From Eggerthellaceae bacterium (lineage in GTDB: Bacteria > Actinomycetota > Coriobacteriia > Coriobacteriales > Eggerthellaceae): 64,000 nt of DNA. The translations under genes were made by a program, and so were the position numbers. The notes beneath the pieces were generated by a model that made no database searches, had not been told where the DNA came from, and was given only the letters and a program-made list of their open reading frames with translations. The stretch is taken from contig SUUI01000003.1 in NCBI GenBank assembly GCA_015062605.1, forward strand, positions 62,001-126,000, given 5' to 3'. Numbering within the stretch: the stretch's first letter is position 1; each line of letters starts with the position of its first letter. Positions 1 to 64,000 of this stretch are shown here, piece by piece.

Positions 1-656
1 TGACTCCTGCTGTCACCGTTGGCTTGGGTTGCGCGCTTGCCCTTCTTATCGGACCCGGCATCGGAGCCATCGCGACAGCAATCGGCAACTTCATCATGTG
101 GGCAACCGAACTCCAACCCTTCTTCATGGGCATCCTCGTTGCAGTGGTCGTCGGTATGGCGTTGACGCTCCCGATCTCCTCAGCTGCTATTTGCGCTGCC
201 CTTGGCCTGACGGGTCTTGCGGGTGGTGCAGCGCTCGCGGGCTGTTGCGCGCAAATGGTCGGTTTTGCCGTTATAAGCTTCATCGATAACGGATGGGGAG
301 GCATCGTATCTCAGGGCATCGGCACCTCGATGCTCCAGATGGGCAATATCATGCGTAAGCCCTTGATTTGGGTTCCGCCGACCGTGGCAGCGGCAGTATG
401 CGGGCCGATTGCAACATGCGTTTTCGCCATGCAGCAAAACGGGCCTGCCATCGCGTCCGGCATGGGCACCTGCGGATTCGTCGGTCCTATCGGGCTGTAC
501 AGCGGGTGGATCGCAGATGGAATCACGCCAGGCGCCTTCGAATGGCTCGGTATGCTTCTCGTATGCTTCGTTCTTCCTGCAGTCATCAGCTGGATCGTTG
601 CCTTCGCGATGCGCAAGGCGGGTCTCATCCAGCAAGGCGATATGAAGCTCGATTAA
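1..656 (+). CDS. PTS IIC-like membrane permease, 5'-truncated by the window edge
   Basis: The reading frame is open from base 3, so the true start lies upstream and only the C-terminal part is seen. The protein is almost wholly hydrophobic, with several glycine- and alanine-rich membrane spans, and ends in a short charged tail. The pattern fits the PTS EIIC_2 family (PF13303), annotated as sugar phosphotransferase permeases although many members have no known substrate. No IIA or IIB domain, HPr or sugar kinase gene is visible downstream. The next gene starts about 110 bases on from its own promoter, so this gene probably ends its transcript here. Family call is fairly secure; substrate unknown. 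Confidence 0.75.
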   Translation, partial: TPAVTVGLGCALALLIGPGIGAIATAIGNFIMWATELQPFFMGILVAVVVGMALTLPISSAAICAALGLTGLAGGAALAGCCAQMVGFAVISFIDNGWGGIVSQGIGTSMLQMGNIMRKPLIWVPPTVAAAVCGPIATCVFAMQQNGPAIASGMGTCGFVGPIGLYSGWIADGITPGAFEWLGMLLVCFVLPAVISWIVAFAMRKAGLIQQGDMKLD

Positions 657-704
657 TCATCTTCATCTATTAAGGTCTAACTATAATGCACAAGTTTCGT
701 CACA

Positions 705-740
705 TCGACGTGCGATGTTCCATCATGGTATAGTGAACAT
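705..740 (+). promoter_or_regulatory. Promoter and inverted repeat upstream of the phosphodiesterase gene
   Basis: A -10 box TATAGT (729-734) is preceded by TGG, giving an extended -10, with a weak -35 TCGACG (705-710) 18 bases upstream. An inverted repeat ATGTTC (715-720) / GAACAT (735-740) brackets the -10. The arrangement resembles the TGTTCA/TGAACA elements at 2475-2598. Operator function is inferred. Confidence 0.5.
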
Positions 741-767
741 GCTTAAGTATCGTGAAGGGGGAGCGTG

Positions 768-1628
768 ATGGCAGGCAAGCATGCGAAGAAGAGGCGTTGG
801 CCAATAGTATTGGGCGTCATCGTGGTCGTGCTTTTCGCGGCTACCGTATTTTTGAAGATGCCCGGTGAACCGGCAACGCAGAAGCTCCAACCGTTCTTTG
901 AGCAGCCGATTGCGCATCGCGGTTATTTCGATAACGACTCAGACGCGCCCGAGAACACGCTCGCCGCTTTCCAACGCGCAATCGACCATGGCTATGCTAT
1001 TGAAATCGACACGCAAGTTACAGCTGATGGTACCGCTGTCGTCCTGCATGATAAGAGTCTTCTTCGTACGAGCGGCATTGATAAGAATGTCGAGGAGATG
1101 ACCGATGACGAGCTGGCCCAGTGTCGCGTTTTCGGGACTGACGAGCATATTCCAACGCTGCGCGAGGTGCTCGACCTGATTGCTGGCAAGGTACCGCTGC
1201 TTGTGGAAATCAAGGGCGAAGCTGGAGATGATGTGGCTACGATTTCTGCCAAGACCGCTGAAGAACTCGATTCCTATCAAGGCGTCTATGTCGTGCAATC
1301 GTTTAATCCATTTGCGCTCCAGTGGTGGATGAAGAATCGTCCCGAAGTGCCGCGCGGCATCCTCTCTAAGGATTTCATCGCTGATGGCGAAGGGCAATCG
1401 ATCATCAACCGTATAGCGCTTTCCGGCATGTTCACTAATGTGCTTTGCCGTCCGAATTTCCTTTCCTATGAACTTACGTCCTCGGGTCAGCTGACATTCG
1501 CCGCCATGAAGAAGCTTTCGAATCTGGATTGCTTCGCCTGGACGCTCAAGAGCCAGACGGAGCTCGATGAAGCACGTGCCCAAGGGTTTAAGGGATTCAT
1601 CTTCGATAGCTTCGAAGCGCATCTGTAA
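768..1628 (+). CDS. Membrane-anchored glycerophosphodiester phosphodiesterase
   Basis: A 286-residue GDPD-family enzyme that hydrolyses glycerophosphodiesters to glycerol-3-phosphate plus an alcohol such as choline, ethanolamine or glycerol. After a basic N-terminus, residues 11-29 form one hydrophobic segment, so the catalytic domain is probably outside the cell as an uncleaved anchor. Visible motifs are HRG (50-52), PENT (61-64), the metal-binding E-x-D (79-81) and HD (94-95). ATG at 768 is preferred over GTG at 765 because the AAGGGGG ribosome site (755-761) is better spaced from it. Substrate choice cannot be read from sequence. Its promoter shares sequence elements with the LicCA-like fusion gene 1 kb downstream. 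Confidence 0.88.
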   Translation: MAGKHAKKRRWPIVLGVIVVVLFAATVFLKMPGEPATQKLQPFFEQPIAHRGYFDNDSDAPENTLAAFQRAIDHGYAIEIDTQVTADGTAVVLHDKSLLRTSGIDKNVEEMTDDELAQCRVFGTDEHIPTLREVLDLIAGKVPLLVEIKGEAGDDVATISAKTAEELDSYQGVYVVQSFNPFALQWWMKNRPEVPRGILSKDFIADGEGQSIINRIALSGMFTNVLCRPNFLSYELTSSGQLTFAAMKKLSNLDCFAWTLKSQTELDEARAQGFKGFIFDSFEAHL

Positions 1629-1670
1629 TCAAGTCGAAGCTACTTAGATTCGAATGGGACGGTTTGCACA

Positions 1671-2447
1671 TTGGCGGTTTTCCTAACGGGGGATACCCAC
1701 AACGTCATCGATGTCGATAAGGTCGTTCGTTTCGACGATCATGGACTAACGCGGGATGACTACCTCATCATCCTAGGTGATTTCGGATTCATCTGGACAC
1801 CTCCTTGTACGCTGGAATCCGCGGGCGAGGATGCGTATCTCGCATGGCAGGAAGACGAGCGATGGCTCGATTGGTTCGAAGCGCGGCCTTACACGACCCT
1901 TTGGATCGATGGCAATCATGAGAACTTCGACCTCATTGAGCAATACCCGATAGATACGTGGCACGGAGGGCGTGTGCAGCGAATCCGCGAGCACGTCATG
2001 CATCTCATGCGCGGGGAAACCTTTGATATTGATGGCGCTATCTTCTTCGCTATGGGCGGTGCGCATTCGATTGACAAGGCAAAACGCACTGAAGGGGAAT
2101 CGTGGTGGTCTCAGGAGGTACCTAGTCCCGAAGAGCGCGATTATGCCGAAAAGCAACTCGAAGCCCGCAACTGGCATGTTGATTACGTGCTTACGCACGA
2201 CGCTCCATCAGCGGCATTGCGCGAGATTGATCCAGACTGGCCTTTCATCCTCAAGCCTGACGACAATACTGATTGGCTTCAAAGCCTCGCAGACCGTCTG
2301 TCGTTCAAGCGGTGGTTCCATGGTCATTGTCATGTCGATCGTTGGTGGGATACAAGGTTTACCGGTCTCTATAACGAAATCTTCGATTTAAACGACACTG
2401 GAAGGACGCCATACGGCTCAAGCACCGATCCATTCGAAGTCGATTAG
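1671..2447 (+). CDS. Calcineurin-like metallophosphoesterase
   Basis: A 258-residue soluble protein with the motif series of binuclear metallophosphoesterases: GDTH (7-10), GDF (36-38), GNHE (81-84), a histidine in THDAPS (175-180) and GHCHVD (218-223). These residues bind two metal ions and hydrolyse phosphate mono- or diesters. The substrate is unknown. The start is TTG at 1671; no ATG or GTG gives the complete first motif. It lies 42 bases after the phosphodiesterase gene on the same strand with no terminator seen between, so co-transcription is likely. There is no signal peptide, so it is presumably cytoplasmic. Confidence 0.85.
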   Translation: MAVFLTGDTHNVIDVDKVVRFDDHGLTRDDYLIILGDFGFIWTPPCTLESAGEDAYLAWQEDERWLDWFEARPYTTLWIDGNHENFDLIEQYPIDTWHGGRVQRIREHVMHLMRGETFDIDGAIFFAMGGAHSIDKAKRTEGESWWSQEVPSPEERDYAEKQLEARNWHVDYVLTHDAPSAALREIDPDWPFILKPDDNTDWLQSLADRLSFKRWFHGHCHVDRWWDTRFTGLYNEIFDLNDTGRTPYGSSTDPFEVD

Positions 2448-2474
2448 ATCAAGACCAATAATCCATTTCATATG

Positions 2475-2598
2475 TGAACACACCCGAATACGCCTATGTT
2501 GTGCCGTGTTCATACCGATGTTCACAATTTATTGACTTTCCAAAATACTGAACATACAATCGCTCAATAGTGCATTGATGGATGCTATCTATTGAACA
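2475..2598 (+). promoter_or_regulatory. Strong promoter set among five TGTTCA/TGAACA half-sites
   Basis: TTGACT (2532-2537), a 17-base spacer and TACAAT (2555-2560) make a near-consensus vegetative promoter. TGAACA occurs at 2475-2480, 2549-2554 and 2593-2598; TGTTCA at 2507-2512 and 2519-2524. The copy at 2549 lies in the spacer and abuts the -10. The copies at 2519 and 2549 form an inverted repeat around the -35. A repressor-operator arrangement is inferred, perhaps autoregulation by the winged-HTH domain of the downstream gene. Confidence 0.7.
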
Positions 2599-2606
2599 GG
2601 ATTTTT

Positions 2607-4361
2607 ATGAATTACAACGAGTTTTGCGTGCTTAACACTTTGTACAAGAACCCCGGCCGCACGCAGCGGGAGATTGCAAGCGCAAACAGCGTTTCTATCG
2701 GTACTGTCAACAACACCATTAAGTCTTTAACTGCCCAAGGCCTTCTTGATGCCTCGGGGGCCGTAAGCGTGGAAGGCTTTGCTGCCTTGGAGCCGTACAA
2801 GGTTAAAAACGCCGTCATAATGGCTGCAGGCATATCATCTCGTTTCGCGCCGATTTCCTATGAGCGTCCAAAGGGCGTTCTCACCGTTCGTGGAGAGGTG
2901 CTCATCGAGCGGCAGATCGAACAGCTTAAGGATGCTGGAATCGAGGACATCACCGTTGTCATCGGTTACAAAAAAGAGGAGTTCTTCTATCTCGAAGATG
3001 CCTTCGGTGTCAAGCTCGTCAATAACGAGGAATATGCTACGAGGAACAACAACTCTACCATCAAGAGAGTTGAGGGCATTTTGGGTAACACCTACATTTG
3101 CTCGTCTGACGACTACTTCAGCATCAATCCTTTCGAGAAGTATGTATACGATTCGTATTATGCTTCAGAATATCGCAATGGACCGACCGATGAGTATTGC
3201 CTAACCACCAAAGGCAAAGGTGGTATGATCGTTGATGTGAAGGTCGGGGGCGCGGATTCATGGGTCATGCTCGGGCATGCCTATTGGGATGAATCCTACG
3301 CGAAGAAATTCGTTGAAATCCTTGAGCGTGAATACGACAATCCAGAAACAGCTGGCAAGCTTTGGGAAGACATCTACGCCGAACATATTCCCGAGCTCCC
3401 GATGCGCATCAGGAAATACCCATCGGATGCGATTTGGGAATTCGATTCGCTCGATGAGCTTCGCGGATTCGATCCCCATTTCATCGAGAACGTTGATTCG
3501 GGGATATTGGACAACATCTGCTCGGTATTGGAATGCGAGCGCGATGACGTGAAGAAGTTCGAGCCGATTAAACAGGGTCTAACGAATCTTTCCGTTCGAT
3601 TTGAAGCCAAGGGTATTCCGTATGTGTATCGCCATCCTGGAACGGGCACCGATGCGATTATCAGCAGGGAAAGCGAAGCGTACTCGCAGGGCGTTGCGCG
3701 CGATCTCGGCATCGACCGCACGTTCGTTTTCGAGGATCCGAAGACGGGATGGAAGATCTCACGCTTCATCGAGGGTTGCATCGAATTCGATTATCACAAC
3801 GTCGAGCACGTTAAGACAGCTATGGCTATCGGCAGGAAATTGCATCAATCGGGCGCCAAGTCGAGTTTCACGTTCGATGTGTACCAGAATGCTCTCGAGA
3901 TCGTCGATCTTCTCGGGAAGGTTTCCTTCGCTGACTTCGATGAGCTTGCCGAGCGTGCGGAATTCTTAAACGAATGCGTGAAATCGGATGGTGTTCCGCT
4001 TGTGCTGTGTCACAACGATTTCTACGCACCTAATTTCCTCGTTCATCCTGAGGGTATGGACCTCATCGATTGGGAATACTCCGCAATGTCGGATTATGCG
4101 AGCGATTTGGGCACGTTTATCTGCTGTTCGGATTACGGCATCCCCGAGGCAGAAGATGCTATACGGGAATACTTCCAGCGAGACCCCGATCCTTCCGAGA
4201 TTCGCCATTGCATGGCATATGTAGGTTTGTCAGCGTATTACTGGTTCGTGTGGGCGTTGTATAAGGATCGGACCGGTGACCCGGTGGGCGAGTGGCTCTA
4301 TCTGTGGTATCGCATGGCGAAAACCTTCGGCATTCATGCGCAGGCACTGTACCAGGCGTAA
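2607..4361 (+). CDS. Winged-HTH / LicC-like nucleotidyltransferase / LicA-like choline kinase fusion
   Basis: A 584-residue three-domain protein. Residues 1-60 are a winged helix-turn-helix of MarR/Lrp type. Residues 67 to about 300 are a nucleotidyltransferase with MAAGISSRF (72-80), Lys89 in RPKG and acidic residues in SSDDY (166-170), like LicC, which makes CDP-choline from CTP and phosphocholine. Residues about 305-584 are an APH/choline-kinase fold like LicA, with HNDFYAPN (469-476) and DWE (488-490). Together they could phosphorylate choline and activate it for surface decoration. ATG at 2607, with AGGA just upstream, is preferred to TTG at 2592. No licB transporter or licD transferase is in the window, so a different amino alcohol is possible. 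Confidence 0.85.
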   Translation: MNYNEFCVLNTLYKNPGRTQREIASANSVSIGTVNNTIKSLTAQGLLDASGAVSVEGFAALEPYKVKNAVIMAAGISSRFAPISYERPKGVLTVRGEVLIERQIEQLKDAGIEDITVVIGYKKEEFFYLEDAFGVKLVNNEEYATRNNNSTIKRVEGILGNTYICSSDDYFSINPFEKYVYDSYYASEYRNGPTDEYCLTTKGKGGMIVDVKVGGADSWVMLGHAYWDESYAKKFVEILEREYDNPETAGKLWEDIYAEHIPELPMRIRKYPSDAIWEFDSLDELRGFDPHFIENVDSGILDNICSVLECERDDVKKFEPIKQGLTNLSVRFEAKGIPYVYRHPGTGTDAIISRESEAYSQGVARDLGIDRTFVFEDPKTGWKISRFIEGCIEFDYHNVEHVKTAMAIGRKLHQSGAKSSFTFDVYQNALEIVDLLGKVSFADFDELAERAEFLNECVKSDGVPLVLCHNDFYAPNFLVHPEGMDLIDWEYSAMSDYASDLGTFICCSDYGIPEAEDAIREYFQRDPDPSEIRHCMAYVGLSAYYWFVWALYKDRTGDPVGEWLYLWYRMAKTFGIHAQALYQA

Positions 4362-4363
4362 GA

Positions 4364-5095
4364 TCAGTTCAATCCCAATGCGAGCCGGATACGGTTCTCG
4401 CGGTTAAGCGAAGATGCTTCTGCATCATAGTCAAGCACGGTTATGTGCAGCTCGGGGAACTTCTTGGCAAGGCCGTGAAGCGCTCCACGTGCATGCACGT
4501 GTCCCTTCAGACAGCCGAAGCTTTGCAAATAGATAACCTTGCGCACACCAAGTTCTACAAAACGTGCCAATTCTTCTTCATAGCGCACATCATCGGTGAA
4601 AAGGCTTTCGGGGCGCGGATAGACGAGCATATATCCTAAGCTACCGATGAGTTTCGCGATATGGTCGTTGAGGAAGGGCTCGAAGCATAGCGGCGCAGTA
4701 CCGATGATGCCAACTTTGTTAGCATTTGCGTTTTCTTGTTCCTCGCTCTCGTCAGCACGTTCTGCGCCCATTGCTTCCAAGGTGCCAGGCCATTCATCAA
4801 CCCACTCTAGTTCAGGGCATGTTCCGATTGCGCGTTTGACTATGCCTGCGAGGCCTTCGAGCACGCACTTCTGGCAAATTGCAGGCACGACGAGACGCTC
4901 AAGCTCTTTGCCGCTTTCCATTGCTGCGGAAACCAAACGGATCGTCCGCCCTGCAAGTACGGCAACCGCGTAGCATAAATCGCTCGTGAACATGCGCGAT
5001 ACTTCCAAATCGCCCTGCTCGAAGCATGCGAATGCCTTTACGCTTCCAGCGCGTGCCTCGTCGACGTACGTGGTGTCAATTTGCAGCTTGCTCAT
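4364..5095 (-). CDS. 2-hydroxyacyl-CoA dehydratase (HgdB)-like protein, separate C-terminal unit of the activase system
   Basis: A 243-residue protein whose C-terminal half, including GTAPLCFEPF, VIYLQSFGCLKGHVHARG and LDYDAEASSLNREN, resembles the 2-hydroxyacyl-CoA dehydratase D-component family (PF06050) as it occurs at the C-terminus of very large fused activase proteins. Several cysteines (AICQKC, GTCPELE, LCFEP, FGCLKG) could bind an iron-sulphur cluster. Its ATG overlaps the stop of the upstream activase gene by four bases (ATGA), so the two are translationally coupled. The middle, around residues 110-125, is Glu/Asn/Ala-rich and looks like a linker. The substrate is unknown. Confidence 0.7.
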   Translation of the reverse strand: MSKLQIDTTYVDEARAGSVKAFACFEQGDLEVSRMFTSDLCYAVAVLAGRTIRLVSAAMESGKELERLVVPAICQKCVLEGLAGIVKRAIGTCPELEWVDEWPGTLEAMGAERADESEEQENANANKVGIIGTAPLCFEPFLNDHIAKLIGSLGYMLVYPRPESLFTDDVRYEEELARFVELGVRKVIYLQSFGCLKGHVHARGALHGLAKKFPELHITVLDYDAEASSLNRENRIRLALGLN

Positions 5096-8000
5096 CGGAG
5101 CATCCCTGATTTCAGCTTTTCGATGAAGGAACGAGGCATTGGCGGTATCGTTTTGCCTGCAGGCTCAAGTGCGGTTTCTGGCGCTTTGTCGGCGAGAACA
5201 GGCGGCGCGAATTTTTTCGCCGCCTCTTCAATCGCCGCATGTGCCTCCTTAGGCATATAGGGGGTACCCCATTCGCGCTGTGCAGCTGGTGCAGCAGAGC
5301 CTAAAGAACTGGGAGCTATGAAATTATTCCTATTAGGATAATTGAGTGGGGCGGGAACGACTTTAGTATTCGGCTTGTCATCGGCTTTCTGTGAAGCTGG
5401 GGCAACTTGTGCGGGATCATCTCGCTTGATGAACTCATGCTTCGTGAATTCAGTGTGTGGTTTCTCGAACATGTGCGTTCCGATGTCTTCTGAGATATCG
5501 ATCGGCGTGTTCGATTCCGACAAAAAGATGGTTTCCGCCAAGGTGCGAAGTCGGATGCGGATGTGCGCCATGTCGGCGATCTCATCAATCTTAAGGCCCG
5601 TGAAGAATTGTCCGGTTTCGTTCAGCACCTGCTGAACTTCGGGAAGCGAGAGTGCATCGTACGTGCAACCGAACGATTCCAAGCATATCATGTGCAGGTT
5701 TGGACGATTCTGGATGAACTTAGCAACCCGCAGGGCAGGCTTGGCGGCGTGGAATTCGGGTTTGCTATCGAGCTCGGGTAGGTTCATTTCGAGCGGTGAC
5801 ACCACAGAGAAGCCGAGGCTTTGCAGCATATCATCGATTTCGTGCAAAAGCGCTGGATCGATATGGTAGGGGCGCCCCACGATGATGGCGCCATGATTGC
5901 CAGGCTGTTTTGACCACGTCAAGGCTCTGTCATTGCCTTTCTTGACCATGGCGTGGAAGCTGCGTTGCTCTGCCCAGGCCGTTTCGAGTGCGGCTTGGAA
6001 AGATTCGCGTGAAAGAGGGGCATCCTCGCTGAAGAGAGGAGCCAAACAATCAAAGATGCTCTTGCAATCCTCAGGCGAACTCTCGGCTTCGAGCATTGTC
6101 ATCATTGAGAGTTTTGGCGTGATGAAGCCTGGCTGGTTTATATCGAAGGCGCTGATCCCGTCGCAGAGCGCGTCCACGTACTCGCAGCGTACGGGGCAAC
6201 GGCGCCCGCGGACGTACTTGGGCATCAGGATGTGCGTGGCGCCTGCTTCCAACAATGCGAATAGCCTGCTGTGCGAGAGTTTAGCGGGGAAGCATACGCT
6301 TTCGGAGGGAATCGTCTCGAGACCCGTGCGGTTCCGTGTAGCCGTATCTTCGGGCGAGGAGTGAACGACTACCACATCAAGGCCCAGTTCAGTGAGCAAC
6401 GTGTGCCAGAAGGGCAGCTGATCGGTTGTATTCAGGGTATTCATGATGCCGATTCGCGTGGCAGATTTGGCACCAGCATCAGGTTGTTCGTCAAGCGGGG
6501 TCGAAGTGTAACGTTTCAGCAGCTTCTGCTTCAGCGCGATGGCGTTAGGGGGAATCTCCTTCTTTTCGCCGTCGTTGTTCTTGATGTCGAAGTATTGGTA
6601 GGCGCGTTCGCAGCGATTGCCGCTCACATATGAGCGTCCGTTACCAAAATCGATTACTGTGACCGCGCAAGAGTTCTGGCATCCAGGGCAGGTTGCCGAT
6701 GTTCGTTTCAGCTTTATTTGATCGATCTCTTTTGCGGACAGAAGCTGGGAACTCCCATGGGCTCCTTCTTTGTCTTCGTTCGAGGCGATTGTGCTTTTTG
6801 CGCGGCTGCGCGCAACGAGGGCAGCTCCCAGCGCACCCATGAGATGCGCGCACCCTGGGCGTATGACCTCTTTCCCTGATATGAGCTCAAAGGCACGAAG
6901 GACGGCGTTGCTCATGAAAGTACCGCCTTGTACGACGATATGATCGCCCATGCTGTCGATATTGCTCATGCCGATGATGCGAAACAGCGCATTTTGCACG
7001 ACAGAATAGGCTATGCCTGCTGCGATATCGCTCATGGATGCGCCGATTTTTTGCGCATGGCGCACACGCGAGGTCATGAAGACGGTGCATTTGGTTCCTA
7101 AGTCGATCGGCGCAGTTGCCTTAAGCGCGACTTCGCTAAATTTGCTCGGCGTGGAGCGCAATGAATACGCCGTTCCTTCGATGAAGGCACCACAACCGCT
7201 TGAGCATGCCTCGTTGAGCACGGTTTCCTGCACCATGCCGTTCTTGATCCATATGGCCTTCATGTCTTGGCCGCCTATGTCAAGGACGAAGCTTGCCTTT
7301 GGATCGAAATGCAATGCCGCGTTCGTATGCGCGACCGTTTCGACGACGCCTGAATCGAAGCCAAGCGCCGCGCGGAGAAGGTCCTCGCCGTAGCCTGTGA
7401 CGGTTGCGTGCTCGATGGTGTAGAACTGGTCCCCGCTATAACTATGCGGCAGATTGCGATACATCGTCTTCAGCATCTTGCGCGAGGTTTCCAGCACATC
7501 GCCTTCAGTAGGCTCGTTATCCGAATAGATGAGTCTGCCGTCTTCACTCACGCATGCGAGTTTGATAGCCGTTGAACCAGCATCCATTCCCACATAAAGG
7601 CTACCTTCATACGATGTGACATGCGAAGTGGATACGGCGGTTTCGGAATGACGGGTCTTGAATCCATCCAGTTCCGCTTGCGAGGTGAAAAGCGGGCGCA
7701 GCCTCGGCAAATCGTCTTCTGGTTGGTTCTGCTCGAGCAAACGAGCTTCCAGCTCTGACAAGCGTACGAGGGGAGCGTCTGCCTGCTCTCCTGCATAGAG
7801 CGCGGCGCCTTGGGCTGTGAACAGATGCGCATCTTTGGGCTTTATGCCCATGTTGCGCTCCAGCTTGAGTGCCATATTGAATCGCCTGACAAGGTCAGGG
7901 ATGAATTCGCACGGTCCACCGAGGTATACGATCTTGCCGCGGATGGGGCGTCCGCATGCCAGTCCTCCCAAGGTCTGGCGGATGACAGCCTCCAAGGCGC

Positions 8001-8556
8001 TTGCGGCGATATCTGCTTTGTTGGCGCCGGCATTGAGTAGCGGGCGGACATCGGTCTGCGCGAAAACAGCGCATCGGCTCGCGATGGGGTAAATGTGCGA
8101 AGCGCCCATGCTTAGCTGGCTGAATTCCTTTGTATGAATGCCTAGCATGAAGGCGATGGTGTCGATGAAACCGCCCGTGCCGCCTGCGCATGTGGCGTTC
8201 ATACGCTGCTCGAGACCCCCGGTAAGATAGATGATCTTCGCATCCTCGCCGCCGAGCTCTATGACGGCATCGGCATCGGGAATCATCGTTTGGACGGCCT
8301 TCGTTGTGGCGATTACCTCTTGGACAAATGGGAGATTGAGCCATTGTGCGACTTCTATGCCTGCCGACCCGGTGATCGCGACGGTGCACTCAATATCTCC
8401 GAAGCGCCAGCATACGTCATGGATGGTTTGGGCAAGGCGTGTGGCGATATCGAAACGATGGCGAAGATAGATACTGAACGCGATGGTATCGTCATCGTTT
8501 AATACGACGACTTTGATGGTCTTCGACCCAGCATCTATGCCAACACGGTGAGCCAA
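5092..8556 (-). CDS. Tandem BadF/BcrA-type acyl-CoA dehydratase activase with DUF2229 domain
   Basis: A 1154-residue protein. Two ASKHA ATPase domains (about 1-260 and 320-590) each begin with a phosphate-binding motif (GIDAGSKTIK, GMDAGSTAIK). Each has the cysteine pair of HgdC-type activases: Cys123/Cys162 and Cys451/Cys490, both 39 residues apart. A zinc-ribbon-like CPGC-x3-C follows at 623-630 with Cys649. Residues about 700-1000 resemble DUF2229/HgdB, with SESVCFP, CPVRC and LESFGC. The tail (1040-1154) is Pro/Ala/Lys-rich. Known relatives pass electrons to radical dehydratases with ATP hydrolysis; this family's own target is not established. Start is TTG at 8556 after AGAGGG. Confidence 0.82.
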   Translation of the reverse strand: MAHRVGIDAGSKTIKVVVLNDDDTIAFSIYLRHRFDIATRLAQTIHDVCWRFGDIECTVAITGSAGIEVAQWLNLPFVQEVIATTKAVQTMIPDADAVIELGGEDAKIIYLTGGLEQRMNATCAGGTGGFIDTIAFMLGIHTKEFSQLSMGASHIYPIASRCAVFAQTDVRPLLNAGANKADIAASALEAVIRQTLGGLACGRPIRGKIVYLGGPCEFIPDLVRRFNMALKLERNMGIKPKDAHLFTAQGAALYAGEQADAPLVRLSELEARLLEQNQPEDDLPRLRPLFTSQAELDGFKTRHSETAVSTSHVTSYEGSLYVGMDAGSTAIKLACVSEDGRLIYSDNEPTEGDVLETSRKMLKTMYRNLPHSYSGDQFYTIEHATVTGYGEDLLRAALGFDSGVVETVAHTNAALHFDPKASFVLDIGGQDMKAIWIKNGMVQETVLNEACSSGCGAFIEGTAYSLRSTPSKFSEVALKATAPIDLGTKCTVFMTSRVRHAQKIGASMSDIAAGIAYSVVQNALFRIIGMSNIDSMGDHIVVQGGTFMSNAVLRAFELISGKEVIRPGCAHLMGALGAALVARSRAKSTIASNEDKEGAHGSSQLLSAKEIDQIKLKRTSATCPGCQNSCAVTVIDFGNGRSYVSGNRCERAYQYFDIKNNDGEKKEIPPNAIALKQKLLKRYTSTPLDEQPDAGAKSATRIGIMNTLNTTDQLPFWHTLLTELGLDVVVVHSSPEDTATRNRTGLETIPSESVCFPAKLSHSRLFALLEAGATHILMPKYVRGRRCPVRCEYVDALCDGISAFDINQPGFITPKLSMMTMLEAESSPEDCKSIFDCLAPLFSEDAPLSRESFQAALETAWAEQRSFHAMVKKGNDRALTWSKQPGNHGAIIVGRPYHIDPALLHEIDDMLQSLGFSVVSPLEMNLPELDSKPEFHAAKPALRVAKFIQNRPNLHMICLESFGCTYDALSLPEVQQVLNETGQFFTGLKIDEIADMAHIRIRLRTLAETIFLSESNTPIDISEDIGTHMFEKPHTEFTKHEFIKRDDPAQVAPASQKADDKPNTKVVPAPLNYPNRNNFIAPSSLGSAAPAAQREWGTPYMPKEAHAAIEEAAKKFAPPVLADKAPETALEPAGKTIPPMPRSFIEKLKSGMLR

Positions 8557-8602
8557 GCAACCCTCTTCAAATCGGGTGGAAAGCTTTCATTCGAGATGGA
8601 AA

Positions 8603-8623
8603 ATTGTACCATGATTATCATGG
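8603..8623 (-). promoter_or_regulatory. Promoter with 15-bp palindromic operator candidate
   Basis: On the minus strand TACAAT (8608-8603) preceded by TGG forms an extended -10 about 50 bases upstream of the activase gene. Directly upstream lies the perfect palindrome CCATGATTATCATGG (8609-8623, 7+1+7). No good -35 is visible. The position, overlapping the polymerase site, suggests a repressor operator; this is inference. Confidence 0.5.
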
Positions 8624-8670
8624 ATAGAATCCATCTATCTATAATGGGAAAACGAGCGGATGAGCTTGAC

Positions 8671-9462
8671 CTATATCAACACGATGGCGGTAAGCATCCG
8701 ATCGTCAGGGTCTTTATCACGGCGATATGATGCGAAGTCCTTCCCATGGCAAGTACATTCGAAGGGCATGGTGATATTCTCTTCTTTCACACCGCATTCA
8801 AGAAGCGTCATGCGCACGGCATTTGCAACATCGAGCAGGTATTTGCCGTCACCCAGCGGCGTGAACAGTTCGGCTATTTTGTCAGCATCGAAGGATGTTG
8901 AAAACGGGACTATAAGCTCGCTTCCAACTTCATAGCAATCCTTGCAAATGCATGGTCCGAGTGCAGCGATGATTTCTTCGGGCTTTGAGCCGTACGTTGA
9001 GCACATGAGCTTGACCGCTCGTTCGCCGATGCGTGCTGCAGTCCCACGCCAACCACTGTGAATCATCCCGATCACCCGGTTTTTAGGGTCGAGCAAAAAC
9101 AAGGGGACGCAATCAGCCTCGGTTGTGCAGAGGGCAAGACCTTCTTCGTTAGTGATGATTCCGTCGATCCCATTGCCGATCCGTAAATCGATCGCACCAT
9201 TTTCGGGAGGGACTGGTGCTTCGAGATGGGGGAAGTAGATACCACGTCCGCCATCGATGGACGTTGCGACATGAACATTGGCCGTATGTTTCTGGTTTAC
9301 GCGCACCATATGGTATGCGTTCACACCTATTTCCGCTCCGAGATCCTCAAAGCTTCTTTCGGCATTTTCGCAGCCATACGACCACGGTCCTTCTCCGAGT
9401 AAGGTGCATGCAGTATGTACGAGTCCCGTTGCATCGAGATTCTCGATGGGAAGGATTCTCAT
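8671..9462 (-). CDS. pgeF: Peptidoglycan editing factor / purine nucleoside phosphorylase-type YfiH protein
   Basis: A 263-residue member of the laccase-like YfiH/PgeF family. Motifs include VNQKHTANVHV, TTEADCVPL and IHSGWRGTA, which supply the metal-binding His, Cys and His, and CICKDCYEV. Relatives have purine nucleoside phosphorylase and adenosine deaminase activity, and PgeF in E. coli helps keep L-Ser out of peptidoglycan. Start is ATG at 9462 with a purine-rich GGAAGG upstream. It is on the same strand as the activase genes but is separated from them by their promoter. In many Gram-positives the gene sits near ftsZ or sepF; here it stands alone. Confidence 0.9.
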   Translation of the reverse strand: MRILPIENLDATGLVHTACTLLGEGPWSYGCENAERSFEDLGAEIGVNAYHMVRVNQKHTANVHVATSIDGGRGIYFPHLEAPVPPENGAIDLRIGNGIDGIITNEEGLALCTTEADCVPLFLLDPKNRVIGMIHSGWRGTAARIGERAVKLMCSTYGSKPEEIIAALGPCICKDCYEVGSELIVPFSTSFDADKIAELFTPLGDGKYLLDVANAVRMTLLECGVKEENITMPFECTCHGKDFASYRRDKDPDDRMLTAIVLI

Positions 9463-9492
9463 CTATCCGCCTTCCTCTGTAGCATAGTAAAA

Positions 9493-9521
9493 CAGGTCAG
9501 ACGAAATAAGAGTCTGACCTG
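9493..9521 (-). terminator. Terminator of tRNA-Val(CAC)
   Basis: Perfect 10-bp stem CAGGTCAGAC (9493-9502) / GTCTGACCTG (9512-9521) with a 9-base loop, followed on the minus strand by TTTTAC. It lies just downstream of the tRNA and upstream of pgeF. The stem sequence recurs after the tRNA at 12113. Confidence 0.8.
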
Positions 9522-9531
9522 AGCAAATTCA

Positions 9532-9606
9532 TGGTGGTCGCTACTGGATTTGAACCAGTGACCCCCGCCGTGTGAAGGCGATGCTCTCCCGCTGAGCCAA
9601 GCGACC
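9532..9606 (-). tRNA. tRNA-Val (anticodon CAC)
   Basis: 75 bases including an encoded CCA (9534-9532). The acceptor stem GGTCGCT / AGCGACC pairs fully. The anticodon stem TCGCC/GGCGG closes the loop TTCACAC, giving anticodon CAC, which reads GUG. The T-arm contains GGTTCAAATCC. Confidence 0.96.
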
Positions 9607-9634
9607 GAAGGTGCACTTTCACGTGCGCATACGA

Positions 9635-9663
9635 ATCTTAGACGATTTTGTCCTCATACGCAA
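9635..9663 (-). promoter_or_regulatory. Promoter of tRNA-Val(CAC)
   Basis: On the minus strand TTGCGT (9663-9658), a 17-base spacer and TAAGAT (9640-9635) lie about 29 bases before the tRNA 5' end. Confidence 0.65.
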
Positions 9664-9753
9664 GACAAAGCGCATTTCGTGCATCTTGTGATATATTATC
9701 TTGGTGCAAAAAATGCTCACGTAAGAACCCATCTTTCGAAAGGAGATCCTCAC

Positions 9754-10848
9754 ATGGGTATCCCGTTTGACGAAAAAGAGCTGGAAGTCGTTTCAATCGA
9801 GCCGAAGAGCCGCAAGACCCCTGTCGATTACGCGCACTTCAATTATCCCGTCACACAGCGCGAGGCTGTCATCGCAACATATCAGAAGCATCCGATCTGG
9901 CTTGTTTCGAGCAAAGATACCATGATGTTCAACCCACGCGTTATTCCTGAGAACATCGCACGCGGCATGGTCGTCGACGGTGAGCCGTTCAACGCCGTTG
10001 AAGAAGCTGGTGGCCCCGATATCTTCGGTGTCGAGTGGATCTATGAGCCTGAAGCGCATGGTTCCATGGTCATTCCGGGAACGCAGTTGTTCGACGATGT
10101 CAACGATTGGAAGGATGTCCTTACCTTCCCGGATGTCGATTCTTGGGATTGGGCTGGCTCCGCAGAGAAGAATAAGGATTTCCTCAATAACGATAAGTTC
10201 GTCCAGCCTTGGCTCTTCACCGGTTGGTTCGAGCGCCTGATTTCTTTCATGGGCTTCGAGGATGCCGCTTTTGCACTGCTCGACGAGGACCAGGAAGATG
10301 CTGTCGCCGAGTTGATGATGGCCCTTTCCGACCTCTACATCGATATCGTCGATCACTTCGTGAAGTACTATGACCACATCGATGGCTTCTATGTCCATGA
10401 TGACTGGGGTTCTCAGGCGAGTGCTCTGTTCAACGCCGATGTCGCCGAGCGTTTGATCGTTCCCGCAATGCGCAAGTTCACCGATCATGTGCATGAACTC
10501 GGGCTTTTTGCTGAACTCCATTCCTGCGGCAAATCGGGTCAGGTGCAAACCCCGAACATCATCGCTGCTGGTTGGGATAGCTGGACCCCGCAGCGCATGA
10601 ACGGCAATGAAGAGCTTTGGGAGCTGTATGGCGATAAGATCATCCTGCCGCCGTCTCTTGACCTCGTTACTGAAGAGTGGTCCGAAGAGGACCAGATCGC
10701 AGCTGCGAAGAGATATGTCGATCGTTTCTGCAACACGCCGGGCAAAGTTCCTTACATCAGCATGTACGATGTTGCGTGCCAGCAACCCGCATACCGCAAG
10801 GCGCTTTATGTTGAATCTCGCAAGGCGTTCGCCAAGTGGCCCGACTAA
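9754..10848 (+). CDS. Uroporphyrinogen decarboxylase-family (MtaA-like) methyltransferase
   Basis: A 364-residue soluble protein with the UroD/MtaA fold signature. The zinc-binding H-x-C is seen as His256-x-Cys258 in ELHSCGKSG, and a candidate third ligand is Cys342. This spacing is typical of the methylcobamide:thiol or tetrahydrofolate methyltransferases used in O- and N-demethylation by anaerobes rather than of HemE, which lacks the Cys ligands. ATG at 9754 with AAAGGAG (9739-9745) is clearly the start; the frame stays open 25 codons further up. No corrinoid protein, MtaB-type methyltransferase or heme genes are adjacent, so its methyl donor is unknown. Confidence 0.8.
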   Translation: MGIPFDEKELEVVSIEPKSRKTPVDYAHFNYPVTQREAVIATYQKHPIWLVSSKDTMMFNPRVIPENIARGMVVDGEPFNAVEEAGGPDIFGVEWIYEPEAHGSMVIPGTQLFDDVNDWKDVLTFPDVDSWDWAGSAEKNKDFLNNDKFVQPWLFTGWFERLISFMGFEDAAFALLDEDQEDAVAELMMALSDLYIDIVDHFVKYYDHIDGFYVHDDWGSQASALFNADVAERLIVPAMRKFTDHVHELGLFAELHSCGKSGQVQTPNIIAAGWDSWTPQRMNGNEELWELYGDKIILPPSLDLVTEEWSEEDQIAAAKRYVDRFCNTPGKVPYISMYDVACQQPAYRKALYVESRKAFAKWPD

Positions 10849-10884
10849 TCAGCTAAGCTGCATCTAGTCGCATTTGACGAATCT

Positions 10885-10919
10885 AAGCCCTTCGCCGTTC
10901 GGGCGGCGGAGGGCTTTTT
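10885..10919 (+). terminator. Rho-independent terminator after the methyltransferase gene
   Basis: A 13-bp GC-rich stem (10885-10897 / 10904-10916, one G-T pair) with a 6-base loop, then a short T run. It lies 37 bases after the stop codon. Confidence 0.85.
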
Positions 10920-10945
10920 GCTGCCCATGGTGCGCGTGGTATACT
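10918..10945 (+). promoter_or_regulatory. trpS promoter
   Basis: TTGCTG (10918-10923), a 16-base spacer and TATACT (10940-10945) with an extended TGG. It starts within the T run of the preceding terminator. The leader to trpS is about 80 bases and holds no T-box that I can recognise. Confidence 0.6.
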
Positions 10946-11029
10946 TGTCGGGCGCTGCGAGCGGGCACTTGTCGCGCTCGGCACGCGTGTTGCACGAAGG
11001 GTATTCTTAAGAATCAAAAGGAAGTTTTT

Positions 11030-12076
11030 ATGTCCACCGATAGCTTTCAGGCAAGCCTCGAGCGTTCGAACAAGATTCGCGCTGATCTTGAGGTGAATCC
11101 GAGCAAATACTATATGCTCACGGGTGATCGTCCCACTGGACGGTTGCACCTTGGGCACTACTTTGGAAGCATCTTGAATCGTGTCCATATGCAGGATCTC
11201 GGCATCAATTGCATGGTGTTGATCGCGGATTATCAGGTCATCACCGATCGCGATACCACCGAGCATATCCAAGATAACGTGTATAACATGGTTGCCGACT
11301 ACATCGCTGCAGGCATCGACCCCGAAAAGACCATCATCTACACGCATTCTGCCATCCCTGCATGCAACCAGTTGATGCTTCCGTTCCTCTCGCTCGTAAG
11401 CGAGGCAGAGCTTATGCGCAATCCGACCGTGAAAGCAGAGCAAGAAGCGAGCGGGCATGAGCTTACGGGCCTGCTTTTGACTTATCCAGTCCATCAGGCT
11501 TGCGATATCTTGTTCTGCAAGGCGAATATAGTTCCAGTCGGAAAAGACCAGCTCCCTCATATCGAATTGACGCGCCAAATCGCCCGTCGCTTCAATAAGC
11601 GTTATGGCAAAGTGTTCCGTGAACCCGCGGGTATCCTTTCCGATGCCATTGAGATCCCCGGTCTCGATGGTCGTAAGATGTCGAAGAGCTACGGTAACTC
11701 AATCATGCTTGGTGCGACTGCAGACCAAACAGCGAAGCTCATCAAGAAGAGCCAGACCGATAGTGAGCGCACGATCTTCTTCGACAAGGAGAACCGTCCG
11801 GGTGTTTCGGCGCTGCTTACGACTGCTGCGTTGTGTACGGGGCGTACCGAGAACGACATCGCTGAAGAGATCGGTTCTTCCGGTGCTGGTGCGCTCAAAG
11901 CATTCGTGACTGAAGCTGTCAACGCTTTCCTGGCTCCGCATCGAGAGCGTAGGGAAGAGCTGCTGGCCGACATGGGTTATATCAAGGATGTGCTGCATGA
12001 GGGCAATCGCAAGGCCAACGAGATTGCCCAACATACGCTTGATGAGGTCCGCGAGGCAATGGGCATGGTGTATTAG
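11030..12076 (+). CDS. trpS: Tryptophanyl-tRNA synthetase
   Basis: A 348-residue class I aminoacyl-tRNA synthetase that charges tRNA-Trp. The HIGH-type motif is HLGH (40-43), within TGRLHLGHYFGS, and the KMSKS motif GRKMSKSYGN is near residue 215. Length fits bacterial TrpRS. ATG at 11030 with AAAAGGA (11016-11022) is chosen; the frame runs 52 codons further upstream without conserved sequence. It is monocistronic by position, between the terminator at 10885 and the tRNA at 12113. Confidence 0.95.
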   Translation: MSTDSFQASLERSNKIRADLEVNPSKYYMLTGDRPTGRLHLGHYFGSILNRVHMQDLGINCMVLIADYQVITDRDTTEHIQDNVYNMVADYIAAGIDPEKTIIYTHSAIPACNQLMLPFLSLVSEAELMRNPTVKAEQEASGHELTGLLLTYPVHQACDILFCKANIVPVGKDQLPHIELTRQIARRFNKRYGKVFREPAGILSDAIEIPGLDGRKMSKSYGNSIMLGATADQTAKLIKKSQTDSERTIFFDKENRPGVSALLTTAALCTGRTENDIAEEIGSSGAGALKAFVTEAVNAFLAPHRERREELLADMGYIKDVLHEGNRKANEIAQHTLDEVREAMGMVY

Positions 12077-12112
12077 GCGCGCTTTGTAGTAGAATATCCG
12101 ATGCAGAAGTGC

Positions 12113-12187
12113 GGGCCTATAGCTCAATGGCGGAGCAGGGGACTCATAATCCCTTGGTTGCAGGTTCGAGTCCTGCTGGGCCCACCA
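12113..12187 (+). tRNA. tRNA with CAT anticodon, elongator Met or lysidine-type Ile2
   Basis: 75 bases with encoded CCA. The acceptor stem GGGCCTA/TGGGCCC and T-arm GGTTCGAGTCC pair well. The loop CTCATAA gives anticodon CAT. The 5' end GGGCCTATAGCTCA resembles isoleucine tRNAs more than elongator Met, so tRNA-Ile2 (k2CAU, modified by TilS) is likely but not certain. A possible -10, TAGAAT, lies at 12090-12095. Confidence 0.93.
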
Positions 12188-12196
12188 GAGTGTTTG

Positions 12197-12230
12197 CAGG
12201 TCAGACGATATGTTTCGCCTGACCTGTTTT
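12197..12230 (+). terminator. Terminator of the CAT tRNA
   Basis: Stem CAGGTCAG (12197-12204) / CTGACCTG (12219-12226) followed by TTTT (12227-12230). The stem and its next two bases, CAGGTCAGAC, are identical to the left arm of the hairpin at 9493-9502. Confidence 0.8.
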
Positions 12231-12268
12231 GATGCATAGATGAAACAGGAAGCACACGTTAAGGTTAG

Positions 12269-14368
12269 ATGATCCTCCAGCTTGAACAGATTTCCAAATC
12301 TTTCGGAGGCCGAACGCTGTTTTCGGGTGTGAATCTACGTCTCGAGCAATATGACCGTCTCGCTTTGGTCGGTCCGAACGGTGCAGGCAAGACAACGCTT
12401 CTAAACATCATCAGTGGGGAAGACTACCCTGATGAGGGCAAGGTGGTGCTCGCCAAGGGAGCGCAGGTCGGTTATCTCGAGCAGGAAGCCATCGAGATGG
12501 GCGAGAATCCCATCTTCGAGGAGGTCTTAAGTTCCCAGGAGGAAGTGCTCGCTGCCGAGCGGAGGCTCCATGAGCTTGAGGCCTCGCTTAGCGAAAATCC
12601 CGATGAGAAAACGCTCGCAGCATGCGGTCGCGCTCGTGATTTGTACGAGAACCTTGGTGGCTATACTCTTGAAGCGCGAGTCCGCCAGGTCATGTTCGGT
12701 CTCGGCTTTAAAGAACCCGACCTTTCCAGGATGACGACGGAATTCTCAGGTGGTTGGCAAATGCGCATCGCGTTGGCGAAGCTTCTGATTAGAAATCCCG
12801 AGGTGCTGTTGCTTGACGAGCCAACGAACCATCTTGATTTGGAGAGCGTTACCTGGCTCGAAGGCTTCCTCAAAGGCTATTCGGGAACGGTCATCGTCGT
12901 CAGCCACGATCGGGCTTTCATGGACAATATGGTCGACCGCGTTGCAGAGGTCGATAACGGGCAAATCAATTTGTATAAAGGAAACTACTCCGCATACCTG
13001 AAGACGCGTGCTGAGCGTATCGAGCGTTTACGAGCGCAACGCACGAAGCAGATCGAGGAGATGCGCCGTCTCGAGGCGTTCGTCGAGCGCTTCCGTTATA
13101 AGGCCACCAAGGCCAGGCAGGCGCAGGAACGTGCCGCCCGTCTTGAGAAGCTCAAAGCGGAGCTGATTGAGCTTCCTGAAGAGAAGAAGACCGTCAAGTT
13201 CAATTTCGTGCAGCCGCCGCGTACGGGGGATATGGTCGTTGAGGCTAAGGGCGTTTCCAAGCGATATGACGATATCGTCGTCTACGAGGATTTCGATTTC
13301 ACGATGTACCGTGGCGATAAGATAGCGCTTGTAGGTCCGAACGGCTCGGGCAAATCTACGCTGCTTAAGATGATTGCCGGTGTGCTTGCGCCCGATACAG
13401 GAACAATCAAGTACGGTGTGCGTGTGACGAAGACCTATTATGCTCAGCATCAGCTTGAGGATCTTTCTTCAGGGAATACCGTCTTTGAGGAGCTCGATAA
13501 CGTAGCTCCGGGTTGGAGCATCTCGCAAGTGCGTTCTCTGCTCGGTGCGTTTCTGTTTACCGGTGACGATGTCGAGAAGAAGGTAAGCGTGCTTTCGGGT
13601 GGCGAGAAGAGCCGTCTTGCGCTTGCGAAGATGCTCGTGGCTCCAACACCTCTTCTGTGCCTTGACGAACCGACGAACCACCTAGATATCGCGAGTGCGG
13701 ACATTCTCGAGCAAGCGCTTAAGACCTTCGATGGGACTATATTGTTCATTACTCACGACCGTCATCTCATCAGGAGCGTTGCCAATCGCATCCTGGAGAT
13801 TAAACCCGGCAAGGCGACCATGTTCGATGGCGATTACGACTACTACCTGTTCAAGAGCGCCCAGCTTAATGAGGCGGCGCAGAAGGATGGTTCGATCATC
13901 GATGATCTTATGGATTCCCAAAAGCCACGAAAGGCAACTTCGAAGGTTGAGACGGTCGCTTCATCTGATTCTAAGAAAACCGTCGTGCGCGTTAATAACC
14001 GACGGGGGCAACAGAAGGAAGATGCCGCGACGCCTCGGGTAATCACAGAGCCTCGCTCGAGCGCCCCAAAGTCCAAAGAGCAGAAGCGCAGGGAAGCCGA
14101 GGCGCGTAATCGCGTGTATGCAGCATTGAAGAACCAGCGCAAGAGGTTAGCCGAGCTTGATGAACAGCTCGCGCGTGACAATGCGCGCATGGCTGAGATT
14201 CTTGAGCTTTTCTCTGATCCTGATTTCTATATAAATGAATCAAAAAGCACTGACGTCATAGGCGAGCATGCGCGACTCAAACAGCGAATTGCAGCGCTCG
14301 AGGACGAATGGATAGAGCTAACCGAGCAGATTGAGGCCGAGCTCGCACGTCACCAGGAGATGTCATAG
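12269..14368 (+). CDS. ABC-F family ATPase (ribosome-associated type)
   Basis: A 699-residue protein with two ATP-binding cassettes and no membrane segments. Cassette 1 has [15 protein letters not shown] and [11 protein letters not shown]; cassette 2 has [16 protein letters not shown] and [11 protein letters not shown]. Between them is the charged arm/linker (about residues 240-320) typical of ABC-F proteins. The C-terminal 130 residues are charged and Lys/Arg/Glu-rich, predicted coiled coil, as in Uup/YheS relatives. ABC-F proteins act on stalled or antibiotic-bound ribosomes; which subtype this is cannot be settled by eye. The stop is followed two bases later by trmL, so the pair forms an operon. 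Confidence 0.9.
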
Positions 14369-14370
14369 GC

Positions 14371-14832
14371 ATGCTTAACGTTGTCCTCGTCGAACCGGAG
14401 ATTCCCCAGAACACAGGGAATATCGCGCGCACCTGCGCATGCGTGGGAGCCCGATTGCACCTGATCGAGCCTTTAGGCTTTAGGTTGACGCAGAAGAACC
14501 TTTCCCGTGCTGGCTGCGATTATTGGGATAAGGTCGAGGTGGTACGCTGGCCGTGTTTGGATGCCTTCCTTAACGAACATGGGGAAGACGAGTTACATCT
14601 GTTCACTGGTCGAGCCGAGAAGTCATATTCAGATGTATCGTACGGCACCGAGGCTTATCTAGTTTTCGGACGAGAAAGCGCAGGACTTGATGAGGGGTTT
14701 ATGGATGCGTACGAGGATCGCTGCGTACGCATCCCGATGCGTGAGGGTCTTCGGAGCCTGAACCTGAGTAATGCTGTTGCAATCGGGGTATACGAGGCGC
14801 TTCGCCAACAGGGATTCGAAGGGCTTCTGTAG
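14371..14832 (+). CDS. trmL: tRNA (cytidine/uridine-34 2'-O)-methyltransferase
   Basis: A 153-residue SPOUT methyltransferase of the TrmL group, which 2'-O-methylates the wobble base of certain leucine tRNAs using S-adenosylmethionine. All three family motifs are present: VEPEIPQNTGNIART at the N-terminus, GRESAGL in the middle, and IPMREGLRSLNLSNAVAI near the C-terminus forming the trefoil knot. Full length for the family. It starts two bases after the ABC-F stop, with AGGAG inside the end of that gene as ribosome site. Confidence 0.95.
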   Translation: MLNVVLVEPEIPQNTGNIARTCACVGARLHLIEPLGFRLTQKNLSRAGCDYWDKVEVVRWPCLDAFLNEHGEDELHLFTGRAEKSYSDVSYGTEAYLVFGRESAGLDEGFMDAYEDRCVRIPMREGLRSLNLSNAVAIGVYEALRQQGFEGLL

Positions 14833-14885
14833 ATATTTACCGCCCATATCGTTTAGGGCTTGAGCATTAGGGTACACTGACTGAT

Positions 14886-15572
14886 ATGTTCAATATTGCC
14901 TACATTGTCTGCAGCCTCTTGAGCTTCATTCCCGCCATCGTGCTTCACGAGGTCTCCCATGGTTATGCGGCGTATAAGCTCGGCGACCCAACGGCAAAGA
15001 GTGCCGGGAGGCTTTCGCTCAACCCTCTCAAGCATATCGATCCTTTTGGCACGGTCATTATGCCTGCTTTGCTGATGATGATGGGCTGGCCGGTGTTCGG
15101 CTATGCGAAGCCTGTACCCTATAACCCGATGTATTTCAAGGATAAGCGTCGCGGAGACTTGATCGTTGGGCTTGCAGGGCCGGCAGCTAATCTTGTTCTT
15201 GCGCTTATCGGCGCAGGAATTACATGGGCGTTATGGCCTCTCGTTACGGGCTCGAACGGCCAGGCGATGCTTGCGAACACCTTCTTCCAGTACTTCTATC
15301 TCATGTTCCTGCCGATGTTCGTGCTCATCAACCTGTATCTGATGTTCTTCAACCTTCTACCCATCCCGCCGCTTGATGGCTCGTCGATCTTCGCGTTCAT
15401 CCTGCCCGAGCGCTTCTTACCGCAGTATTATCGTATCCAGCAGTATGCTCTGCCGGTGTTCATGATCATCGTCTTGGTCTTGCCGTATGTCCTCAATGTG
15501 AACCCTATAGGGGTTTACTTGGATGTTACGGCTGGCAACATCGCTAATCTGCTGATTCCATTCGAGTTATAA
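14886..15572 (+). CDS. Site-2 protease family (M50) membrane metalloprotease
   Basis: A 228-residue integral membrane protein with the zinc motif HEVSH (21-25) in a membrane segment and a second motif NLLPIPPLDGS near residue 160 that supplies the third ligand. It belongs to the short M50 group without PDZ domain, related to SpoIVFB/YwhC-like proteins; the substrate is unknown. A TACACT -10-like box (14873-14878) lies only seven bases before the ATG, so the mRNA may be leaderless. In many Gram-positive genomes this gene sits just upstream of scpA and scpB, as here. Confidence 0.9.
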   Translation: MFNIAYIVCSLLSFIPAIVLHEVSHGYAAYKLGDPTAKSAGRLSLNPLKHIDPFGTVIMPALLMMMGWPVFGYAKPVPYNPMYFKDKRRGDLIVGLAGPAANLVLALIGAGITWALWPLVTGSNGQAMLANTFFQYFYLMFLPMFVLINLYLMFFNLLPIPPLDGSSIFAFILPERFLPQYYRIQQYALPVFMIIVLVLPYVLNVNPIGVYLDVTAGNIANLLIPFEL

Positions 15573-15585
15573 GGTATGGCATAGC

Positions 15586-16380
15586 ATGGTATACAAGGTC
15601 AGCATCGAGAGTTTCGAAGGTCCGTTCGACCTGCTGCTGTATCTGGTGAGCAAGCAGCGCGTCGATATCGGCACCATCTCGATCACGCAGATTATCGATC
15701 AATACCTCGCCGAAATCTCCTCGATGAAGAATCTCGATTTGGATGTGGCAAGCGATTTTCTGCTCGTAGCCGCTACCTTGCTTAAGATCAAAGCGGAAAG
15801 TTTGCTTCCGAACGACTCCTATGAGCTTGATGAGGATGTCGCAGCGCTTGCGCCGAGCGAGGCTCGCGACATCTTGGTCGAGCGCCTGCTCACGTACAAG
15901 CAATTCAAGAATGCAGCGGCGAATCTTGAATTCCGCTATAAGGATGAAGCGAATCGATTCGCCCGCCTGATAGGACCTGGTGTCGAGTTTGCTAATGTCA
16001 TGCCCGACTACCTCGAGCGGGTGAAGCTTACCGACCTTTCCGAGCTTGCTGCGTCTGCGATTGCGCGGCGAGAGGCGTTTTTGCTCGAATCCGAGCACAT
16101 CGCTGCAAAACCTATTCCAGTTGAGAGTTTCGTCAAGTCGATTCACGGACGTATTCGCGATGAGAAACGGATCAAGTTCAACGATCTGGTGCACGATGAT
16201 ACGCCTGTTCCGGTAAAGGTTGTGTATTTCCTCGCTGTGCTCGAGCTCTACAAGCGCGGCATGGTGACTATGAAGCAGCGCAAGCAATATGGCGATATCG
16301 ACATCCGCTACGTTGAGGGAAGCGGCGAATACGTCGCCCCGAAGGAATCGGAATATGATGGCGTCATTATGAGTGATTAG
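15586..16380 (+). CDS. scpA: Segregation and condensation protein A
   Basis: A 264-residue kleisin subunit that bridges Smc heads and, with ScpB, forms the condensin that organises chromosomes. The N-terminus FEGPFDLLLYLV and the segment LDLDVASDFLLVAATLLKIKA are hallmark ScpA sequence; the C-terminal winged helix lies at about 190-255 (VKVVYFLAVLELYKRGMV). It is 13 bases after the M50 gene and nearly overlaps scpB, so the three are probably co-transcribed. Confidence 0.95.
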   Translation: MVYKVSIESFEGPFDLLLYLVSKQRVDIGTISITQIIDQYLAEISSMKNLDLDVASDFLLVAATLLKIKAESLLPNDSYELDEDVAALAPSEARDILVERLLTYKQFKNAAANLEFRYKDEANRFARLIGPGVEFANVMPDYLERVKLTDLSELAASAIARREAFLLESEHIAAKPIPVESFVKSIHGRIRDEKRIKFNDLVHDDTPVPVKVVYFLAVLELYKRGMVTMKQRKQYGDIDIRYVEGSGEYVAPKESEYDGVIMSD

Positions 16381-16390
16381 GGGAGTATCG

Positions 16391-17116
16391 ATGTTCGAAG
16401 GTTTACAGGAAGATCAGCTCGCGGGCGCAATTGAAGCGTTGCTTTTCGTCAGTGACGAGCCTGTGAGCGCTGTCACCTTGGCTGATATGCTCGAAGTCGA
16501 TCTGGTGAAGGTCGAGCAGGCCGTCTCTGCGCTCAAGGAATCCCTTGCAGGCGATGGTCGCGGCATCGAGATTAGGGAGGTTGCTGGAGGATGGCGCTTG
16601 TATACCAAACCCATCTACCATGAGCTCTTGAATGAATACGTGCTCTCTTGGGATACGCGCAAACTTTCGCAAGCAGCATTGGAGACGCTTGCCATCGTGG
16701 CATACACGCAGCCTGTCACGCGTGCCTCTATCGTCGCCATCCGCGGTGTAATCTCCGACAGTCCAATCGCTTCGTTGATAGAGAAAGGGCTCATCCGCGA
16801 AGCTGGCACGATGAATGCACCGGGTAATCCCATCCTGTACACGACCACGCGAACCTTCCTCGAGAAGTTCGGTTTGGCAAGCATCAACGATTTGCCGCCG
16901 CTTGAGCAATTCGCTGCCGATGAGGAGACACGGGCGTTTATCAACGAGCGATTGAGCATAGCCCACTACGAAGGTGCAACCGAACCTGAGCAGGCGCTCG
17001 ATAATCTTGAATCGATCAACATCCAGCAGTCTCTCGCCGATGCTCTTGCCGCGCAGCTTGGTTTGGTTGAAAAGATAGACTTCGGTTCGCTTGTGTTCGA
17101 GACCGATGATGAATAA
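16391..17116 (+). CDS. scpB: Segregation and condensation protein B
   Basis: A 241-residue protein with two winged-helix domains that dimerises and binds ScpA. IEALLFVSDEPVS at the N-terminus and the core ALETLAIVAYTQPVTRASI with IRGV are characteristic. ATG at 16391, preceded by GGGGAG (16380-16385), is preferred over GTG at 16373, which would overlap scpA. The last 60 residues are acidic and less conserved. Confidence 0.94.
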   Translation: MFEGLQEDQLAGAIEALLFVSDEPVSAVTLADMLEVDLVKVEQAVSALKESLAGDGRGIEIREVAGGWRLYTKPIYHELLNEYVLSWDTRKLSQAALETLAIVAYTQPVTRASIVAIRGVISDSPIASLIEKGLIREAGTMNAPGNPILYTTTRTFLEKFGLASINDLPPLEQFAADEETRAFINERLSIAHYEGATEPEQALDNLESINIQQSLADALAAQLGLVEKIDFGSLVFETDDE

Positions 17117-17130
17117 GCGGTAATTCTGCG

Positions 17131-17976
17131 ATGGATGATGCAATCAGGCTGAACCGTTTCCTTGCGCGCTGCGGCTTGGGAAGCCGCCGCGGGTGCGAGG
17201 ATTTGATCAGGGCGGGCCGTGTAAGCGTGAACGGAGTGGTTGCAAGCGACTTGAGCGTGAAGGTTCTTGCCGGTAAAGATATCGTCATGGTCGATGGGGA
17301 GCTTGTATCTCTTCCTGATGAAACGATTAACATTATGCTTCACAAACCGTCGGGGTACGTGACAACCATGTCCGACCCTCAAGGACGTCCTTGTGTTGCA
17401 AGTTTGGTGCCAATCGATGAGCATCCTTCGCTTTTCCCTGTTGGAAGGCTTGACTTTGATACGACGGGCTTATTGCTCTTCACGACTGATGGCAAGCTCG
17501 GGCATGCCTTGCTTCACCCACGTCATCATGTGAAGAAATCCTATTATGCGCTCGTCGATGGCATGCCTTCTCCGAAAGAACTCGCTTCTTTGCGCGAAGG
17601 CGTCCATCTTGATGATGGCATGACGCTGCCTTGTGAGGTTGAATTGCTCGAGGGTTTAGCACGTGAGGAAGCGCTCGCACTCATGGGGGCTGCCGAAGTG
17701 AAACGTGCATTTGATGCGGATTGTGCCGATGGCAGGATCGCTTCAAAGAGCTTCAAGGATGCGGCTCTGGTTTTTGTTACCATCCAAGAAGGGAGGAAGC
17801 GGCAGGTCAAGCGCATGCTTAGCGCAATAGGCCATCCCGTCATTTCACTCCATCGGCCTTCGTTCGGTCCTTTGGTTTTGGGAGATCTTCCCCGTGGTTC
17901 TTGGCGTCCTATAACCGACGAGGAGAGCGCTTGCCTATACGAGACGATAGTCCACGGGGATGGTCCTCGTGGATAG
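17131..17976 (+). CDS. rRNA large-subunit pseudouridine synthase, RsuA/RluB family
   Basis: A 281-residue enzyme that isomerises a uridine in rRNA, probably 23S position 2605 by analogy to RluB. An N-terminal S4 RNA-binding domain (RLNRFLARCGLGSRRGCEDLI) precedes the catalytic domain with GRLDFDTTGLLLFTTDG, whose first Asp is the nucleophile. The C-terminal motif GRKRQVKRML is present. An insert with acidic and alanine-rich sequence (about 170-205) is somewhat longer than usual. It sits 14 bases after scpB, the common arrangement, and overlaps aroA by 17 bases. Confidence 0.93.
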   Translation: MDDAIRLNRFLARCGLGSRRGCEDLIRAGRVSVNGVVASDLSVKVLAGKDIVMVDGELVSLPDETINIMLHKPSGYVTTMSDPQGRPCVASLVPIDEHPSLFPVGRLDFDTTGLLLFTTDGKLGHALLHPRHHVKKSYYALVDGMPSPKELASLREGVHLDDGMTLPCEVELLEGLAREEALALMGAAEVKRAFDADCADGRIASKSFKDAALVFVTIQEGRKRQVKRMLSAIGHPVISLHRPSFGPLVLGDLPRGSWRPITDEESACLYETIVHGDGPRG

Positions 17977-19327
17977 GCGAGCTGGACTCAAGGGCTCTAT
18001 ATGCGTTCCTGGCGATAAGAGCATCGCGCATCGTGCGTTGTTTTTCGCAGCACAGGCTTACGGAGCGACGCTGATCATAGGTCTCCCTGAGGGAAGCGAT
18101 GTAAATGCATCGCTCAATGCTATAGAGAAGCTTGGAGCTAAGGTCTCCTTGTCAGTTGGCGAAGATGGCATAGTTTCCGCCATGGTTGAAGGTTGGGGGA
18201 TTGACGGCCCGAAGCTGCAGATGCCTGAAGATGTGCACACGGTTGATTGCGGGAATTCAGGTACGACTGCAAGGTTCATTTTGGGGATGCTCTCGGGTTA
18301 CCCGATCAAGATCAGCCTCGACGGCGACTCTTCACTCAAATCGCGCCCGATGCGGCGTCTTCTCGATCCGCTTTGCAGCATGGGTCTATCGTGCTCCTCG
18401 TGCACTTGGCCCATCGAGATCTGCGGTGTGGAGAGGCTCAAGCCGATTACTGTGGAATTGCCTGTCGCATCAGCCCAGATGAAGACGGCGCTCCTTTTCG
18501 CCGCGTTGCGGGCTAGCGGAACTTCGCGCATCGTCGAGCCTGCTGCCTCGCGCGATCATACGGAACGGCTCGCCGAGGCATTCGATATCAAGCTCGTAAA
18601 GCTCTCTGATGAGAATGGTTTCGAAATCACCGGGCCGCAGGCTCCCTGTGCGCCATGCGATCCCATAGTCATTCCCGGCGATTTTTCCTCAGCGGCATTT
18701 TGGATAGCCGCTGCACTCTGCATTCCTGAAAGCGACTTGACGATCGAAGGCGTGGGACTCAATCCTACGCGCCTGGGTTTCGTCAAGGCTTTGCAAGCTA
18801 TGGGAGCAAACGTATCCGCCGAGTGCATCGATGATGGCGTATCCGAACCATATGGTCGGATCCGCGCTGCGTATACCGAACGTGTGCGTCCTTGCGAAAC
18901 ACCGGCAAACGAGTCTGCGACGTTTATCGACGAGGTTCCCTTACTCGCCATCATGTGCGCCAGGGCGACAGGAGACAGCCTTATCCGAAACATCGGCGAG
19001 CTCCAGCTCAAGGAATGCGATCGCCTAGCGGCCGTCATTGATATGCTTTCACAATGCGGCATAAATGCGCGCGTCATCGAAAATGAGGATGGATCTTTAG
19101 ACCTGGCCATCTGCGGCAAAACGCAGTTTAAAGTTCCCGACGGTATCAAGGTGTCTGCGTATCGCGATCATAGGATCGCGATGGCATGGGCGGTTCTATC
19201 TGCCGCATGCCACGTCCAGATACGCCTTGATGCTGGAGATATAGATTCAATTTCGATAAGCTATCCTGGTTTCCTGGATGAGTTTTCACATCGGTTGGGT
19301 TATGCTCCCATTGTGCGTGTTGAATAG
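17960..19327 (+). CDS. aroA: 3-phosphoshikimate 1-carboxyvinyltransferase (EPSP synthase)
   Basis: A 455-residue enzyme of the shikimate pathway that transfers the enolpyruvyl group of PEP to shikimate-3-phosphate. The substrate-binding PGDKSIAHR, the DCGNSGTTAR motif, the active-site acidic residue region IDEVPLLAIMCARATG, LKECDRL and the C-terminal DHRIAMA are all present. ATG at 17960 overlaps the pseudouridine synthase gene; GTG at 17969 is an alternative. Aromatic genes are otherwise absent, but the aroA-cmk pairing is common in Gram-positives. Confidence 0.95.
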   Translation: MVLVDRRAGLKGSICVPGDKSIAHRALFFAAQAYGATLIIGLPEGSDVNASLNAIEKLGAKVSLSVGEDGIVSAMVEGWGIDGPKLQMPEDVHTVDCGNSGTTARFILGMLSGYPIKISLDGDSSLKSRPMRRLLDPLCSMGLSCSSCTWPIEICGVERLKPITVELPVASAQMKTALLFAALRASGTSRIVEPAASRDHTERLAEAFDIKLVKLSDENGFEITGPQAPCAPCDPIVIPGDFSSAAFWIAAALCIPESDLTIEGVGLNPTRLGFVKALQAMGANVSAECIDDGVSEPYGRIRAAYTERVRPCETPANESATFIDEVPLLAIMCARATGDSLIRNIGELQLKECDRLAAVIDMLSQCGINARVIENEDGSLDLAICGKTQFKVPDGIKVSAYRDHRIAMAWAVLSAACHVQIRLDAGDIDSISISYPGFLDEFSHRLGYAPIVRVE

Positions 19328-19339
19328 GAGGATTGCATC

Positions 19340-20011
19340 ATGATAATCGCTATTGATGGACCAAGCGGTGCCGGCAAGTCATCCGTCACCAAGCTCGTGG
19401 CCCTGGAACTCGGTTTCTCGTGTCTTGATACCGGTGCTATGTATCGCGCCATTACTTGGAAGGCTTTAGAAGACGGTGTGGATGTCAACGATGCCGAAGC
19501 GCTTGGGGAACTTGCTCGCTCCTGCACAATCGATTTCGAGCACGAGGCAGGAGATCCGAGTCCTAAGCGCGTGCTCATCGACGGCATTGATGTGACAGGT
19601 GAGATCCGCACGCAGCGCATCGATCAGAATGTGAGTCCCGTTTCCGCCGTTCCTGCCGTACGTGAGGCATTAGTCGCCCAGCAGCAGCGTATCGGCCGTG
19701 CCGGCAATTACATTGTCGAGGGACGTGATATCGGCACCGTCGTATTTCCCGATGCGGAGGTTAAAGTGTTCCTTACCGCGAGCGCGGAAGAGCGCGCACG
19801 TCGTCGTGTTGCCCAGAATGCCGAGCGCGGTGTCGGTTCCGTTGATTACGAAGCGGTGTTAGCTGACATCATCAGGCGCGACGAGTATGATTCATCGCGC
19901 GATGTCTCACCGCTCAAACCTGCTGATGACGCGGTGCTCCTTGATTCGTCTCCTTTGACGATCGAGGAAGTCGTCCAAGCAATCGTCGATCTTGCACGAG
20001 AGGCACGATAA
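19340..20011 (+). CDS. cmk: Cytidylate kinase
   Basis: A 223-residue P-loop nucleoside monophosphate kinase that phosphorylates CMP and dCMP with ATP. Seen are the P-loop GPSGAGKSS near the N-terminus, CLDTGAMYRA for the CMP site and VEGRDIGTVVFPDA. Length is typical. An AGGAGG-like site (TAGGAGG) precedes the ATG. The stop TAA shares its last base with the ATG of plsC, indicating translational coupling. Confidence 0.95.
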   Translation: MIIAIDGPSGAGKSSVTKLVALELGFSCLDTGAMYRAITWKALEDGVDVNDAEALGELARSCTIDFEHEAGDPSPKRVLIDGIDVTGEIRTQRIDQNVSPVSAVPAVREALVAQQQRIGRAGNYIVEGRDIGTVVFPDAEVKVFLTASAEERARRRVAQNAERGVGSVDYEAVLADIIRRDEYDSSRDVSPLKPADDAVLLDSSPLTIEEVVQAIVDLAREAR

Positions 20012-20847
20012 TGCATTTCATGAAACCAGAGGAGATGTGGGATAAATCGCTTGGCGGCGAGGACACATCTAACGAGCTGACTCACTGGGGAGGCAATCTG
20101 TGCTACGTCGTTGTCGGCGCGATTTGCAAGGTATGTTGGCGCTATAAAGTCATCAATCGCAAGAATCTGCGCGACTTTAAAGGCAAGTGCGGAGTGCTCG
20201 TGGCGAGCAACCATACCTCGTATTTGGACGTCGTGCTCATGTACTGCGCATCGCGTCCGAGTCAATGGCTTCGCTTCATCGCTCGCGATACGCTATTTAA
20301 GGCGGGTCACGGATGGCTCGGCCAGGCTATCTCGCGTGCTGGCGCATTTCCTATCAAACGCGGTACGGCCGATCGCACCTGCCTCAAGCGTGCGGCGAAG
20401 CATCTTAAGAACAAGGAAGTCGTCGGCATCCTTCCCGAAGGCAGCCGCCGAAACAAAGGCTCGATGAAGCCTACGGTCAATGCGGGTGCCGCATTCATCG
20501 TGCGCATGGCAGGCAACGTACCCATCCTTCCAATGACGGTTCGTAATGCCGAAAAAGTCAAGAACAAGGGCGAGCGCATCCATTTCCCGAAAATCTATGT
20601 GGAATACGGAGAACCGGTCCTGTTACAGGATTTCGATTTCCTTCCGAAGGCGGATCGTCTCGAGGCATGCACGTGGTATGTGCTCCGCGAATGCTATGCG
20701 CTGTTCTATGAAATCGAGCCTGAGAAGGTCGATATGGCTGCGCTTTTCCCGGATGATAAAGATTACACAGCTGTGTTCGCTGAGCATCCGATTCCGCGCC
20801 ATACGACTGCCGAGGCCATCAAAGCCTGGGAAGAACTGCAGGGCTAG
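20011..20847 (+). CDS. plsC: 1-acyl-sn-glycerol-3-phosphate acyltransferase
   Basis: A 278-residue PlsC-family acyltransferase that adds the second acyl chain to lysophosphatidic acid. The catalytic H-x4-D is NHTSYLD, and the substrate motif EGSR is present. One hydrophobic segment near residues 28-45 could associate with the membrane. The start overlaps the cmk stop; an ATG three codons on is possible. The last 60 residues are an unusual charged extension beyond the core domain. cmk-plsC-ispH is a recurring order in Gram-positives, where ispH is sometimes fused to other genes. Confidence 0.9.
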   Translation: MHFMKPEEMWDKSLGGEDTSNELTHWGGNLCYVVVGAICKVCWRYKVINRKNLRDFKGKCGVLVASNHTSYLDVVLMYCASRPSQWLRFIARDTLFKAGHGWLGQAISRAGAFPIKRGTADRTCLKRAAKHLKNKEVVGILPEGSRRNKGSMKPTVNAGAAFIVRMAGNVPILPMTVRNAEKVKNKGERIHFPKIYVEYGEPVLLQDFDFLPKADRLEACTWYVLRECYALFYEIEPEKVDMAALFPDDKDYTAVFAEHPIPRHTTAEAIKAWEELQG

Positions 20848-20849
20848 AT

Positions 20850-21692
20850 ATGGGTCTTACTGTTATCGAAGCTGAGTATGCGGGTGCATGCTACGGAGTG
20901 CAGCGTGCGCTTAATATGGCTGACGACACCATAAAACAGGCCATTCCCATTACCTCGCTCGGACCGCTGATTCACAATCCCATCGTTGTTGCCAAATACG
21001 AGCAAGCAGGAATCTCCATTGCTGAAGCGGTATCAGATATCAAGACTAAGTCGGTTCTGGTGCGAAGCCATGGCATTACTCCAAAGGTTCGCGAGCAGAT
21101 TGACGATGCTGGTTTGTCGGTCGTTGATGCAACATGTCCCTATGTCTTGCGTGCCCAGAAGGCAGCACAGCGCCTAGGAACCGAGCATGATATGCTCGTC
21201 ATCGTAGGGGAGAAGGGTCATCCAGAAGTCGATGCTCTCGAGGCATATGGCATGCTTTCGGGTACTACGGTCATGGTTGTTTCATGCGCTGATGAGCTTC
21301 CAGATACGCTTTCTGAGGTAGTAGGCGTGGTCGTACAGACGACGCAAACCTTCGATGCACTCGAAGATGTATTGGAAGGCATCCGCGAACGCGGAAGCGA
21401 AGCTGACCTCGCACATACGATTTGCCGAGCGACGCGTCAGCGTCAAGAGGCAGCATCCGAACTATCCAGGCGCGTTGATGCCATGGTTGTCATCGGGGGA
21501 CGTAATTCTGCGAATACCACGCGTCTTGCAGAAATATGCACTTCCGAGGGGGCGAAGACGTTCCATATCGAATCATGGGAGGAGCTCAGACCCGAATGGC
21601 TTGAGGGCTGCGAAACCGTTGGCGTGACTGCAGGTGCATCGACTCCCCAGTACCAAATCGATGAGGTCGTCGATACGCTTCGTGGATTCTAG
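20850..21692 (+). CDS. ispH: 4-hydroxy-3-methylbut-2-enyl diphosphate reductase
   Basis: A 280-residue [4Fe-4S] enzyme for the last step of the MEP isoprenoid pathway, giving IPP and DMAPP. The three cluster cysteines are recognisable: Cys14 (GACYGVQRA), Cys96 (DATCPYV) and Cys192 (HTICRAT), matching the family spacing. SHGITPKV, GEKGHPEV, TTQT and GGRNSANTTRL are also conserved. It starts two bases after plsC and ends this gene string; the following 140 bases hold the leader of the rimP operon. Confidence 0.95.
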   Translation: MGLTVIEAEYAGACYGVQRALNMADDTIKQAIPITSLGPLIHNPIVVAKYEQAGISIAEAVSDIKTKSVLVRSHGITPKVREQIDDAGLSVVDATCPYVLRAQKAAQRLGTEHDMLVIVGEKGHPEVDALEAYGMLSGTTVMVVSCADELPDTLSEVVGVVVQTTQTFDALEDVLEGIRERGSEADLAHTICRATRQRQEAASELSRRVDAMVVIGGRNSANTTRLAEICTSEGAKTFHIESWEELRPEWLEGCETVGVTAGASTPQYQIDEVVDTLRGF

Positions 21693-21831
21693 CGTCCAAT
21701 CCTTTCGCCGCATATTCGCGCGCGCACTGTGTAGCTTGTTTGTTTACACTAGCGCGCAAGCTACTTATATGGTATAAAGCTACCTGTAACGCACAATGAT
21801 GCGCTTGTTTTTGTGCAGTGGGTTACCGACA

Positions 21832-21876
21832 ACTTTCTAACCGTTTCAGAAAGTGGGTTCTTCCCGCTTTCTTTTT
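21832..21876 (+). promoter_or_regulatory. Attenuator-like leader of the rimP-nusA operon
   Basis: A terminator hairpin GAAAGTGGG (21849-21857) / CCCGCTTTC (21863-21871) followed by TTTTT (21872-21876) lies 20 bases before rimP. An alternative stem ACTTTCT (21832-21838) / AGAAAGT (21848-21854) uses the same bases, so both cannot form at once. A further hairpin GCACAA (21791-21796) / TTGTGC (21811-21816) lies upstream. A premature-terminator leader before rimP (rimP-leader) is known in other bacteria. Control by NusA is inference. Confidence 0.7.
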
Positions 21877-21896
21877 ATCTAGGGGAGGTGCGAAGC

Positions 21897-22370
21897 GTGC
21901 TGACGAAAACGGAACAGGGCTTGCTGAATGCGCTCGAAGCGCAGGCGGGCGAGCATGGTATAGAGATCGTAACGGTCGAAGTGACGGGTGCACGCAAATC
22001 CCCGACGATTCGCGTGTACATCGATTCGCCCAACGGCGTGAATTTTGATGAGCTCACGCGCTCCCAGAAATGGATAAATGAGCTCATGGATGAGCTCGAT
22101 CCGTTCCCCGGGGCCTATGTGCTCGAAGTTTCCTCGCCAGGCATCGATCGTCCGTTGCGCACGCCTGAGCATTTCAAACGCTTCATCGGCTCCACCGTTG
22201 TTGTAAGGGCGAGCGAAGCAGTAGACGGCCGTGCGAATTGGACGGCGACGCTTACGGCGGCGGACGATACAGGCATCACCGTGTGCGATGACGCCTCGAA
22301 CGAGGCGACCATACCATATGAGAAGATCAAGCGTGCCAACGTTAAGGGCATCATTGATTTCAGCAGATAA
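21897..22370 (+). CDS. rimP: Ribosome maturation factor RimP
   Basis: A 157-residue protein needed for 30S subunit maturation. GIEIVTVEVTG, the motif RVYIDSPNG and the C-terminal YVLEVSSPGIDRPL are conserved. GTG at 21897 has AGGGGAGG (21881-21888) at ideal spacing; the longer frame up to 21813 would run through the leader hairpin and is rejected. First gene of the rimP-nusA-ylxR-infB operon; 18 bases separate it from nusA. Confidence 0.95.
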   Translation: MLTKTEQGLLNALEAQAGEHGIEIVTVEVTGARKSPTIRVYIDSPNGVNFDELTRSQKWINELMDELDPFPGAYVLEVSSPGIDRPLRTPEHFKRFIGSTVVVRASEAVDGRANWTATLTAADDTGITVCDDASNEATIPYEKIKRANVKGIIDFSR

Positions 22371-22388
22371 GTTGAAAGGAAAGACATC

Positions 22389-23603
22389 GTGGCAACATCA
22401 GAATTGATCGAGGCATTGCAGGCACTTGCGCATGAGCGCAAGATCGACGAGTTTTATCTTATCGAGCGCCTTGAGGCCTCCCTCGCAAAGAGCTATCAGC
22501 ACATCTTGAATCTCGAATGGGATGCTCGCGTGACGATTGACCGCCAGACTGGTCACATCTACGTCTACGAACTTGTTCCCGTAGGCGATCCCGATCCTGA
22601 GACGGGCGAATTCACTGAGTTCGAAGAGCGCGACGTCACTCCGAACGATGTCAGCCGCATCGCCGCTCAGAACGCCAAGAGCGTTATCGCGTCCATCGTC
22701 CGCGAAGCTGGCCGTCAGTCGATCTTCGAGGAGTTCAGCGGCCGAGTGGGTGACTTGGTAACCGGTACCGTTTTGCAGGGCACGCCAGATTTCACGATCA
22801 TCAAGATCCGCGAGGGTGTTGAGGCCGAGCTTCCGCATTACGACGCAAGGAAGTATCCAGGCGAGCGCAACGAGCGTCCGAACGGCGAACGCTATAAGCA
22901 TAATCAGCGCTTGAAGGTGCTGATTATCGCAGTGCGCGATCCGAATTCCGATGAGCCGAAGACCCGTGGAGACCAAGCGCGTCCGTCTATTATCGTGTCC
23001 CGTACGCATCCCGACCTGATTCGCCGTTTGTTTGAGATCGAGGTTCCCGAGATCTATGACGGTCTCGTCGAGGTAAAGTCGATTGCCCGCGAGCCTGGTG
23101 CTCGTTCCAAGATCGCCGTCTACTCACGTGAGCAGAACCTTGATCCGGTTGGAGCTTGCGTTGGCCCGAAGGGCAGCCGCGTACGCATGGTCGTCGAGGA
23201 GCTCCGCAACGAGCGCGTCGACGTCATCCAATGGGATGACAATCCTGCGAAATATGTTGCCAATGCACTTTCCCCAGCACGTGTTACGAGGGTTTCTGTC
23301 GATGAGGCGAACCATTATGCGACGGTCATCGTTACCGACGATCAGCTTTCCCTCGCCATCGGCAAGGAAGGCCAAAACGCCCGTCTCGCCGCGAGGTTGA
23401 CGGGTTGGCACATCGACATCAAGAGCGCTTCGTTTGCAGGCGAGCCGCTCGATGAGAACATCCTCATCGATGAAGATGATGACAAGACCGAAGTCGATGC
23501 CGCATGCGCGTACGTGAGCGTTGACGGTGTTCGTTGCCGCAACCATGCACGTCCTGGAAGCAAGTACTGCGGTATCCATGCATCGTTGGAAGTCAGTCTG
23601 TAA
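22389..23603 (+). CDS. nusA: Transcription termination/antitermination factor NusA with C-terminal Cys/His motif
   Basis: A 404-residue NusA. Residues 1-115 are the RNA-polymerase-binding domain, followed by S1 (about 118-190) and two KH domains (about 200-350; GACVGPKGSRVRMVVEEL and LAIGKEGQNARLAARL). Beyond the KH core comes an acidic linker and a short tail with Cys373, Cys383, His386, Cys394 and His397. This could bind zinc and replaces the acidic repeats of proteobacterial NusA. Start is GTG at 22389 after GAAAGGAAAG. NusA governs pausing, termination and rRNA antitermination. Confidence 0.95.
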   Translation: MATSELIEALQALAHERKIDEFYLIERLEASLAKSYQHILNLEWDARVTIDRQTGHIYVYELVPVGDPDPETGEFTEFEERDVTPNDVSRIAAQNAKSVIASIVREAGRQSIFEEFSGRVGDLVTGTVLQGTPDFTIIKIREGVEAELPHYDARKYPGERNERPNGERYKHNQRLKVLIIAVRDPNSDEPKTRGDQARPSIIVSRTHPDLIRRLFEIEVPEIYDGLVEVKSIAREPGARSKIAVYSREQNLDPVGACVGPKGSRVRMVVEELRNERVDVIQWDDNPAKYVANALSPARVTRVSVDEANHYATVIVTDDQLSLAIGKEGQNARLAARLTGWHIDIKSASFAGEPLDENILIDEDDDKTEVDAACAYVSVDGVRCRNHARPGSKYCGIHASLEVSL

Positions 23604-23612
23604 GGGGTTTTC

Positions 23613-23894
23613 GTGGGTCGCTCGAGCCATACACCGCAACGTCGCTGCGCTTCCTGCGGAAATACCGCGGCGAAAGGCGAGATGCTCCGCATCATGCGTG
23701 TTTTGCATGGTGACGAACCTGCATCCATTGAAATCGACGTGACTGGTCGTGGAGCCGGTCGCGGGGTGTATGTGTGCAGTGCGGAGTGTCTCGAGAAGGC
23801 AGTGAAGTCACGGCTTTTCGAGCGTGCTTTGAAAATGAAGATAGATGCTGATGCGTATGACCGCATCAGAGAACAGGGCTTACAGCTCTTATAA
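23613..23894 (+). CDS. ylxR: YlxR family RNA-binding protein
   Basis: A 93-residue DUF448/YlxR protein. RRCASCG, the GRGAGRGVYVC segment and the helical C-terminus are characteristic; two Cys pairs (CASC and CSAEC) are visible. B. subtilis YlxR has been linked to RNase P and to transcription control. Start is GTG at 23613, ten bases after nusA. The gene always sits between nusA and infB, as here. Confidence 0.93.
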   Translation: MGRSSHTPQRRCASCGNTAAKGEMLRIMRVLHGDEPASIEIDVTGRGAGRGVYVCSAECLEKAVKSRLFERALKMKIDADAYDRIREQGLQLL

Positions 23895-23919
23895 CTTCGA
23901 CCGGTTGAAGGAGAAACAT

Positions 23920-26700
23920 ATGGCCGGAATGCGTGTTCATGAGCTAGCAAAAGAATTCGGTATGACGAGCAAGGAACTGCTCGATCGTCTGATCGAGATG
24001 AAGATTCCTGCGAAAAGCCATGCCAGTATGCTCGCGGATGCCTACGTAAACAAAATTAGGAAGAACTTAGAGCCGGAGATCAAGCAGCGCACGGGCAAGC
24101 TTGATGACGAAGAGGCCAAGAAGCTTCAGCAGCAGAAAGATGAGGCTGAGGCGAAGAAGGCCGAAGAAGCGAAAGCGCGCCGCGCCGCAGTCGAGGCAGA
24201 GCTTAAGGCTCGCGAGGCGGAGCGTGCACGCAGGACAGGTGTTCCTCCCGTTCAAGAGGCCGCACGTCCTGCTGAGAAGGAACAGCAGCAGAAGCGTCCT
24301 GTTGTGAAGCAGGAAGCCCCCTCGCTGTTCGCAAGCTTGGCAGAGCAGATTCAGAACGAGAAAGAACGTGTCGAGCGTGAACGCGCTGAGGCAGAGCAGC
24401 GCGCACGGGAGGCTCAGAACGCCCAAGAAGTCGCCAAGAAGAAGGCCGTTGAGGAGTCGTTGCGCAATCGTGCAGGAAAGAAGACCCCTAAGCCGATCGC
24501 TTCCGAAGCAGATACCATCGTAGAAGAGCCCGAGAAGAAGCCCGCGCCGGTCATCACTGCAAAGCCTGCGGCTAAATTCGATTCGCTTCTTTCGCAAATC
24601 GAAGCGGAGCAGAACCGCCTTAAGGCTCAGAAGGAACAGGTTGCCCAACCACAAGGCAAGGGCAAGAAGAAGGGTAAGAAGTCAGGCCAGTATCAGTTCG
24701 AGCCTTCCGTTCCCGAGCTTGAGCAGCAGATGCAGCAGGACAAGGGCGAGGATCGTTATGCTCAAATGGCCGTCCAAGCGGAGAAACTGCAGCGTGATAA
24801 GGTGCTTGCGGAAGCCCGTGCAGTTGTAGCTGCTGCCTCTCATGAAGGCGAAGGACGTCGCAAGAAGCGTAAGGAGAAGCGTCAGGCTGAGGCGCGTGAG
24901 CGCGCTGAGGCTCAAGCTATCGAGCGCGGAATCGATCCGAGTTTGGTGCTTGATTCCTCCACGATCGAGGTTCCGCAAGGATCATCTGCCTCCAAGCTCG
25001 CTGAACTACTCGGCGTGCAACCGAACGAGATCATCAAGCGTTTGTTCATGCTCGGCACGGTGCTCACGCTGACACAATCCATGAGCGATGATCTTATCGA
25101 GCTCGTTGCAGACGACTTGGGGCGTAAGGTCCGCGTCGTTTCGCCAGAAGAGGAATATGCCGTTGTCTACCATGATTCCGACGATGACCTCAAGCCTCGT
25201 CCTCCCGTTGTCACTGTCATGGGCCATGTCGACCATGGCAAGACCTCTCTGCTAGATGCGATTCGCCATACGGGTGTTGCAGCAGGCGAGTCTGGTGGCA
25301 TAACCCAGCATATCGGCGCATCGGTTGTCGAGATCGATGATCGTCGCATTACGTTCATCGATACTCCTGGTCATGAGGCATTCACCGCTATGCGTGCCCG
25401 TGGAGCTCAGGTCACCGATGTCATCGTTTTGGTTGTTGCAGCCGATGACGGAGTCATGCCGCAGACTATTGAGGCTATCAATCATGCAAAGGCTGCCGAA
25501 GTGCCGATTGTCGTGGCAGTTAACAAGATCGATAAGAATGGTGCGAATCCCGAGCGAGTTCGCCATGAACTCGTTGAATACGGTGTCATCCCAGAGGAAT
25601 GGGGTGGCAACAACATGTTCGTCGATGTCTCTGCAAAGCAGAAGCTCCATATCGACGATTTGCTCGAGACGATCCTTTTACAGGCTGACGTCCTTGAATT
25701 AAGGGCGAATCCCGATGCGCTTGCTAGCGGCTTCGTCATCGAATCGAATCTCGATAAGGGTCGCGGTCCGGTCGCTACGGTTCTGGTGCAACGCGGTACC
25801 CTGCATACGGGAGACGCTGTTGTTGCCGGCATGAGCCATGGTCGCGTCCGTGCGCTCGTCGATCCGAAGGGCAAGCATGTCAAATCCGCTGGACCTGCGG
25901 ATCCTGTTGAGATCGTCGGCCTGAGTAGCGTTCCGACCGCGGGCGACGAATTCAGGGTCTTCGAGGACGAGCGTGATGCACGAAAGCTTGCTGAAGAGCG
26001 CGCATTGCGTGCCCGCCTCGCAGAGCAAGAAGTTAAGTCCCATATGAGCTTAGACGATCTGTTCAGCCGCATCGAGGCTGGCAAGCAGACCGACTTGAAC
26101 CTCATCGTGAAGGCAGACGTGATGGGCTCCATCGAGGCGTTGCGCGATTCCTTCAACAAGATGGATCAGTCCGAAGTCAAGATCAACATCGTCCATTCTG
26201 CCGTCGGTGGCATCACCGAGACCGACGTCACGCTTGCTGCAGCATCCGATGCAATCATCATCGGCTTCAACGTTCGTCCGACGGGCAAATCCCGCCAACA
26301 GGCTGAAAAGGAACATGTCGACATTCGCTTGTACCGTGTCATCTACCAGGCTATCGAGGATATCAACGCTGCACGCGTCGGTCTCCTCTCGCCCGATATC
26401 GTTGAGGAAGACACAGGTGTTGCAGAGGTTCGTGAGACCTTCAAGGTTCCCAAAGTCGGAACGGTTGCTGGCTGCTACATCACCGAAGGCGAGATCAGCC
26501 GTGATGACAAGGTCCGTATCGTTCGCGACGGCATGGTCATCTTCGAGGGCTCTATTGCTTCGCTCAAACGCTTCAAGGACGATGTCAAGAGCGTCAAGCA
26601 GAGCTATGAATGCGGCATCACCATCTCTGGTTACCAGGACATCAAGGTAGGCGATACCATCGAGGGTTACACCATCAAGGAAGTACAACGCACCGAGTAA
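23920..26700 (+). CDS. infB: Translation initiation factor IF-2
   Basis: A 926-residue GTPase that places initiator tRNA on the 30S subunit. The N-terminal MRVHELAKEFGMTSKELLDR is an IF2_N domain; residues about 55-330 are a long Lys/Glu/Ala/Gln-rich, low-complexity helical region; a second IF2_N follows; the GTPase domain has GHVDHGKT near residue 434 with DTPGHE and NKID. The four C-terminal domains are complete. ATG at 23920 with GAAGGAG (23907-23913) is chosen over the longer frame that overlaps ylxR. Confidence 0.97.
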   Translation: MAGMRVHELAKEFGMTSKELLDRLIEMKIPAKSHASMLADAYVNKIRKNLEPEIKQRTGKLDDEEAKKLQQQKDEAEAKKAEEAKARRAAVEAELKAREAERARRTGVPPVQEAARPAEKEQQQKRPVVKQEAPSLFASLAEQIQNEKERVERERAEAEQRAREAQNAQEVAKKKAVEESLRNRAGKKTPKPIASEADTIVEEPEKKPAPVITAKPAAKFDSLLSQIEAEQNRLKAQKEQVAQPQGKGKKKGKKSGQYQFEPSVPELEQQMQQDKGEDRYAQMAVQAEKLQRDKVLAEARAVVAAASHEGEGRRKKRKEKRQAEARERAEAQAIERGIDPSLVLDSSTIEVPQGSSASKLAELLGVQPNEIIKRLFMLGTVLTLTQSMSDDLIELVADDLGRKVRVVSPEEEYAVVYHDSDDDLKPRPPVVTVMGHVDHGKTSLLDAIRHTGVAAGESGGITQHIGASVVEIDDRRITFIDTPGHEAFTAMRARGAQVTDVIVLVVAADDGVMPQTIEAINHAKAAEVPIVVAVNKIDKNGANPERVRHELVEYGVIPEEWGGNNMFVDVSAKQKLHIDDLLETILLQADVLELRANPDALASGFVIESNLDKGRGPVATVLVQRGTLHTGDAVVAGMSHGRVRALVDPKGKHVKSAGPADPVEIVGLSSVPTAGDEFRVFEDERDARKLAEERALRARLAEQEVKSHMSLDDLFSRIEAGKQTDLNLIVKADVMGSIEALRDSFNKMDQSEVKINIVHSAVGGITETDVTLAAASDAIIIGFNVRPTGKSRQQAEKEHVDIRLYRVIYQAIEDINAARVGLLSPDIVEEDTGVAEVRETFKVPKVGTVAGCYITEGEISRDDKVRIVRDGMVIFEGSIASLKRFKDDVKSVKQSYECGITISGYQDIKVGDTIEGYTIKEVQRTE

Positions 26701-26735
26701 GTGCGTATAAAAGACGCGTTTATGATAGGAAGCAG

Positions 26736-27137
26736 ATGAAGCAGAGTTCTGCAAATAGAAAAGTGAACGAGCAGGCGCGCGAGGTCATCGCGAGCATCCT
26801 TTTGTTCGATATCGCTGATCCGAGGCTTCGCCTCGTTACCATCACCGGTTGCGAGGTCAGTTATGATAGAAGCGCATGCAACGTCTTTTACACGACCGAT
26901 GCGAAACGCTACGATGAGGTCGCAGAGGCGTTTGGGAAGGCTTCCGGCCGTATCCGTTCGCTTATGGCAAAGCAGCTTTCGTGGCGCGTGGCACCCGAAC
27001 TGCGCTTTATGTTGGACACTTCCGTCGATCAGGCGCAACGCATTGCCGATGCGCTTGCAGCCGATGCAGAGGCGATTGCTCGCATCGAAGAAGCGAATGC
27101 GATGGCAGATGAAGCGGCAGACGAGGCTGCGCTGTAA
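26736..27137 (+). CDS. rbfA: Ribosome-binding factor A
   Basis: A 133-residue KH-like protein that binds 16S rRNA helix 1 during 30S maturation. The N-terminal KVNEQAREVIASILLFDIADPRL, a type of KH start, and the later LSWRVAPELRFMLD are conserved; the tail is Ala/Glu/Asp-rich. ATG at 26736 follows ATAGGAAG. 35 bases separate it from infB. Confidence 0.94.
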   Translation: MKQSSANRKVNEQAREVIASILLFDIADPRLRLVTITGCEVSYDRSACNVFYTTDAKRYDEVAEAFGKASGRIRSLMAKQLSWRVAPELRFMLDTSVDQAQRIADALAADAEAIARIEEANAMADEAADEAAL

Positions 27138-27158
27138 GGCCTGGTAAAGGTAGAAGCG

Positions 27159-28145
27159 ATGGCGATTAGCGCACAAACGAACACGACCTTGCAAGCCATA
27201 GCGCAGGTCTTATCTTCCCGCGACGGGTTCGTCATCTGCGGGCATGTCAACCCCGATGGCGATTGCGTCGGGTCTCAGCTTGCCTTAGCGAATGCTCTAC
27301 GTGCGCTGGGCAAGACGGCGACATGCGTGTTCGCGCAGGATATTCCGCATGAGAGCACGCTTGCATGCTTGCCTGGCTTTGATGGCATCATCCCTTCTTC
27401 GGAGTATGCGGGTTCGGTCGACACCTTCATCGCCGTCGACGTGTCGGATGCAAAGCGAATGGGGGATGCTGCCAAGCTGTTCGAGAGCGCCTCGTTCCGC
27501 ATCATCATTGATCACCACGAGGTCGATACGTGCATTTCTGAGCTCAATTATGTCGAACCCGATGCGGCTTCGACGTCAATGATCGTGTGGGAGCTTATCG
27601 GATATCTCGAGGTCGAGCACGACCCAGACGCTGCAGCATGCGCCTACGTAGGGCTTATGACCGATACAGGAAGATTCCAGTTCCAGAATACCGATGCGCG
27701 TGCGTTTTCGGCAGCAGCCGAAATGGTTAAATCGGGTGCCGATCCCTCGTCTCTCTCTACGGCGATTTATCAGAATCGCACTCGTGCATCTGTCTCGCTC
27801 GAGCACATCATGCTCGGTAACGTCATCTACGACGACGAGAAGAAGTTCGTTGTTAGCTGGGTGAGTCGTGATGATATGGAGTCTGTCGGTGCTAAGCGTT
27901 CTGATGCCGAGTCGCTTATCGACACCTTGAGGTCCATTCGCGGTATCCGCGTTGCATGCATGCTTCGGGGCGAAGACGGTTGCGTTCGTGGAAGCCTTCG
28001 TGCGAAAGACGGAACCGATGTAGCCCGCATCGCCAGGATGTATGGCGGTGGCGGCCATGTAGCCGCTTCGGGCTTTACCATCCATGACACCATGGATGCT
28101 GCCCGAAATAGCGTGCTTGCCACGCTTGAAAAGGAATTGAGTTAA
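27159..28145 (+). CDS. nrnA: DHH-family bifunctional oligoribonuclease / pAp phosphatase
   Basis: A 328-residue DHH/DHHA1 phosphoesterase. Metal-binding motifs are HVNPDGDCVGS, a DVSDAKR segment, and IIDHHEVD with the DHH triad. The C-terminal GGGGHVAASGF is the DHHA1 signature. NrnA removes short RNA oligomers from the 3' end and dephosphorylates 3'-phosphoadenosine 5'-phosphate. The gene occupies its usual place between rbfA and truB. Confidence 0.93.
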   Translation: MAISAQTNTTLQAIAQVLSSRDGFVICGHVNPDGDCVGSQLALANALRALGKTATCVFAQDIPHESTLACLPGFDGIIPSSEYAGSVDTFIAVDVSDAKRMGDAAKLFESASFRIIIDHHEVDTCISELNYVEPDAASTSMIVWELIGYLEVEHDPDAAACAYVGLMTDTGRFQFQNTDARAFSAAAEMVKSGADPSSLSTAIYQNRTRASVSLEHIMLGNVIYDDEKKFVVSWVSRDDMESVGAKRSDAESLIDTLRSIRGIRVACMLRGEDGCVRGSLRAKDGTDVARIARMYGGGGHVAASGFTIHDTMDAARNSVLATLEKELS

Positions 28146-28147
28146 GC

Positions 28148-29158
28148 GTGGCGAATGCGCGAGGAGCATCGGGTCTTTCTTTAGTAGTCGGTGTCGATAA
28201 ACCTTCTGGGATGACCTCGCACGACGTCGTGAATGCATGTCGCCGTATCTACGGTGAGCGCCGTGTCGGCCACACGGGCACGCTAGATCCCTTGGCAACC
28301 GGTGTTCTTCCCATTTGCATCGGACCGGCGACAAGGCTCGATCAATACCTCGTCGGCCACGATAAGTCCTATGATGCGCGCATTGCTTTCGGCGCAGCAA
28401 CCGATACGTTCGATGCGATGGGTTCTATTACGGAAACCGCTTCGGTTCCATCCGAAGTCGGCGAAGCGCGCGTTGCGCGCGCATGCCTGGCGAGCATGGT
28501 CGGATTCCAGTTGCAGATTCCGCCTTCGCATTCAGCAATCAAGGTTGCGGGGAAAAAGGCATACGAGCTTGCCCGAGCAGGCCAGGAAATCAAACTTGAG
28601 CCGCGCGAGGTCACGGTTTATGATGCGGGTCTCGTTGACATCTCGTTCGACGAAGAGACCGGCTATGTGAATTGGGATGTAGCATTCACCGTCTCTTCGG
28701 GGACATATATACGTGCATTGGCCCGCGATTTGGGTACGATGCTTTCGTGTCCCGCGCATATCGCCTCGCTTCGTAGAACCCGCGTAGGCTCGCTTGGAAT
28801 CGAAGATTGCCATGCGCTCGGTTCGCTTGAGGAATGCCAAAAGGGTGTAGCGCTCGATCCTGTGGAGCTTCTGGGTTTCCGTGTTGCTTTCGCGAAAGGG
28901 GAGGCAAAATCGAAGCTCGAAAACGGTAATCCACTCGATTCAGGCGATGTCGAGTTGTTCGTCTTACATGATGCGACCTACGAGGAGCGCATGGATGCAT
29001 GCTCATCCTTGCTTTCATCCGCAGATATCCCCCCTGTTGATGGGGAGCCGATCAGCATTGTGTGCGACGGATCTTTGAAAGCAATCTATGCATATGACGC
29101 AGCACAAGGACGTTTCAATGCGAAAACCATCTTCTCTGTGGGGGTGTCACGTGGCTAA
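28148..29158 (+). CDS. truB: tRNA pseudouridine-55 synthase
   Basis: A 336-residue TruB that makes pseudouridine 55 in the T-loop of nearly all tRNAs. The N-terminal VDKPSGMTSHDV and the catalytic GHTGTLDPLATGVLPI (Asp nucleophile) are plain, and SSGTYIRALARDLG is present. GTG at 28148 starts two bases after nrnA. The C-terminal 100 residues after the catalytic core are longer than in E. coli and may be a PUA-like domain. The 3' end overlaps ribF by eight bases. Confidence 0.95.
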   Translation: MANARGASGLSLVVGVDKPSGMTSHDVVNACRRIYGERRVGHTGTLDPLATGVLPICIGPATRLDQYLVGHDKSYDARIAFGAATDTFDAMGSITETASVPSEVGEARVARACLASMVGFQLQIPPSHSAIKVAGKKAYELARAGQEIKLEPREVTVYDAGLVDISFDEETGYVNWDVAFTVSSGTYIRALARDLGTMLSCPAHIASLRRTRVGSLGIEDCHALGSLEECQKGVALDPVELLGFRVAFAKGEAKSKLENGNPLDSGDVELFVLHDATYEERMDACSSLLSSADIPPVDGEPISIVCDGSLKAIYAYDAAQGRFNAKTIFSVGVSRG

Positions 29159-30086
29159 GCTGATAGTCTGCCACGATATCGCTCGTTTACGCGATTACGC
29201 ATCAGCGCTATCTGGCTACGTTGCCTGCCTAGGTGTGTTCGATGGCCTCCATCGAGGGCATGCATACCTCATCGATCAGGTGCGTTCCCATGCCGAAATG
29301 GAGCAAACGGGCTCTCTCATCATCACATTCGATATCGATCCTGATGAGCTGTTCCGACCTTCCACCCTCAAGAAGCTTTCAGATAACGCTTCACGCATCG
29401 ATGCGCTATTGGGTACAGCGGCCGATGCCGTGCTCGTGCTTCCGTTTACGCGTGAATTCGCCGCGCTTTCTCCCGAGACCTTCTTATCCGCATGCTTAGA
29501 ACCTCTGAACCTTAGAGGTCTTCATGTCGGGTCGGACTTCAGATACGGGGCGAAAGCGCAAGGTACGACCCTTCAGCTGGAGGAGTGGGGAAGCTCCCAC
29601 GGCGTGACCGTCGTATCCCACGAGCTTTTGGATGCCGATGGCGTACCGATTACGTCGACGAGGATCCGTACCGCTTTAGCTGAAGGCGACATCGCCGAGG
29701 CGAATGAACTGCTCGGTCATGCTTATTCGGTCTCAGGCCGGGTGCTTAAAGGGCGTGGCGAGGGGGCCAAGATGGGCATCCAGACAGCGAATCTCGAAAT
29801 CCCTGAAAGTTGCCTCGCTATCGCAGAGGGTGTATACGGTGCTCGTGCTTTCGTGCACGGCGAGTCCTTCAAGGCTGCCGTTTCGGTTGGCGTCTCTCCC
29901 ATGTTTGAAGACGTTGCAACGGCGAATCTCGAAGCGCATATCCTCGATTTTTCGGGCGACTTGTATGGAGAGACCATAACGATCTCATTTCTTGCCTGGC
30001 TTCGTCCGATGATGCGTTTTGATAGCACCAAGGCGCTGGTTTCTACGGTGCAGTCCAACATCGAATGGGTACGCGAGCACTGCTGA
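29151..30086 (+). CDS. ribF: Bifunctional riboflavin kinase / FAD synthetase
   Basis: A 311-residue RibF that converts riboflavin to FMN and FAD. The N-terminal adenylyltransferase contains CLGVFDGLHRGHAYLI and VGSDFRYGAKA, ending near SSTRI-like TSTRIRTAL. The C-terminal flavokinase begins with SGRVLKGRGEGAKMGIQTAN. GTG at 29151, which overlaps truB, gives the usual N-terminus; earlier ATGs within truB are possible but would add unrelated residues. Last gene of the run from rimP. No FMN riboswitch is seen. Confidence 0.93.
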   Translation: MAKLIVCHDIARLRDYASALSGYVACLGVFDGLHRGHAYLIDQVRSHAEMEQTGSLIITFDIDPDELFRPSTLKKLSDNASRIDALLGTAADAVLVLPFTREFAALSPETFLSACLEPLNLRGLHVGSDFRYGAKAQGTTLQLEEWGSSHGVTVVSHELLDADGVPITSTRIRTALAEGDIAEANELLGHAYSVSGRVLKGRGEGAKMGIQTANLEIPESCLAIAEGVYGARAFVHGESFKAAVSVGVSPMFEDVATANLEAHILDFSGDLYGETITISFLAWLRPMMRFDSTKALVSTVQSNIEWVREHC

Positions 30087-30289
30087 GGGGGCTAATGCCC
30101 CATTACTTGCGAAGCAATAGGTAAGTCTCGCGTGAAAAAAGCAACCGCCAAACGGAAAAACCGCCGTATATTCTCCATTTATCTACAAGGTTTCCTAAAA
30201 TGAATTGGTTTTATTCCGACCGCTTTGAATGCCCAGCGATCGTAGTGAAACGCGAAATGTTCACCCTTTGAGTAAAAGGAGGGAATCCC
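30087..30289 (+). other. Intergenic region before hppA
   Basis: About 200 bases. A short GC hairpin (GGGGC...GCCCC, 30087-30102) sits right after ribF and may end that transcript, though its T tail is poor. A single TGTTCA occurs at 30258-30263. AAAGGAGGG gives hppA a strong ribosome site. No riboswitch was recognised. Confidence 0.4.
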
Positions 30290-32410
<2,121 letters not shown>

Positions 32411-32450
32411 GCGGAGCAGTAGGCGCATTCCTGTTCCGTTGCTTATGATC

Positions 32451-32482
32451 GAGGGCGTCTCCGAAAGGGGACGCCCTCTTTT
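32451..32482 (+). terminator. Terminator of hppA
   Basis: 12-bp stem GAGGGCGTCTCC / GGGGACGCCCTC (one G-T) with GAAA tetraloop, then TTTT. Confidence 0.93.
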
Positions 32483-32529
32483 CGAATGAAAGCGCATATG
32501 CGCATACATGCGAGTATAATAGCCGGGCA

Positions 32530-33219
32530 ATGTTTACTTCAGAGAACATAAAGCCTGCCTTCAAGGCCGCCATTCCCATCATGCTGGGTTATGTCGCCAT
32601 CGGCATTCCGTGCGGCATTCTTTCCTCATCCATAGGATTGGACGCGGTCCAAGTATTCTTGATGTGCGCTTTGTTCTACAGCGGGGCCGGTCAGTTCATG
32701 ATTCCAAACATGTGGCTCGCCGCCTCTCCGATCGCATCCATCATCGCTAGCGTTTCGTTCGTGAACACACGGCAGATGCTGTATTCCGCCGCTTTCGCCC
32801 CGTGGTGCGAAGGTGTCTCGAAGAAGCTTGCATTTTGGTTCTCTGCCACGGTTACCGATGAGAGCTTCGGCGTGAATACGAAGATGTTCGAGCAGGGCGG
32901 CTGGTCAGTGGAGCGTGCTACGTTCGTTAACGTATTCTCGCAATCGTCTTGGACGGTTTCATGCGTGGTAGGCGTTCTCGTCGGTAATGCGATAGGCATA
33001 CCGCTTGCCATCGCCGCTTTCGCGATGACTTCTATATTCATCTGCTTGCTTGTCACCCAAAAGCTCACTTCCGCAAACGTGGTGGCCGCTGTGTGTGCCA
33101 TGGTTGGCGTTTTTGCTTGCAAGCTAGTAGGCCTATCGGGTCCGGCAATCTTTTTCGGAGCAATCATAGGCGTCGTCTGTGCAATCATCTTCTCGCGAGT
33201 CAGGGAGAAGGTGAGCTGA
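32530..33219 (+). CDS. azlC: AzlC family branched-chain amino acid exporter, large subunit
   Basis: A 229-residue membrane protein of the AzlC/BrnF family with several helices and the conserved FYSGAGQFM and FVNTRQMLYSAAF segments. With the small AzlD partner it exports leucine-type amino acids. A TATAAT box at 32515-32520 ends nine bases before the ATG, so the transcript has almost no leader. The stop TGA overlaps the azlD ATG. Confidence 0.92.
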   Translation: MFTSENIKPAFKAAIPIMLGYVAIGIPCGILSSSIGLDAVQVFLMCALFYSGAGQFMIPNMWLAASPIASIIASVSFVNTRQMLYSAAFAPWCEGVSKKLAFWFSATVTDESFGVNTKMFEQGGWSVERATFVNVFSQSSWTVSCVVGVLVGNAIGIPLAIAAFAMTSIFICLLVTQKLTSANVVAAVCAMVGVFACKLVGLSGPAIFFGAIIGVVCAIIFSRVREKVS

Positions 33220-33554
33220 TGGAGCCGATTTCCTGGACAGGTTTTTGGATCATTTTCGGGATCTGCGCGCTCACGATCCTCGCATGCCGTGTCCTACCTT
33301 TGTTCTTGTTGAAGGGTCGTGAGCTTCCGCCGCGTGTCACCGAGGCGCTCGGATTCATTCCGTCCGCTGCTTTCGCCGCGCTTGTTGCAAACGATCTTCT
33401 CACTCCGGGTATGTTCGATGCGGGAATATGGCCGGCGGCTGCTCCATTGGTGGCGGCTCTCGCCGTTGTGATTGTAGCGCGCCTCTCGAAATCTCTTCTA
33501 TGGAGCGCTGTCGTGGGCGTCGCGGTATATGCTGCACTGATTTACTTGTTCTGA
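33219..33554 (+). CDS. azlD: AzlD family branched-chain amino acid exporter, small subunit
   Basis: A 111-residue membrane protein with four predicted helices. The segment LACRVLPLFLLKGRELPPRVTEALGFIP is split here as RVLPLFLLKG and RVTEALGFIP, both characteristic of AzlD. ATG at 33219 overlaps the azlC stop (TGATG), so the two are coupled. The longer frame upstream lies inside azlC and is not used. Confidence 0.92.
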   Translation: MEPISWTGFWIIFGICALTILACRVLPLFLLKGRELPPRVTEALGFIPSAAFAALVANDLLTPGMFDAGIWPAAAPLVAALAVVIVARLSKSLLWSAVVGVAVYAALIYLF

Positions 33555-33624
33555 CAGGGGATTTGCGTACGGGGAACCGCTTGATTAGACGTGTGTCACA
33601 CTTCGCATATTTCGATAAAAATGC

Positions 33625-33653
33625 TTGCTAAATGAAACGATGGGGATTATACT
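33625..33653 (+). promoter_or_regulatory. rplS promoter
   Basis: TTGCTA (33625-33630), 17-base spacer, TATACT (33648-33653), about 65 bases before the rplS start. The leader has no clear hairpin. A small palindrome GTGTGTCACAC lies upstream at 33590-33600. Confidence 0.75.
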
Positions 33654-33719
33654 ATCTATTCGCGTCTTTACAACGTCACCTTGTTTTATTCGAAGGTTTA
33701 TAAAAGGAAACGAAATATC

Positions 33720-34067
33720 ATGGACATCATTCGTGCAATTGAACAGCAGCAGGTTAAGCAGGACATTCCTGAGTTCCACGTTGGCGACAACGTTAAAGTT
33801 CACTATCTGATCACCGAAGGCAACCGCGAGCGCATCCAGGTCTTCCAGGGTGACGTCATCCGTCGTCAGGGTGCTGGCGCACGTGAGACGTTCACCGTTC
33901 GCAAGATCAGCTTCTCCATCGGCGTTGAGAGGACCTTCCCGGTTCATTCCCCGAAGATCAAGAAGATCGAAGTCGTTCGCGAAGGCGATGTCCGCCGCGC
34001 CAAGCTGTACTACCTCCGCAAGAAGGTCGGCAAGGCTGCGAAAATCAAGGAGAAGGCATTCCGCTAA
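33720..34067 (+). CDS. rplS: 50S ribosomal protein L19
   Basis: A 115-residue bL19. Residues [27 protein letters not shown] and [15 protein letters not shown] are family hallmarks. ATG at 33720 with AAAGGAAA upstream. In many bacteria it follows trmD and precedes lepB or rnhB; here trmD and rpsP are absent and rnhB follows after a terminator. Confidence 0.97.
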
Positions 34068-34080
34068 TCCGCAAGAATCA

Positions 34081-34104
34081 AACCGCCGCAAGGCGGTTTT
34101 TCTT
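34081..34104 (+). terminator. Terminator of rplS
   Basis: Stem AACCGCC (34081-34087) / GGCGGTT (34092-34098), GCAA loop, followed by a T-rich run. Confidence 0.85.
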
Positions 34105-34157
34105 TTATGGTATTCTTTTTGACGATGGTGTATGGACTTGAGTGCAAGGGGAGTGCC

Positions 34158-35012
34158 ATGGTAGCAAAGCGCATTGTTGGGCGTAGCGCAACATCGCATG
34201 CATTGACCATCGCCCAGATCAAGGAGCGCATAGCCCAAGCCGATGAGAAAGCCTTAGAGGCCCTCGAGCGCGCCTATGCATCAGATTCCCGCAAAGGGGT
34301 GCAGCAGGCCCTCAAATCGGCTCGTAGCCGCTTGGATGCCCAAGCTATTGAGATTGCTCGTGTCAGGGAGCTTTATGCCTGCCAAGAAGATCTCGCTCTC
34401 TCCTTTCTTATGCGTAACAATGTCAACATCGATCATGAGCCTATCGTCGTCGGGCTTGATGAGGTCGGCCGCGGACCTTTGGCCGGTCCCTTAGCTGTTG
34501 GCGCTGTGGTTTTACCGCGCGACGGGATTATCGAAGGTTTAAACGATTCCAAGAAGATCGCTCCTGAGAAACGCGAGCTCATCGCGGATGCCGTCAAAAA
34601 CGAGGCCCTCGCATGGAGCATCCAATACATTGAGCCTGCGCAGATTGATGCATGCGGCATGTCTGCGAGCCTTGTTGTCGCGTTTCGGCGTGCCATCGCG
34701 GATATAGAGAATAAGGGAATCGTTCCCGATGTTGTCTTATTGGACGGCAATCCCATGCATTTGGACCCTCGTGAAGTGAATGTCATAAAAGGCGATGGCC
34801 GCTGCGCTTCGATCGCCGCCGCATCGATCATCGCCAAGGTTGAGCGCGATGCTTTGATGTGCCGATATGCTGAAGAATATCCTCAGTACCACTTCGATGC
34901 ATGCAAGGGATACCATTCGGAAGATCACGCGAAGGCGATTAGGGAATACGGGCTTTCCCCGATTCATCGTAAAAGCTTCTGCACGGCGTTTATGCAAGAG
35001 ACCTTGTTCTAG
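34158..35012 (+). CDS. rnhB: Ribonuclease HII
   Basis: A 284-residue RNase H type 2 that removes ribonucleotides and RNA-DNA hybrids. The catalytic motif GLDEVGRGPLAGP begins near residue 99, with LNDSKKI and later acidic residues. The first 90 residues form a charged helical N-terminal extension, similar in length to that of Bacillus RNase HII. ATG at 34158 with AAGGGGAG is chosen over ATG at 34107, whose residues are hydrophobic and lack a ribosome site. Confidence 0.94.
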   Translation: MVAKRIVGRSATSHALTIAQIKERIAQADEKALEALERAYASDSRKGVQQALKSARSRLDAQAIEIARVRELYACQEDLALSFLMRNNVNIDHEPIVVGLDEVGRGPLAGPLAVGAVVLPRDGIIEGLNDSKKIAPEKRELIADAVKNEALAWSIQYIEPAQIDACGMSASLVVAFRRAIADIENKGIVPDVVLLDGNPMHLDPREVNVIKGDGRCASIAAASIIAKVERDALMCRYAEEYPQYHFDACKGYHSEDHAKAIREYGLSPIHRKSFCTAFMQETLF

Positions 35013-35030
35013 ATTTGCTATGCTTTGACC

Positions 35031-36398
35031 ATGGGTTTCACCGTTAACATACTGGGTGCAGGGCTTGCTGGGAGCGAGGCGGCCCTTGTTCTTGCCCATC
35101 ATGGGATCTCTGTTCGTCTCATTGAAATGAGACCGATAAAAAAGACTCCCGTCCATGCCACTTCCGATTGCGCGGAACTTGTCTGCTCGAATTCGTTCAA
35201 AAGCCTCAATCCGCATAGTGCTGCTGGCATGCTCAAAGACGAGTTGCGCTTACTCGGCTCGCACGTTTTTTGTGTTGCATGCGAAAACAGCGTTGCTGCG
35301 GGAGGCGCGCTTGCAGTTGACAGGAAGGCTTTCTCTGCTCAGGTAACGCAGCTCATTGAATCGAATCCTCTCATTTCCTTTGAGCGCCGTGAAGCTACCG
35401 ATGTGTATGCGGAAGCAGATACGTGCGATGCATTGATCATAGCGACTGGTCCGCTTACGTCTGATGATCTTGCGGCTTCCATCATCGATTTGACGGGATC
35501 AGGTTCGCTTGCGTTTTACGATGCTGCAGCTCCAATCGTTGTCGCAGATTCCCTCGATCGATCGGTTGTCTTCAGCCAAAGCAGATACGAGGATGGCGCC
35601 GGCGACTACCTCAACGCTCCGATGGATAAGGAGGAGTACGAAGCATTCATCGATGCTTTGCTCAGCGCAGAGAGAGTCGTTGCGCGCGATTTCGAGCAGA
35701 AGGATCTGTTCCAAGCATGCCAGCCCATCGAGGAGGTTGCTCGTGCTGGTCGCGATGCTCCGCGCTTCGGTGCCCTGAAACCCGTGGGTTTGACCGATCC
35801 GAGGACGGGAAGAAGACCATGGGCGGTTGTGCAATTACGGGCTGAAGATGCCTATGCATCAAGCTATAACCTCGTCGGTTTCCAAACAAATCTGACGTTT
35901 CCTGAACAGAGGCGTGTTTTCAGGATGATACCGGGCCTGACCGAAGCCGAATTCGCACGGTACGGAGTGATGCATCGGAATACCTTCATCGACGCTCCGC
36001 GCCTTCTCGATTCCTCGCTTCGTCTTGTTGGCGGGAGGGGGAAGGACGTGGCTGTACCAGTATTCTTTGCGGGTCAGGTGAGCGGAACGGAAGGATACGT
36101 TGAGGCGATACGATCGGGTATGCATGCCGCCCTATCCGTTGCAGCGCTTGCCAAGGGAATCAACCCCATTCAACTTCCTGTTGACACTGCTTTCGGTGCC
36201 CTCATCGCCTATGCGACCGACCCGGAAACGAAAGAATACCAGCCTTCGCATGTCAATTTTGGACTCATGCCTCCGCTGGAATCCCGCATCCGCAACAAGA
36301 AGGAAAGGTATGCGGCGTATGCGAACCGTGGTGCGAAATCTCTCAAAGAATATATCGATGAACTGAAGAATGCTGGTCTTTGCAAAGATCGCGATTGA
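35031..36398 (+). CDS. trmFO: Folate-dependent tRNA (uracil-54-C5)-methyltransferase
   Basis: A 455-residue FAD enzyme that uses methylene-tetrahydrofolate to make m5U54 in tRNA. The N-terminal dinucleotide-binding GAGLAGSEAAL, RPIKKTPVH, and SAELVCSNS-like CAELVCSNSFKS are present, with the C-terminal FAGQVSGTEGYVE. ATG at 35031 fits the family N-terminus; TTG at 35025 is two codons upstream. In many Gram-positives it lies between topA and xerC; here xerC follows directly and topA is not in the window. Confidence 0.95.
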   Translation: MGFTVNILGAGLAGSEAALVLAHHGISVRLIEMRPIKKTPVHATSDCAELVCSNSFKSLNPHSAAGMLKDELRLLGSHVFCVACENSVAAGGALAVDRKAFSAQVTQLIESNPLISFERREATDVYAEADTCDALIIATGPLTSDDLAASIIDLTGSGSLAFYDAAAPIVVADSLDRSVVFSQSRYEDGAGDYLNAPMDKEEYEAFIDALLSAERVVARDFEQKDLFQACQPIEEVARAGRDAPRFGALKPVGLTDPRTGRRPWAVVQLRAEDAYASSYNLVGFQTNLTFPEQRRVFRMIPGLTEAEFARYGVMHRNTFIDAPRLLDSSLRLVGGRGKDVAVPVFFAGQVSGTEGYVEAIRSGMHAALSVAALAKGINPIQLPVDTAFGALIAYATDPETKEYQPSHVNFGLMPPLESRIRNKKERYAAYANRGAKSLKEYIDELKNAGLCKDRD

Positions 36399-36409
36399 TG
36401 GGGATTTGC

Positions 36410-37390
36410 ATGGCGCAAGGGAAGAAGCAAAAAAGCGAAGCTAACCACATATCATCTGATGTTGTCATCGATGACGCGCTTGAACGTGCCATCTCGGCGT
36501 ATTGCGACTCACTCATGATCGAACGGAACGTCTCTCCTCATACTATACGCGGCTATTCTTCTGATTTATATGACTACGCCCGTTGGGCGGCTCGCCGTGA
36601 AGTGGATGCGCTCGAACCTACTTTCAGGGAACTTCGTTCGTATCTAGCCGAGCTTGACCGTGCGCAGTATTCCCGGAAGACCATCAACAGGCGACTAAGC
36701 TCTCTTAAAGGATTCTTCAGGTGGCTCATGGTCACCGGTCAGATCGATAAGGATGCCTCAAGCGTCCTTCAGGGTCCGAAACAGCCGAAAAGCCTTCCGC
36801 ATGTCATACGCCCACATGACATGGTTAAGCTTCTGCGCGTTTATTCCGATTGCGACTTGCAAGGGGATCCGCGCGAGCAGAGCGCATCCGATATGCGTAA
36901 CCAAGCGATCCTCGAATTCCTCTATGCATGCGGCGCTCGCGTCTCGGAGGCGTCGGGATTGTTGGTCTCGTGCGTTGATTTCGAGAGCGGTCAGGTGAAG
37001 GTGTTTGGCAAAGGATCTAAGGAGCGCATCATTCCGCTTCATGACCTTGCGATTCAATCTATGAGCACCTATGAAAGGATTGCTCGTCCAAAGCTTCTCA
37101 AAGGTGGCACATCTGATTTCTTCTTCGTGTCGAATCGCGGTAACCAGATGTCAACGAATGCCATTCGCGCCATGTTCAAGGAAGCGCTCATGCGATCAGG
37201 GCTTGACGAAACCCTCTCGCCCCACTCTATGCGTCATACCTTCGCTACCGATATGCTAACCGGTGGTGCGGACTTAAGAAGCGTGCAGGAGATGCTTGGC
37301 CACGCGAGCCTCTCGACGACGCAGATCTACACCCATCTGTCTGCTTCGCGGCTCAAAGAAGTTCATCGTCAAGCGCATCCGCGCGGATGA
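36410..37390 (+). CDS. xerC: Tyrosine recombinase XerC-type
   Basis: A 326-residue site-specific recombinase of the XerC/XerD group that resolves chromosome dimers at dif. The N-terminal SAM-like domain (about 30-115) precedes the catalytic domain with Arg near residue 177 (GARVSEASG), HSMRHTFATDM near 270 and the nucleophile Tyr near 306 (STTQIYTHL). ATG at 36410 follows GGGGA; an ATG at 36398 overlapping trmFO is possible. Linkage to trmFO argues for the housekeeping XerC rather than a phage integrase. Confidence 0.9.
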   Translation: MAQGKKQKSEANHISSDVVIDDALERAISAYCDSLMIERNVSPHTIRGYSSDLYDYARWAARREVDALEPTFRELRSYLAELDRAQYSRKTINRRLSSLKGFFRWLMVTGQIDKDASSVLQGPKQPKSLPHVIRPHDMVKLLRVYSDCDLQGDPREQSASDMRNQAILEFLYACGARVSEASGLLVSCVDFESGQVKVFGKGSKERIIPLHDLAIQSMSTYERIARPKLLKGGTSDFFFVSNRGNQMSTNAIRAMFKEALMRSGLDETLSPHSMRHTFATDMLTGGADLRSVQEMLGHASLSTTQIYTHLSASRLKEVHRQAHPRG

Positions 37391-37427
37391 TCTCTTATAT
37401 CTGTTCGATTCAAATCCAATAAAGCGG

Positions 37428-37469
37428 TACAATAAAAAGTCGCACGAAATTGTCACGTTTTCGTGCGAC
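37428..37469 (+). promoter_or_regulatory. -10 box and 11-bp stem-loop before uvrA
   Basis: TACAAT (37428-37433) is followed by a perfect 11-bp stem GTCGCACGAAA (37439-37449) / TTTCGTGCGAC (37459-37469) with a 9-base loop, then GATTTT. It may be the xerC terminator, or a 5' hairpin of the uvrA mRNA if TACAAT is used. No LexA box of the actinobacterial or Bacillus type was recognised. Confidence 0.5.
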
Positions 37470-37516
37470 GATTTTGCAATCCGGAACGCATTGCATGTGG
37501 AGGTGGACGAGGAATC

Positions 37517-40405
37517 ATGGGTCAGGATGCCATCGTTATCAAGGGCGCGCGTGAGCATAACCTTAAGAACATCGACCTGTCTATTCCGCGCGATAAGCTC
37601 GTTGTCATCACGGGCCTGTCGGGAAGCGGTAAATCGAGTCTGGCGTTCGATACGATGTACGCTGAGGGTCAGCGTAGATACGTCGAAAGCCTCTCGAGCT
37701 ATGCCCGCATGTTCCTCGGCCAGATGAGCAAACCCGACCTCGATAGCATTGACGGACTTTCTCCTGCAGTTTCCATCGACCAGAAGACAACGAGCAAAAA
37801 TCCGCGTTCCACCGTCGGAACCACAACGGAGATATACGATTATCTAAGGCTCTTGTTTGCCCGCGTCGGCATCCCTCATTGCCCAGAATGCGGGCGACCT
37901 ATTGTTTCCCAGACGACCGATCAGGTCACCGATGCCATCTTGGAACTCGCTAAAACCGAGGGAACGCGTGCCTTGATCATGGCTCCAGTAGTGACAGGTA
38001 AAAAAGGTGAGTACACGAAGCTTTTCATCGATCTTGCGAAGGAGGGTTTCGCGCGAGTCCGCATTGATGGGGAAGTCGTGAAGCTCGATGGCGAGCCGCG
38101 TACACTGAACAAGAAGATAAAGCACTTTATCGATGTGGTCGTCGATCGCGTACAGCTCAAAGAGAGCGCCACAAGCCGTATCGCTGAGGCTGTCGAGCTC
38201 GCTACGAAGCTTGCTTCCGGGCGCGTGCTCGTGCAGATCTTGGATGATAAGGGCAATCCGCTTGAGGAACCTGCCCCTAAATCAAGCGGGGCAACCGGCG
38301 GCTTGGCGAAGGGAGAGCATCTTTTCTCGCTAGCTCTTGCATGTCCTGAGCATGGGTACTCCATCGATAAGCTCCAACCCAGGGATTTTTCCTTCAATGC
38401 CCCGTATGGGGCGTGTCCCGATTGTCTGGGTATCGGCAGCCGCGAGGAGGTTGATGCGGGTCTTTTGGTGCCTAACACCGCGCTCTCGCTTGAGGAAGGC
38501 GCTATCGAAGCATTCAAGAACGGCAATTACTATCCTCAGATCCTTGCGGCAGTTGCCAAGCACATGGGTTCGAGTCCGAAAACCCCATGGGAGGATTTGC
38601 CGGAGAAGACCCAAAATGCCCTCTTATATGGCCTTGGTAAAGAGAAGATCCGCGTCGATTATCGCACGGTAGATGGACGTGAGACATGGTGGTACATCAC
38701 ATGGGAAGGTGCGTGCGAGGCCGTCATGCATCGGTATGGTGAATCGAAAAGCGACATGCAGCGCGAGAAGCTATCCCGTTACTTTGCGACGACGAAATGC
38801 CCGACATGCCACGGCAAGAGGCTTAAGCCCGAGATCCTCGCAGTCACGATAGGCGGGAAGTCGATCATCGATGTGACGGAGTTGAGTGCCAAGGATTGCC
38901 TTGCATTTTTCAAAAGGCTTTCGTTTACGGGTCAGCATGCACGCATCGCTGTCCCCATCTGCAAAGAGATCGTCGCCCGCCTCCAGTTCCTCGTTGATGT
39001 CGGATTGGATTACCTGACGCTTGATAGAGCAACGGCGACGCTTTCGGGAGGAGAGGCACAGCGTATTCGCCTTGCGACGCAAATCGGTGCGGGTCTGATG
39101 GGCGTCCTCTATATCTTGGATGAGCCTTCAATAGGCTTACATCAGCGCGATAACGCTCGGCTTATCGCAACGCTCGAGCATCTTCGCGATCTCGGTAACA
39201 CTGTTGTTGTCGTCGAGCATGATGAGGACACCATACGAAGTGCCGATTACGTCGTCGATATGGGTCCAGGAGCTGGCGAGCATGGAGGATATGTTGTCGC
39301 TAGCGGTACTCCCGAGGAAGTTATGGATGCAGAGGACTCGCTTACGGGTGATTACTTAAGCGGTAGGCGCTCGATTCCCATTCCGAAGATTCGCAGGAAG
39401 CCGAAAAAGGGCACGCTTTCTCTATACGGCGCGTCTGAGAACAACTTGAAGAACCTCGATGTTGAGATTCCGCTTGGCACGCTTACGGTTGTGACGGGCG
39501 TGTCGGGCTCTGGTAAAAGCTCGCTGGTCACCGATACGTTAGCTCCAGCATTGGCTAATCGTGTCAACCATGCACACCGCCGTTGCGGGTCGTATAAGAA
39601 GCTTGCAGGGTCGGAGAACATCGACAAGGTCATCAACATCGACCAAAGCCCGATCGGCCGAACACCGAGATCGAATCCGGCTACATATATTGGATTATGG
39701 GACGATATCCGAGCCCTCTTCGCATCGACGACTGAATCGAAGGCAAGGGGTTACAGTCCAGGTAGATTCTCGTTCAATGTGAAAGGCGGGCGCTGCGAGG
39801 CGTGCAAGGGCGATGGGCAGATCAAAATCGAGATGCACTTCCTTCCCGATGTATACGTGCCGTGCGAGGTATGCGGAGGAAAGAGGTACAATCGCGAGAC
39901 TCTTCAGGTGACCTATCGTGGCATGAGCATTGCCGACGTGCTCGATATGACTGTCGATGAGGCGCTGCATTTCTTCGAGCATATCCCCGGCATCGCACGC
40001 AAACTCAAAACCATGTACGATGTCGGTTTGGGATACATCCGTCTCGGGCAGCCGGCTACGACGCTTTCAGGAGGCGAAGCACAGCGCGTGAAGCTCTCGA
40101 GCGAGTTGCAACGTAAGCAGACGGGTAAGACCTTCTACATTCTCGATGAGCCGACGACCGGTCTGCACTTCGATGATGTGCGGCAGTTGCTCGAGGTGCT
40201 CGAACGTCTCGTCGAACGTGGCAATACGGTATTGGTGATCGAGCACAACCTCGACATCATTAAAAGCGCCGACCACATCATCGATCTTGGCCCTGAAGGG
40301 GGAGATGGTGGGGGAACCGTCGTCGCGCAGGGCACGCCCGAGCAAATAGCTTCTATCCCTGAAAGCTACACGGGAGAGTTTCTCAGGAGGCTGTTAAACG
40401 CTTAA
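37517..40405 (+). CDS. uvrA: Excinuclease ABC subunit A
   Basis: A 962-residue UvrA, the damage-sensing ATPase of nucleotide excision repair. Two ABC cassettes are seen, with Walker [15 protein letters not shown] and [14 protein letters not shown] and signatures [10 protein letters not shown] and [10 protein letters not shown]. Zinc modules are visible at [21 protein letters not shown] and CEACKGDG with [12 protein letters not shown] at 37517 with GAGGAA upstream; the first 18 codons of the longer frame run through the hairpin and are not used. uvrB is not in the window; uvrC is at 42613. Confidence 0.97.
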
Positions 40406-40493
40406 ATAGGGCACTGGCAGGCCATTTTGCTACGCTCACTGATAGCTTTGTTTCGTTACCGTTACGTCACGCGCGCTTGCGTTTTCGCTTTCT

Positions 40494-41922
<1,429 letters not shown>

Positions 41923-41957
41923 GACTCGCTTGCCCGCAGATTCCATGAATCCACAGT

Positions 41958-41990
41958 ATGCGGTCGTCCATTAGGGCGACCGCATCTTTT
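41958..41990 (+). terminator. Terminator of gdhA
   Basis: 12-bp stem ATGCGGTCGTCC (41958-41969) / GGGCGACCGCAT (41974-41985), one G-T pair, loop ATTA, then CTTTT. Confidence 0.93.
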
Positions 41991-42016
41991 ACGCTATATC
42001 GAGGATGCGGTATCAT
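41988..42016 (+). promoter_or_regulatory. Promoter of the DUF5662 gene, apparently leaderless
   Basis: TTTACG (41988-41993), 17-base spacer, TATCAT (42011-42016). The ATG at 42023 is six bases after the -10, where transcription would start. The -35 lies in the T run of the gdhA terminator. Confidence 0.55.
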
Positions 42017-42022
42017 ATCCCC

Positions 42023-42601
42023 ATGAAACCGATTACGCTCTCAAACACCGTCGGACATTTCAAGACCATCACTCATCACAAGCTGCTGGTTATGCAGTTG
42101 ATGATTCGCTTAGGTCTTGTCTGGCAGGGTATCAACCACGATAACTCCAAATATGCTCCCGTAGAGTTCTGGCGCGGTGCGCGCTATTACCAAGGTACAC
42201 GCAGTCCGAATGCCGCAGAGCGCGAAGATCTCGGTTATACCGAGGCGTGGATGCATCACAAGGGGAGGAACAAGCATCATTTCGAGTACTGGATGGATAT
42301 CGGCAAGGATAAGTCGAAAGGTTTCCAGGGTATGCCGATGCCGACACGTTACATCGTAGAGATGTTCTGCGATCGTGTCGCAGCATGTAAGGTCTACCAA
42401 CAAGATGCGTATACCGACGCTAGTCCCCTCGAGTATTTCCTCACACATAAATACAACCTCATGATGCATCCGGATACCGCAGCCATCCTTGAAGTGATGC
42501 TTCGTTTTCTTGCCGATAACGGGGAAGAAGCTGCAATTCGGTATATCCGCGAAAACATAGTGAAGCCGCGATTTTGCTATGGCGAGGGTGCTCGGTATTA
42601 G
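42023..42601 (+). CDS. DUF5662 family protein
   Basis: A 192-residue soluble protein recognised as DUF5662 (HFKTITHHKLLVMQ, INHDNSKYAPVEFW, HHKGRNKHHFEYW, THKYNLMMHPDT). Many His and Asp residues in conserved motifs suggest a metal-binding helical fold, but no function is established for the family. The start is taken as ATG 42023; ATG 42005 in the same frame lies upstream of the predicted -10 and is unlikely. It is followed 11 bases later by uvrC, possibly co-transcribed. Confidence 0.85.
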   Translation: MKPITLSNTVGHFKTITHHKLLVMQLMIRLGLVWQGINHDNSKYAPVEFWRGARYYQGTRSPNAAEREDLGYTEAWMHHKGRNKHHFEYWMDIGKDKSKGFQGMPMPTRYIVEMFCDRVAACKVYQQDAYTDASPLEYFLTHKYNLMMHPDTAAILEVMLRFLADNGEEAAIRYIRENIVKPRFCYGEGARY

Positions 42602-42612
42602 GCGAATCGTAT

Positions 42613-44574
42613 ATGGGAGCGCAAAATAATACACCCGAGCGCCTTGAAGAGAAGCTTGAGCGGATCAAGCAAGAGCTGAACCACGTTCCAGCTCTCCCCG
42701 GCGTATATTTATGGAAGGACGCCTCTGGCGAGGTCATCTATGTTGGCAAGGCCAAGCAGCTGCGTGCTCGCATGAGGCAATATGTCAACTTCCAAGACGA
42801 ACGTGCGAAGATACCCCTTTTGGTAGAGCAAATAGATTCTTTCGATTATGTTGTCGTTGAGAGCGAGCATGAATCGCTCGTGCTCGAGAACAACCTCATC
42901 AAGCAGTACAGCCCATTTTTCAATGCGGATTTCAAGGACGATAAGTCGTACCCTTTCATCGCGCTCACGAAAGGGGATGTGTTCCCAGCGTTGAAATTCA
43001 CTCGCGAGCAGCACGTAGCGGAGACTCGGTATTTCGGGCCATACACGAACAGCCGAGCGGCTCGCGACCTTATCGATATTGCGCGGAGGATCGTTCCTGT
43101 ATGCTCAGCGACCTGCGCGCAATGGAAAGCCTTGAAACGCACCATCGATCGTAATGGCCAAGGTGATCTTACGAAGGAATCAGCGTCTCAACCGTGTTTC
43201 GATGCGCATATCGGTATCGGACCAGGTGCCTGTTGTGCTGAGATCACCCCTGACGAGTACGCTGTAAACGTCAAACGCGTCGAGCGTTTCTTGTCGGGAC
43301 ATAGAACGGAATTCATCGATGACTTATCGTTCGAGATGCAAGAAGCAGCTCAAGATCTCGATTTCGAGCGCGCTGGACGCATCAAGGCACGCATCGATAC
43401 CATAAAGCAGCTCAATGACCGGCAGCATGCGGTTTCTGCAAGGAACTTGAACGCCGATGTCATCGGGTTGTTCCGTGAGGAAACCGTCGCAGGCGTTCAT
43501 GTATTCATAATCCGCGAGGGTCGAATCATCAACAACAACGATTTCGTTTTGAACAAAGGCAAGAACGTTCCCGATGATGATTTGCTCCATAATTTCCTAT
43601 TACGCTACTACGACTCGACAACCTCGATTCCGCGCGAGGTGATCGTTCGCACATTGCCCGATGATACGGAAGCGATGGAAGCATGGCTTACGGAGAAGCT
43701 CGCAAGCGTCCATGGAGCCAAAGTGATCTTCACCGCCCCGAAAAGAGGCGAGAAAGTGGGATTAGTCTCCTTGGCTGAGAAGAACGCTTCGCATGCGCTC
43801 AAGCGCTACAAGGTTCGTACGAATTACGAGGATGCTCGCGTCAACGATGCTCTTTTGCAGCTTGAAAGCGCGCTTGCGCTCGATGATGCCCCCATGCGTA
43901 TCGAATGCTATGACATCTCCACGATCCATGGATCGTATACCGTTGCCTCAATGGTCGTGTTCACGGGCGGCCGTCCCGATAAGGGGCAATACCGCAGATT
44001 TAAGATAAAAACGCCGCTTGATGAAGCGAACGATTTCCTTTGCATGCAGGAGGTTATGAGCAGACGTTTCGATTCAGAACGCCTGAAGGATGAGCGATTC
44101 GGTCGAAAGCCCGACCTCGTGATATTAGACGGCGGAAAGCCGCAGCTTACTGCCGCTATGGAGATGTTTGATGAGCTTGGCATAGACGATATCGCACTTG
44201 CCGGTCTTGCGAAGCAGGATGAGGAGTTGTTCGTTCCCTGGCAATCCGAAGGTCCGCTTGTCTTGCCAAGCGGGTCGGCATCACTGTATCTCGTCAAGCA
44301 GATCCGCGATGAAGCGCATAGGTTCGCGATTACGTATCATCGCGAGCTGCGTGGAAAAGGCATGACAGCGAGCATACTCGATGACGTTGCCGGCATAGGT
44401 CCCGTTCGCAAGAAGGCGCTATACAAGCATTTCAAGTCGTTCAAGAATATCAAGAATGCAAGCTTAGAGCAGTTACGTGAATGTCCGGGAATCACCGACG
44501 AGGTCGCCGCGGAGCTGTACCGGGTTTTGGTGCGGTACAATACCGACAAGGACGAAGAAAAGGAGTTCGTATGA
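42613..44574 (+). CDS. uvrC: Excinuclease ABC subunit C
   Basis: A 653-residue UvrC that makes both incisions in nucleotide excision repair. Residues 20-100 are the GIY-YIG nuclease (LPGVYLWKDASGEVIYVGKA). A UvrB-binding coiled segment lies near 240. The RNase H-like domain follows (IECYDISTIHG, KPDLVILDGGKPQ), and the end has two helix-hairpin-helix motifs. ATG at 42613 begins just after the DUF5662 gene. The stop overlaps rapZ (ATGA). Confidence 0.96.
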   Translation: MGAQNNTPERLEEKLERIKQELNHVPALPGVYLWKDASGEVIYVGKAKQLRARMRQYVNFQDERAKIPLLVEQIDSFDYVVVESEHESLVLENNLIKQYSPFFNADFKDDKSYPFIALTKGDVFPALKFTREQHVAETRYFGPYTNSRAARDLIDIARRIVPVCSATCAQWKALKRTIDRNGQGDLTKESASQPCFDAHIGIGPGACCAEITPDEYAVNVKRVERFLSGHRTEFIDDLSFEMQEAAQDLDFERAGRIKARIDTIKQLNDRQHAVSARNLNADVIGLFREETVAGVHVFIIREGRIINNNDFVLNKGKNVPDDDLLHNFLLRYYDSTTSIPREVIVRTLPDDTEAMEAWLTEKLASVHGAKVIFTAPKRGEKVGLVSLAEKNASHALKRYKVRTNYEDARVNDALLQLESALALDDAPMRIECYDISTIHGSYTVASMVVFTGGRPDKGQYRRFKIKTPLDEANDFLCMQEVMSRRFDSERLKDERFGRKPDLVILDGGKPQLTAAMEMFDELGIDDIALAGLAKQDEELFVPWQSEGPLVLPSGSASLYLVKQIRDEAHRFAITYHRELRGKGMTASILDDVAGIGPVRKKALYKHFKSFKNIKNASLEQLRECPGITDEVAAELYRVLVRYNTDKDEEKEFV

Positions 44575-45524
44575 GCGAACCGCAAGAATCTGCGCAGGTT
44601 GCTGCTTCTTCGGTAATCGAAGGATTGAACGTGCCGCAGCTAGTTATCATCAGCGGTATGAGCGGCGCAGGACGTACTGAAGCGATGCATGTGTTCGAGG
44701 ATCTCGGATATTACTGCGTCGACAACCTTCCCTCAAGCCTGATCGGAAACCTGCTCGATCTTGCCTATCTGCCAGGTCAGAGCAGCGAATCCCGTCGCGT
44801 CGCTGTTGTGTGTGATACGAGAAGCGGTGAGTATTTCAGCGGGCTTACCGATGAAATCGAGCTTTTGAATAAACGAGGCATCGATTACGCGATCTTGTTT
44901 TTAGACGCTGCGGACGAGAAGCTCATCGCGCGCTATAAGTCGAGTAGACGCAGGCATCCTCTGTGCGAGGACGGTTCAAGCATCGCTGCTGGCATCCAAC
45001 GCGAACGTAGCATATTGTTCTGGCTCCGAGAGAACGCCCACTATGTTATCGATACGACTGATATGCTCCCGCAAAAGCTTCGCGCGACCATTCGCGATCT
45101 GTTTGCAAGCGGGCAGGAGCGAAAGGGCTTGGCCGTCACGGTATACTCGTTCGGTTTCAAACACGGAGCCCCTCTTGATGCCGATGTCGTGATCGATGTC
45201 CGTTTCCTCCCGAATCCGTTCTACGATCCAGACCTCCGTTATCTTACGGGACTGGATAAGCCCGTCCGTGATTTCGTGATGTATAACGCCCAAACCGAGG
45301 CGTTCATCAAGCAATGGCATGCTCTTCTTGACTGCGTGATGCCTGGATATGTTGCCGAAGGAAAGCAGCAGCTTGCGATAGCAGTCGGCTGCACAGGCGG
45401 GCAGCATCGTAGCGTGACGCTTGCCGAGGAGACGGGTGATTACCTTAAATCGCTCGGATATCGCGTGAGCGTGGCTCATCGTGACTTGAAGTTGGCTGAG
45501 AATAAGTCGGCAGAGGTGGAGTAG
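44571..45524 (+). CDS. rapZ: RNase adapter / nucleotide-binding protein RapZ (YvcJ)
   Basis: A 317-residue P-loop protein. Walker A is GMSGAGRT near residue 28. The C-terminal domain contains VTVYSFGFKHG and AVGCTGGQHRSV. In E. coli RapZ guides RNase E to the GlmZ RNA; in B. subtilis YvcJ hydrolyses nucleotides and affects competence. Start is ATG at 44571 with AAGGAG just upstream, overlapping uvrC. Followed by yvcK and whiA in the cluster conserved through Gram-positive bacteria. Confidence 0.95.
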   Translation: MSEPQESAQVAASSVIEGLNVPQLVIISGMSGAGRTEAMHVFEDLGYYCVDNLPSSLIGNLLDLAYLPGQSSESRRVAVVCDTRSGEYFSGLTDEIELLNKRGIDYAILFLDAADEKLIARYKSSRRRHPLCEDGSSIAAGIQRERSILFWLRENAHYVIDTTDMLPQKLRATIRDLFASGQERKGLAVTVYSFGFKHGAPLDADVVIDVRFLPNPFYDPDLRYLTGLDKPVRDFVMYNAQTEAFIKQWHALLDCVMPGYVAEGKQQLAIAVGCTGGQHRSVTLAEETGDYLKSLGYRVSVAHRDLKLAENKSAEVE

Positions 45525-45527
45525 GCG

Positions 45528-46583
45528 ATGGGCGAATTCTTACAAATCGATGAGACCACATGTGAGAATATCCCAGAGCTTTCACGCTTGGTCACACGTC
45601 CTGCGCATGCGGCTCCGCTCCGTACCGTGGTCGTAGGCGGAGGAACGGGCGCGTCTGTTTCCATCCGTGCTCTTCGGTCGATAGGCATTTGTCCTGATGC
45701 CGTTGTTGCTATGGCTGATGATGGCGGATCGACTGGTTTGCTGCGCTCAAAAGATGACATGACTCCTCCCGGTGATGTCCGCAAGTGCCTCGTAGCGCTT
45801 GCCGGCGATCCAGCATCGCCGTTCGCTCGTGCTTTTTCCGGTCGGATGCCGGATGTTGAGGATCATGCTCTGGGCAATCTGCTTTTAGCAGCGCTTGAGG
45901 ATGAGTGCGGCTCCTTTCCAGATGCTATCGCGGAATGCGAGAGGCTCCTTGATGCCTGCGGGCACGTCTATCCATCCACTCTTGAGCACGTGAGATTCGT
46001 CGCGAAGAACGAGGACGGTACCATCATCATCGGCCAACATGATGCTTCGCTTTCGAGCAGCGCGCTTAAGCGTGTCCGCCTCTCATGCGAGGACGGGGCA
46101 CCATCTGCGTATGGGCCCGCCATCGATGCGCTTATAAACGCTGACTTGATCGTTCTCGGCCCTGGTTCTCTGTTCACCTCGATCGTTCCGAACCTTTTGA
46201 TTCCGGGAATACCCGAGGCTATCTGTGAGAGTGATGCGACGGTCGTATTCGTCTGCTCGCTTGCGGATGCGCAAGGGGAGACCCGCGGCTTCTCGGTATT
46301 GGACTATTTCGATTCCATCGAGCGCTATGGCTTGCGAGGCCGAATCGACTACTTCATCGCTCAAAGAGAACGCTTGAGGGAGCCGACGCTTTTGACCATG
46401 CATCTTGACGAAGTTGACAGGGTTTACCTTACGCCAGTGGAAGTGCAGACCATCGAGCAACGTGATACGCGTGTCCTCAAGCGCGATCTGTGCAATGAAA
46501 AGCATCAATGGCTTCATGATATCGGAAAGCTCGGCAGCGCGTTTGCCGAGGTGGTGCGCGAATGTCATTCACCTCAGAAGTAA
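45528..46583 (+). CDS. yvcK: YvcK/CofD-like gluconeogenesis factor
   Basis: A 351-residue member of the CofD-like family. VVGGGTGASVSIRALR, MADDGGSTGLLR and the PPGDVRKCLVALA segment are typical. YvcK binds UDP-sugars and is needed for growth on gluconeogenic substrates and for normal cell wall in B. subtilis and mycobacteria. The first 35 residues precede the nucleotide-binding core and are a little longer than usual. It overlaps whiA by 22 bases. Confidence 0.94.
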   Translation: MGEFLQIDETTCENIPELSRLVTRPAHAAPLRTVVVGGGTGASVSIRALRSIGICPDAVVAMADDGGSTGLLRSKDDMTPPGDVRKCLVALAGDPASPFARAFSGRMPDVEDHALGNLLLAALEDECGSFPDAIAECERLLDACGHVYPSTLEHVRFVAKNEDGTIIIGQHDASLSSSALKRVRLSCEDGAPSAYGPAIDALINADLIVLGPGSLFTSIVPNLLIPGIPEAICESDATVVFVCSLADAQGETRGFSVLDYFDSIERYGLRGRIDYFIAQRERLREPTLLTMHLDEVDRVYLTPVEVQTIEQRDTRVLKRDLCNEKHQWLHDIGKLGSAFAEVVRECHSPQK

Positions 46584-47494
46584 AGGACGAGCTCGCGCGC
46601 GTCTCTCCCATATGCACGCATTGCGAGCGGGCTACCTTAGCTGCGCTCGTGCGCATCGAGGGTACCTTGTTTCTAAGCGGGCAGAGCCACTATCGAATCG
46701 AGATCTCGACCGACGTGGGTTCCATCGCACGCCTTGCCATTCGTCTCCTTCACGAACTCTATGGCCTTAAAACCGTTCCCACCGTGCGTCGCAGTGTCTT
46801 GCATAAGACGCCGAACTATCTCATAGAGGTTCCTTCGCAGCCCTCTTTAGCCGATGCGCTTTTGGATATGGGCGTTCTCTCTCCAACGGGCGGTCTTGAG
46901 ATGGGTATCAAGCCGAGTCTTATCAAGAAGCAATGTTGTACGGCGGCCTATGTGCGCGGCGTTTTCTTAGGTAGTGGTTTCATTTCAGATCCGAAGGGCG
47001 ACTTCCATTTCGAGATCACGGTCGAGTCTCACCAGCTTGCATTGGACATCAAGGATATACTGGAGGCTAAGGGCATCCGTGCACGTGTCATCCAGCGTAG
47101 GAACTCGTATGTCGTTTATCTGAAGAGCGGTTCGTCTATCGTCGAGTTTTTGGCGTTCACAGGTGCGCATCATGCGGCACTCGATCTTGAAAACCAGCGT
47201 GTTATCAAGAGTTTGCGCAACGATGCGAATCGAATTACGAATGCGGAGGTTGCCAACCAGGCGAAAACCGCATCTGCCGCAGTCAACCAGATCTTCGCCA
47301 TACGAAAGGTCATAGAGAACTACGGCCTTGATGCTCTTTCGCCTGGCTTGCAGGAGTTTATACGGCTTCGTGTCAAGCACCCTGAGGCCTCGTTGAAGGA
47401 ATTGGGTGAGTATGCCGACCCGCCGCTATCAAAATCTGCCGTCTACCACAGAGTTAGAAGGATTGAGGAGTTAGCTGCACAAGGAAAAGAGTAG
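46562..47494 (+). CDS. whiA: WhiA-type DNA-binding regulator
   Basis: A 310-residue WhiA with an N-terminal LAGLIDADG-like domain (about 90-190; CCTAAYVRGVFLGSGFIS) and a C-terminal helix-turn-helix (KELGEYADPPLSKSAVYHRVRRI). In Streptomyces it controls sporulation septation; in non-sporulating bacteria it affects division and chromosome segregation. Start at 46562 lies inside yvcK. No sporulation genes are in the window. Confidence 0.95.
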   Translation: MSFTSEVKDELARVSPICTHCERATLAALVRIEGTLFLSGQSHYRIEISTDVGSIARLAIRLLHELYGLKTVPTVRRSVLHKTPNYLIEVPSQPSLADALLDMGVLSPTGGLEMGIKPSLIKKQCCTAAYVRGVFLGSGFISDPKGDFHFEITVESHQLALDIKDILEAKGIRARVIQRRNSYVVYLKSGSSIVEFLAFTGAHHAALDLENQRVIKSLRNDANRITNAEVANQAKTASAAVNQIFAIRKVIENYGLDALSPGLQEFIRLRVKHPEASLKELGEYADPPLSKSAVYHRVRRIEELAAQGKE

Positions 47495-48544
<1,050 letters not shown>

Positions 48545-48555
48545 GGCTTTCATTG

Positions 48556-48585
48556 CTGCGCTACTTTCGGGTAGCGCAGTTTTTT
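48556..48585 (+). terminator. Terminator of gap
   Basis: Perfect 9-bp stem CTGCGCTAC (48556-48564) / GTAGCGCAG (48571-48579), then six T (48580-48585). Confidence 0.93.
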
Positions 48586-48677
48586 GTTTGGCAGGTAATA
48601 CTTGCCGTCATGTTGGTTGGCATTCTTCTTACCGTATAAGGAGGAAAGCCTGAACTGCTTGGATGAAAGGGGATAAG

Positions 48678-49862
48678 ATGGCTGACATCAGGACTATCGA
48701 TCAGCTGGATGCCTCAGGAAAGCGCGTATTGCTCCGTGTGGATTTCAATGTGCCGATCAAGGACGGCGTTCTTACAGATGATGTTCGCATCCGCGAAGCG
48801 CTTCCTACGATAAAACGTCTCGTCTCGCAAGGTGGACGAGTCATCATCATCGCGCATTTGGGCAGGCCTTCTGGCAAAGGCTATGAGATGGAGTATTCCC
48901 TGCGTCCTGTCGCCATGCGCCTCTCGGAACTCATGGGCCAGCCTGTAATGTTTGCTTCAGATACTATCGGTCCCGATGCGAAAGCGAAAGCGGAGGCCTT
49001 GAAAGACGGCGAGCTATTGATGCTTGAGAACCTTCGCTTCGATGCTCGCGAGAAGAAATGCGACCCTGAGTTCTGTTCTGCGCTCGCATCGCTTGCCGAT
49101 GTATTCGTGAATGATGCATTCGGCGCGGCGCACCGTGCTCATGCTTCCATCTCCGGCGTTGCGGCGCTCCTTCCGTCATACGCGGGATATCTGATGGCTA
49201 AGGAAGTCGACACCATCACGGGTATGCTCGACAAACCCAAGCGCCCGTTCGTCGCGATATTGGGTGGTTCGAAGGTTTCTGACAAGATCAAGATTATCGA
49301 CTCGCTCATTGACAAAGCCGATACGCTCATCATCGGCGGTGGCATGTGCTTTACGTTCCTCGCCGCTATGGGCAAGGAGGTCGGCATGTCGCTTAAAGAA
49401 GAGGATTGGATCGAGCGGGCTGGACAGATGATTGATAAGGCGAAGGAGAAGGGCGTCGACCTCCTTCTTCCTATTGACGTTGTCGCCGCCGATCGCTTCG
49501 CACAAGATGCTTCCACATGTGTCGTAAGCGTAGACGAGATCCCCTCGGATATGATGGGCCTCGATATCGGTCCCCAAACGGCTCGCGCGTATGCGCGCGC
49601 TATCGCCGATGCTGCATCCGTGTTCTGGAATGGGCCAATGGGTGTGTTCGAATGGAAGGCATTCGAGTACGGCACAAAGGTCGTTGCCGTGGCCGTTGCC
49701 GCGAATATCGACGGAGAAACCATCATCGGCGGCGGCGACAGCGTTGCGGCTGTCAACAAATTTGGTCTTGCCGACATGATGACGTTCATTTCAACTGGAG
49801 GCGGCGCCTCTATGGAGCTTGTGCAAGGCGAGAAGCTCCCCGGCGTCGAAGCGCTTAAGTAA
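48678..49862 (+). CDS. pgk: Phosphoglycerate kinase
   Basis: A 394-residue glycolytic kinase that moves phosphate from 1,3-bisphosphoglycerate to ADP. RVDFNVP, LGRPSGK, ENLRF and the C-terminal TGGGASMEL are the usual motifs. ATG at 48678 is preceded by GAAAGGGG. tpiA follows 12 bases after the stop. Confidence 0.97.
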   Translation: MADIRTIDQLDASGKRVLLRVDFNVPIKDGVLTDDVRIREALPTIKRLVSQGGRVIIIAHLGRPSGKGYEMEYSLRPVAMRLSELMGQPVMFASDTIGPDAKAKAEALKDGELLMLENLRFDAREKKCDPEFCSALASLADVFVNDAFGAAHRAHASISGVAALLPSYAGYLMAKEVDTITGMLDKPKRPFVAILGGSKVSDKIKIIDSLIDKADTLIIGGGMCFTFLAAMGKEVGMSLKEEDWIERAGQMIDKAKEKGVDLLLPIDVVAADRFAQDASTCVVSVDEIPSDMMGLDIGPQTARAYARAIADAASVFWNGPMGVFEWKAFEYGTKVVAVAVAANIDGETIIGGGDSVAAVNKFGLADMMTFISTGGGASMELVQGEKLPGVEALK

Positions 49863-49874
49863 AGGAGGCTTCGC

Positions 49875-50645
49875 ATGGCACGTAAACCCGTTATGGCTGG
49901 CAACTGGAAGATGAACAACACGACGGGAGAAGCTGTCGTATTGGCGCAGGAAATCTCCAACCGCTATTATCGTGACTGGTCTGACAAGGTCGACATCATC
50001 GTATGCCCGCCATTTGTCGATCTGAAATCCGTCTACAACGTTTTCGAATTCGATCACGCACGTATTGGCGTTGGCGGCCAGGATGTCTTCTGGGAGAAGT
50101 CCGGCGCATACACCGGTGAGATCTCACCGCATATGCTCAAGGAGATCGGTTGCACACATTGCATCATCGGCCACTCGGAGCGGCGTACGATGTTCGGCGA
50201 AACCAATGAGTTCGTCAATCGTAAGGCCAAGGCCCTTATCGCAGAGGGTCTAACTCCCATCATCTGCGTTGGAGAGTCTCTCGCCGTCCGCGATGAGGGA
50301 ACCACGAACGAGTTTGTTACCGCACAGGTCGATGCGGCGTTTGCTGGTATCGAGGAAGCATCTGCTTCAAAATGCATCATCGCATACGAGCCTATCTGGG
50401 CAATCGGCACTGGCCGTACGGCGACGCCCGAGCAAGCCGATGAGGTTTGCCGTGTGATCCGCGAGAAAATAGGGGAGTTGTACAGCAATGACCTAGCTGA
50501 GAATATGCGCATCCTCTATGGCGGCTCAATGAATGTCGGAAACGTCGAGGGCCTGATTGCTTGTCCCAATATCGATGGAGGTCTCATCGGCGGCGCAGCG
50601 CTCAAGGCAGACTCCTTCTGCGATTTGATAAAGGCGTGCATGTAA
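49875..50645 (+). CDS. tpiA: Triosephosphate isomerase
   Basis: A 256-residue TIM barrel. MAGNWKMN with the catalytic Lys, IGHSERR with the catalytic His, the AYEPIWAIGTGRTA loop with the catalytic Glu, and YGGSMN are intact. AAAGGAGG precedes the ATG. The stop shares its last base with gpmI (TAATG). Confidence 0.97.
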   Translation: MARKPVMAGNWKMNNTTGEAVVLAQEISNRYYRDWSDKVDIIVCPPFVDLKSVYNVFEFDHARIGVGGQDVFWEKSGAYTGEISPHMLKEIGCTHCIIGHSERRTMFGETNEFVNRKAKALIAEGLTPIICVGESLAVRDEGTTNEFVTAQVDAAFAGIEEASASKCIIAYEPIWAIGTGRTATPEQADEVCRVIREKIGELYSNDLAENMRILYGGSMNVGNVEGLIACPNIDGGLIGGAALKADSFCDLIKACM

Positions 50646-52189
50646 TGAAAAAAGCTTTTGATAAACCGCCGGTATGTCTCATCATCATGGATGGCTTCGG
50701 CCTTGATGAGCCTTCCGCCAAGAATGCCATCAGCCTTGCAACCAAACCGTTTTTAGATGATTTATTCGAGCATCGTCCGTTCATCCAATTGCAAGCTTCT
50801 GGTGAGGCAGTAGGCCTGCCTGAAGGACAGATGGGTAACTCGGAGGTCGGGCATCTGAATATCGGAGCAGGCCGTGTCGTCTATCAGGAGCTCACGCGTA
50901 TCAACAAGGCGTGCAGAGACGGATCCCTTGCTGCGAATGAAGTACTCATCCGCGCATATGAGAATGCTTCGAAAAACGGAAGCGTGCTTCATTTGATGGG
51001 TCTTCTTTCTGATGGCGGGGTTCACTCGAATAACGAACATCTGTATGCCCTCATGCGTCTTGCATGTGATATGGAGCTTCCGGAAGTGTTCGTCCACTGC
51101 TTAATGGACGGTCGCGACGTTCCCCCTAAAAGCGGTCTCGATTACATCTGCGAGCTGATGGATGTCATGGGCGAGCTCGAGAGCGAGAAGACCCATTTCG
51201 TGCTAGCGAGCATTCAAGGTCGTTATTACGGCATGGATCGCGATACCAGGTGGGATCGGATTCAAAAGGGCTATGAAGCCCTCGTATGCGCATCACCCTA
51301 TGAATCGCTTGATCCGCGTGAAGTCATGGAGCGTTCATATGCAAGCGGCGTGACTGATGAGTTCGTGATTCCTGTAGCATTGCAGGATCGCGGCATGATA
51401 GATGGCGATAGCGTCATTTTCTTCAACTTCCGCCCTGATCGTGCGCGCCAGATCACCCGCTCTATCACTGAACCGGATTTCGGTTTCTTCGATCGGGTCC
51501 GTGTTGCGAAGGTCGATTTCGTGTGCCTCACGGAGTATGACCCGACGATCAAGGCGCCTGTGGCATTCGCAAAGGAATTCCCGCAAAACGTCCTCGCCGA
51601 TGTGCTTTCAGATGCTGGTCTTACGCAATACCATATTGCCGAAACCGAGAAGTATGCCCATGTGACCTTCTTCTTAAATGGTGGGGTAGAAGCTCCTAAA
51701 GAAGGGGAGGAACGCAAGCTCATTGCAAGTCCGCATGTCGCCACATACGACCTTCAGCCCGAGATGAGTGAACCTGAAGTGGCTGCTACACTCGCGCAAG
51801 CGATTCGCGATGATGTTGCTGATGTCTATATCGTGAACTTCGCAAATTGCGACATGGTAGGTCATACAGGCATCATTCCCGCTGCCGTCAAGGCCGTGGA
51901 AGCAGTTGACGCAGGTGTAGCACTCGTATGCGAGGCAATCGCGGCAAAGGGAGGAACAGTGCTGCTGACCGCCGATCACGGCAACGCTGATTGCATGGTT
52001 GCGGAAGACGGTAGCCCGCATACGGCGCATACCACGGCTCCGGTTCCGTGTGTGATCATCGACTATTCGGATCATGCGTTTACATTTGGGGCAACGGGCG
52101 GAGCGCTCTGTGATTTGGCGCCGACGATTCTTGATATGCTTGAGATGAAGCAACCTACCGAAATGACTGGGAAAAGCCTGCTTGCATAA
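50645..52189 (+). CDS. gpmI: 2,3-bisphosphoglycerate-independent phosphoglycerate mutase
   Basis: A 514-residue manganese-type mutase of the alkaline phosphatase superfamily. IIMDGFGL, the active-site Ser in GQMGNSEVGH, VHCLMDGRDV, FNFRPDRARQ and LTADHGNAD are all present. ATG at 50645 overlaps the tpiA stop. Enolase is not seen in the window. Confidence 0.96.
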   Translation: MKKAFDKPPVCLIIMDGFGLDEPSAKNAISLATKPFLDDLFEHRPFIQLQASGEAVGLPEGQMGNSEVGHLNIGAGRVVYQELTRINKACRDGSLAANEVLIRAYENASKNGSVLHLMGLLSDGGVHSNNEHLYALMRLACDMELPEVFVHCLMDGRDVPPKSGLDYICELMDVMGELESEKTHFVLASIQGRYYGMDRDTRWDRIQKGYEALVCASPYESLDPREVMERSYASGVTDEFVIPVALQDRGMIDGDSVIFFNFRPDRARQITRSITEPDFGFFDRVRVAKVDFVCLTEYDPTIKAPVAFAKEFPQNVLADVLSDAGLTQYHIAETEKYAHVTFFLNGGVEAPKEGEERKLIASPHVATYDLQPEMSEPEVAATLAQAIRDDVADVYIVNFANCDMVGHTGIIPAAVKAVEAVDAGVALVCEAIAAKGGTVLLTADHGNADCMVAEDGSPHTAHTTAPVPCVIIDYSDHAFTFGATGGALCDLAPTILDMLEMKQPTEMTGKSLLA

Positions 52190-52210
52190 TGAGTTCAGGA
52201 TGCGTATAAT
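52182..52210 (+). promoter_or_regulatory. secG promoter overlapping the end of gpmI
   Basis: TTGCAT (52182-52187), 17-base spacer, TATAAT (52205-52210). The -35 lies in the last codons and stop of gpmI. Transcription would start near 52217. Confidence 0.75.
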
Positions 52211-52259
52211 ACACTTTTTGCGTACGCTAAACATTTAGGTAACAGAAAGGCATATCATC

Positions 52260-52517
52260 TTGAACGCCTTAGTAATCATCTTCCTTGTCTTGCTGGTCGT
52301 ATCCGGCGTTGGCTTGGTTATCTTCATTTTGCTCCATTCAGGCAAGGGAACTGGCATTTCTGATATGATCGCCAGCTCCATGTATAGCTCGGTTTCCGGA
52401 ACGAGCATCGTTGAGAAAAACCTCGACCGCATTACCATCATCTGCGCAATCGTCTTTTTGCTCTCGCTCATCATTTTGATGATCATCTATCCGCAGGGAA
52501 CGATTAACGCGGGTTAA
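52260..52517 (+). CDS. secG: Preprotein translocase subunit SecG
   Basis: An 85-residue membrane protein with two helices (about 3-24 and 57-79) joined by a short cytoplasmic loop with SGKGTGIS and SVSGTSIVEKNLDRIT. It stabilises SecYE. Start is TTG at 52260 with AGAAAGG upstream. secG following gpmI is a common Gram-positive arrangement; the strong promoter upstream lets it be expressed independently. Confidence 0.94.
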   Translation: MNALVIIFLVLLVVSGVGLVIFILLHSGKGTGISDMIASSMYSSVSGTSIVEKNLDRITIICAIVFLLSLIILMIIYPQGTINAG

Positions 52518-52597
52518 GCGGTTTCGCGCAAAAATACCTACTTCACATTCAGGTGATTTTGCGCTACGATTCCTACCGTTGCTTTTGCAACAACTAT

Positions 52598-52686
52598 GTC
52601 GGAGTGGTGGAACGGCAGACACGCTAGCTTGAGGTGCTAGTGCCCAAACCTCGGGTGTGCGGGTTCAAATCCCGCCTCCGACACCA
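52598..52686 (+). tRNA. tRNA-Leu (anticodon GAG)
   Basis: 89 bases with CCA and a long variable arm. Acceptor GTCGGAG/CTCCGAC; anticodon stem CTAGC/GCTAG closes loop TTGAGGT, anticodon GAG. Confidence 0.97.
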
Positions 52687-52693
52687 AATTTCC

Positions 52694-52721
52694 AAGCGTC
52701 GCGATATTGCGGCGCTTTTTT
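52694..52721 (+). terminator. Terminator of tRNA-Leu
   Basis: Stem AAGCG-T-CGC (52694-52702) / GCG-G-CGCTT (52709-52717), then a T run. Confidence 0.85.
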
Positions 52722-52765
52722 GTTTCAATGAATCAATCTTGACACGGTTGGGTGGAAAAAGAAAA

Positions 52766-52788
52766 AGACCAACCGATCTGGTTGGTCT
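52766..52788 (-). terminator. Terminator of tRNA-Val(GAC)
   Basis: Perfect 9-bp stem AGACCAACC (52766-52774) / GGTTGGTCT (52780-52788) with 5-base loop; on the minus strand it is followed by a T-rich run. Confidence 0.88.
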
Positions 52789-52796
52789 GGAATTCG

Positions 52797-52871
<75 letters not shown>

Positions 52872-52955
52872 GAATAGCTGTGTGTTTTCAATCAGCGATG
52901 CACAAGTCTAACAGATTATCTGTTGCTGTCAATCAGTAATATTTCAAAATTAGCC

Positions 52956-52984
52956 TTGCCAAGCACCCTTCGAGTCTTTATAAT
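52956..52984 (+). promoter_or_regulatory. Promoter of tRNA-Gly
   Basis: TTGCCA (52956-52961), 17-base spacer, TATAAT (52979-52984), 13 bases before the tRNA 5' end. Confidence 0.85.
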
Positions 52985-52996
52985 ACCTTTTTGCGC

Positions 52997-53072
52997 GCGG
53001 ACATGGCTCAGCTGGTAGAGCACAACCTTGCCAAGGTTGGGGTCGCGGGTTCGAACCCCGTTGTCCGCTCCA
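52997..53072 (+). tRNA. tRNA-Gly (anticodon GCC)
   Basis: 76 bases with CCA. Acceptor GCGGACA/TGTCCGC; anticodon stem CAACC/GGTTG closes loop TTGCCAA, anticodon GCC. Confidence 0.97.
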
Positions 53073-53082
53073 CTGATGACAG

Positions 53083-53109
53083 AGGCCGGCTAATTTGGCC
53101 GGCCTTTTT
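53083..53109 (+). terminator. Hairpin with T run between tRNA-Gly and tRNA-Cys
   Basis: Stem AGGCCGGC (53083-53090) / GCCGGCCT (53098-53105) followed by TTTTT. It sits only nine bases before the tRNA-Cys, so the Cys tRNA depends on read-through or its own unseen promoter. Confidence 0.85.
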
Positions 53110-53117
53110 CATAAGGT

Positions 53118-53191
53118 GGCGAGATGGCCAAGTGGTAAGGCAGAGGCCTGCAAAGCCTTCATCACCGGTTCGAATCCGGTTCTCGCCTCCA
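53118..53191 (+). tRNA. tRNA-Cys (anticodon GCA)
   Basis: 74 bases with CCA. Acceptor GGCGAGA/TCTCGCC; anticodon stem GAGGC/GCCTT closes loop CTGCAAA, anticodon GCA. Confidence 0.96.
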
Positions 53192-53203
53192 TAGACTATT
53201 CAG

Positions 53204-53226
53204 CCTGGGCTTTTCGCCCAGGTTTT
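53204..53226 (+). terminator. Terminator of tRNA-Cys
   Basis: Stem CCTGGGC (53204-53210) / GCCCAGG (53216-53222) followed by TTTTA. Confidence 0.85.
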
Positions 53227-53246
53227 ATTATGTCTCGATGTACTGT

Positions 53247-54014
53247 TTATGCTTTATTGATTCTGATGCCGACGTAGATAGCGTCATCGGAGATGTCGAC
53301 GGAATAGACATCGGAAAGCTTCAATGCCGAGATACGCCAAACGTATTCTTCCTCGTCGAGCTCGATCGTGCCTGTTTGATACGTATTACCTGAAGTGTCG
53401 GTTCCAGATTCTTTCATTTCAGAATCAGCCAAACCCTGCTGGCTTATGGCGCTTGCAATGGCGGCATCGATGCTTCCCGATTTGAAGTCGGCATAGCGTA
53501 CGCGGATGCCTGAAGTGGAATCCGAGCTTATTGATAGCTCCCATCCGCCATAAAGCAGCTGTGCCGCTTTCGGGGGATCGAGTTTTCCGATGCCTTTTTC
53601 GTAATACGCTTTTGCATCATCATTGGAAAGCGTTGATGGAGCATGGAAAAGAGCGTAGGTGTTCCCCGAAGGATCGCCCGATGATATTTCGAAATGTGTG
53701 ATGCCTGAAGCATCGAGGTCTGCTACGACCTCGTCGGCGCTCCATCCAACATATGATTGCAGGTATGGATAATCATTAGCAACTTCCTTCGAAAGCGCAT
53801 CATCAATGGCTGCTTGGGTTCGTGCAGGGGCCTGAAGCACCGTATAGTTGTAATAAAGAAACGCCCCGATGCCAACGATGGCGGCTACAAGAACGAGAAT
53901 AATTGCGAATTTCTTATATGTGCTCGGGAAAAGCGGTGGGCGATCGAGTATTGAAGCATCGTAGTACCGCACATTTTCATTCGTACGCTGTTGTGACATT
54001 TTTCTGCTAACCAT
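53247..54014 (-). CDS. Single-span membrane protein with extracytoplasmic domain, not recognised
   Basis: About 255 residues. The N-terminal 34 are hydrophilic and cytoplasmic (MSQQRTNENV near the start), residues about 35-55 form one membrane helix, and the rest is an acidic, soluble domain presumably outside. The domain shows two blocks ending in GWELSISSDSTSG and YVWRISALKLSDVYSVDIS but no catalytic motif and no cysteine. I do not recognise the family. ATG at 54014 or 53999 fits the promoter at 54061-54069; longer frames run past it and are rejected. It ends facing tRNA-Cys and is divergent from terC. Confidence 0.7.
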   Translation of the reverse strand: MVSRKMSQQRTNENVRYYDASILDRPPLFPSTYKKFAIILVLVAAIVGIGAFLYYNYTVLQAPARTQAAIDDALSKEVANDYPYLQSYVGWSADEVVADLDASGITHFEISSGDPSGNTYALFHAPSTLSNDDAKAYYEKGIGKLDPPKAAQLLYGGWELSISSDSTSGIRVRYADFKSGSIDAAIASAISQQGLADSEMKESGTDTSGNTYQTGTIELDEEEYVWRISALKLSDVYSVDISDDAIYVGIRINKA

Positions 54015-54060
54015 GAGCCCGTACTTTCCATGAGCGAGTATCGCCGCTACAATGCATTCG

Positions 54061-54069
54061 ATTATACCA
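54061..54069 (-). promoter_or_regulatory. Extended -10 promoter of the unrecognised membrane protein
   Basis: On the minus strand TGG followed by TATAAT (54066-54061). The -35 is weak. It shows that the gene starts at or after 54014. Confidence 0.6.
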
Positions 54070-54157
54070 TTGCGGTTTGCGCGCGGCACGATTTCCATAG
54101 TATGTGCTAACACAGGCGCAAAACCTGAAACGTTTAAAACTAGGGGCTTTTTCATTG

Positions 54158-54967
54158 ATGGAGATCTTCGCAATATTCACTACGCCTGAAGCATGGATCT
54201 CCCTTATCACGCTTGTCTTTCTGGAAATCATCCTCGGTGTTGACAATCTGGTTTTCATCTCGATTACCTCTTCGAGGCTTCCTGAAGAAAAACAGCATAT
54301 CGGTCGTAAGCTCGGTTTGGCCGGTGCGCTTTTCATGCGCATCCTTTTTTTGTGCTTCGCATCCTATCTTGCGAGCATGGTCGAACCCCTCTTCTCGATT
54401 CCGTTCGGTAATAGCACGTTCGATGTCTCCGTCCATGACATCATCATGTTCGCTGGCGGCATCTATCTGATTTATAAAGGCATCAAAGAGATGATCGACG
54501 TTATCCGCCTTACGGATATGGTTGCAGAGGATACGCATGATGAGAGTCTGGTACGCAAAATAGGGCTGCCACAGGCCGTCGGTACGATCATGGTTATGGA
54601 CATCGTTTTTTCCATTGACTCGGTCATCACCGCTGTCGGTCTTGCACAGTATCTGATTATCATGATTCTTGCAGTGATGATCGCCGTGTTCCTCATGATG
54701 GCGTTCATCGATCCGATTGCGAACTTTATCAACCGCCATGTCGAGATGAAGATCTTGGCGCTCTTCTTCATTACGGTCATCGGTATCCTTCTCTTGAGCG
54801 AGGGCCTTCACATCAACTCGGGCATCGTCGTCCTTGACATGTACGTAGAGAAGCTCATGGTGTATTTCGCCATGGTATTCAGTTTTGTGATTCAGCTTAT
54901 CCAGATGCGCTACAACAAGAATCTGCGCAGATACCAAATCGACGGCCCGAAGGACATCGACGACTAG
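54158..54967 (+). CDS. TerC family integral membrane protein
   Basis: A 269-residue protein with about seven hydrophobic segments and the TerC signatures FLEIILGVDNLVFI near the N-terminus and DIVFSIDSVITAVG in the middle, each with an acidic residue inside the membrane. TerC proteins are linked to metal homeostasis, notably manganese efflux during secretion, and to tellurite resistance in name only. ATG at 54158 is chosen; AGGGG lies upstream. Downstream it meets the diacylglycerol kinase-like gene tail to tail. No metal riboswitch (yybP-ykoY) was recognised in the short leader. Confidence 0.9.
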   Translation: MEIFAIFTTPEAWISLITLVFLEIILGVDNLVFISITSSRLPEEKQHIGRKLGLAGALFMRILFLCFASYLASMVEPLFSIPFGNSTFDVSVHDIIMFAGGIYLIYKGIKEMIDVIRLTDMVAEDTHDESLVRKIGLPQAVGTIMVMDIVFSIDSVITAVGLAQYLIIMILAVMIAVFLMMAFIDPIANFINRHVEMKILALFFITVIGILLLSEGLHINSGIVVLDMYVEKLMVYFAMVFSFVIQLIQMRYNKNLRRYQIDGPKDIDD

Positions 54968-54990
54968 CCTTCTTCATATTTCTACATGAA

Positions 54991-55012
54991 ATGAGCCGCG
55001 TGTGCGGCTCAT
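54991..55012. terminator. Hairpin between convergent genes
   Basis: Perfect 9-bp stem ATGAGCCGC (54991-54999) / GCGGCTCAT (55004-55012) with GTGT loop. No long T run on either strand, so termination is plausible but weak. Confidence 0.5.
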
Positions 55013-55047
55013 AAACTGTTGAGGAGTTTATTCCTGCGTTTTGCGGG

Positions 55048-55959
55048 TTATTCCTTCTCGTACATGCTATAGCCTTCATCGGAGATGATGAAGCGTGCCG
55101 CATGAGGAAGGATGCGAGCTGAGAAAGGCCTTGCAATATTCGTAACCTCGCCGTCATATTGGATTTCTGCAGGAGGGTCCGAGACGACACTGACATGTTT
55201 CGCACGGTGTACTTCCATAATATCGCTTCGCGTCGAATAATGGCCGTTTTGGTTCAGGATCGCATCTTTGAGCGCGGGGATGAGTTTTAGAGCGTTATCG
55301 GCCTTTAAAACGACGACGTCGAGCCAACCATCGCGTGGACGGTTGTTTGCAACGAGAGAGATATCGAATTGAATCTTCGAGAAATTAATGATAAGCACAG
55401 CAAGCCCATCGCGTTCTATGACCGTATCGTCTAACGTGATGGTGAAGTGAGATAACTCGGGGCGGGGGTTTTCGAGCGCTGCTGCAAAGTACGCTCCAGG
55501 ACCTAAGATGCGTTTGGAAGAAAGTGCTGCTTTCATGATGGTCGCGTCCCAGCCTGCCCCAGCGATGTTGCCGAAACCATAGGTGTTACCATCGATGTTT
55601 AGCTCTGCGATATCGAAGTCAAGCGTCTTACCTTCGCGCACGAGTTTCGCAAGTGCATGCGGTTCATTCGGTGAGAGCATGTTCAAAGCGAGTAGGTTGG
55701 CCGTGCCAGCGGGGAAAGGTAGAATCGGCACGCCAGAATGGGCGAGTGCATACGCTACAGTAGTCACAGTGCCGTCTCCCCCCGAAGCGACGACAGCATC
55801 GAATGTGTGAGCATCGTAAAGCAATGTCCTGATATCGGTTTGGCCGGATGTGGAGCGCAAGACAAGCTCGTCGCCGTCTTGTTCGAAGTGCCGCATGAAG
55901 TCATAGATCGCGCCATCGCCGTATCCGGAGCTCATATTGTTGATGACGAGCAGTTTCAT
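55048..55959 (-). CDS. Diacylglycerol/lipid kinase family protein
   Basis: A 303-residue member of the DgkB/YegS kinase family (DAGK catalytic domain, PF00781). The nucleotide-binding VVASGGDGTVTTVAYAL, preceded by a serine/asparagine-rich N-terminus, and FPAGTANLLALN are diagnostic. Members phosphorylate diacylglycerol, recycling it into phospholipid synthesis, or other lipids; the substrate here is not known. Start is ATG at 55959 with AAGGGG upstream, divergent from rnd. Confidence 0.88.
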   Translation of the reverse strand: MKLLVINNMSSGYGDGAIYDFMRHFEQDGDELVLRSTSGQTDIRTLLYDAHTFDAVVASGGDGTVTTVAYALAHSGVPILPFPAGTANLLALNMLSPNEPHALAKLVREGKTLDFDIAELNIDGNTYGFGNIAGAGWDATIMKAALSSKRILGPGAYFAAALENPRPELSHFTITLDDTVIERDGLAVLIINFSKIQFDISLVANNRPRDGWLDVVVLKADNALKLIPALKDAILNQNGHYSTRSDIMEVHRAKHVSVVSDPPAEIQYDGEVTNIARPFSARILPHAARFIISDEGYSMYEKE

Positions 55960-56015
55960 GTTTTCCCCTTCGTTTGCCTACCGCGTGCTGATAAAATGTA
56001 TATTACCATTGCAGG

Positions 56016-57266
56016 ATGATAAGTTCTTCTATCGGCTGGCATACGTCGTTTGATTGTCGCATCCACCCGATTGACGCAGCTATTACGAGGTATGAAAACG
56101 TGCTTATAACCACTCAAGAAGAGTTCGAGGCATTTCTTAAATGCGTCGAACGATCCTCTATCCTTGCCATCGACACAGAATTCCTCAGAGAGAGGACGTA
56201 TTATTCAAAACTGTGCCTTTTGCAGATGGCGACTCCTGACGAGGTGGCGCTCATCGATCCATTTGCTGTATCGGATTTAAGCGTTATGGCTTCGGTCTTG
56301 CAAAACCCCGCCGTTACCAAGGTTTTCCATGCTGGATCCCAAGATCTTGAAATCCTTTATCGTGAGGTAGGAGTGTTGCCGGCTCCCATATTCGATACCC
56401 AGGTTGCTGCAACGCTTTTGGGCTATTCCCTCCAAGTAGGGTATGCGGTTTTGGTTTCATCGATATGCGGGGTGACTCTGAAGAAAGCTGATTCGTATAC
56501 CGATTGGTCACGCCGTCCGCTTACAGACTCGCAGCTTCAGTATGCGGCTGATGACGTGCTCTATCTTCCTACCGTCTACCAGACGATGGTCGATGAGCTT
56601 ATCGAGAAGGGTCGTCTTTCTTGGCTTGATGAGGATTTCGCACGCATGAGCGATCCCGATCATTATGTTTCCAATCCTTATGAACGCTATAGGAAGCTTA
56701 AGCGCGTTTCTCATCTTTCGCAGCGCCAACTGTCCGCAGCACGCGAGCTCGCCGCATGGCGTGAGATTGAAGCGTCGAAGCGGAACGTTCCGCGCAAATG
56801 GGTGATGACCGATGAGCAGGTCGTCGAGGTCTGCCGCCGTGAAGCCCGTACGATAGATGAGCTGTTCTTGATTCGCGGCGTGAGAGATTCGCTTTCCACA
56901 CGTGATGCGCGCTCAGTCGTATCGGCGATACAGAAGGGTCTCGATGCGAGCGAGGAGGAATTGCCTGCGTCCGATATCGATTCGCACCGTGAAGCCAACG
57001 TCGACTCCGCACTTGATCTCATGGAGGCAATCGCACGCGTTCGATCCAAGGAGTTCGGTATCGCCATGCAAATCTTGGCCCCGCATGCTGACCTTGTGAA
57101 GCTTGCACGTGGTTACGTTGATGACTGCGAGCTTATGCGAGGGTGGCGCAAATCAATGCTTGGCGACGAACTAGTCAAGCTCCTATCTGGTGAGCTTATG
57201 CTTTCGCTGCATGATTTGGAGTTGACGATTTCCGCATCGTCCGCGAGCGATAAGGCAGGGGAGTAG
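56016..57266 (+). CDS. rnd: Ribonuclease D (3'-5' exonuclease with HRDC)
   Basis: A 416-residue DEDDy exonuclease that trims tRNA precursors. AIDTEFLRERTYY carries the first Asp-Glu pair, HAGSQDLEIL the second site, and the tyrosine-containing YAADDVLYL the last. An HRDC domain follows near residue 235 (RELAAWREIEASKRN), and the C-terminal 120 residues are another helical region. TATATT (55999-56004) lies 11 bases before ATG 56016, so the leader is very short. The first 30 residues are not conserved, and a later start is possible. Confidence 0.9.
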   Translation: MISSSIGWHTSFDCRIHPIDAAITRYENVLITTQEEFEAFLKCVERSSILAIDTEFLRERTYYSKLCLLQMATPDEVALIDPFAVSDLSVMASVLQNPAVTKVFHAGSQDLEILYREVGVLPAPIFDTQVAATLLGYSLQVGYAVLVSSICGVTLKKADSYTDWSRRPLTDSQLQYAADDVLYLPTVYQTMVDELIEKGRLSWLDEDFARMSDPDHYVSNPYERYRKLKRVSHLSQRQLSAARELAAWREIEASKRNVPRKWVMTDEQVVEVCRREARTIDELFLIRGVRDSLSTRDARSVVSAIQKGLDASEEELPASDIDSHREANVDSALDLMEAIARVRSKEFGIAMQILAPHADLVKLARGYVDDCELMRGWRKSMLGDELVKLLSGELMLSLHDLELTISASSASDKAGE

Positions 57267-57268
57267 CC

Positions 57269-58693
57269 ATGGGTGGCGCGCATGAGACGCTTTCCGTTTC
57301 CGCAGCGCTAAACCTTGCGAAAAAGGCCTTAGAGGGCGTAGTCGTTCGTATTATTGGCGAGGTTTCCGAAGTATCAATCAAAGCAGGTTACAAGGCGGTT
57401 TATTTTTCCATCAAGGATGAGAAGTCAAGCTTGCCTTGCATGATGTGGAATAACCGCTACGCAGAATGCGATGTCGATTTGCGTGTCGGTATGCTCGTTG
57501 AGTTGACAGGTAGATTCTCGCTATACGCAGCGAAGGGACGCATGAATTTCGATGTTTCCTCCATCTCGAAAGCTGGCGAAGGAGATTTACGTCTCAAGGT
57601 CGCAAATCTTGCAAAAAAGCTCGCATCCGAGGGGCTCATGGACGCGTCTAAGAAGCGCTCTGCGCCCACGTTTGCGACAACCATAGGCCTTGTCACTTCT
57701 CCGCGCGGTGATGCCGTCCATGATGTTCTCCGCACGCTTAGACGGCGTTTTCCGCTCGCTCGCGTTGTCTTCGCGGGAGTTCCCGTCGAAGGGGAGAAAG
57801 CCCCCTTAGGGATAATCGAGGGCGTACGTTGCGTTGTCGATGCCGGCGCAGAGCTGGTGCTTATCGTTCGCGGAGGCGGTTCGTACGAGGATTTGATGCC
57901 CTTCAATGACGAGGGCCTTGCACGTGCGATAGCCTCATGTCCGGTTCCGGTTATTACAGGTATCGGGCACGAACCGGATACGACGATAGCCGACATGGTG
58001 GCTGATGTTCGAGCCTCAACTCCCACGGGTGCAGCACAAGAGGCGAGCCCTTCTCCGGAATTGCTCCGTGAGCTATTCGTTCGGCGATCTATGGAGTTGG
58101 ATAATTCAATCAATCGTCGGATCGATATAGAGGAAAGCAATCTCGACGGGTATCTTAAAAAGCCTATCTTTCTTGATTCGACGGAGCTATTAGCTCAATC
58201 CTATCTCGCAACCGATTCGCTCGCTCAGCGTCTTTCTGTCGCGCTACCTGGCAATATAAAGCGGAACGAGGACGCTCTTTCGCGTGCGAAAACGAAACTC
58301 ACCGCAATGCTCCCTCATGTCCTCGGTAGTTACGAATATGAAGTTAAGGCATCATATGAGGCGCTGCTCAACCAAAAGGATGCCCTGCTTGTTCCCTTTG
58401 AGCATGCAATGTCCTTGACGGCATCTCGCTTACATGATCTTTCACCTCTTGCTGTGCTTAGCAGAGGCTATTCGATGGTGCAGGACGAAAGTGGCTCGAT
58501 TATCAAATCGATTAAGCGAATCGCCGTCGACGATCAGCTGAACGTCTTCTTTTCCGATGGTGGATTCACATGCGTTGTGACAGAAGTACCCGCTGTCGGA
58601 GGGGATATGTGCATAGTCGATTTAAGGGGTATCGATAGAAGAGACGATGATACGGACGCCGTATCTGAAGAGTGGAAGGAAACACTATGGTAG
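57269..58693 (+). CDS. xseA: Exodeoxyribonuclease VII large subunit
   Basis: A 474-residue nuclease subunit that digests single-stranded DNA with XseB. The N-terminal OB fold (residues about 10-110) precedes the catalytic core with SPRGDAVHDVLRTLRRRFP, VIRGGGS-like IVRGGGSYEDL, and TGIGHEPDTTIADMVAD. The C-terminal part is helical. ATG at 57269 begins two bases after rnd. It overlaps xseB by seven bases. Confidence 0.95.
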   Translation: MGGAHETLSVSAALNLAKKALEGVVVRIIGEVSEVSIKAGYKAVYFSIKDEKSSLPCMMWNNRYAECDVDLRVGMLVELTGRFSLYAAKGRMNFDVSSISKAGEGDLRLKVANLAKKLASEGLMDASKKRSAPTFATTIGLVTSPRGDAVHDVLRTLRRRFPLARVVFAGVPVEGEKAPLGIIEGVRCVVDAGAELVLIVRGGGSYEDLMPFNDEGLARAIASCPVPVITGIGHEPDTTIADMVADVRASTPTGAAQEASPSPELLRELFVRRSMELDNSINRRIDIEESNLDGYLKKPIFLDSTELLAQSYLATDSLAQRLSVALPGNIKRNEDALSRAKTKLTAMLPHVLGSYEYEVKASYEALLNQKDALLVPFEHAMSLTASRLHDLSPLAVLSRGYSMVQDESGSIIKSIKRIAVDDQLNVFFSDGGFTCVVTEVPAVGGDMCIVDLRGIDRRDDDTDAVSEEWKETLW

Positions 58694-58938
58694 AGACCCA
58701 AACAGACCCGGGTTCCCTTACGTTCAAGGAAGCTATGGACGAACTCGATGGTATCGTCGCATCTCTTGAGAGCAACACTCTCGAACTTGAGGAGAGCCTC
58801 TTGCGCTACGAGCGCGGTGTCGCTCTTTTGGCATCGCTGCAGACGCGTCTTTCCCAAGCGCGTCAGCAGGTCGATGTATTGATTGGCAAACTCGAGGAAA
58901 CTCCCGAAGATGAGGTTAACGATACCACGCTTTCCTAA
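58687..58938 (+). CDS. xseB: Exodeoxyribonuclease VII small subunit
   Basis: An 83-residue helical protein with FKEAMDELDGIVASLES and ELEESLLRYERGVALL, the family core. Several XseB copies coat the XseA helix. ATG at 58687 has GGAAGGAAA just upstream, within xseA. Confidence 0.94.
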   Translation: MVETQTDPGSLTFKEAMDELDGIVASLESNTLELEESLLRYERGVALLASLQTRLSQARQQVDVLIGKLEETPEDEVNDTTLS

Positions 58939-58999
58939 GAGGTTTTGTTCTCGTTTGCATGCGAACCGTCTGCCGATTGTGTGCATCATACGTATGTGA

Positions 59000-59028
59000 T
59001 TGAGTTTCTCCAATTCTTAAAATATATT
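59000..59028 (+). promoter_or_regulatory. ackA promoter
   Basis: TTGAGT (59000-59005), 17-base spacer, TATATT (59023-59028), 25 bases before the ackA start. Confidence 0.75.
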
Positions 59029-59053
59029 AATTGGAACAAAGAAGGAGTAACTC

Positions 59054-60256
59054 ATGAATGTTCTGGTCATCAACGCAGGCTCGTCCTCATTGAAATACCA
59101 GTTGATCAACGTCGAAACCCAGCGCGTTTTAGCAAAGGGTGTTTGCGAGTGCGTCGGTTCTCCTGATTCTTTCCTTAAGCATGGCCTCGATGATAACGAG
59201 GTTAAGATCATGACCCAACTCGAGGATCACAATGCCGCTATGGCGCTTGTCCTCGAGAATCTCACTTCAGGTCCGAATAAAGCCATCGATTCGCTCGATG
59301 AGATAGGCGCAGTCGGTCATCGTATCGTGCAGGGTGGTAAATATTTCGATCGCTCGGTTTTAGTTGATGACGATGTCATTCAGAAGATCGACGAGCTTGC
59401 CGAGCTTGCTCCTCTGCACAATAAGCCTTCGCTCATGGGGATTTACGCATGCAGGGAACTCATGCCTGATGTTCCCCAGGTCGTAGTGTTCGATACTTCG
59501 TTCTTCCAGTCGCTTCAACCTTATGTGTATACGTATCCGATTCCACTCGAGCTTTCCCAGAAGTACTCCATTCGCAAGTATGGAGCACACGGCACATCTC
59601 ATCGCTATATTGCGGAGCGTGCTGCCGTCGTGCTTGATGAGCCGCTCGACGACTTGAAGCTCATCACATGCCATTTGGGCAATGGGTGCTCCGTATCAGC
59701 CATCGACCACGGCATCGCCATCGACACGTCGATGGGTTTAACGCCGCTTGACGGTCTGATGATGGGTACACGTTGCGGCTCGATTGATCCCTCCATAGTG
59801 ACCTTCCTGATGGAACATGAGGGGCTTTCCCCCGAAGAGATGAACACGCTTCTGAACAAGAAATCCGGCCTTTTAGGCATCTCAGGGATCTCCAATGACT
59901 TGCGTAGCGTGCGCGATGCCTCCGAAGCGGGTGACGAGCGTGCGATGCTTGCGTATGAGATGTATTCGTATTCGGTGAAGAAGTACATCGGCCAATACAT
60001 GGCTGTCATGGGCGGCGTCGATGCCATCGTGCTTACGGCAGGAGTGGGCGAGAACTGCGCAAAGATGCGCAGGATGATCTTCTCGGGCTTACAGCCCCTC
60101 GGGATCGTGCTTGACGAGGAGCGGAATCGCGAGGTCGGATTCGAGCGCGAGATCTCAACTGATGATTCCGATGTTTGCATCATCATCATACCTACGAACG
60201 AAGAGTACATGATCGCCCGTGACACCTACGAGATCATTCAAGAGGGCATCTACTAG
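59054..60256 (+). CDS. ackA: Acetate kinase
   Basis: A 400-residue ASKHA kinase that makes ATP from acetyl phosphate in fermentation. VLVINAGSSSLKYQL at the N-terminus, the VVFDTSFFQSL region, GAHGTSHRYI, HLGNGCSV and the C-terminal IPTNEEYMIARD are intact. ATG at 59054 with AAGAAGGAG. It is transcribed from its own promoter toward pta; the usual pta-ackA operon is not present. Confidence 0.97.
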   Translation: MNVLVINAGSSSLKYQLINVETQRVLAKGVCECVGSPDSFLKHGLDDNEVKIMTQLEDHNAAMALVLENLTSGPNKAIDSLDEIGAVGHRIVQGGKYFDRSVLVDDDVIQKIDELAELAPLHNKPSLMGIYACRELMPDVPQVVVFDTSFFQSLQPYVYTYPIPLELSQKYSIRKYGAHGTSHRYIAERAAVVLDEPLDDLKLITCHLGNGCSVSAIDHGIAIDTSMGLTPLDGLMMGTRCGSIDPSIVTFLMEHEGLSPEEMNTLLNKKSGLLGISGISNDLRSVRDASEAGDERAMLAYEMYSYSVKKYIGQYMAVMGGVDAIVLTAGVGENCAKMRRMIFSGLQPLGIVLDEERNREVGFEREISTDDSDVCIIIIPTNEEYMIARDTYEIIQEGIY

Positions 60257-60287
60257 CGAGCGCAAGACCTATACTTATTGCAATGCA

Positions 60288-60307
60288 AAGGCCCCTTTCG
60301 GGGCCTT
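60288..60307. terminator. Shared hairpin between convergent ackA and pta
   Basis: Stem AAGGCCCC (60288-60295) / GGGGCCTT (60300-60307), loop TTTC. It can serve both strands; T runs are short on each side. Confidence 0.75.
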
Positions 60308-60336
60308 ATTGCTTGTATTGTTGTCTCGTTACTGCG

Positions 60337-61335
60337 CTATTCCTTGTCACGTGCTTGCGCTTGGACGCATGTGATGGCGATAACGCCAGCGATATCAGCG
60401 GCCGAGCATCCACGTGAAAGGTCGTTCACGGGAGCAGCGAGCCCTTGTGTGAGAGGACCATACGCTTCTGCGTGAGCAAGGCGCTGCACGAGTTTGTAGC
60501 CGATATTGCCTGCATCGAGGTCGGGGAAGATGAGCACATTGGCTTTGCCGGCGACAGGGGATTCGGGTGCTTTCGAGGCACCGACTTCTGGAACGATCGC
60601 TGCATCGAGCTGAAGCTCGCCGTCCAGTAGGATTTCAGGGGCAAGCTCTTTTGCGATTCGGGTTGCCTCGACGACTTTGGCAGTCTCATCGTTTTTAGCG
60701 GAGCCGTAGCTTGAATGAGACAGCATTGCGACGATAGGTTCGGTCCCGATGATGGATTTCCAAGTCTTCGCTGAATTCACTGAGATGTGGGCGAGGCGCT
60801 CGGCATCAGGTTGCACTTCAAGACCGCAATCAGAGAAGAGGAAGGTTCCGTTCTCTCCAAATGTGCAATCGGGGACGACCATCACGAAATAGGAGCTCAC
60901 AAGCTTGACTCCTGGTTGCGTGCGGAGTATCTGGAGGGACGGACGAAGCACGTCGCCTGTTGCATTGCAGGCTCCAGCCACCATGCCATCCGCTCGTCCG
61001 GTTTTCACCATCATGACGCCGAAGTATAAGACGCTATCGATGAGCGAGTAGGCTTTCTCTAAGGTAACACCCTTATGGGCTCGCAGCTCTGCGAGCTTTC
61101 CCGCAAACTCATCACGCAATTCGGACGTTTTCGGATTGATGACGGTTGCGTCGGCAATGTCGATGCCCGACTGTTCGATTTCAGTCGGATCGCCGAGTAT
61201 GATCAGGCTGGCGTAACCTTGATCAAGCACGATTTTCGCTGCTTCAAGCGTGCGGATATCGTTTCCCTCCGGTAAGACGATGGTCTTCTTGTCGGTTTTC
61301 GCTTGTGCGATCATGGAATCTAAGAAGCGGGTCAT
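60337..61335 (-). CDS. pta: Phosphate acetyltransferase
   Basis: A 332-residue short-form Pta, without the DRTGG regulatory domain of E. coli Pta. VLPEGNDIRTLEAA, KTGRADGMVAGACNATGDVLRP, MLSHSSYGSAKN and LDGELQLDAAIVPEVGASKAPESPVAGKANV (seen in pieces) are conserved. It converts acetyl-CoA and phosphate to acetyl phosphate, the substrate of AckA. Start is ATG at 61335 with AGGAAAGGA upstream. A tandem repeat lies in its upstream region. Confidence 0.96.
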   Translation of the reverse strand: MTRFLDSMIAQAKTDKKTIVLPEGNDIRTLEAAKIVLDQGYASLIILGDPTEIEQSGIDIADATVINPKTSELRDEFAGKLAELRAHKGVTLEKAYSLIDSVLYFGVMMVKTGRADGMVAGACNATGDVLRPSLQILRTQPGVKLVSSYFVMVVPDCTFGENGTFLFSDCGLEVQPDAERLAHISVNSAKTWKSIIGTEPIVAMLSHSSYGSAKNDETAKVVEATRIAKELAPEILLDGELQLDAAIVPEVGASKAPESPVAGKANVLIFPDLDAGNIGYKLVQRLAHAEAYGPLTQGLAAPVNDLSRGCSAADIAGVIAITCVQAQARDKE

Positions 61336-61353
61336 GAGTATTCCTTTCCTCGG

Positions 61354-61373
61354 TTATCTGAAGTTTATCTGAA
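61354..61373. repeat. Tandem 9-bp direct repeat upstream of pta
   Basis: TTATCTGAA at 61354-61362 and again at 61365-61373, 11 bases apart, about one helical turn. It lies 19-38 bases before the pta start and about 100 bases before glf, and could be a regulator site. Function is inferred. Confidence 0.5.
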
Positions 61374-61470
61374 TATTTCAATAATCCCAATCATCATTCT
61401 CTAAGAGGATACAATGCATAGCGGATGCATCGGATGCGTCTGTTTTCATGCGATTAGTGAGAGGGTACCC

Positions 61471-62685
61471 ATGGCAGTTCGTTACGCTGATTTTAAAGAT
61501 GTCGATATCACTTCCTTCGATGTCTTAGTTGTTGGCAGCGGTTTCGCAGGCAGCGTTATCGCCCGAGAGATGGCCGAACGCGGCGAAAAGCGCGTTTTGA
61601 TCATTGAGAAACGCTCCCATATCGGCGGCAACATGTATGATTCATACGACGATGCAGGCATCCTTATCCATAACTATGGTCCGCATATCTTCCATACCAA
61701 TGACAAGCGTGCGTTCGATTACGTTTGCCGTTTCACGGAGTGGCGAGACTATCAGCATGAAGTCCTTTCAAATTGGTATGGCACATACATGCCGGTACCG
61801 TTCAATAAGAATTCCATGCGCATCGTCTTCGGTCCCGAGAAGGCACAGAAGTATATTGAGAAACTCATTGATACCTTCGGTGACGAGCGCAAAGTTACCA
61901 TTAACGAGCTGCGTTCGCAGGACGACGCTGATCTCGCCGAGATTGCCGACTTCGTGTACAAGAACGTATTTTTGTATTACACGCAAAAGCAGTGGGGTCT
62001 TACCCCCGAAGAGGTCGATCCTTCGGTTACGGCGCGCGTACCCGTATTCATCTCCGAGGACAACCGCTATTTCCAAGATGCATACCAAGGCATGCCCGCG
62101 CATGGATATACGCCGCTTTTCGAGAATATGCTCGACCACGAGAACATCACCGTGTGTTTAGACACCGAGGCGGAAAGCGTATTCGAGCTCGTATTCGAAA
62201 GCAGGGCTGAGGATGCGCCGCTGCAATCCATTCGAGTTAAGGACGTAGATTTCACAAACCCGATCATCTACACCGGTCCTTTGGACGAGCTCTTCCTCTC
62301 GCGTTTCGGGCGTCTTCCGTATAGAAGCCTTGATTTTGACTTCGAAACCTTGGAGCAAGAAGTGTATCAGCCTTGCGGTACCGTTAACTACACCGTCACG
62401 GAAGACTTCACACGCATCACCGAGTTCAAATACCTGACCGGGCAGCAAAGCCCTCGTACGACCATAATGCGCGAGTACAGCAAAGTCTATGAGGACCCGA
62501 TGACCCAAACGCCGTATTATGCCATCATCAATGATGAGAACAATGCTCATTACCAACGCTATAAGAGCCTTACCGATCATCTTCCGAATTTCTATGCATT
62601 AGGTCGTTTGGCGGAGTACCGCTATTACAACATGGACGTGATCATCGGGCGCGCGCTTGCGCTTGCTGACGAATTGCTGAAGTAA
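61471..62685 (+). CDS. glf: UDP-galactopyranose mutase
   Basis: A 404-residue flavoenzyme that converts UDP-galactopyranose to UDP-galactofuranose for cell-surface glycans. The FAD-binding VVGSGFAGSVIARE, IEKRSHIGGNMYDS, GPHIFHTND and PVPFN motifs are complete. ATG at 61471 with GAGAGGG is preferred; TACAAT (61410-61415) overlaps an earlier in-frame ATG at 61414, which is therefore unlikely. A glycosyltransferase follows two bases after the stop. Confidence 0.96.
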   Translation: MAVRYADFKDVDITSFDVLVVGSGFAGSVIAREMAERGEKRVLIIEKRSHIGGNMYDSYDDAGILIHNYGPHIFHTNDKRAFDYVCRFTEWRDYQHEVLSNWYGTYMPVPFNKNSMRIVFGPEKAQKYIEKLIDTFGDERKVTINELRSQDDADLAEIADFVYKNVFLYYTQKQWGLTPEEVDPSVTARVPVFISEDNRYFQDAYQGMPAHGYTPLFENMLDHENITVCLDTEAESVFELVFESRAEDAPLQSIRVKDVDFTNPIIYTGPLDELFLSRFGRLPYRSLDFDFETLEQEVYQPCGTVNYTVTEDFTRITEFKYLTGQQSPRTTIMREYSKVYEDPMTQTPYYAIINDENNAHYQRYKSLTDHLPNFYALGRLAEYRYYNMDVIIGRALALADELLK

Positions 62686-62687
62686 CG

Positions 62688-63722
62688 ATGCTCAGGTATT
62701 CCAAAAGCGTTACATTCGCTGTACCGTGTTACAACTCGGCAGAGTATATGGACACATGCATCGAGTCCATCCTGAAATGCGGTGACGATATCGAGATCAT
62801 CATCGTTGACGATGGGTCGACCAAAGACGAAACTCCCAGAAAAGCGGACGAGTGGGCGGAGAAGTATCCGACCGTCATCCGTGCGATTCATCAGGAAAAC
62901 GCTGGTCATGGCGGTGCGGTCAACACTGGCCTTTTGAATGCTCGTGGGCGATACTTCAAAGTCGTTGATTCTGACGATTGGCTGGATGAGGAAGCCATGC
63001 AAAAGGTCATGGCATATATCCGCCCGCAGTGCGAGCTCCATTATCCGACTGATCTTGTAGTAGCGAACTATGTGTATGAGAAGGTTCACGAGAACAAGCG
63101 CACCGTCATGCACTATCGCAACGTGTTTCCCCAAGAGGACCAATTCACGTGGGACGATATTGGCCATTTCCATGCGAGCCAGTATCTTTTAATGCATTCT
63201 GTGTTCTACCGAACCGACTTGTTGCGCGATATGAACTTGAAGTTGCCCGAGCATTGCTTCTATGTGGATAACATCTTCGTATATGCACCGTTGCCCAAGG
63301 TCAGAACAATCTATTACATCGATGCTGATGCGTATCGGTATTACATCGGCAGAGAAGGCCAGAGCGTGAACGAAGACGTCATGAAGTCTCGTATCGACCA
63401 GCAGATTACCATCACGAAGGTCATGATCGATGCTGCGCAGCTCCCCGACGATGTAGAGAGCAAGGATCTCGAGCGCTATATGGAGAATTACCTTTCGATG
63501 ATGATGTGCATCTGTTCGATATTCTTACGTATGATCGATACAGATGAGGCAGAGGTAAAGCGAAAAGAAATCTGGAACTACCTAAAAGAGCACAATCCGA
63601 AATGCTATAAGAGTGTACGCCGCCACCTCATCAATAGATTTACAAATATTCCTTCTGCTTTGGGCCGTAAGGCGGGAATCGCTGGTTACCGTATCGCTCA
63701 GAAGATCTTCAAGTTCAACTAA
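62688..63722 (+). CDS. Glycosyltransferase family 2
   Basis: A 344-residue GT-A fold enzyme. FAVPCYNSAEYMDTCIESIL, VDDGSTK and VDSDDWLD (the D-x-D metal site) are clear. The C-terminal third is helical, without a membrane span, and contains YRYYIGREGQSVN. Being coupled to glf, it may use UDP-galactofuranose, but donor and acceptor cannot be read from sequence. Confidence 0.9.
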   Translation: MLRYSKSVTFAVPCYNSAEYMDTCIESILKCGDDIEIIIVDDGSTKDETPRKADEWAEKYPTVIRAIHQENAGHGGAVNTGLLNARGRYFKVVDSDDWLDEEAMQKVMAYIRPQCELHYPTDLVVANYVYEKVHENKRTVMHYRNVFPQEDQFTWDDIGHFHASQYLLMHSVFYRTDLLRDMNLKLPEHCFYVDNIFVYAPLPKVRTIYYIDADAYRYYIGREGQSVNEDVMKSRIDQQITITKVMIDAAQLPDDVESKDLERYMENYLSMMMCICSIFLRMIDTDEAEVKRKEIWNYLKEHNPKCYKSVRRHLINRFTNIPSALGRKAGIAGYRIAQKIFKFN

Positions 63723-63750
63723 CGAATGGCTTTAATACCCAATAAAGAAG

Positions 63751-63770
63751 ATGCCCCGATTACGGGGCAT
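63751..63770. terminator. Hairpin between convergent genes near the window end
   Basis: Perfect 8-bp stem ATGCCCCG (63751-63758) / CGGGGCAT (63763-63770), loop ATTA, then TGTT. Serves the glycosyltransferase gene and possibly the minus-strand gene. Confidence 0.8.
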
Positions 63771-63800
63771 TGTTAATTTGGGTTTGCGATTGCCGTTTTG

Positions 63801-64000
63801 CTATAAGAGGTCGTCTTCCTCTTCGTAGCCGAAGATAACCTTCCTCATGCCCGTGATGAGTTGTTCGTTCTCGTCGTGAGTGCGCACTGATACGCAGAAA
63901 CAGCGGTTGTCGGGTAGACCCGGGGTATTCTGGAGCGTGCGAACCATGAAGCCCGAGAGTTGTAGTCTATGCATCAGGTCATTTACATCTCGCACGCCTA
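63801..64000 (-). CDS. C-terminal end of a class I/II (HisC/CobD-like) aminotransferase, truncated by the window
   Basis: About 66 residues are seen; the frame is open to the window edge, so the gene extends beyond it. The segment LHRLQLSGFMVRTL-like HRLQLSGFMVRTLQNTPGL followed by CFCVSVRTHDENEQL is the usual C-terminal end of PLP-dependent aminotransferases of the HisC type, where VSVRT carries the substrate-binding Arg. An acidic EEEDDLL tail follows. Fusion to a nucleotidyltransferase is known for some relatives and cannot be excluded. Confidence 0.65.
   Translation of the reverse strand, partial: GVRDVNDLMHRLQLSGFMVRTLQNTPGLPDNRCFCVSVRTHDENEQLITGMRKVIFGYEEEDDLL

Follow-up and report, generated by a model that had tools for sequence, protein, structure and literature searches.

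It has long been asked how NusA adjusts its own abundance. E. coli NusA controls its own operon, according to work cited in PMC2965389 and PMC4448216, B. subtilis NusA autoregulates by attenuation (Mondal 2016, as told in PMC12288461), and NusA feedback has been suggested for the rimP-nusA leader of S. agalactiae (PMC4448216). The closest described element is the rimP-leader of Naville and Gautheret (2010, PMC2965389), a GGG...CCC terminator located before rimP, the gene that ranks first in that study among those with predicted attenuators. In the accessible text of the paper the general form has no visible antiterminator, and most of its description amounts to a terminator alone, with no second state to be seen, some Gammaproteobacteria excepted.

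The leader analyzed here comes from an Eggerthellaceae genome and lies in a 64-kb window (the whole stretch of 64,000 nucleotides under study, part of a 1.7-Mb assembly). Like the rimP-leader, it has a terminator in the 5′ UTR of rimP-nusA-infB, with a GGG...CCC stem near the ribosome-binding site and NusA as the proposed regulator; unlike the form described in the accessible text of PMC2965389, it has a conserved arm that competes for the 5′ strand of the terminator, and a hairpin precedes. Judged by sequence, the terminator is placed in the rimP-nusA-infB leader 25 nt from the start codon (21871 to the GTG), within the 4-130 nt described for rimP-leaders, and the distance to the start of the RimP match is 23-117 nt in 89 of 90 family leaders and 263 nt in one. 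Where the published pattern reads GGGc(...)gCCC, the window has GGG...CCC with u/u in place of the inner c/g (GGGUUCUUCCC); in the family, C follows GGG in 62 of 86 readable leaders and G precedes CCC in 13 of 86. The Rfam family RF01770 ('rimP', a 102-position model) shares the gene name and has no match at the leader, its best match in the same genome being on another contig with 23.5 bits against a gathering score of 47. Other Rfam candidates for the leader were rejected, including an S15 leader match of 14.3 bits (gathering score 39.5).

The gammaproteobacterial tandem rimP-leader also has a potential antiterminator, but there the accessible text describes a second upstream terminator with the inverse CCCg...cGGG, whereas here one terminator is combined with a short arm (PMC2965389). 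B. subtilis nusA is the same gene, and the logic proposed for it is the same; the accessible text mentions no competing arm (PMC12288461), and NusA dependence of the Eggerthellaceae leader would follow by analogy with that system. The S. agalactiae rimP-nusA operon is likewise preceded by an intrinsic terminator that yields a short leader RNA. According to the available portion of PMC4448216 that RNA stops 31 nt after its start and therefore leaves little room for an upstream hairpin and an arm, whereas the leader described here would run for about 87 nt before the U-run, counted from its inferred start. Among the publications that literature searches listed, few of them subscription papers, no title or abstract opening describes the leader in Coriobacteriia, and neither the close-range arm nor the preceding hairpin of variable sequence was found described; PMC7247131 mentions neither rimP nor nusA. 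The sequence-only reading had stated that related leaders are known in other phyla, which is borne out for the terminator and, so far as the published text goes, only for some Gammaproteobacteria where an antiterminator is concerned. The terminator belongs to the widespread rimP-leader type already described, and the close-range arm together with the preceding hairpin appears, among the papers searched, to be what is new.

The rimP leader and its overlapping helices

The gap between ispH and rimP is 204 nt, and all leader elements fall within it (Table 1). The genes rimP, nusA, ylxR, infB and rbfA presumably form one transcription unit.

Table 1. Features of the rimP leader and neighboring genes, in window positions
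Feature	Position	Strand	Basis or remark
ispH	20850-21692	+	upstream neighbor of the leader
Extended -10 promoter element TATGGTATAAA (putative)	21768-21778	+	sequence; family comparison
5′ hairpin P1 (GUAAC...GUUAC outer stem)	21786-21826	+	whole-leader fold
Competing arm ACUUUCU (putative antiterminator 5′ strand)	21832-21838	+	family comparison
Shared strand AGAAAGU	21848-21854	+	pairs with 21832-21838 or with the terminator 3′ strand
Intrinsic terminator stem-loop (predicted)	21848-21872	+	scan and fold; family comparison; U-G wobble 21854/21866
Terminator U-run, then A	21872-21876	+	sequence and scan
Ribosome-binding site AGGGGAGG of rimP (predicted)	21881-21888	+	sequence; directly 3′ of the terminator
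rimP, first gene of the presumed controlled operon	21897-22370	+	PF02576 2.3e-17, PF17384 3.9e-17; GTG start at 21897
nusA, presumed feedback regulator	22389-23603	+	TIGR01953 2.3e-94, above cut-off; NusA_N and NusA-like KH
ylxR, infB, rbfA, rest of the presumed operon	23613-27137	+	Pfam YlxR, IF-2, RBFA

The terminator is formed by the 5′ strand GAAAGTGGG at 21849-21857 (or AGAAAGTGGG, counting from 21848), a loop at 21858-21862 and the 3′ strand CCCGCTTTCT at 21863-21872. Its hairpin (21841-21876) has a predicted energy of -14.9 kcal/mol with a z-score of -4.83, and 0 of 200 shuffles equal it; a simple terminator scan over 4 kb gave 2 sites versus 3.7 expected. Within three substitutions or fewer, the pattern GAAAGTGGG-N-CCCGCTTTC is present in 86 of 90 family leaders, and the U-G wobble is carried by 85 of the 86 family leaders readable with a wobble regular expression. 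The U-run is broken after 2-7 U in the 88 of 90 family leaders that are readable by regular expression, and after 3-5 U in 77 of the 88. The wobble may keep the terminator weak. In one leader, L074 (genus g34), the terminator-like hairpin has a different stem, GAGCAGGC...GCCCGCTT, and two tRNA genes lie on the opposite strand upstream of rimP.

The arm and the terminator compete for the same bases. The alternative stem, ACTTTCT at 21832-21838 with AGAAAGT at 21848-21854, is exact, and six bases (21849-21854) are common to it and the terminator; for both helices the coordinates of the sequence-only reading were right to the base. Taken alone, the alternative stem is unremarkable, since 79 of 200 shuffles of 21825-21857 fold equally well, and in the window a helix of its length (7 bp) has p = 0.32 among shuffles under a permissive null that counts G-U pairs. 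Single-sequence statistics are therefore not significant for this stem, and it is the comparison between genomes alone that makes it convincing.

Upstream of the arm, the extended -10 element suggests a transcription start near 21785. With one mismatch or none, the element recurs in 48 of the 90 family leaders at a distance of 19-53 nt upstream of the arm, or of the position assumed for it, and a scan for sigma-70 hexamer pairs found none at the promoter position of the leader. An inverted repeat, GTAGCTTG...CAAGCTAC, lies at 21731-21764, upstream of the -10 element; as a candidate operator or ispH terminator it was rejected, not being conserved in a genome of the same genus (L004).

P1 is a separate hairpin of variable sequence close to the inferred transcript start. 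A hairpin at 21791-21816, which had been thought able to join the switch, appears when 21781-21820 is folded alone, and in the whole leader it gives way to the longer P1 with different inner pairs. Because P1 has no base in common with the arm or the terminator in the window, it falls outside the proposed base exchange, and this part of the earlier proposal is not upheld. Across the 90 leaders the stretch from the -10 match to the arm is more stable than its mononucleotide shuffles (mean z -1.86; below -1 in 69 of 90), where the -10 match was placed loosely with up to four substitutions (none found in 5 of 90 leaders) and leaders without room between match and arm were entered as z = 0. This folding potential notwithstanding, the sequence of P1 differs between genera. 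P1 may secure the 5′ end, or it may prevent upstream sequence from pairing with the arm.

Conservation of the competing arm in the family

RimP is present in 127 of the 138 genomes of the family, and 90 leaders from 46 genera were read, with 37 left out. An in-register arm, ACU(3-5)C or a one-base variant of it, lies within 32 nt upstream of the terminator strand in 82 of the 90 leaders; the regular expression accepted 83, and L068 was removed as an artefact of the pattern. The first base of the arm is replaced in 3 of the 82 (by G in two and T in one). For each length of arm, three T in 58 leaders, four in 13 and five in 11, the partner strand G[AG]nGT stands in the corresponding register in 82 of 82, and 81 arms are fully paired including the outermost pair when G-U is allowed, L023 being the exception. 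These counts contradict the explanation of the alternative stem as chance complementarity, to which the 32% of shuffles that match the window stem would otherwise lend some weight: with the arm in register in 82 of the 90 leaders, and these 82 drawn from 41 genera, that account is scarcely credible.

Arm length and partner strand vary together. Among four-T arms the G needed one position further out is in place in 6 of 6 genera, versus 10 of 33 for three-T arms (Fisher p 0.0025, a value that ignores descent). When arms were shuffled among the 41 genera, full fits averaged 35.1 against 40.8 observed, and 0 of 5000 shuffles reached the observed number, again with descent ignored. On a RimP plus NusA tree of 54 genomes, 50 of them from the family of the window, the labels three, four, five and none require at least 12 changes, and arm length has therefore changed several times; a tree-based independent-pairs test finds 2-3 pairs on supported branches, a number too small for a decision either way.

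The sister family (f9, two genomes) provides the two-sided change. The helix is ACUUUC/GAAAGU in the family of the window, GCUUUC/GAAAGU in one f9 genome and GCUUUC/GAAAGC in the other, so A-U, G-U and G-C all occur as the outer pair of the arm helix. The shared base takes part in a U-G pair in the terminator for the family of the window, in a U-A pair in L134 and in a C-G pair in L135. The sequence-only reading had proposed mutually exclusive hairpins before rimP-nusA, to be abandoned if relatives showed no compensatory changes; such a change is present in f9, and both helices share a strand and stay conserved, as the 82 of 90 leaders in register and the shuffling result indicate. Mutually exclusive pairing before rimP-nusA is thereby supported at the level of sequence comparison.

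The arm is absent from eight of the 90 leaders (L008, L020, L043, L044, L068, L074, L075 and L088), which keep a terminator-like hairpin. L043 and L044 are armless though L045 and L046 of the same genus keep the arm. The family thus offers a natural set of long-arm, short-arm and armless leaders for measuring the part played by the competing helix, and Eggerthella lenta, one member of the group, is reported in the accessible literature to be now transformable, with shuttle vectors and a lacZ reporter available.

Pairing is not the only conserved property of the arm. A G directly follows it in 66 of 82 leaders, despite the location of this base in the loop, so that sequence is kept as well as pairing. 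This is what would be expected if the leader were a plain NusA-dependent rimP-leader terminator in which ACUUUC is retained as a single-stranded binding site for a protein, either the KH domains of NusA or another factor, with pairing secondary. One archaeal NusA reportedly binds CU-rich RNA close to a stop signal, which would favor such a site, and NusA bound to ACUUUC would free GAAAGU for the terminator. However, arm length co-varies with the partner strand and f9 alters both sides, neither of which a binding site alone needs, and the conserved G together with the last loop base beside it, A in 42 of 82 leaders and G in 13 of 82, may form a stabilizing mismatch. We regard a binding site as the main function of the arm as unlikely.

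Association with rimP and distribution beyond the family

The exact pattern of arm, gap and terminator occurs in at least 61 stretches in a collection of genomes of 84,980 species, once per stretch. The number is a lower bound, as L010, L014 and L025 hold the exact pattern and have no record among the 61. In 60 of the 61 stretches rimP begins 23-260 nt downstream of the switch, and in the remaining one the contig ends after 122 nt. Carriers are named Eggerthellaceae, Eggerthellales, Adlercreutzia, Gordonibacter or Eggerthella, or only Coriobacteriia, Coriobacteriales, Coriobacteriaceae or 'Bacterium', and no organism named outside Coriobacteriia is found among the 61. A plasmid-borne copy of the switch was also sought, with no match found.

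In the window the hairpin follows ispH at a distance of about 155 nt, in the same orientation, and could be taken as merely the terminator of an upstream ispH operon. The relatives contradict this: of 52 stretches with 1000 nt of upstream DNA only one has ispH upstream, and therefore the switch goes with rimP, directly before which it stands in 60 of 61 cases. In addition, ispH and the hairpin are separated by the -10 element that 48 of 90 leaders share. An ispH terminator is accordingly a very improbable account of the element.

A wider comparison separates the history of the terminator from that of the arm. At the level of the order we used 40 leaders from other families (L131 was too short); among the matches listed, family f2 is not represented, and f4 and f10 are represented only in part. 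The strict terminator pattern is present in 28 of the 40, with 25 U-G, 2 U-A and 1 C-G at the shared position, and several of the other 12 have visibly longer-looped or different hairpins. In other orders of the class 17 of 20 leaders have the strict pattern, and all 17 have U-G. Elsewhere in the phylum it is present in 8 of 20, all U-A, and a looser pattern, GTGGG...CCC(A/G)C, is present in 13 of 20, with 11 U-A and 2 U-G (L246 and L248). The terminator is therefore ancient and broadly distributed, and the wobble is characteristic of the class without being unique to it.

The close-range arm, for its part, is seen in the family of the window and in f9. An ACTnC-like stretch within 36 nt occurs in 4 of the 28 order-level leaders, two of the four being from f9, and one leader from the other orders has an ACTTC stretch. 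Since 8 of 90 family leaders are armless and only 1 of 17 readable leaders from the rest of the class has an ACTnC-like stretch, the arm is dispensable for basic control.

Candidates for a more distant competitor are found in two further families. In 5 of the 11 f5 leaders tested (L122, L123, L125, L129 and L130) a GUUU-rich stretch located 37-40 nt upstream can form 6-10 pairs, G-U included, with the strand of the terminator; what these five have in common is GG-UUUC(U)UG-like and would pair over a long loop. Three f6 leaders (L137, L138 and L140) have GCUUUC 40-45 nt upstream. Single-sequence shuffle p values for these long-range candidates range from 0.01 to 0.34, and they are leads only. 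The f5 stretch is possibly a long-range form of the same competitor, and the competitor may be older than the family of the window. Five of seven f6 rimP leaders also contain a near-fixed, hairpin-like stretch upstream of the terminator, GGCCACGGTATGGCTTTC-(TAC or AA)-GCCGCCGT, with CUUUC in or beside its loop, for which Rfam has no match above gathering score. In L261-L265 it lies about 54 to 25 nt before AAGTGGG, and L137-L140 belong to the same observation.

A proposed timing switch for rimP-nusA

An RNA on/off choice built into the leader probably governs the operon that encodes the termination factor NusA. We favor, with moderate confidence, a reading in which the leader is a NusA-sensitive attenuator of the rimP-nusA-infB operon and the arm delays formation of the terminator. 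RNA polymerase would start near 21785, and P1 would be made first, followed by the arm ACUUUC as a single strand and by GAAAGUGGG. GAAAGU would be taken by the arm first because the stem of the arm is complete before the right strand of the terminator leaves the polymerase. The terminator would displace the arm, beginning at the GGG/CCC top, as the polymerase crosses the short, interrupted U-run. Slow displacement would make read-through into rimP the default, while pausing, or NusA aiding the terminator hairpin, would stop transcription. Plentiful NusA would consequently turn the operon down and scarce NusA would turn it up.

A simple folding model is compatible with this order of events, and the predicted energies limit what the arm can do. 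As drawn, the arm stem averages -4.1 kcal/mol over the 82 leaders, compared with -15.1 for the terminator; the arm stem is weak, and therefore the terminator wins at equilibrium and the arm can delay it, not prevent it. In a stepwise fold of the window RNA, with an assumed polymerase footprint hiding 11 nt and real kinetics ignored, P1 is predicted first; the arm stem is added once the 3′ end reaches about 21864, and a GGG/CCC mini-hairpin when it stands at 21876-21878. The arm stem persists in this model to a 3′ end of about 21878, and the terminator is predicted from 21880 on, beyond the U-run. The weak arm stem, the U-G wobble and the short broken U-runs thus lead us to interpret the leader as a switch that works by timing.

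B. subtilis terminators need NusA when their hairpins are weak and their U-runs interrupted, according to the accessible text of PMC12288461, and the wobble and broken U-runs of the family leaders would fit this class of weak, NusA-requiring terminators. By analogy, control by NusA of its own operon is likely for the Eggerthellaceae leader.

The consensus pause pattern is G-10, Y-1, G+1. ACUUUC/GAAAGU might act mainly as a pause hairpin 11 nt before C21865|G21866, a site with this pattern, with NusA lengthening the pause. Of 86 readable family leaders, 84 have a spacing of 10-13 nt and 82 have G at -10, and NusA-stimulated pauses in B. subtilis are reported to have putative hairpins 10-13 nt upstream; two-thirds of such pauses in its 5′ leaders lie upstream of known attenuators (PMC12288461, accessible text). 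However, it is the terminator that dictates the spacing and the G and C runs, which persist in armless leaders, and therefore they do not count as independent evidence for a pause. A helix that serves mainly for pausing appears quite unlikely to us. We also regard as rather unlikely a double role, in which ACUUUC/GAAAGU would be antiterminator and NusA-stimulated pause hairpin in one, with the pause located 11 nt further on, at CCC|G within the right strand of the terminator. If it were true, the moment at which GAAAGU passes from the arm to the terminator would be set by the polymerase, with NusA or without it, and the leader would measure NusA directly, without a ligand or another protein.

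A separate observation concerns the C-terminus of the encoded NusA (about 23500-23600), where a Cys/His-rich tail can be read by eye as C-x9-C-x2-H-x7-C-x2-H; it has a weak, sub-threshold match to the CCCH zinc finger PF11722, with 17.9 bits against a cut-off of 20.9.
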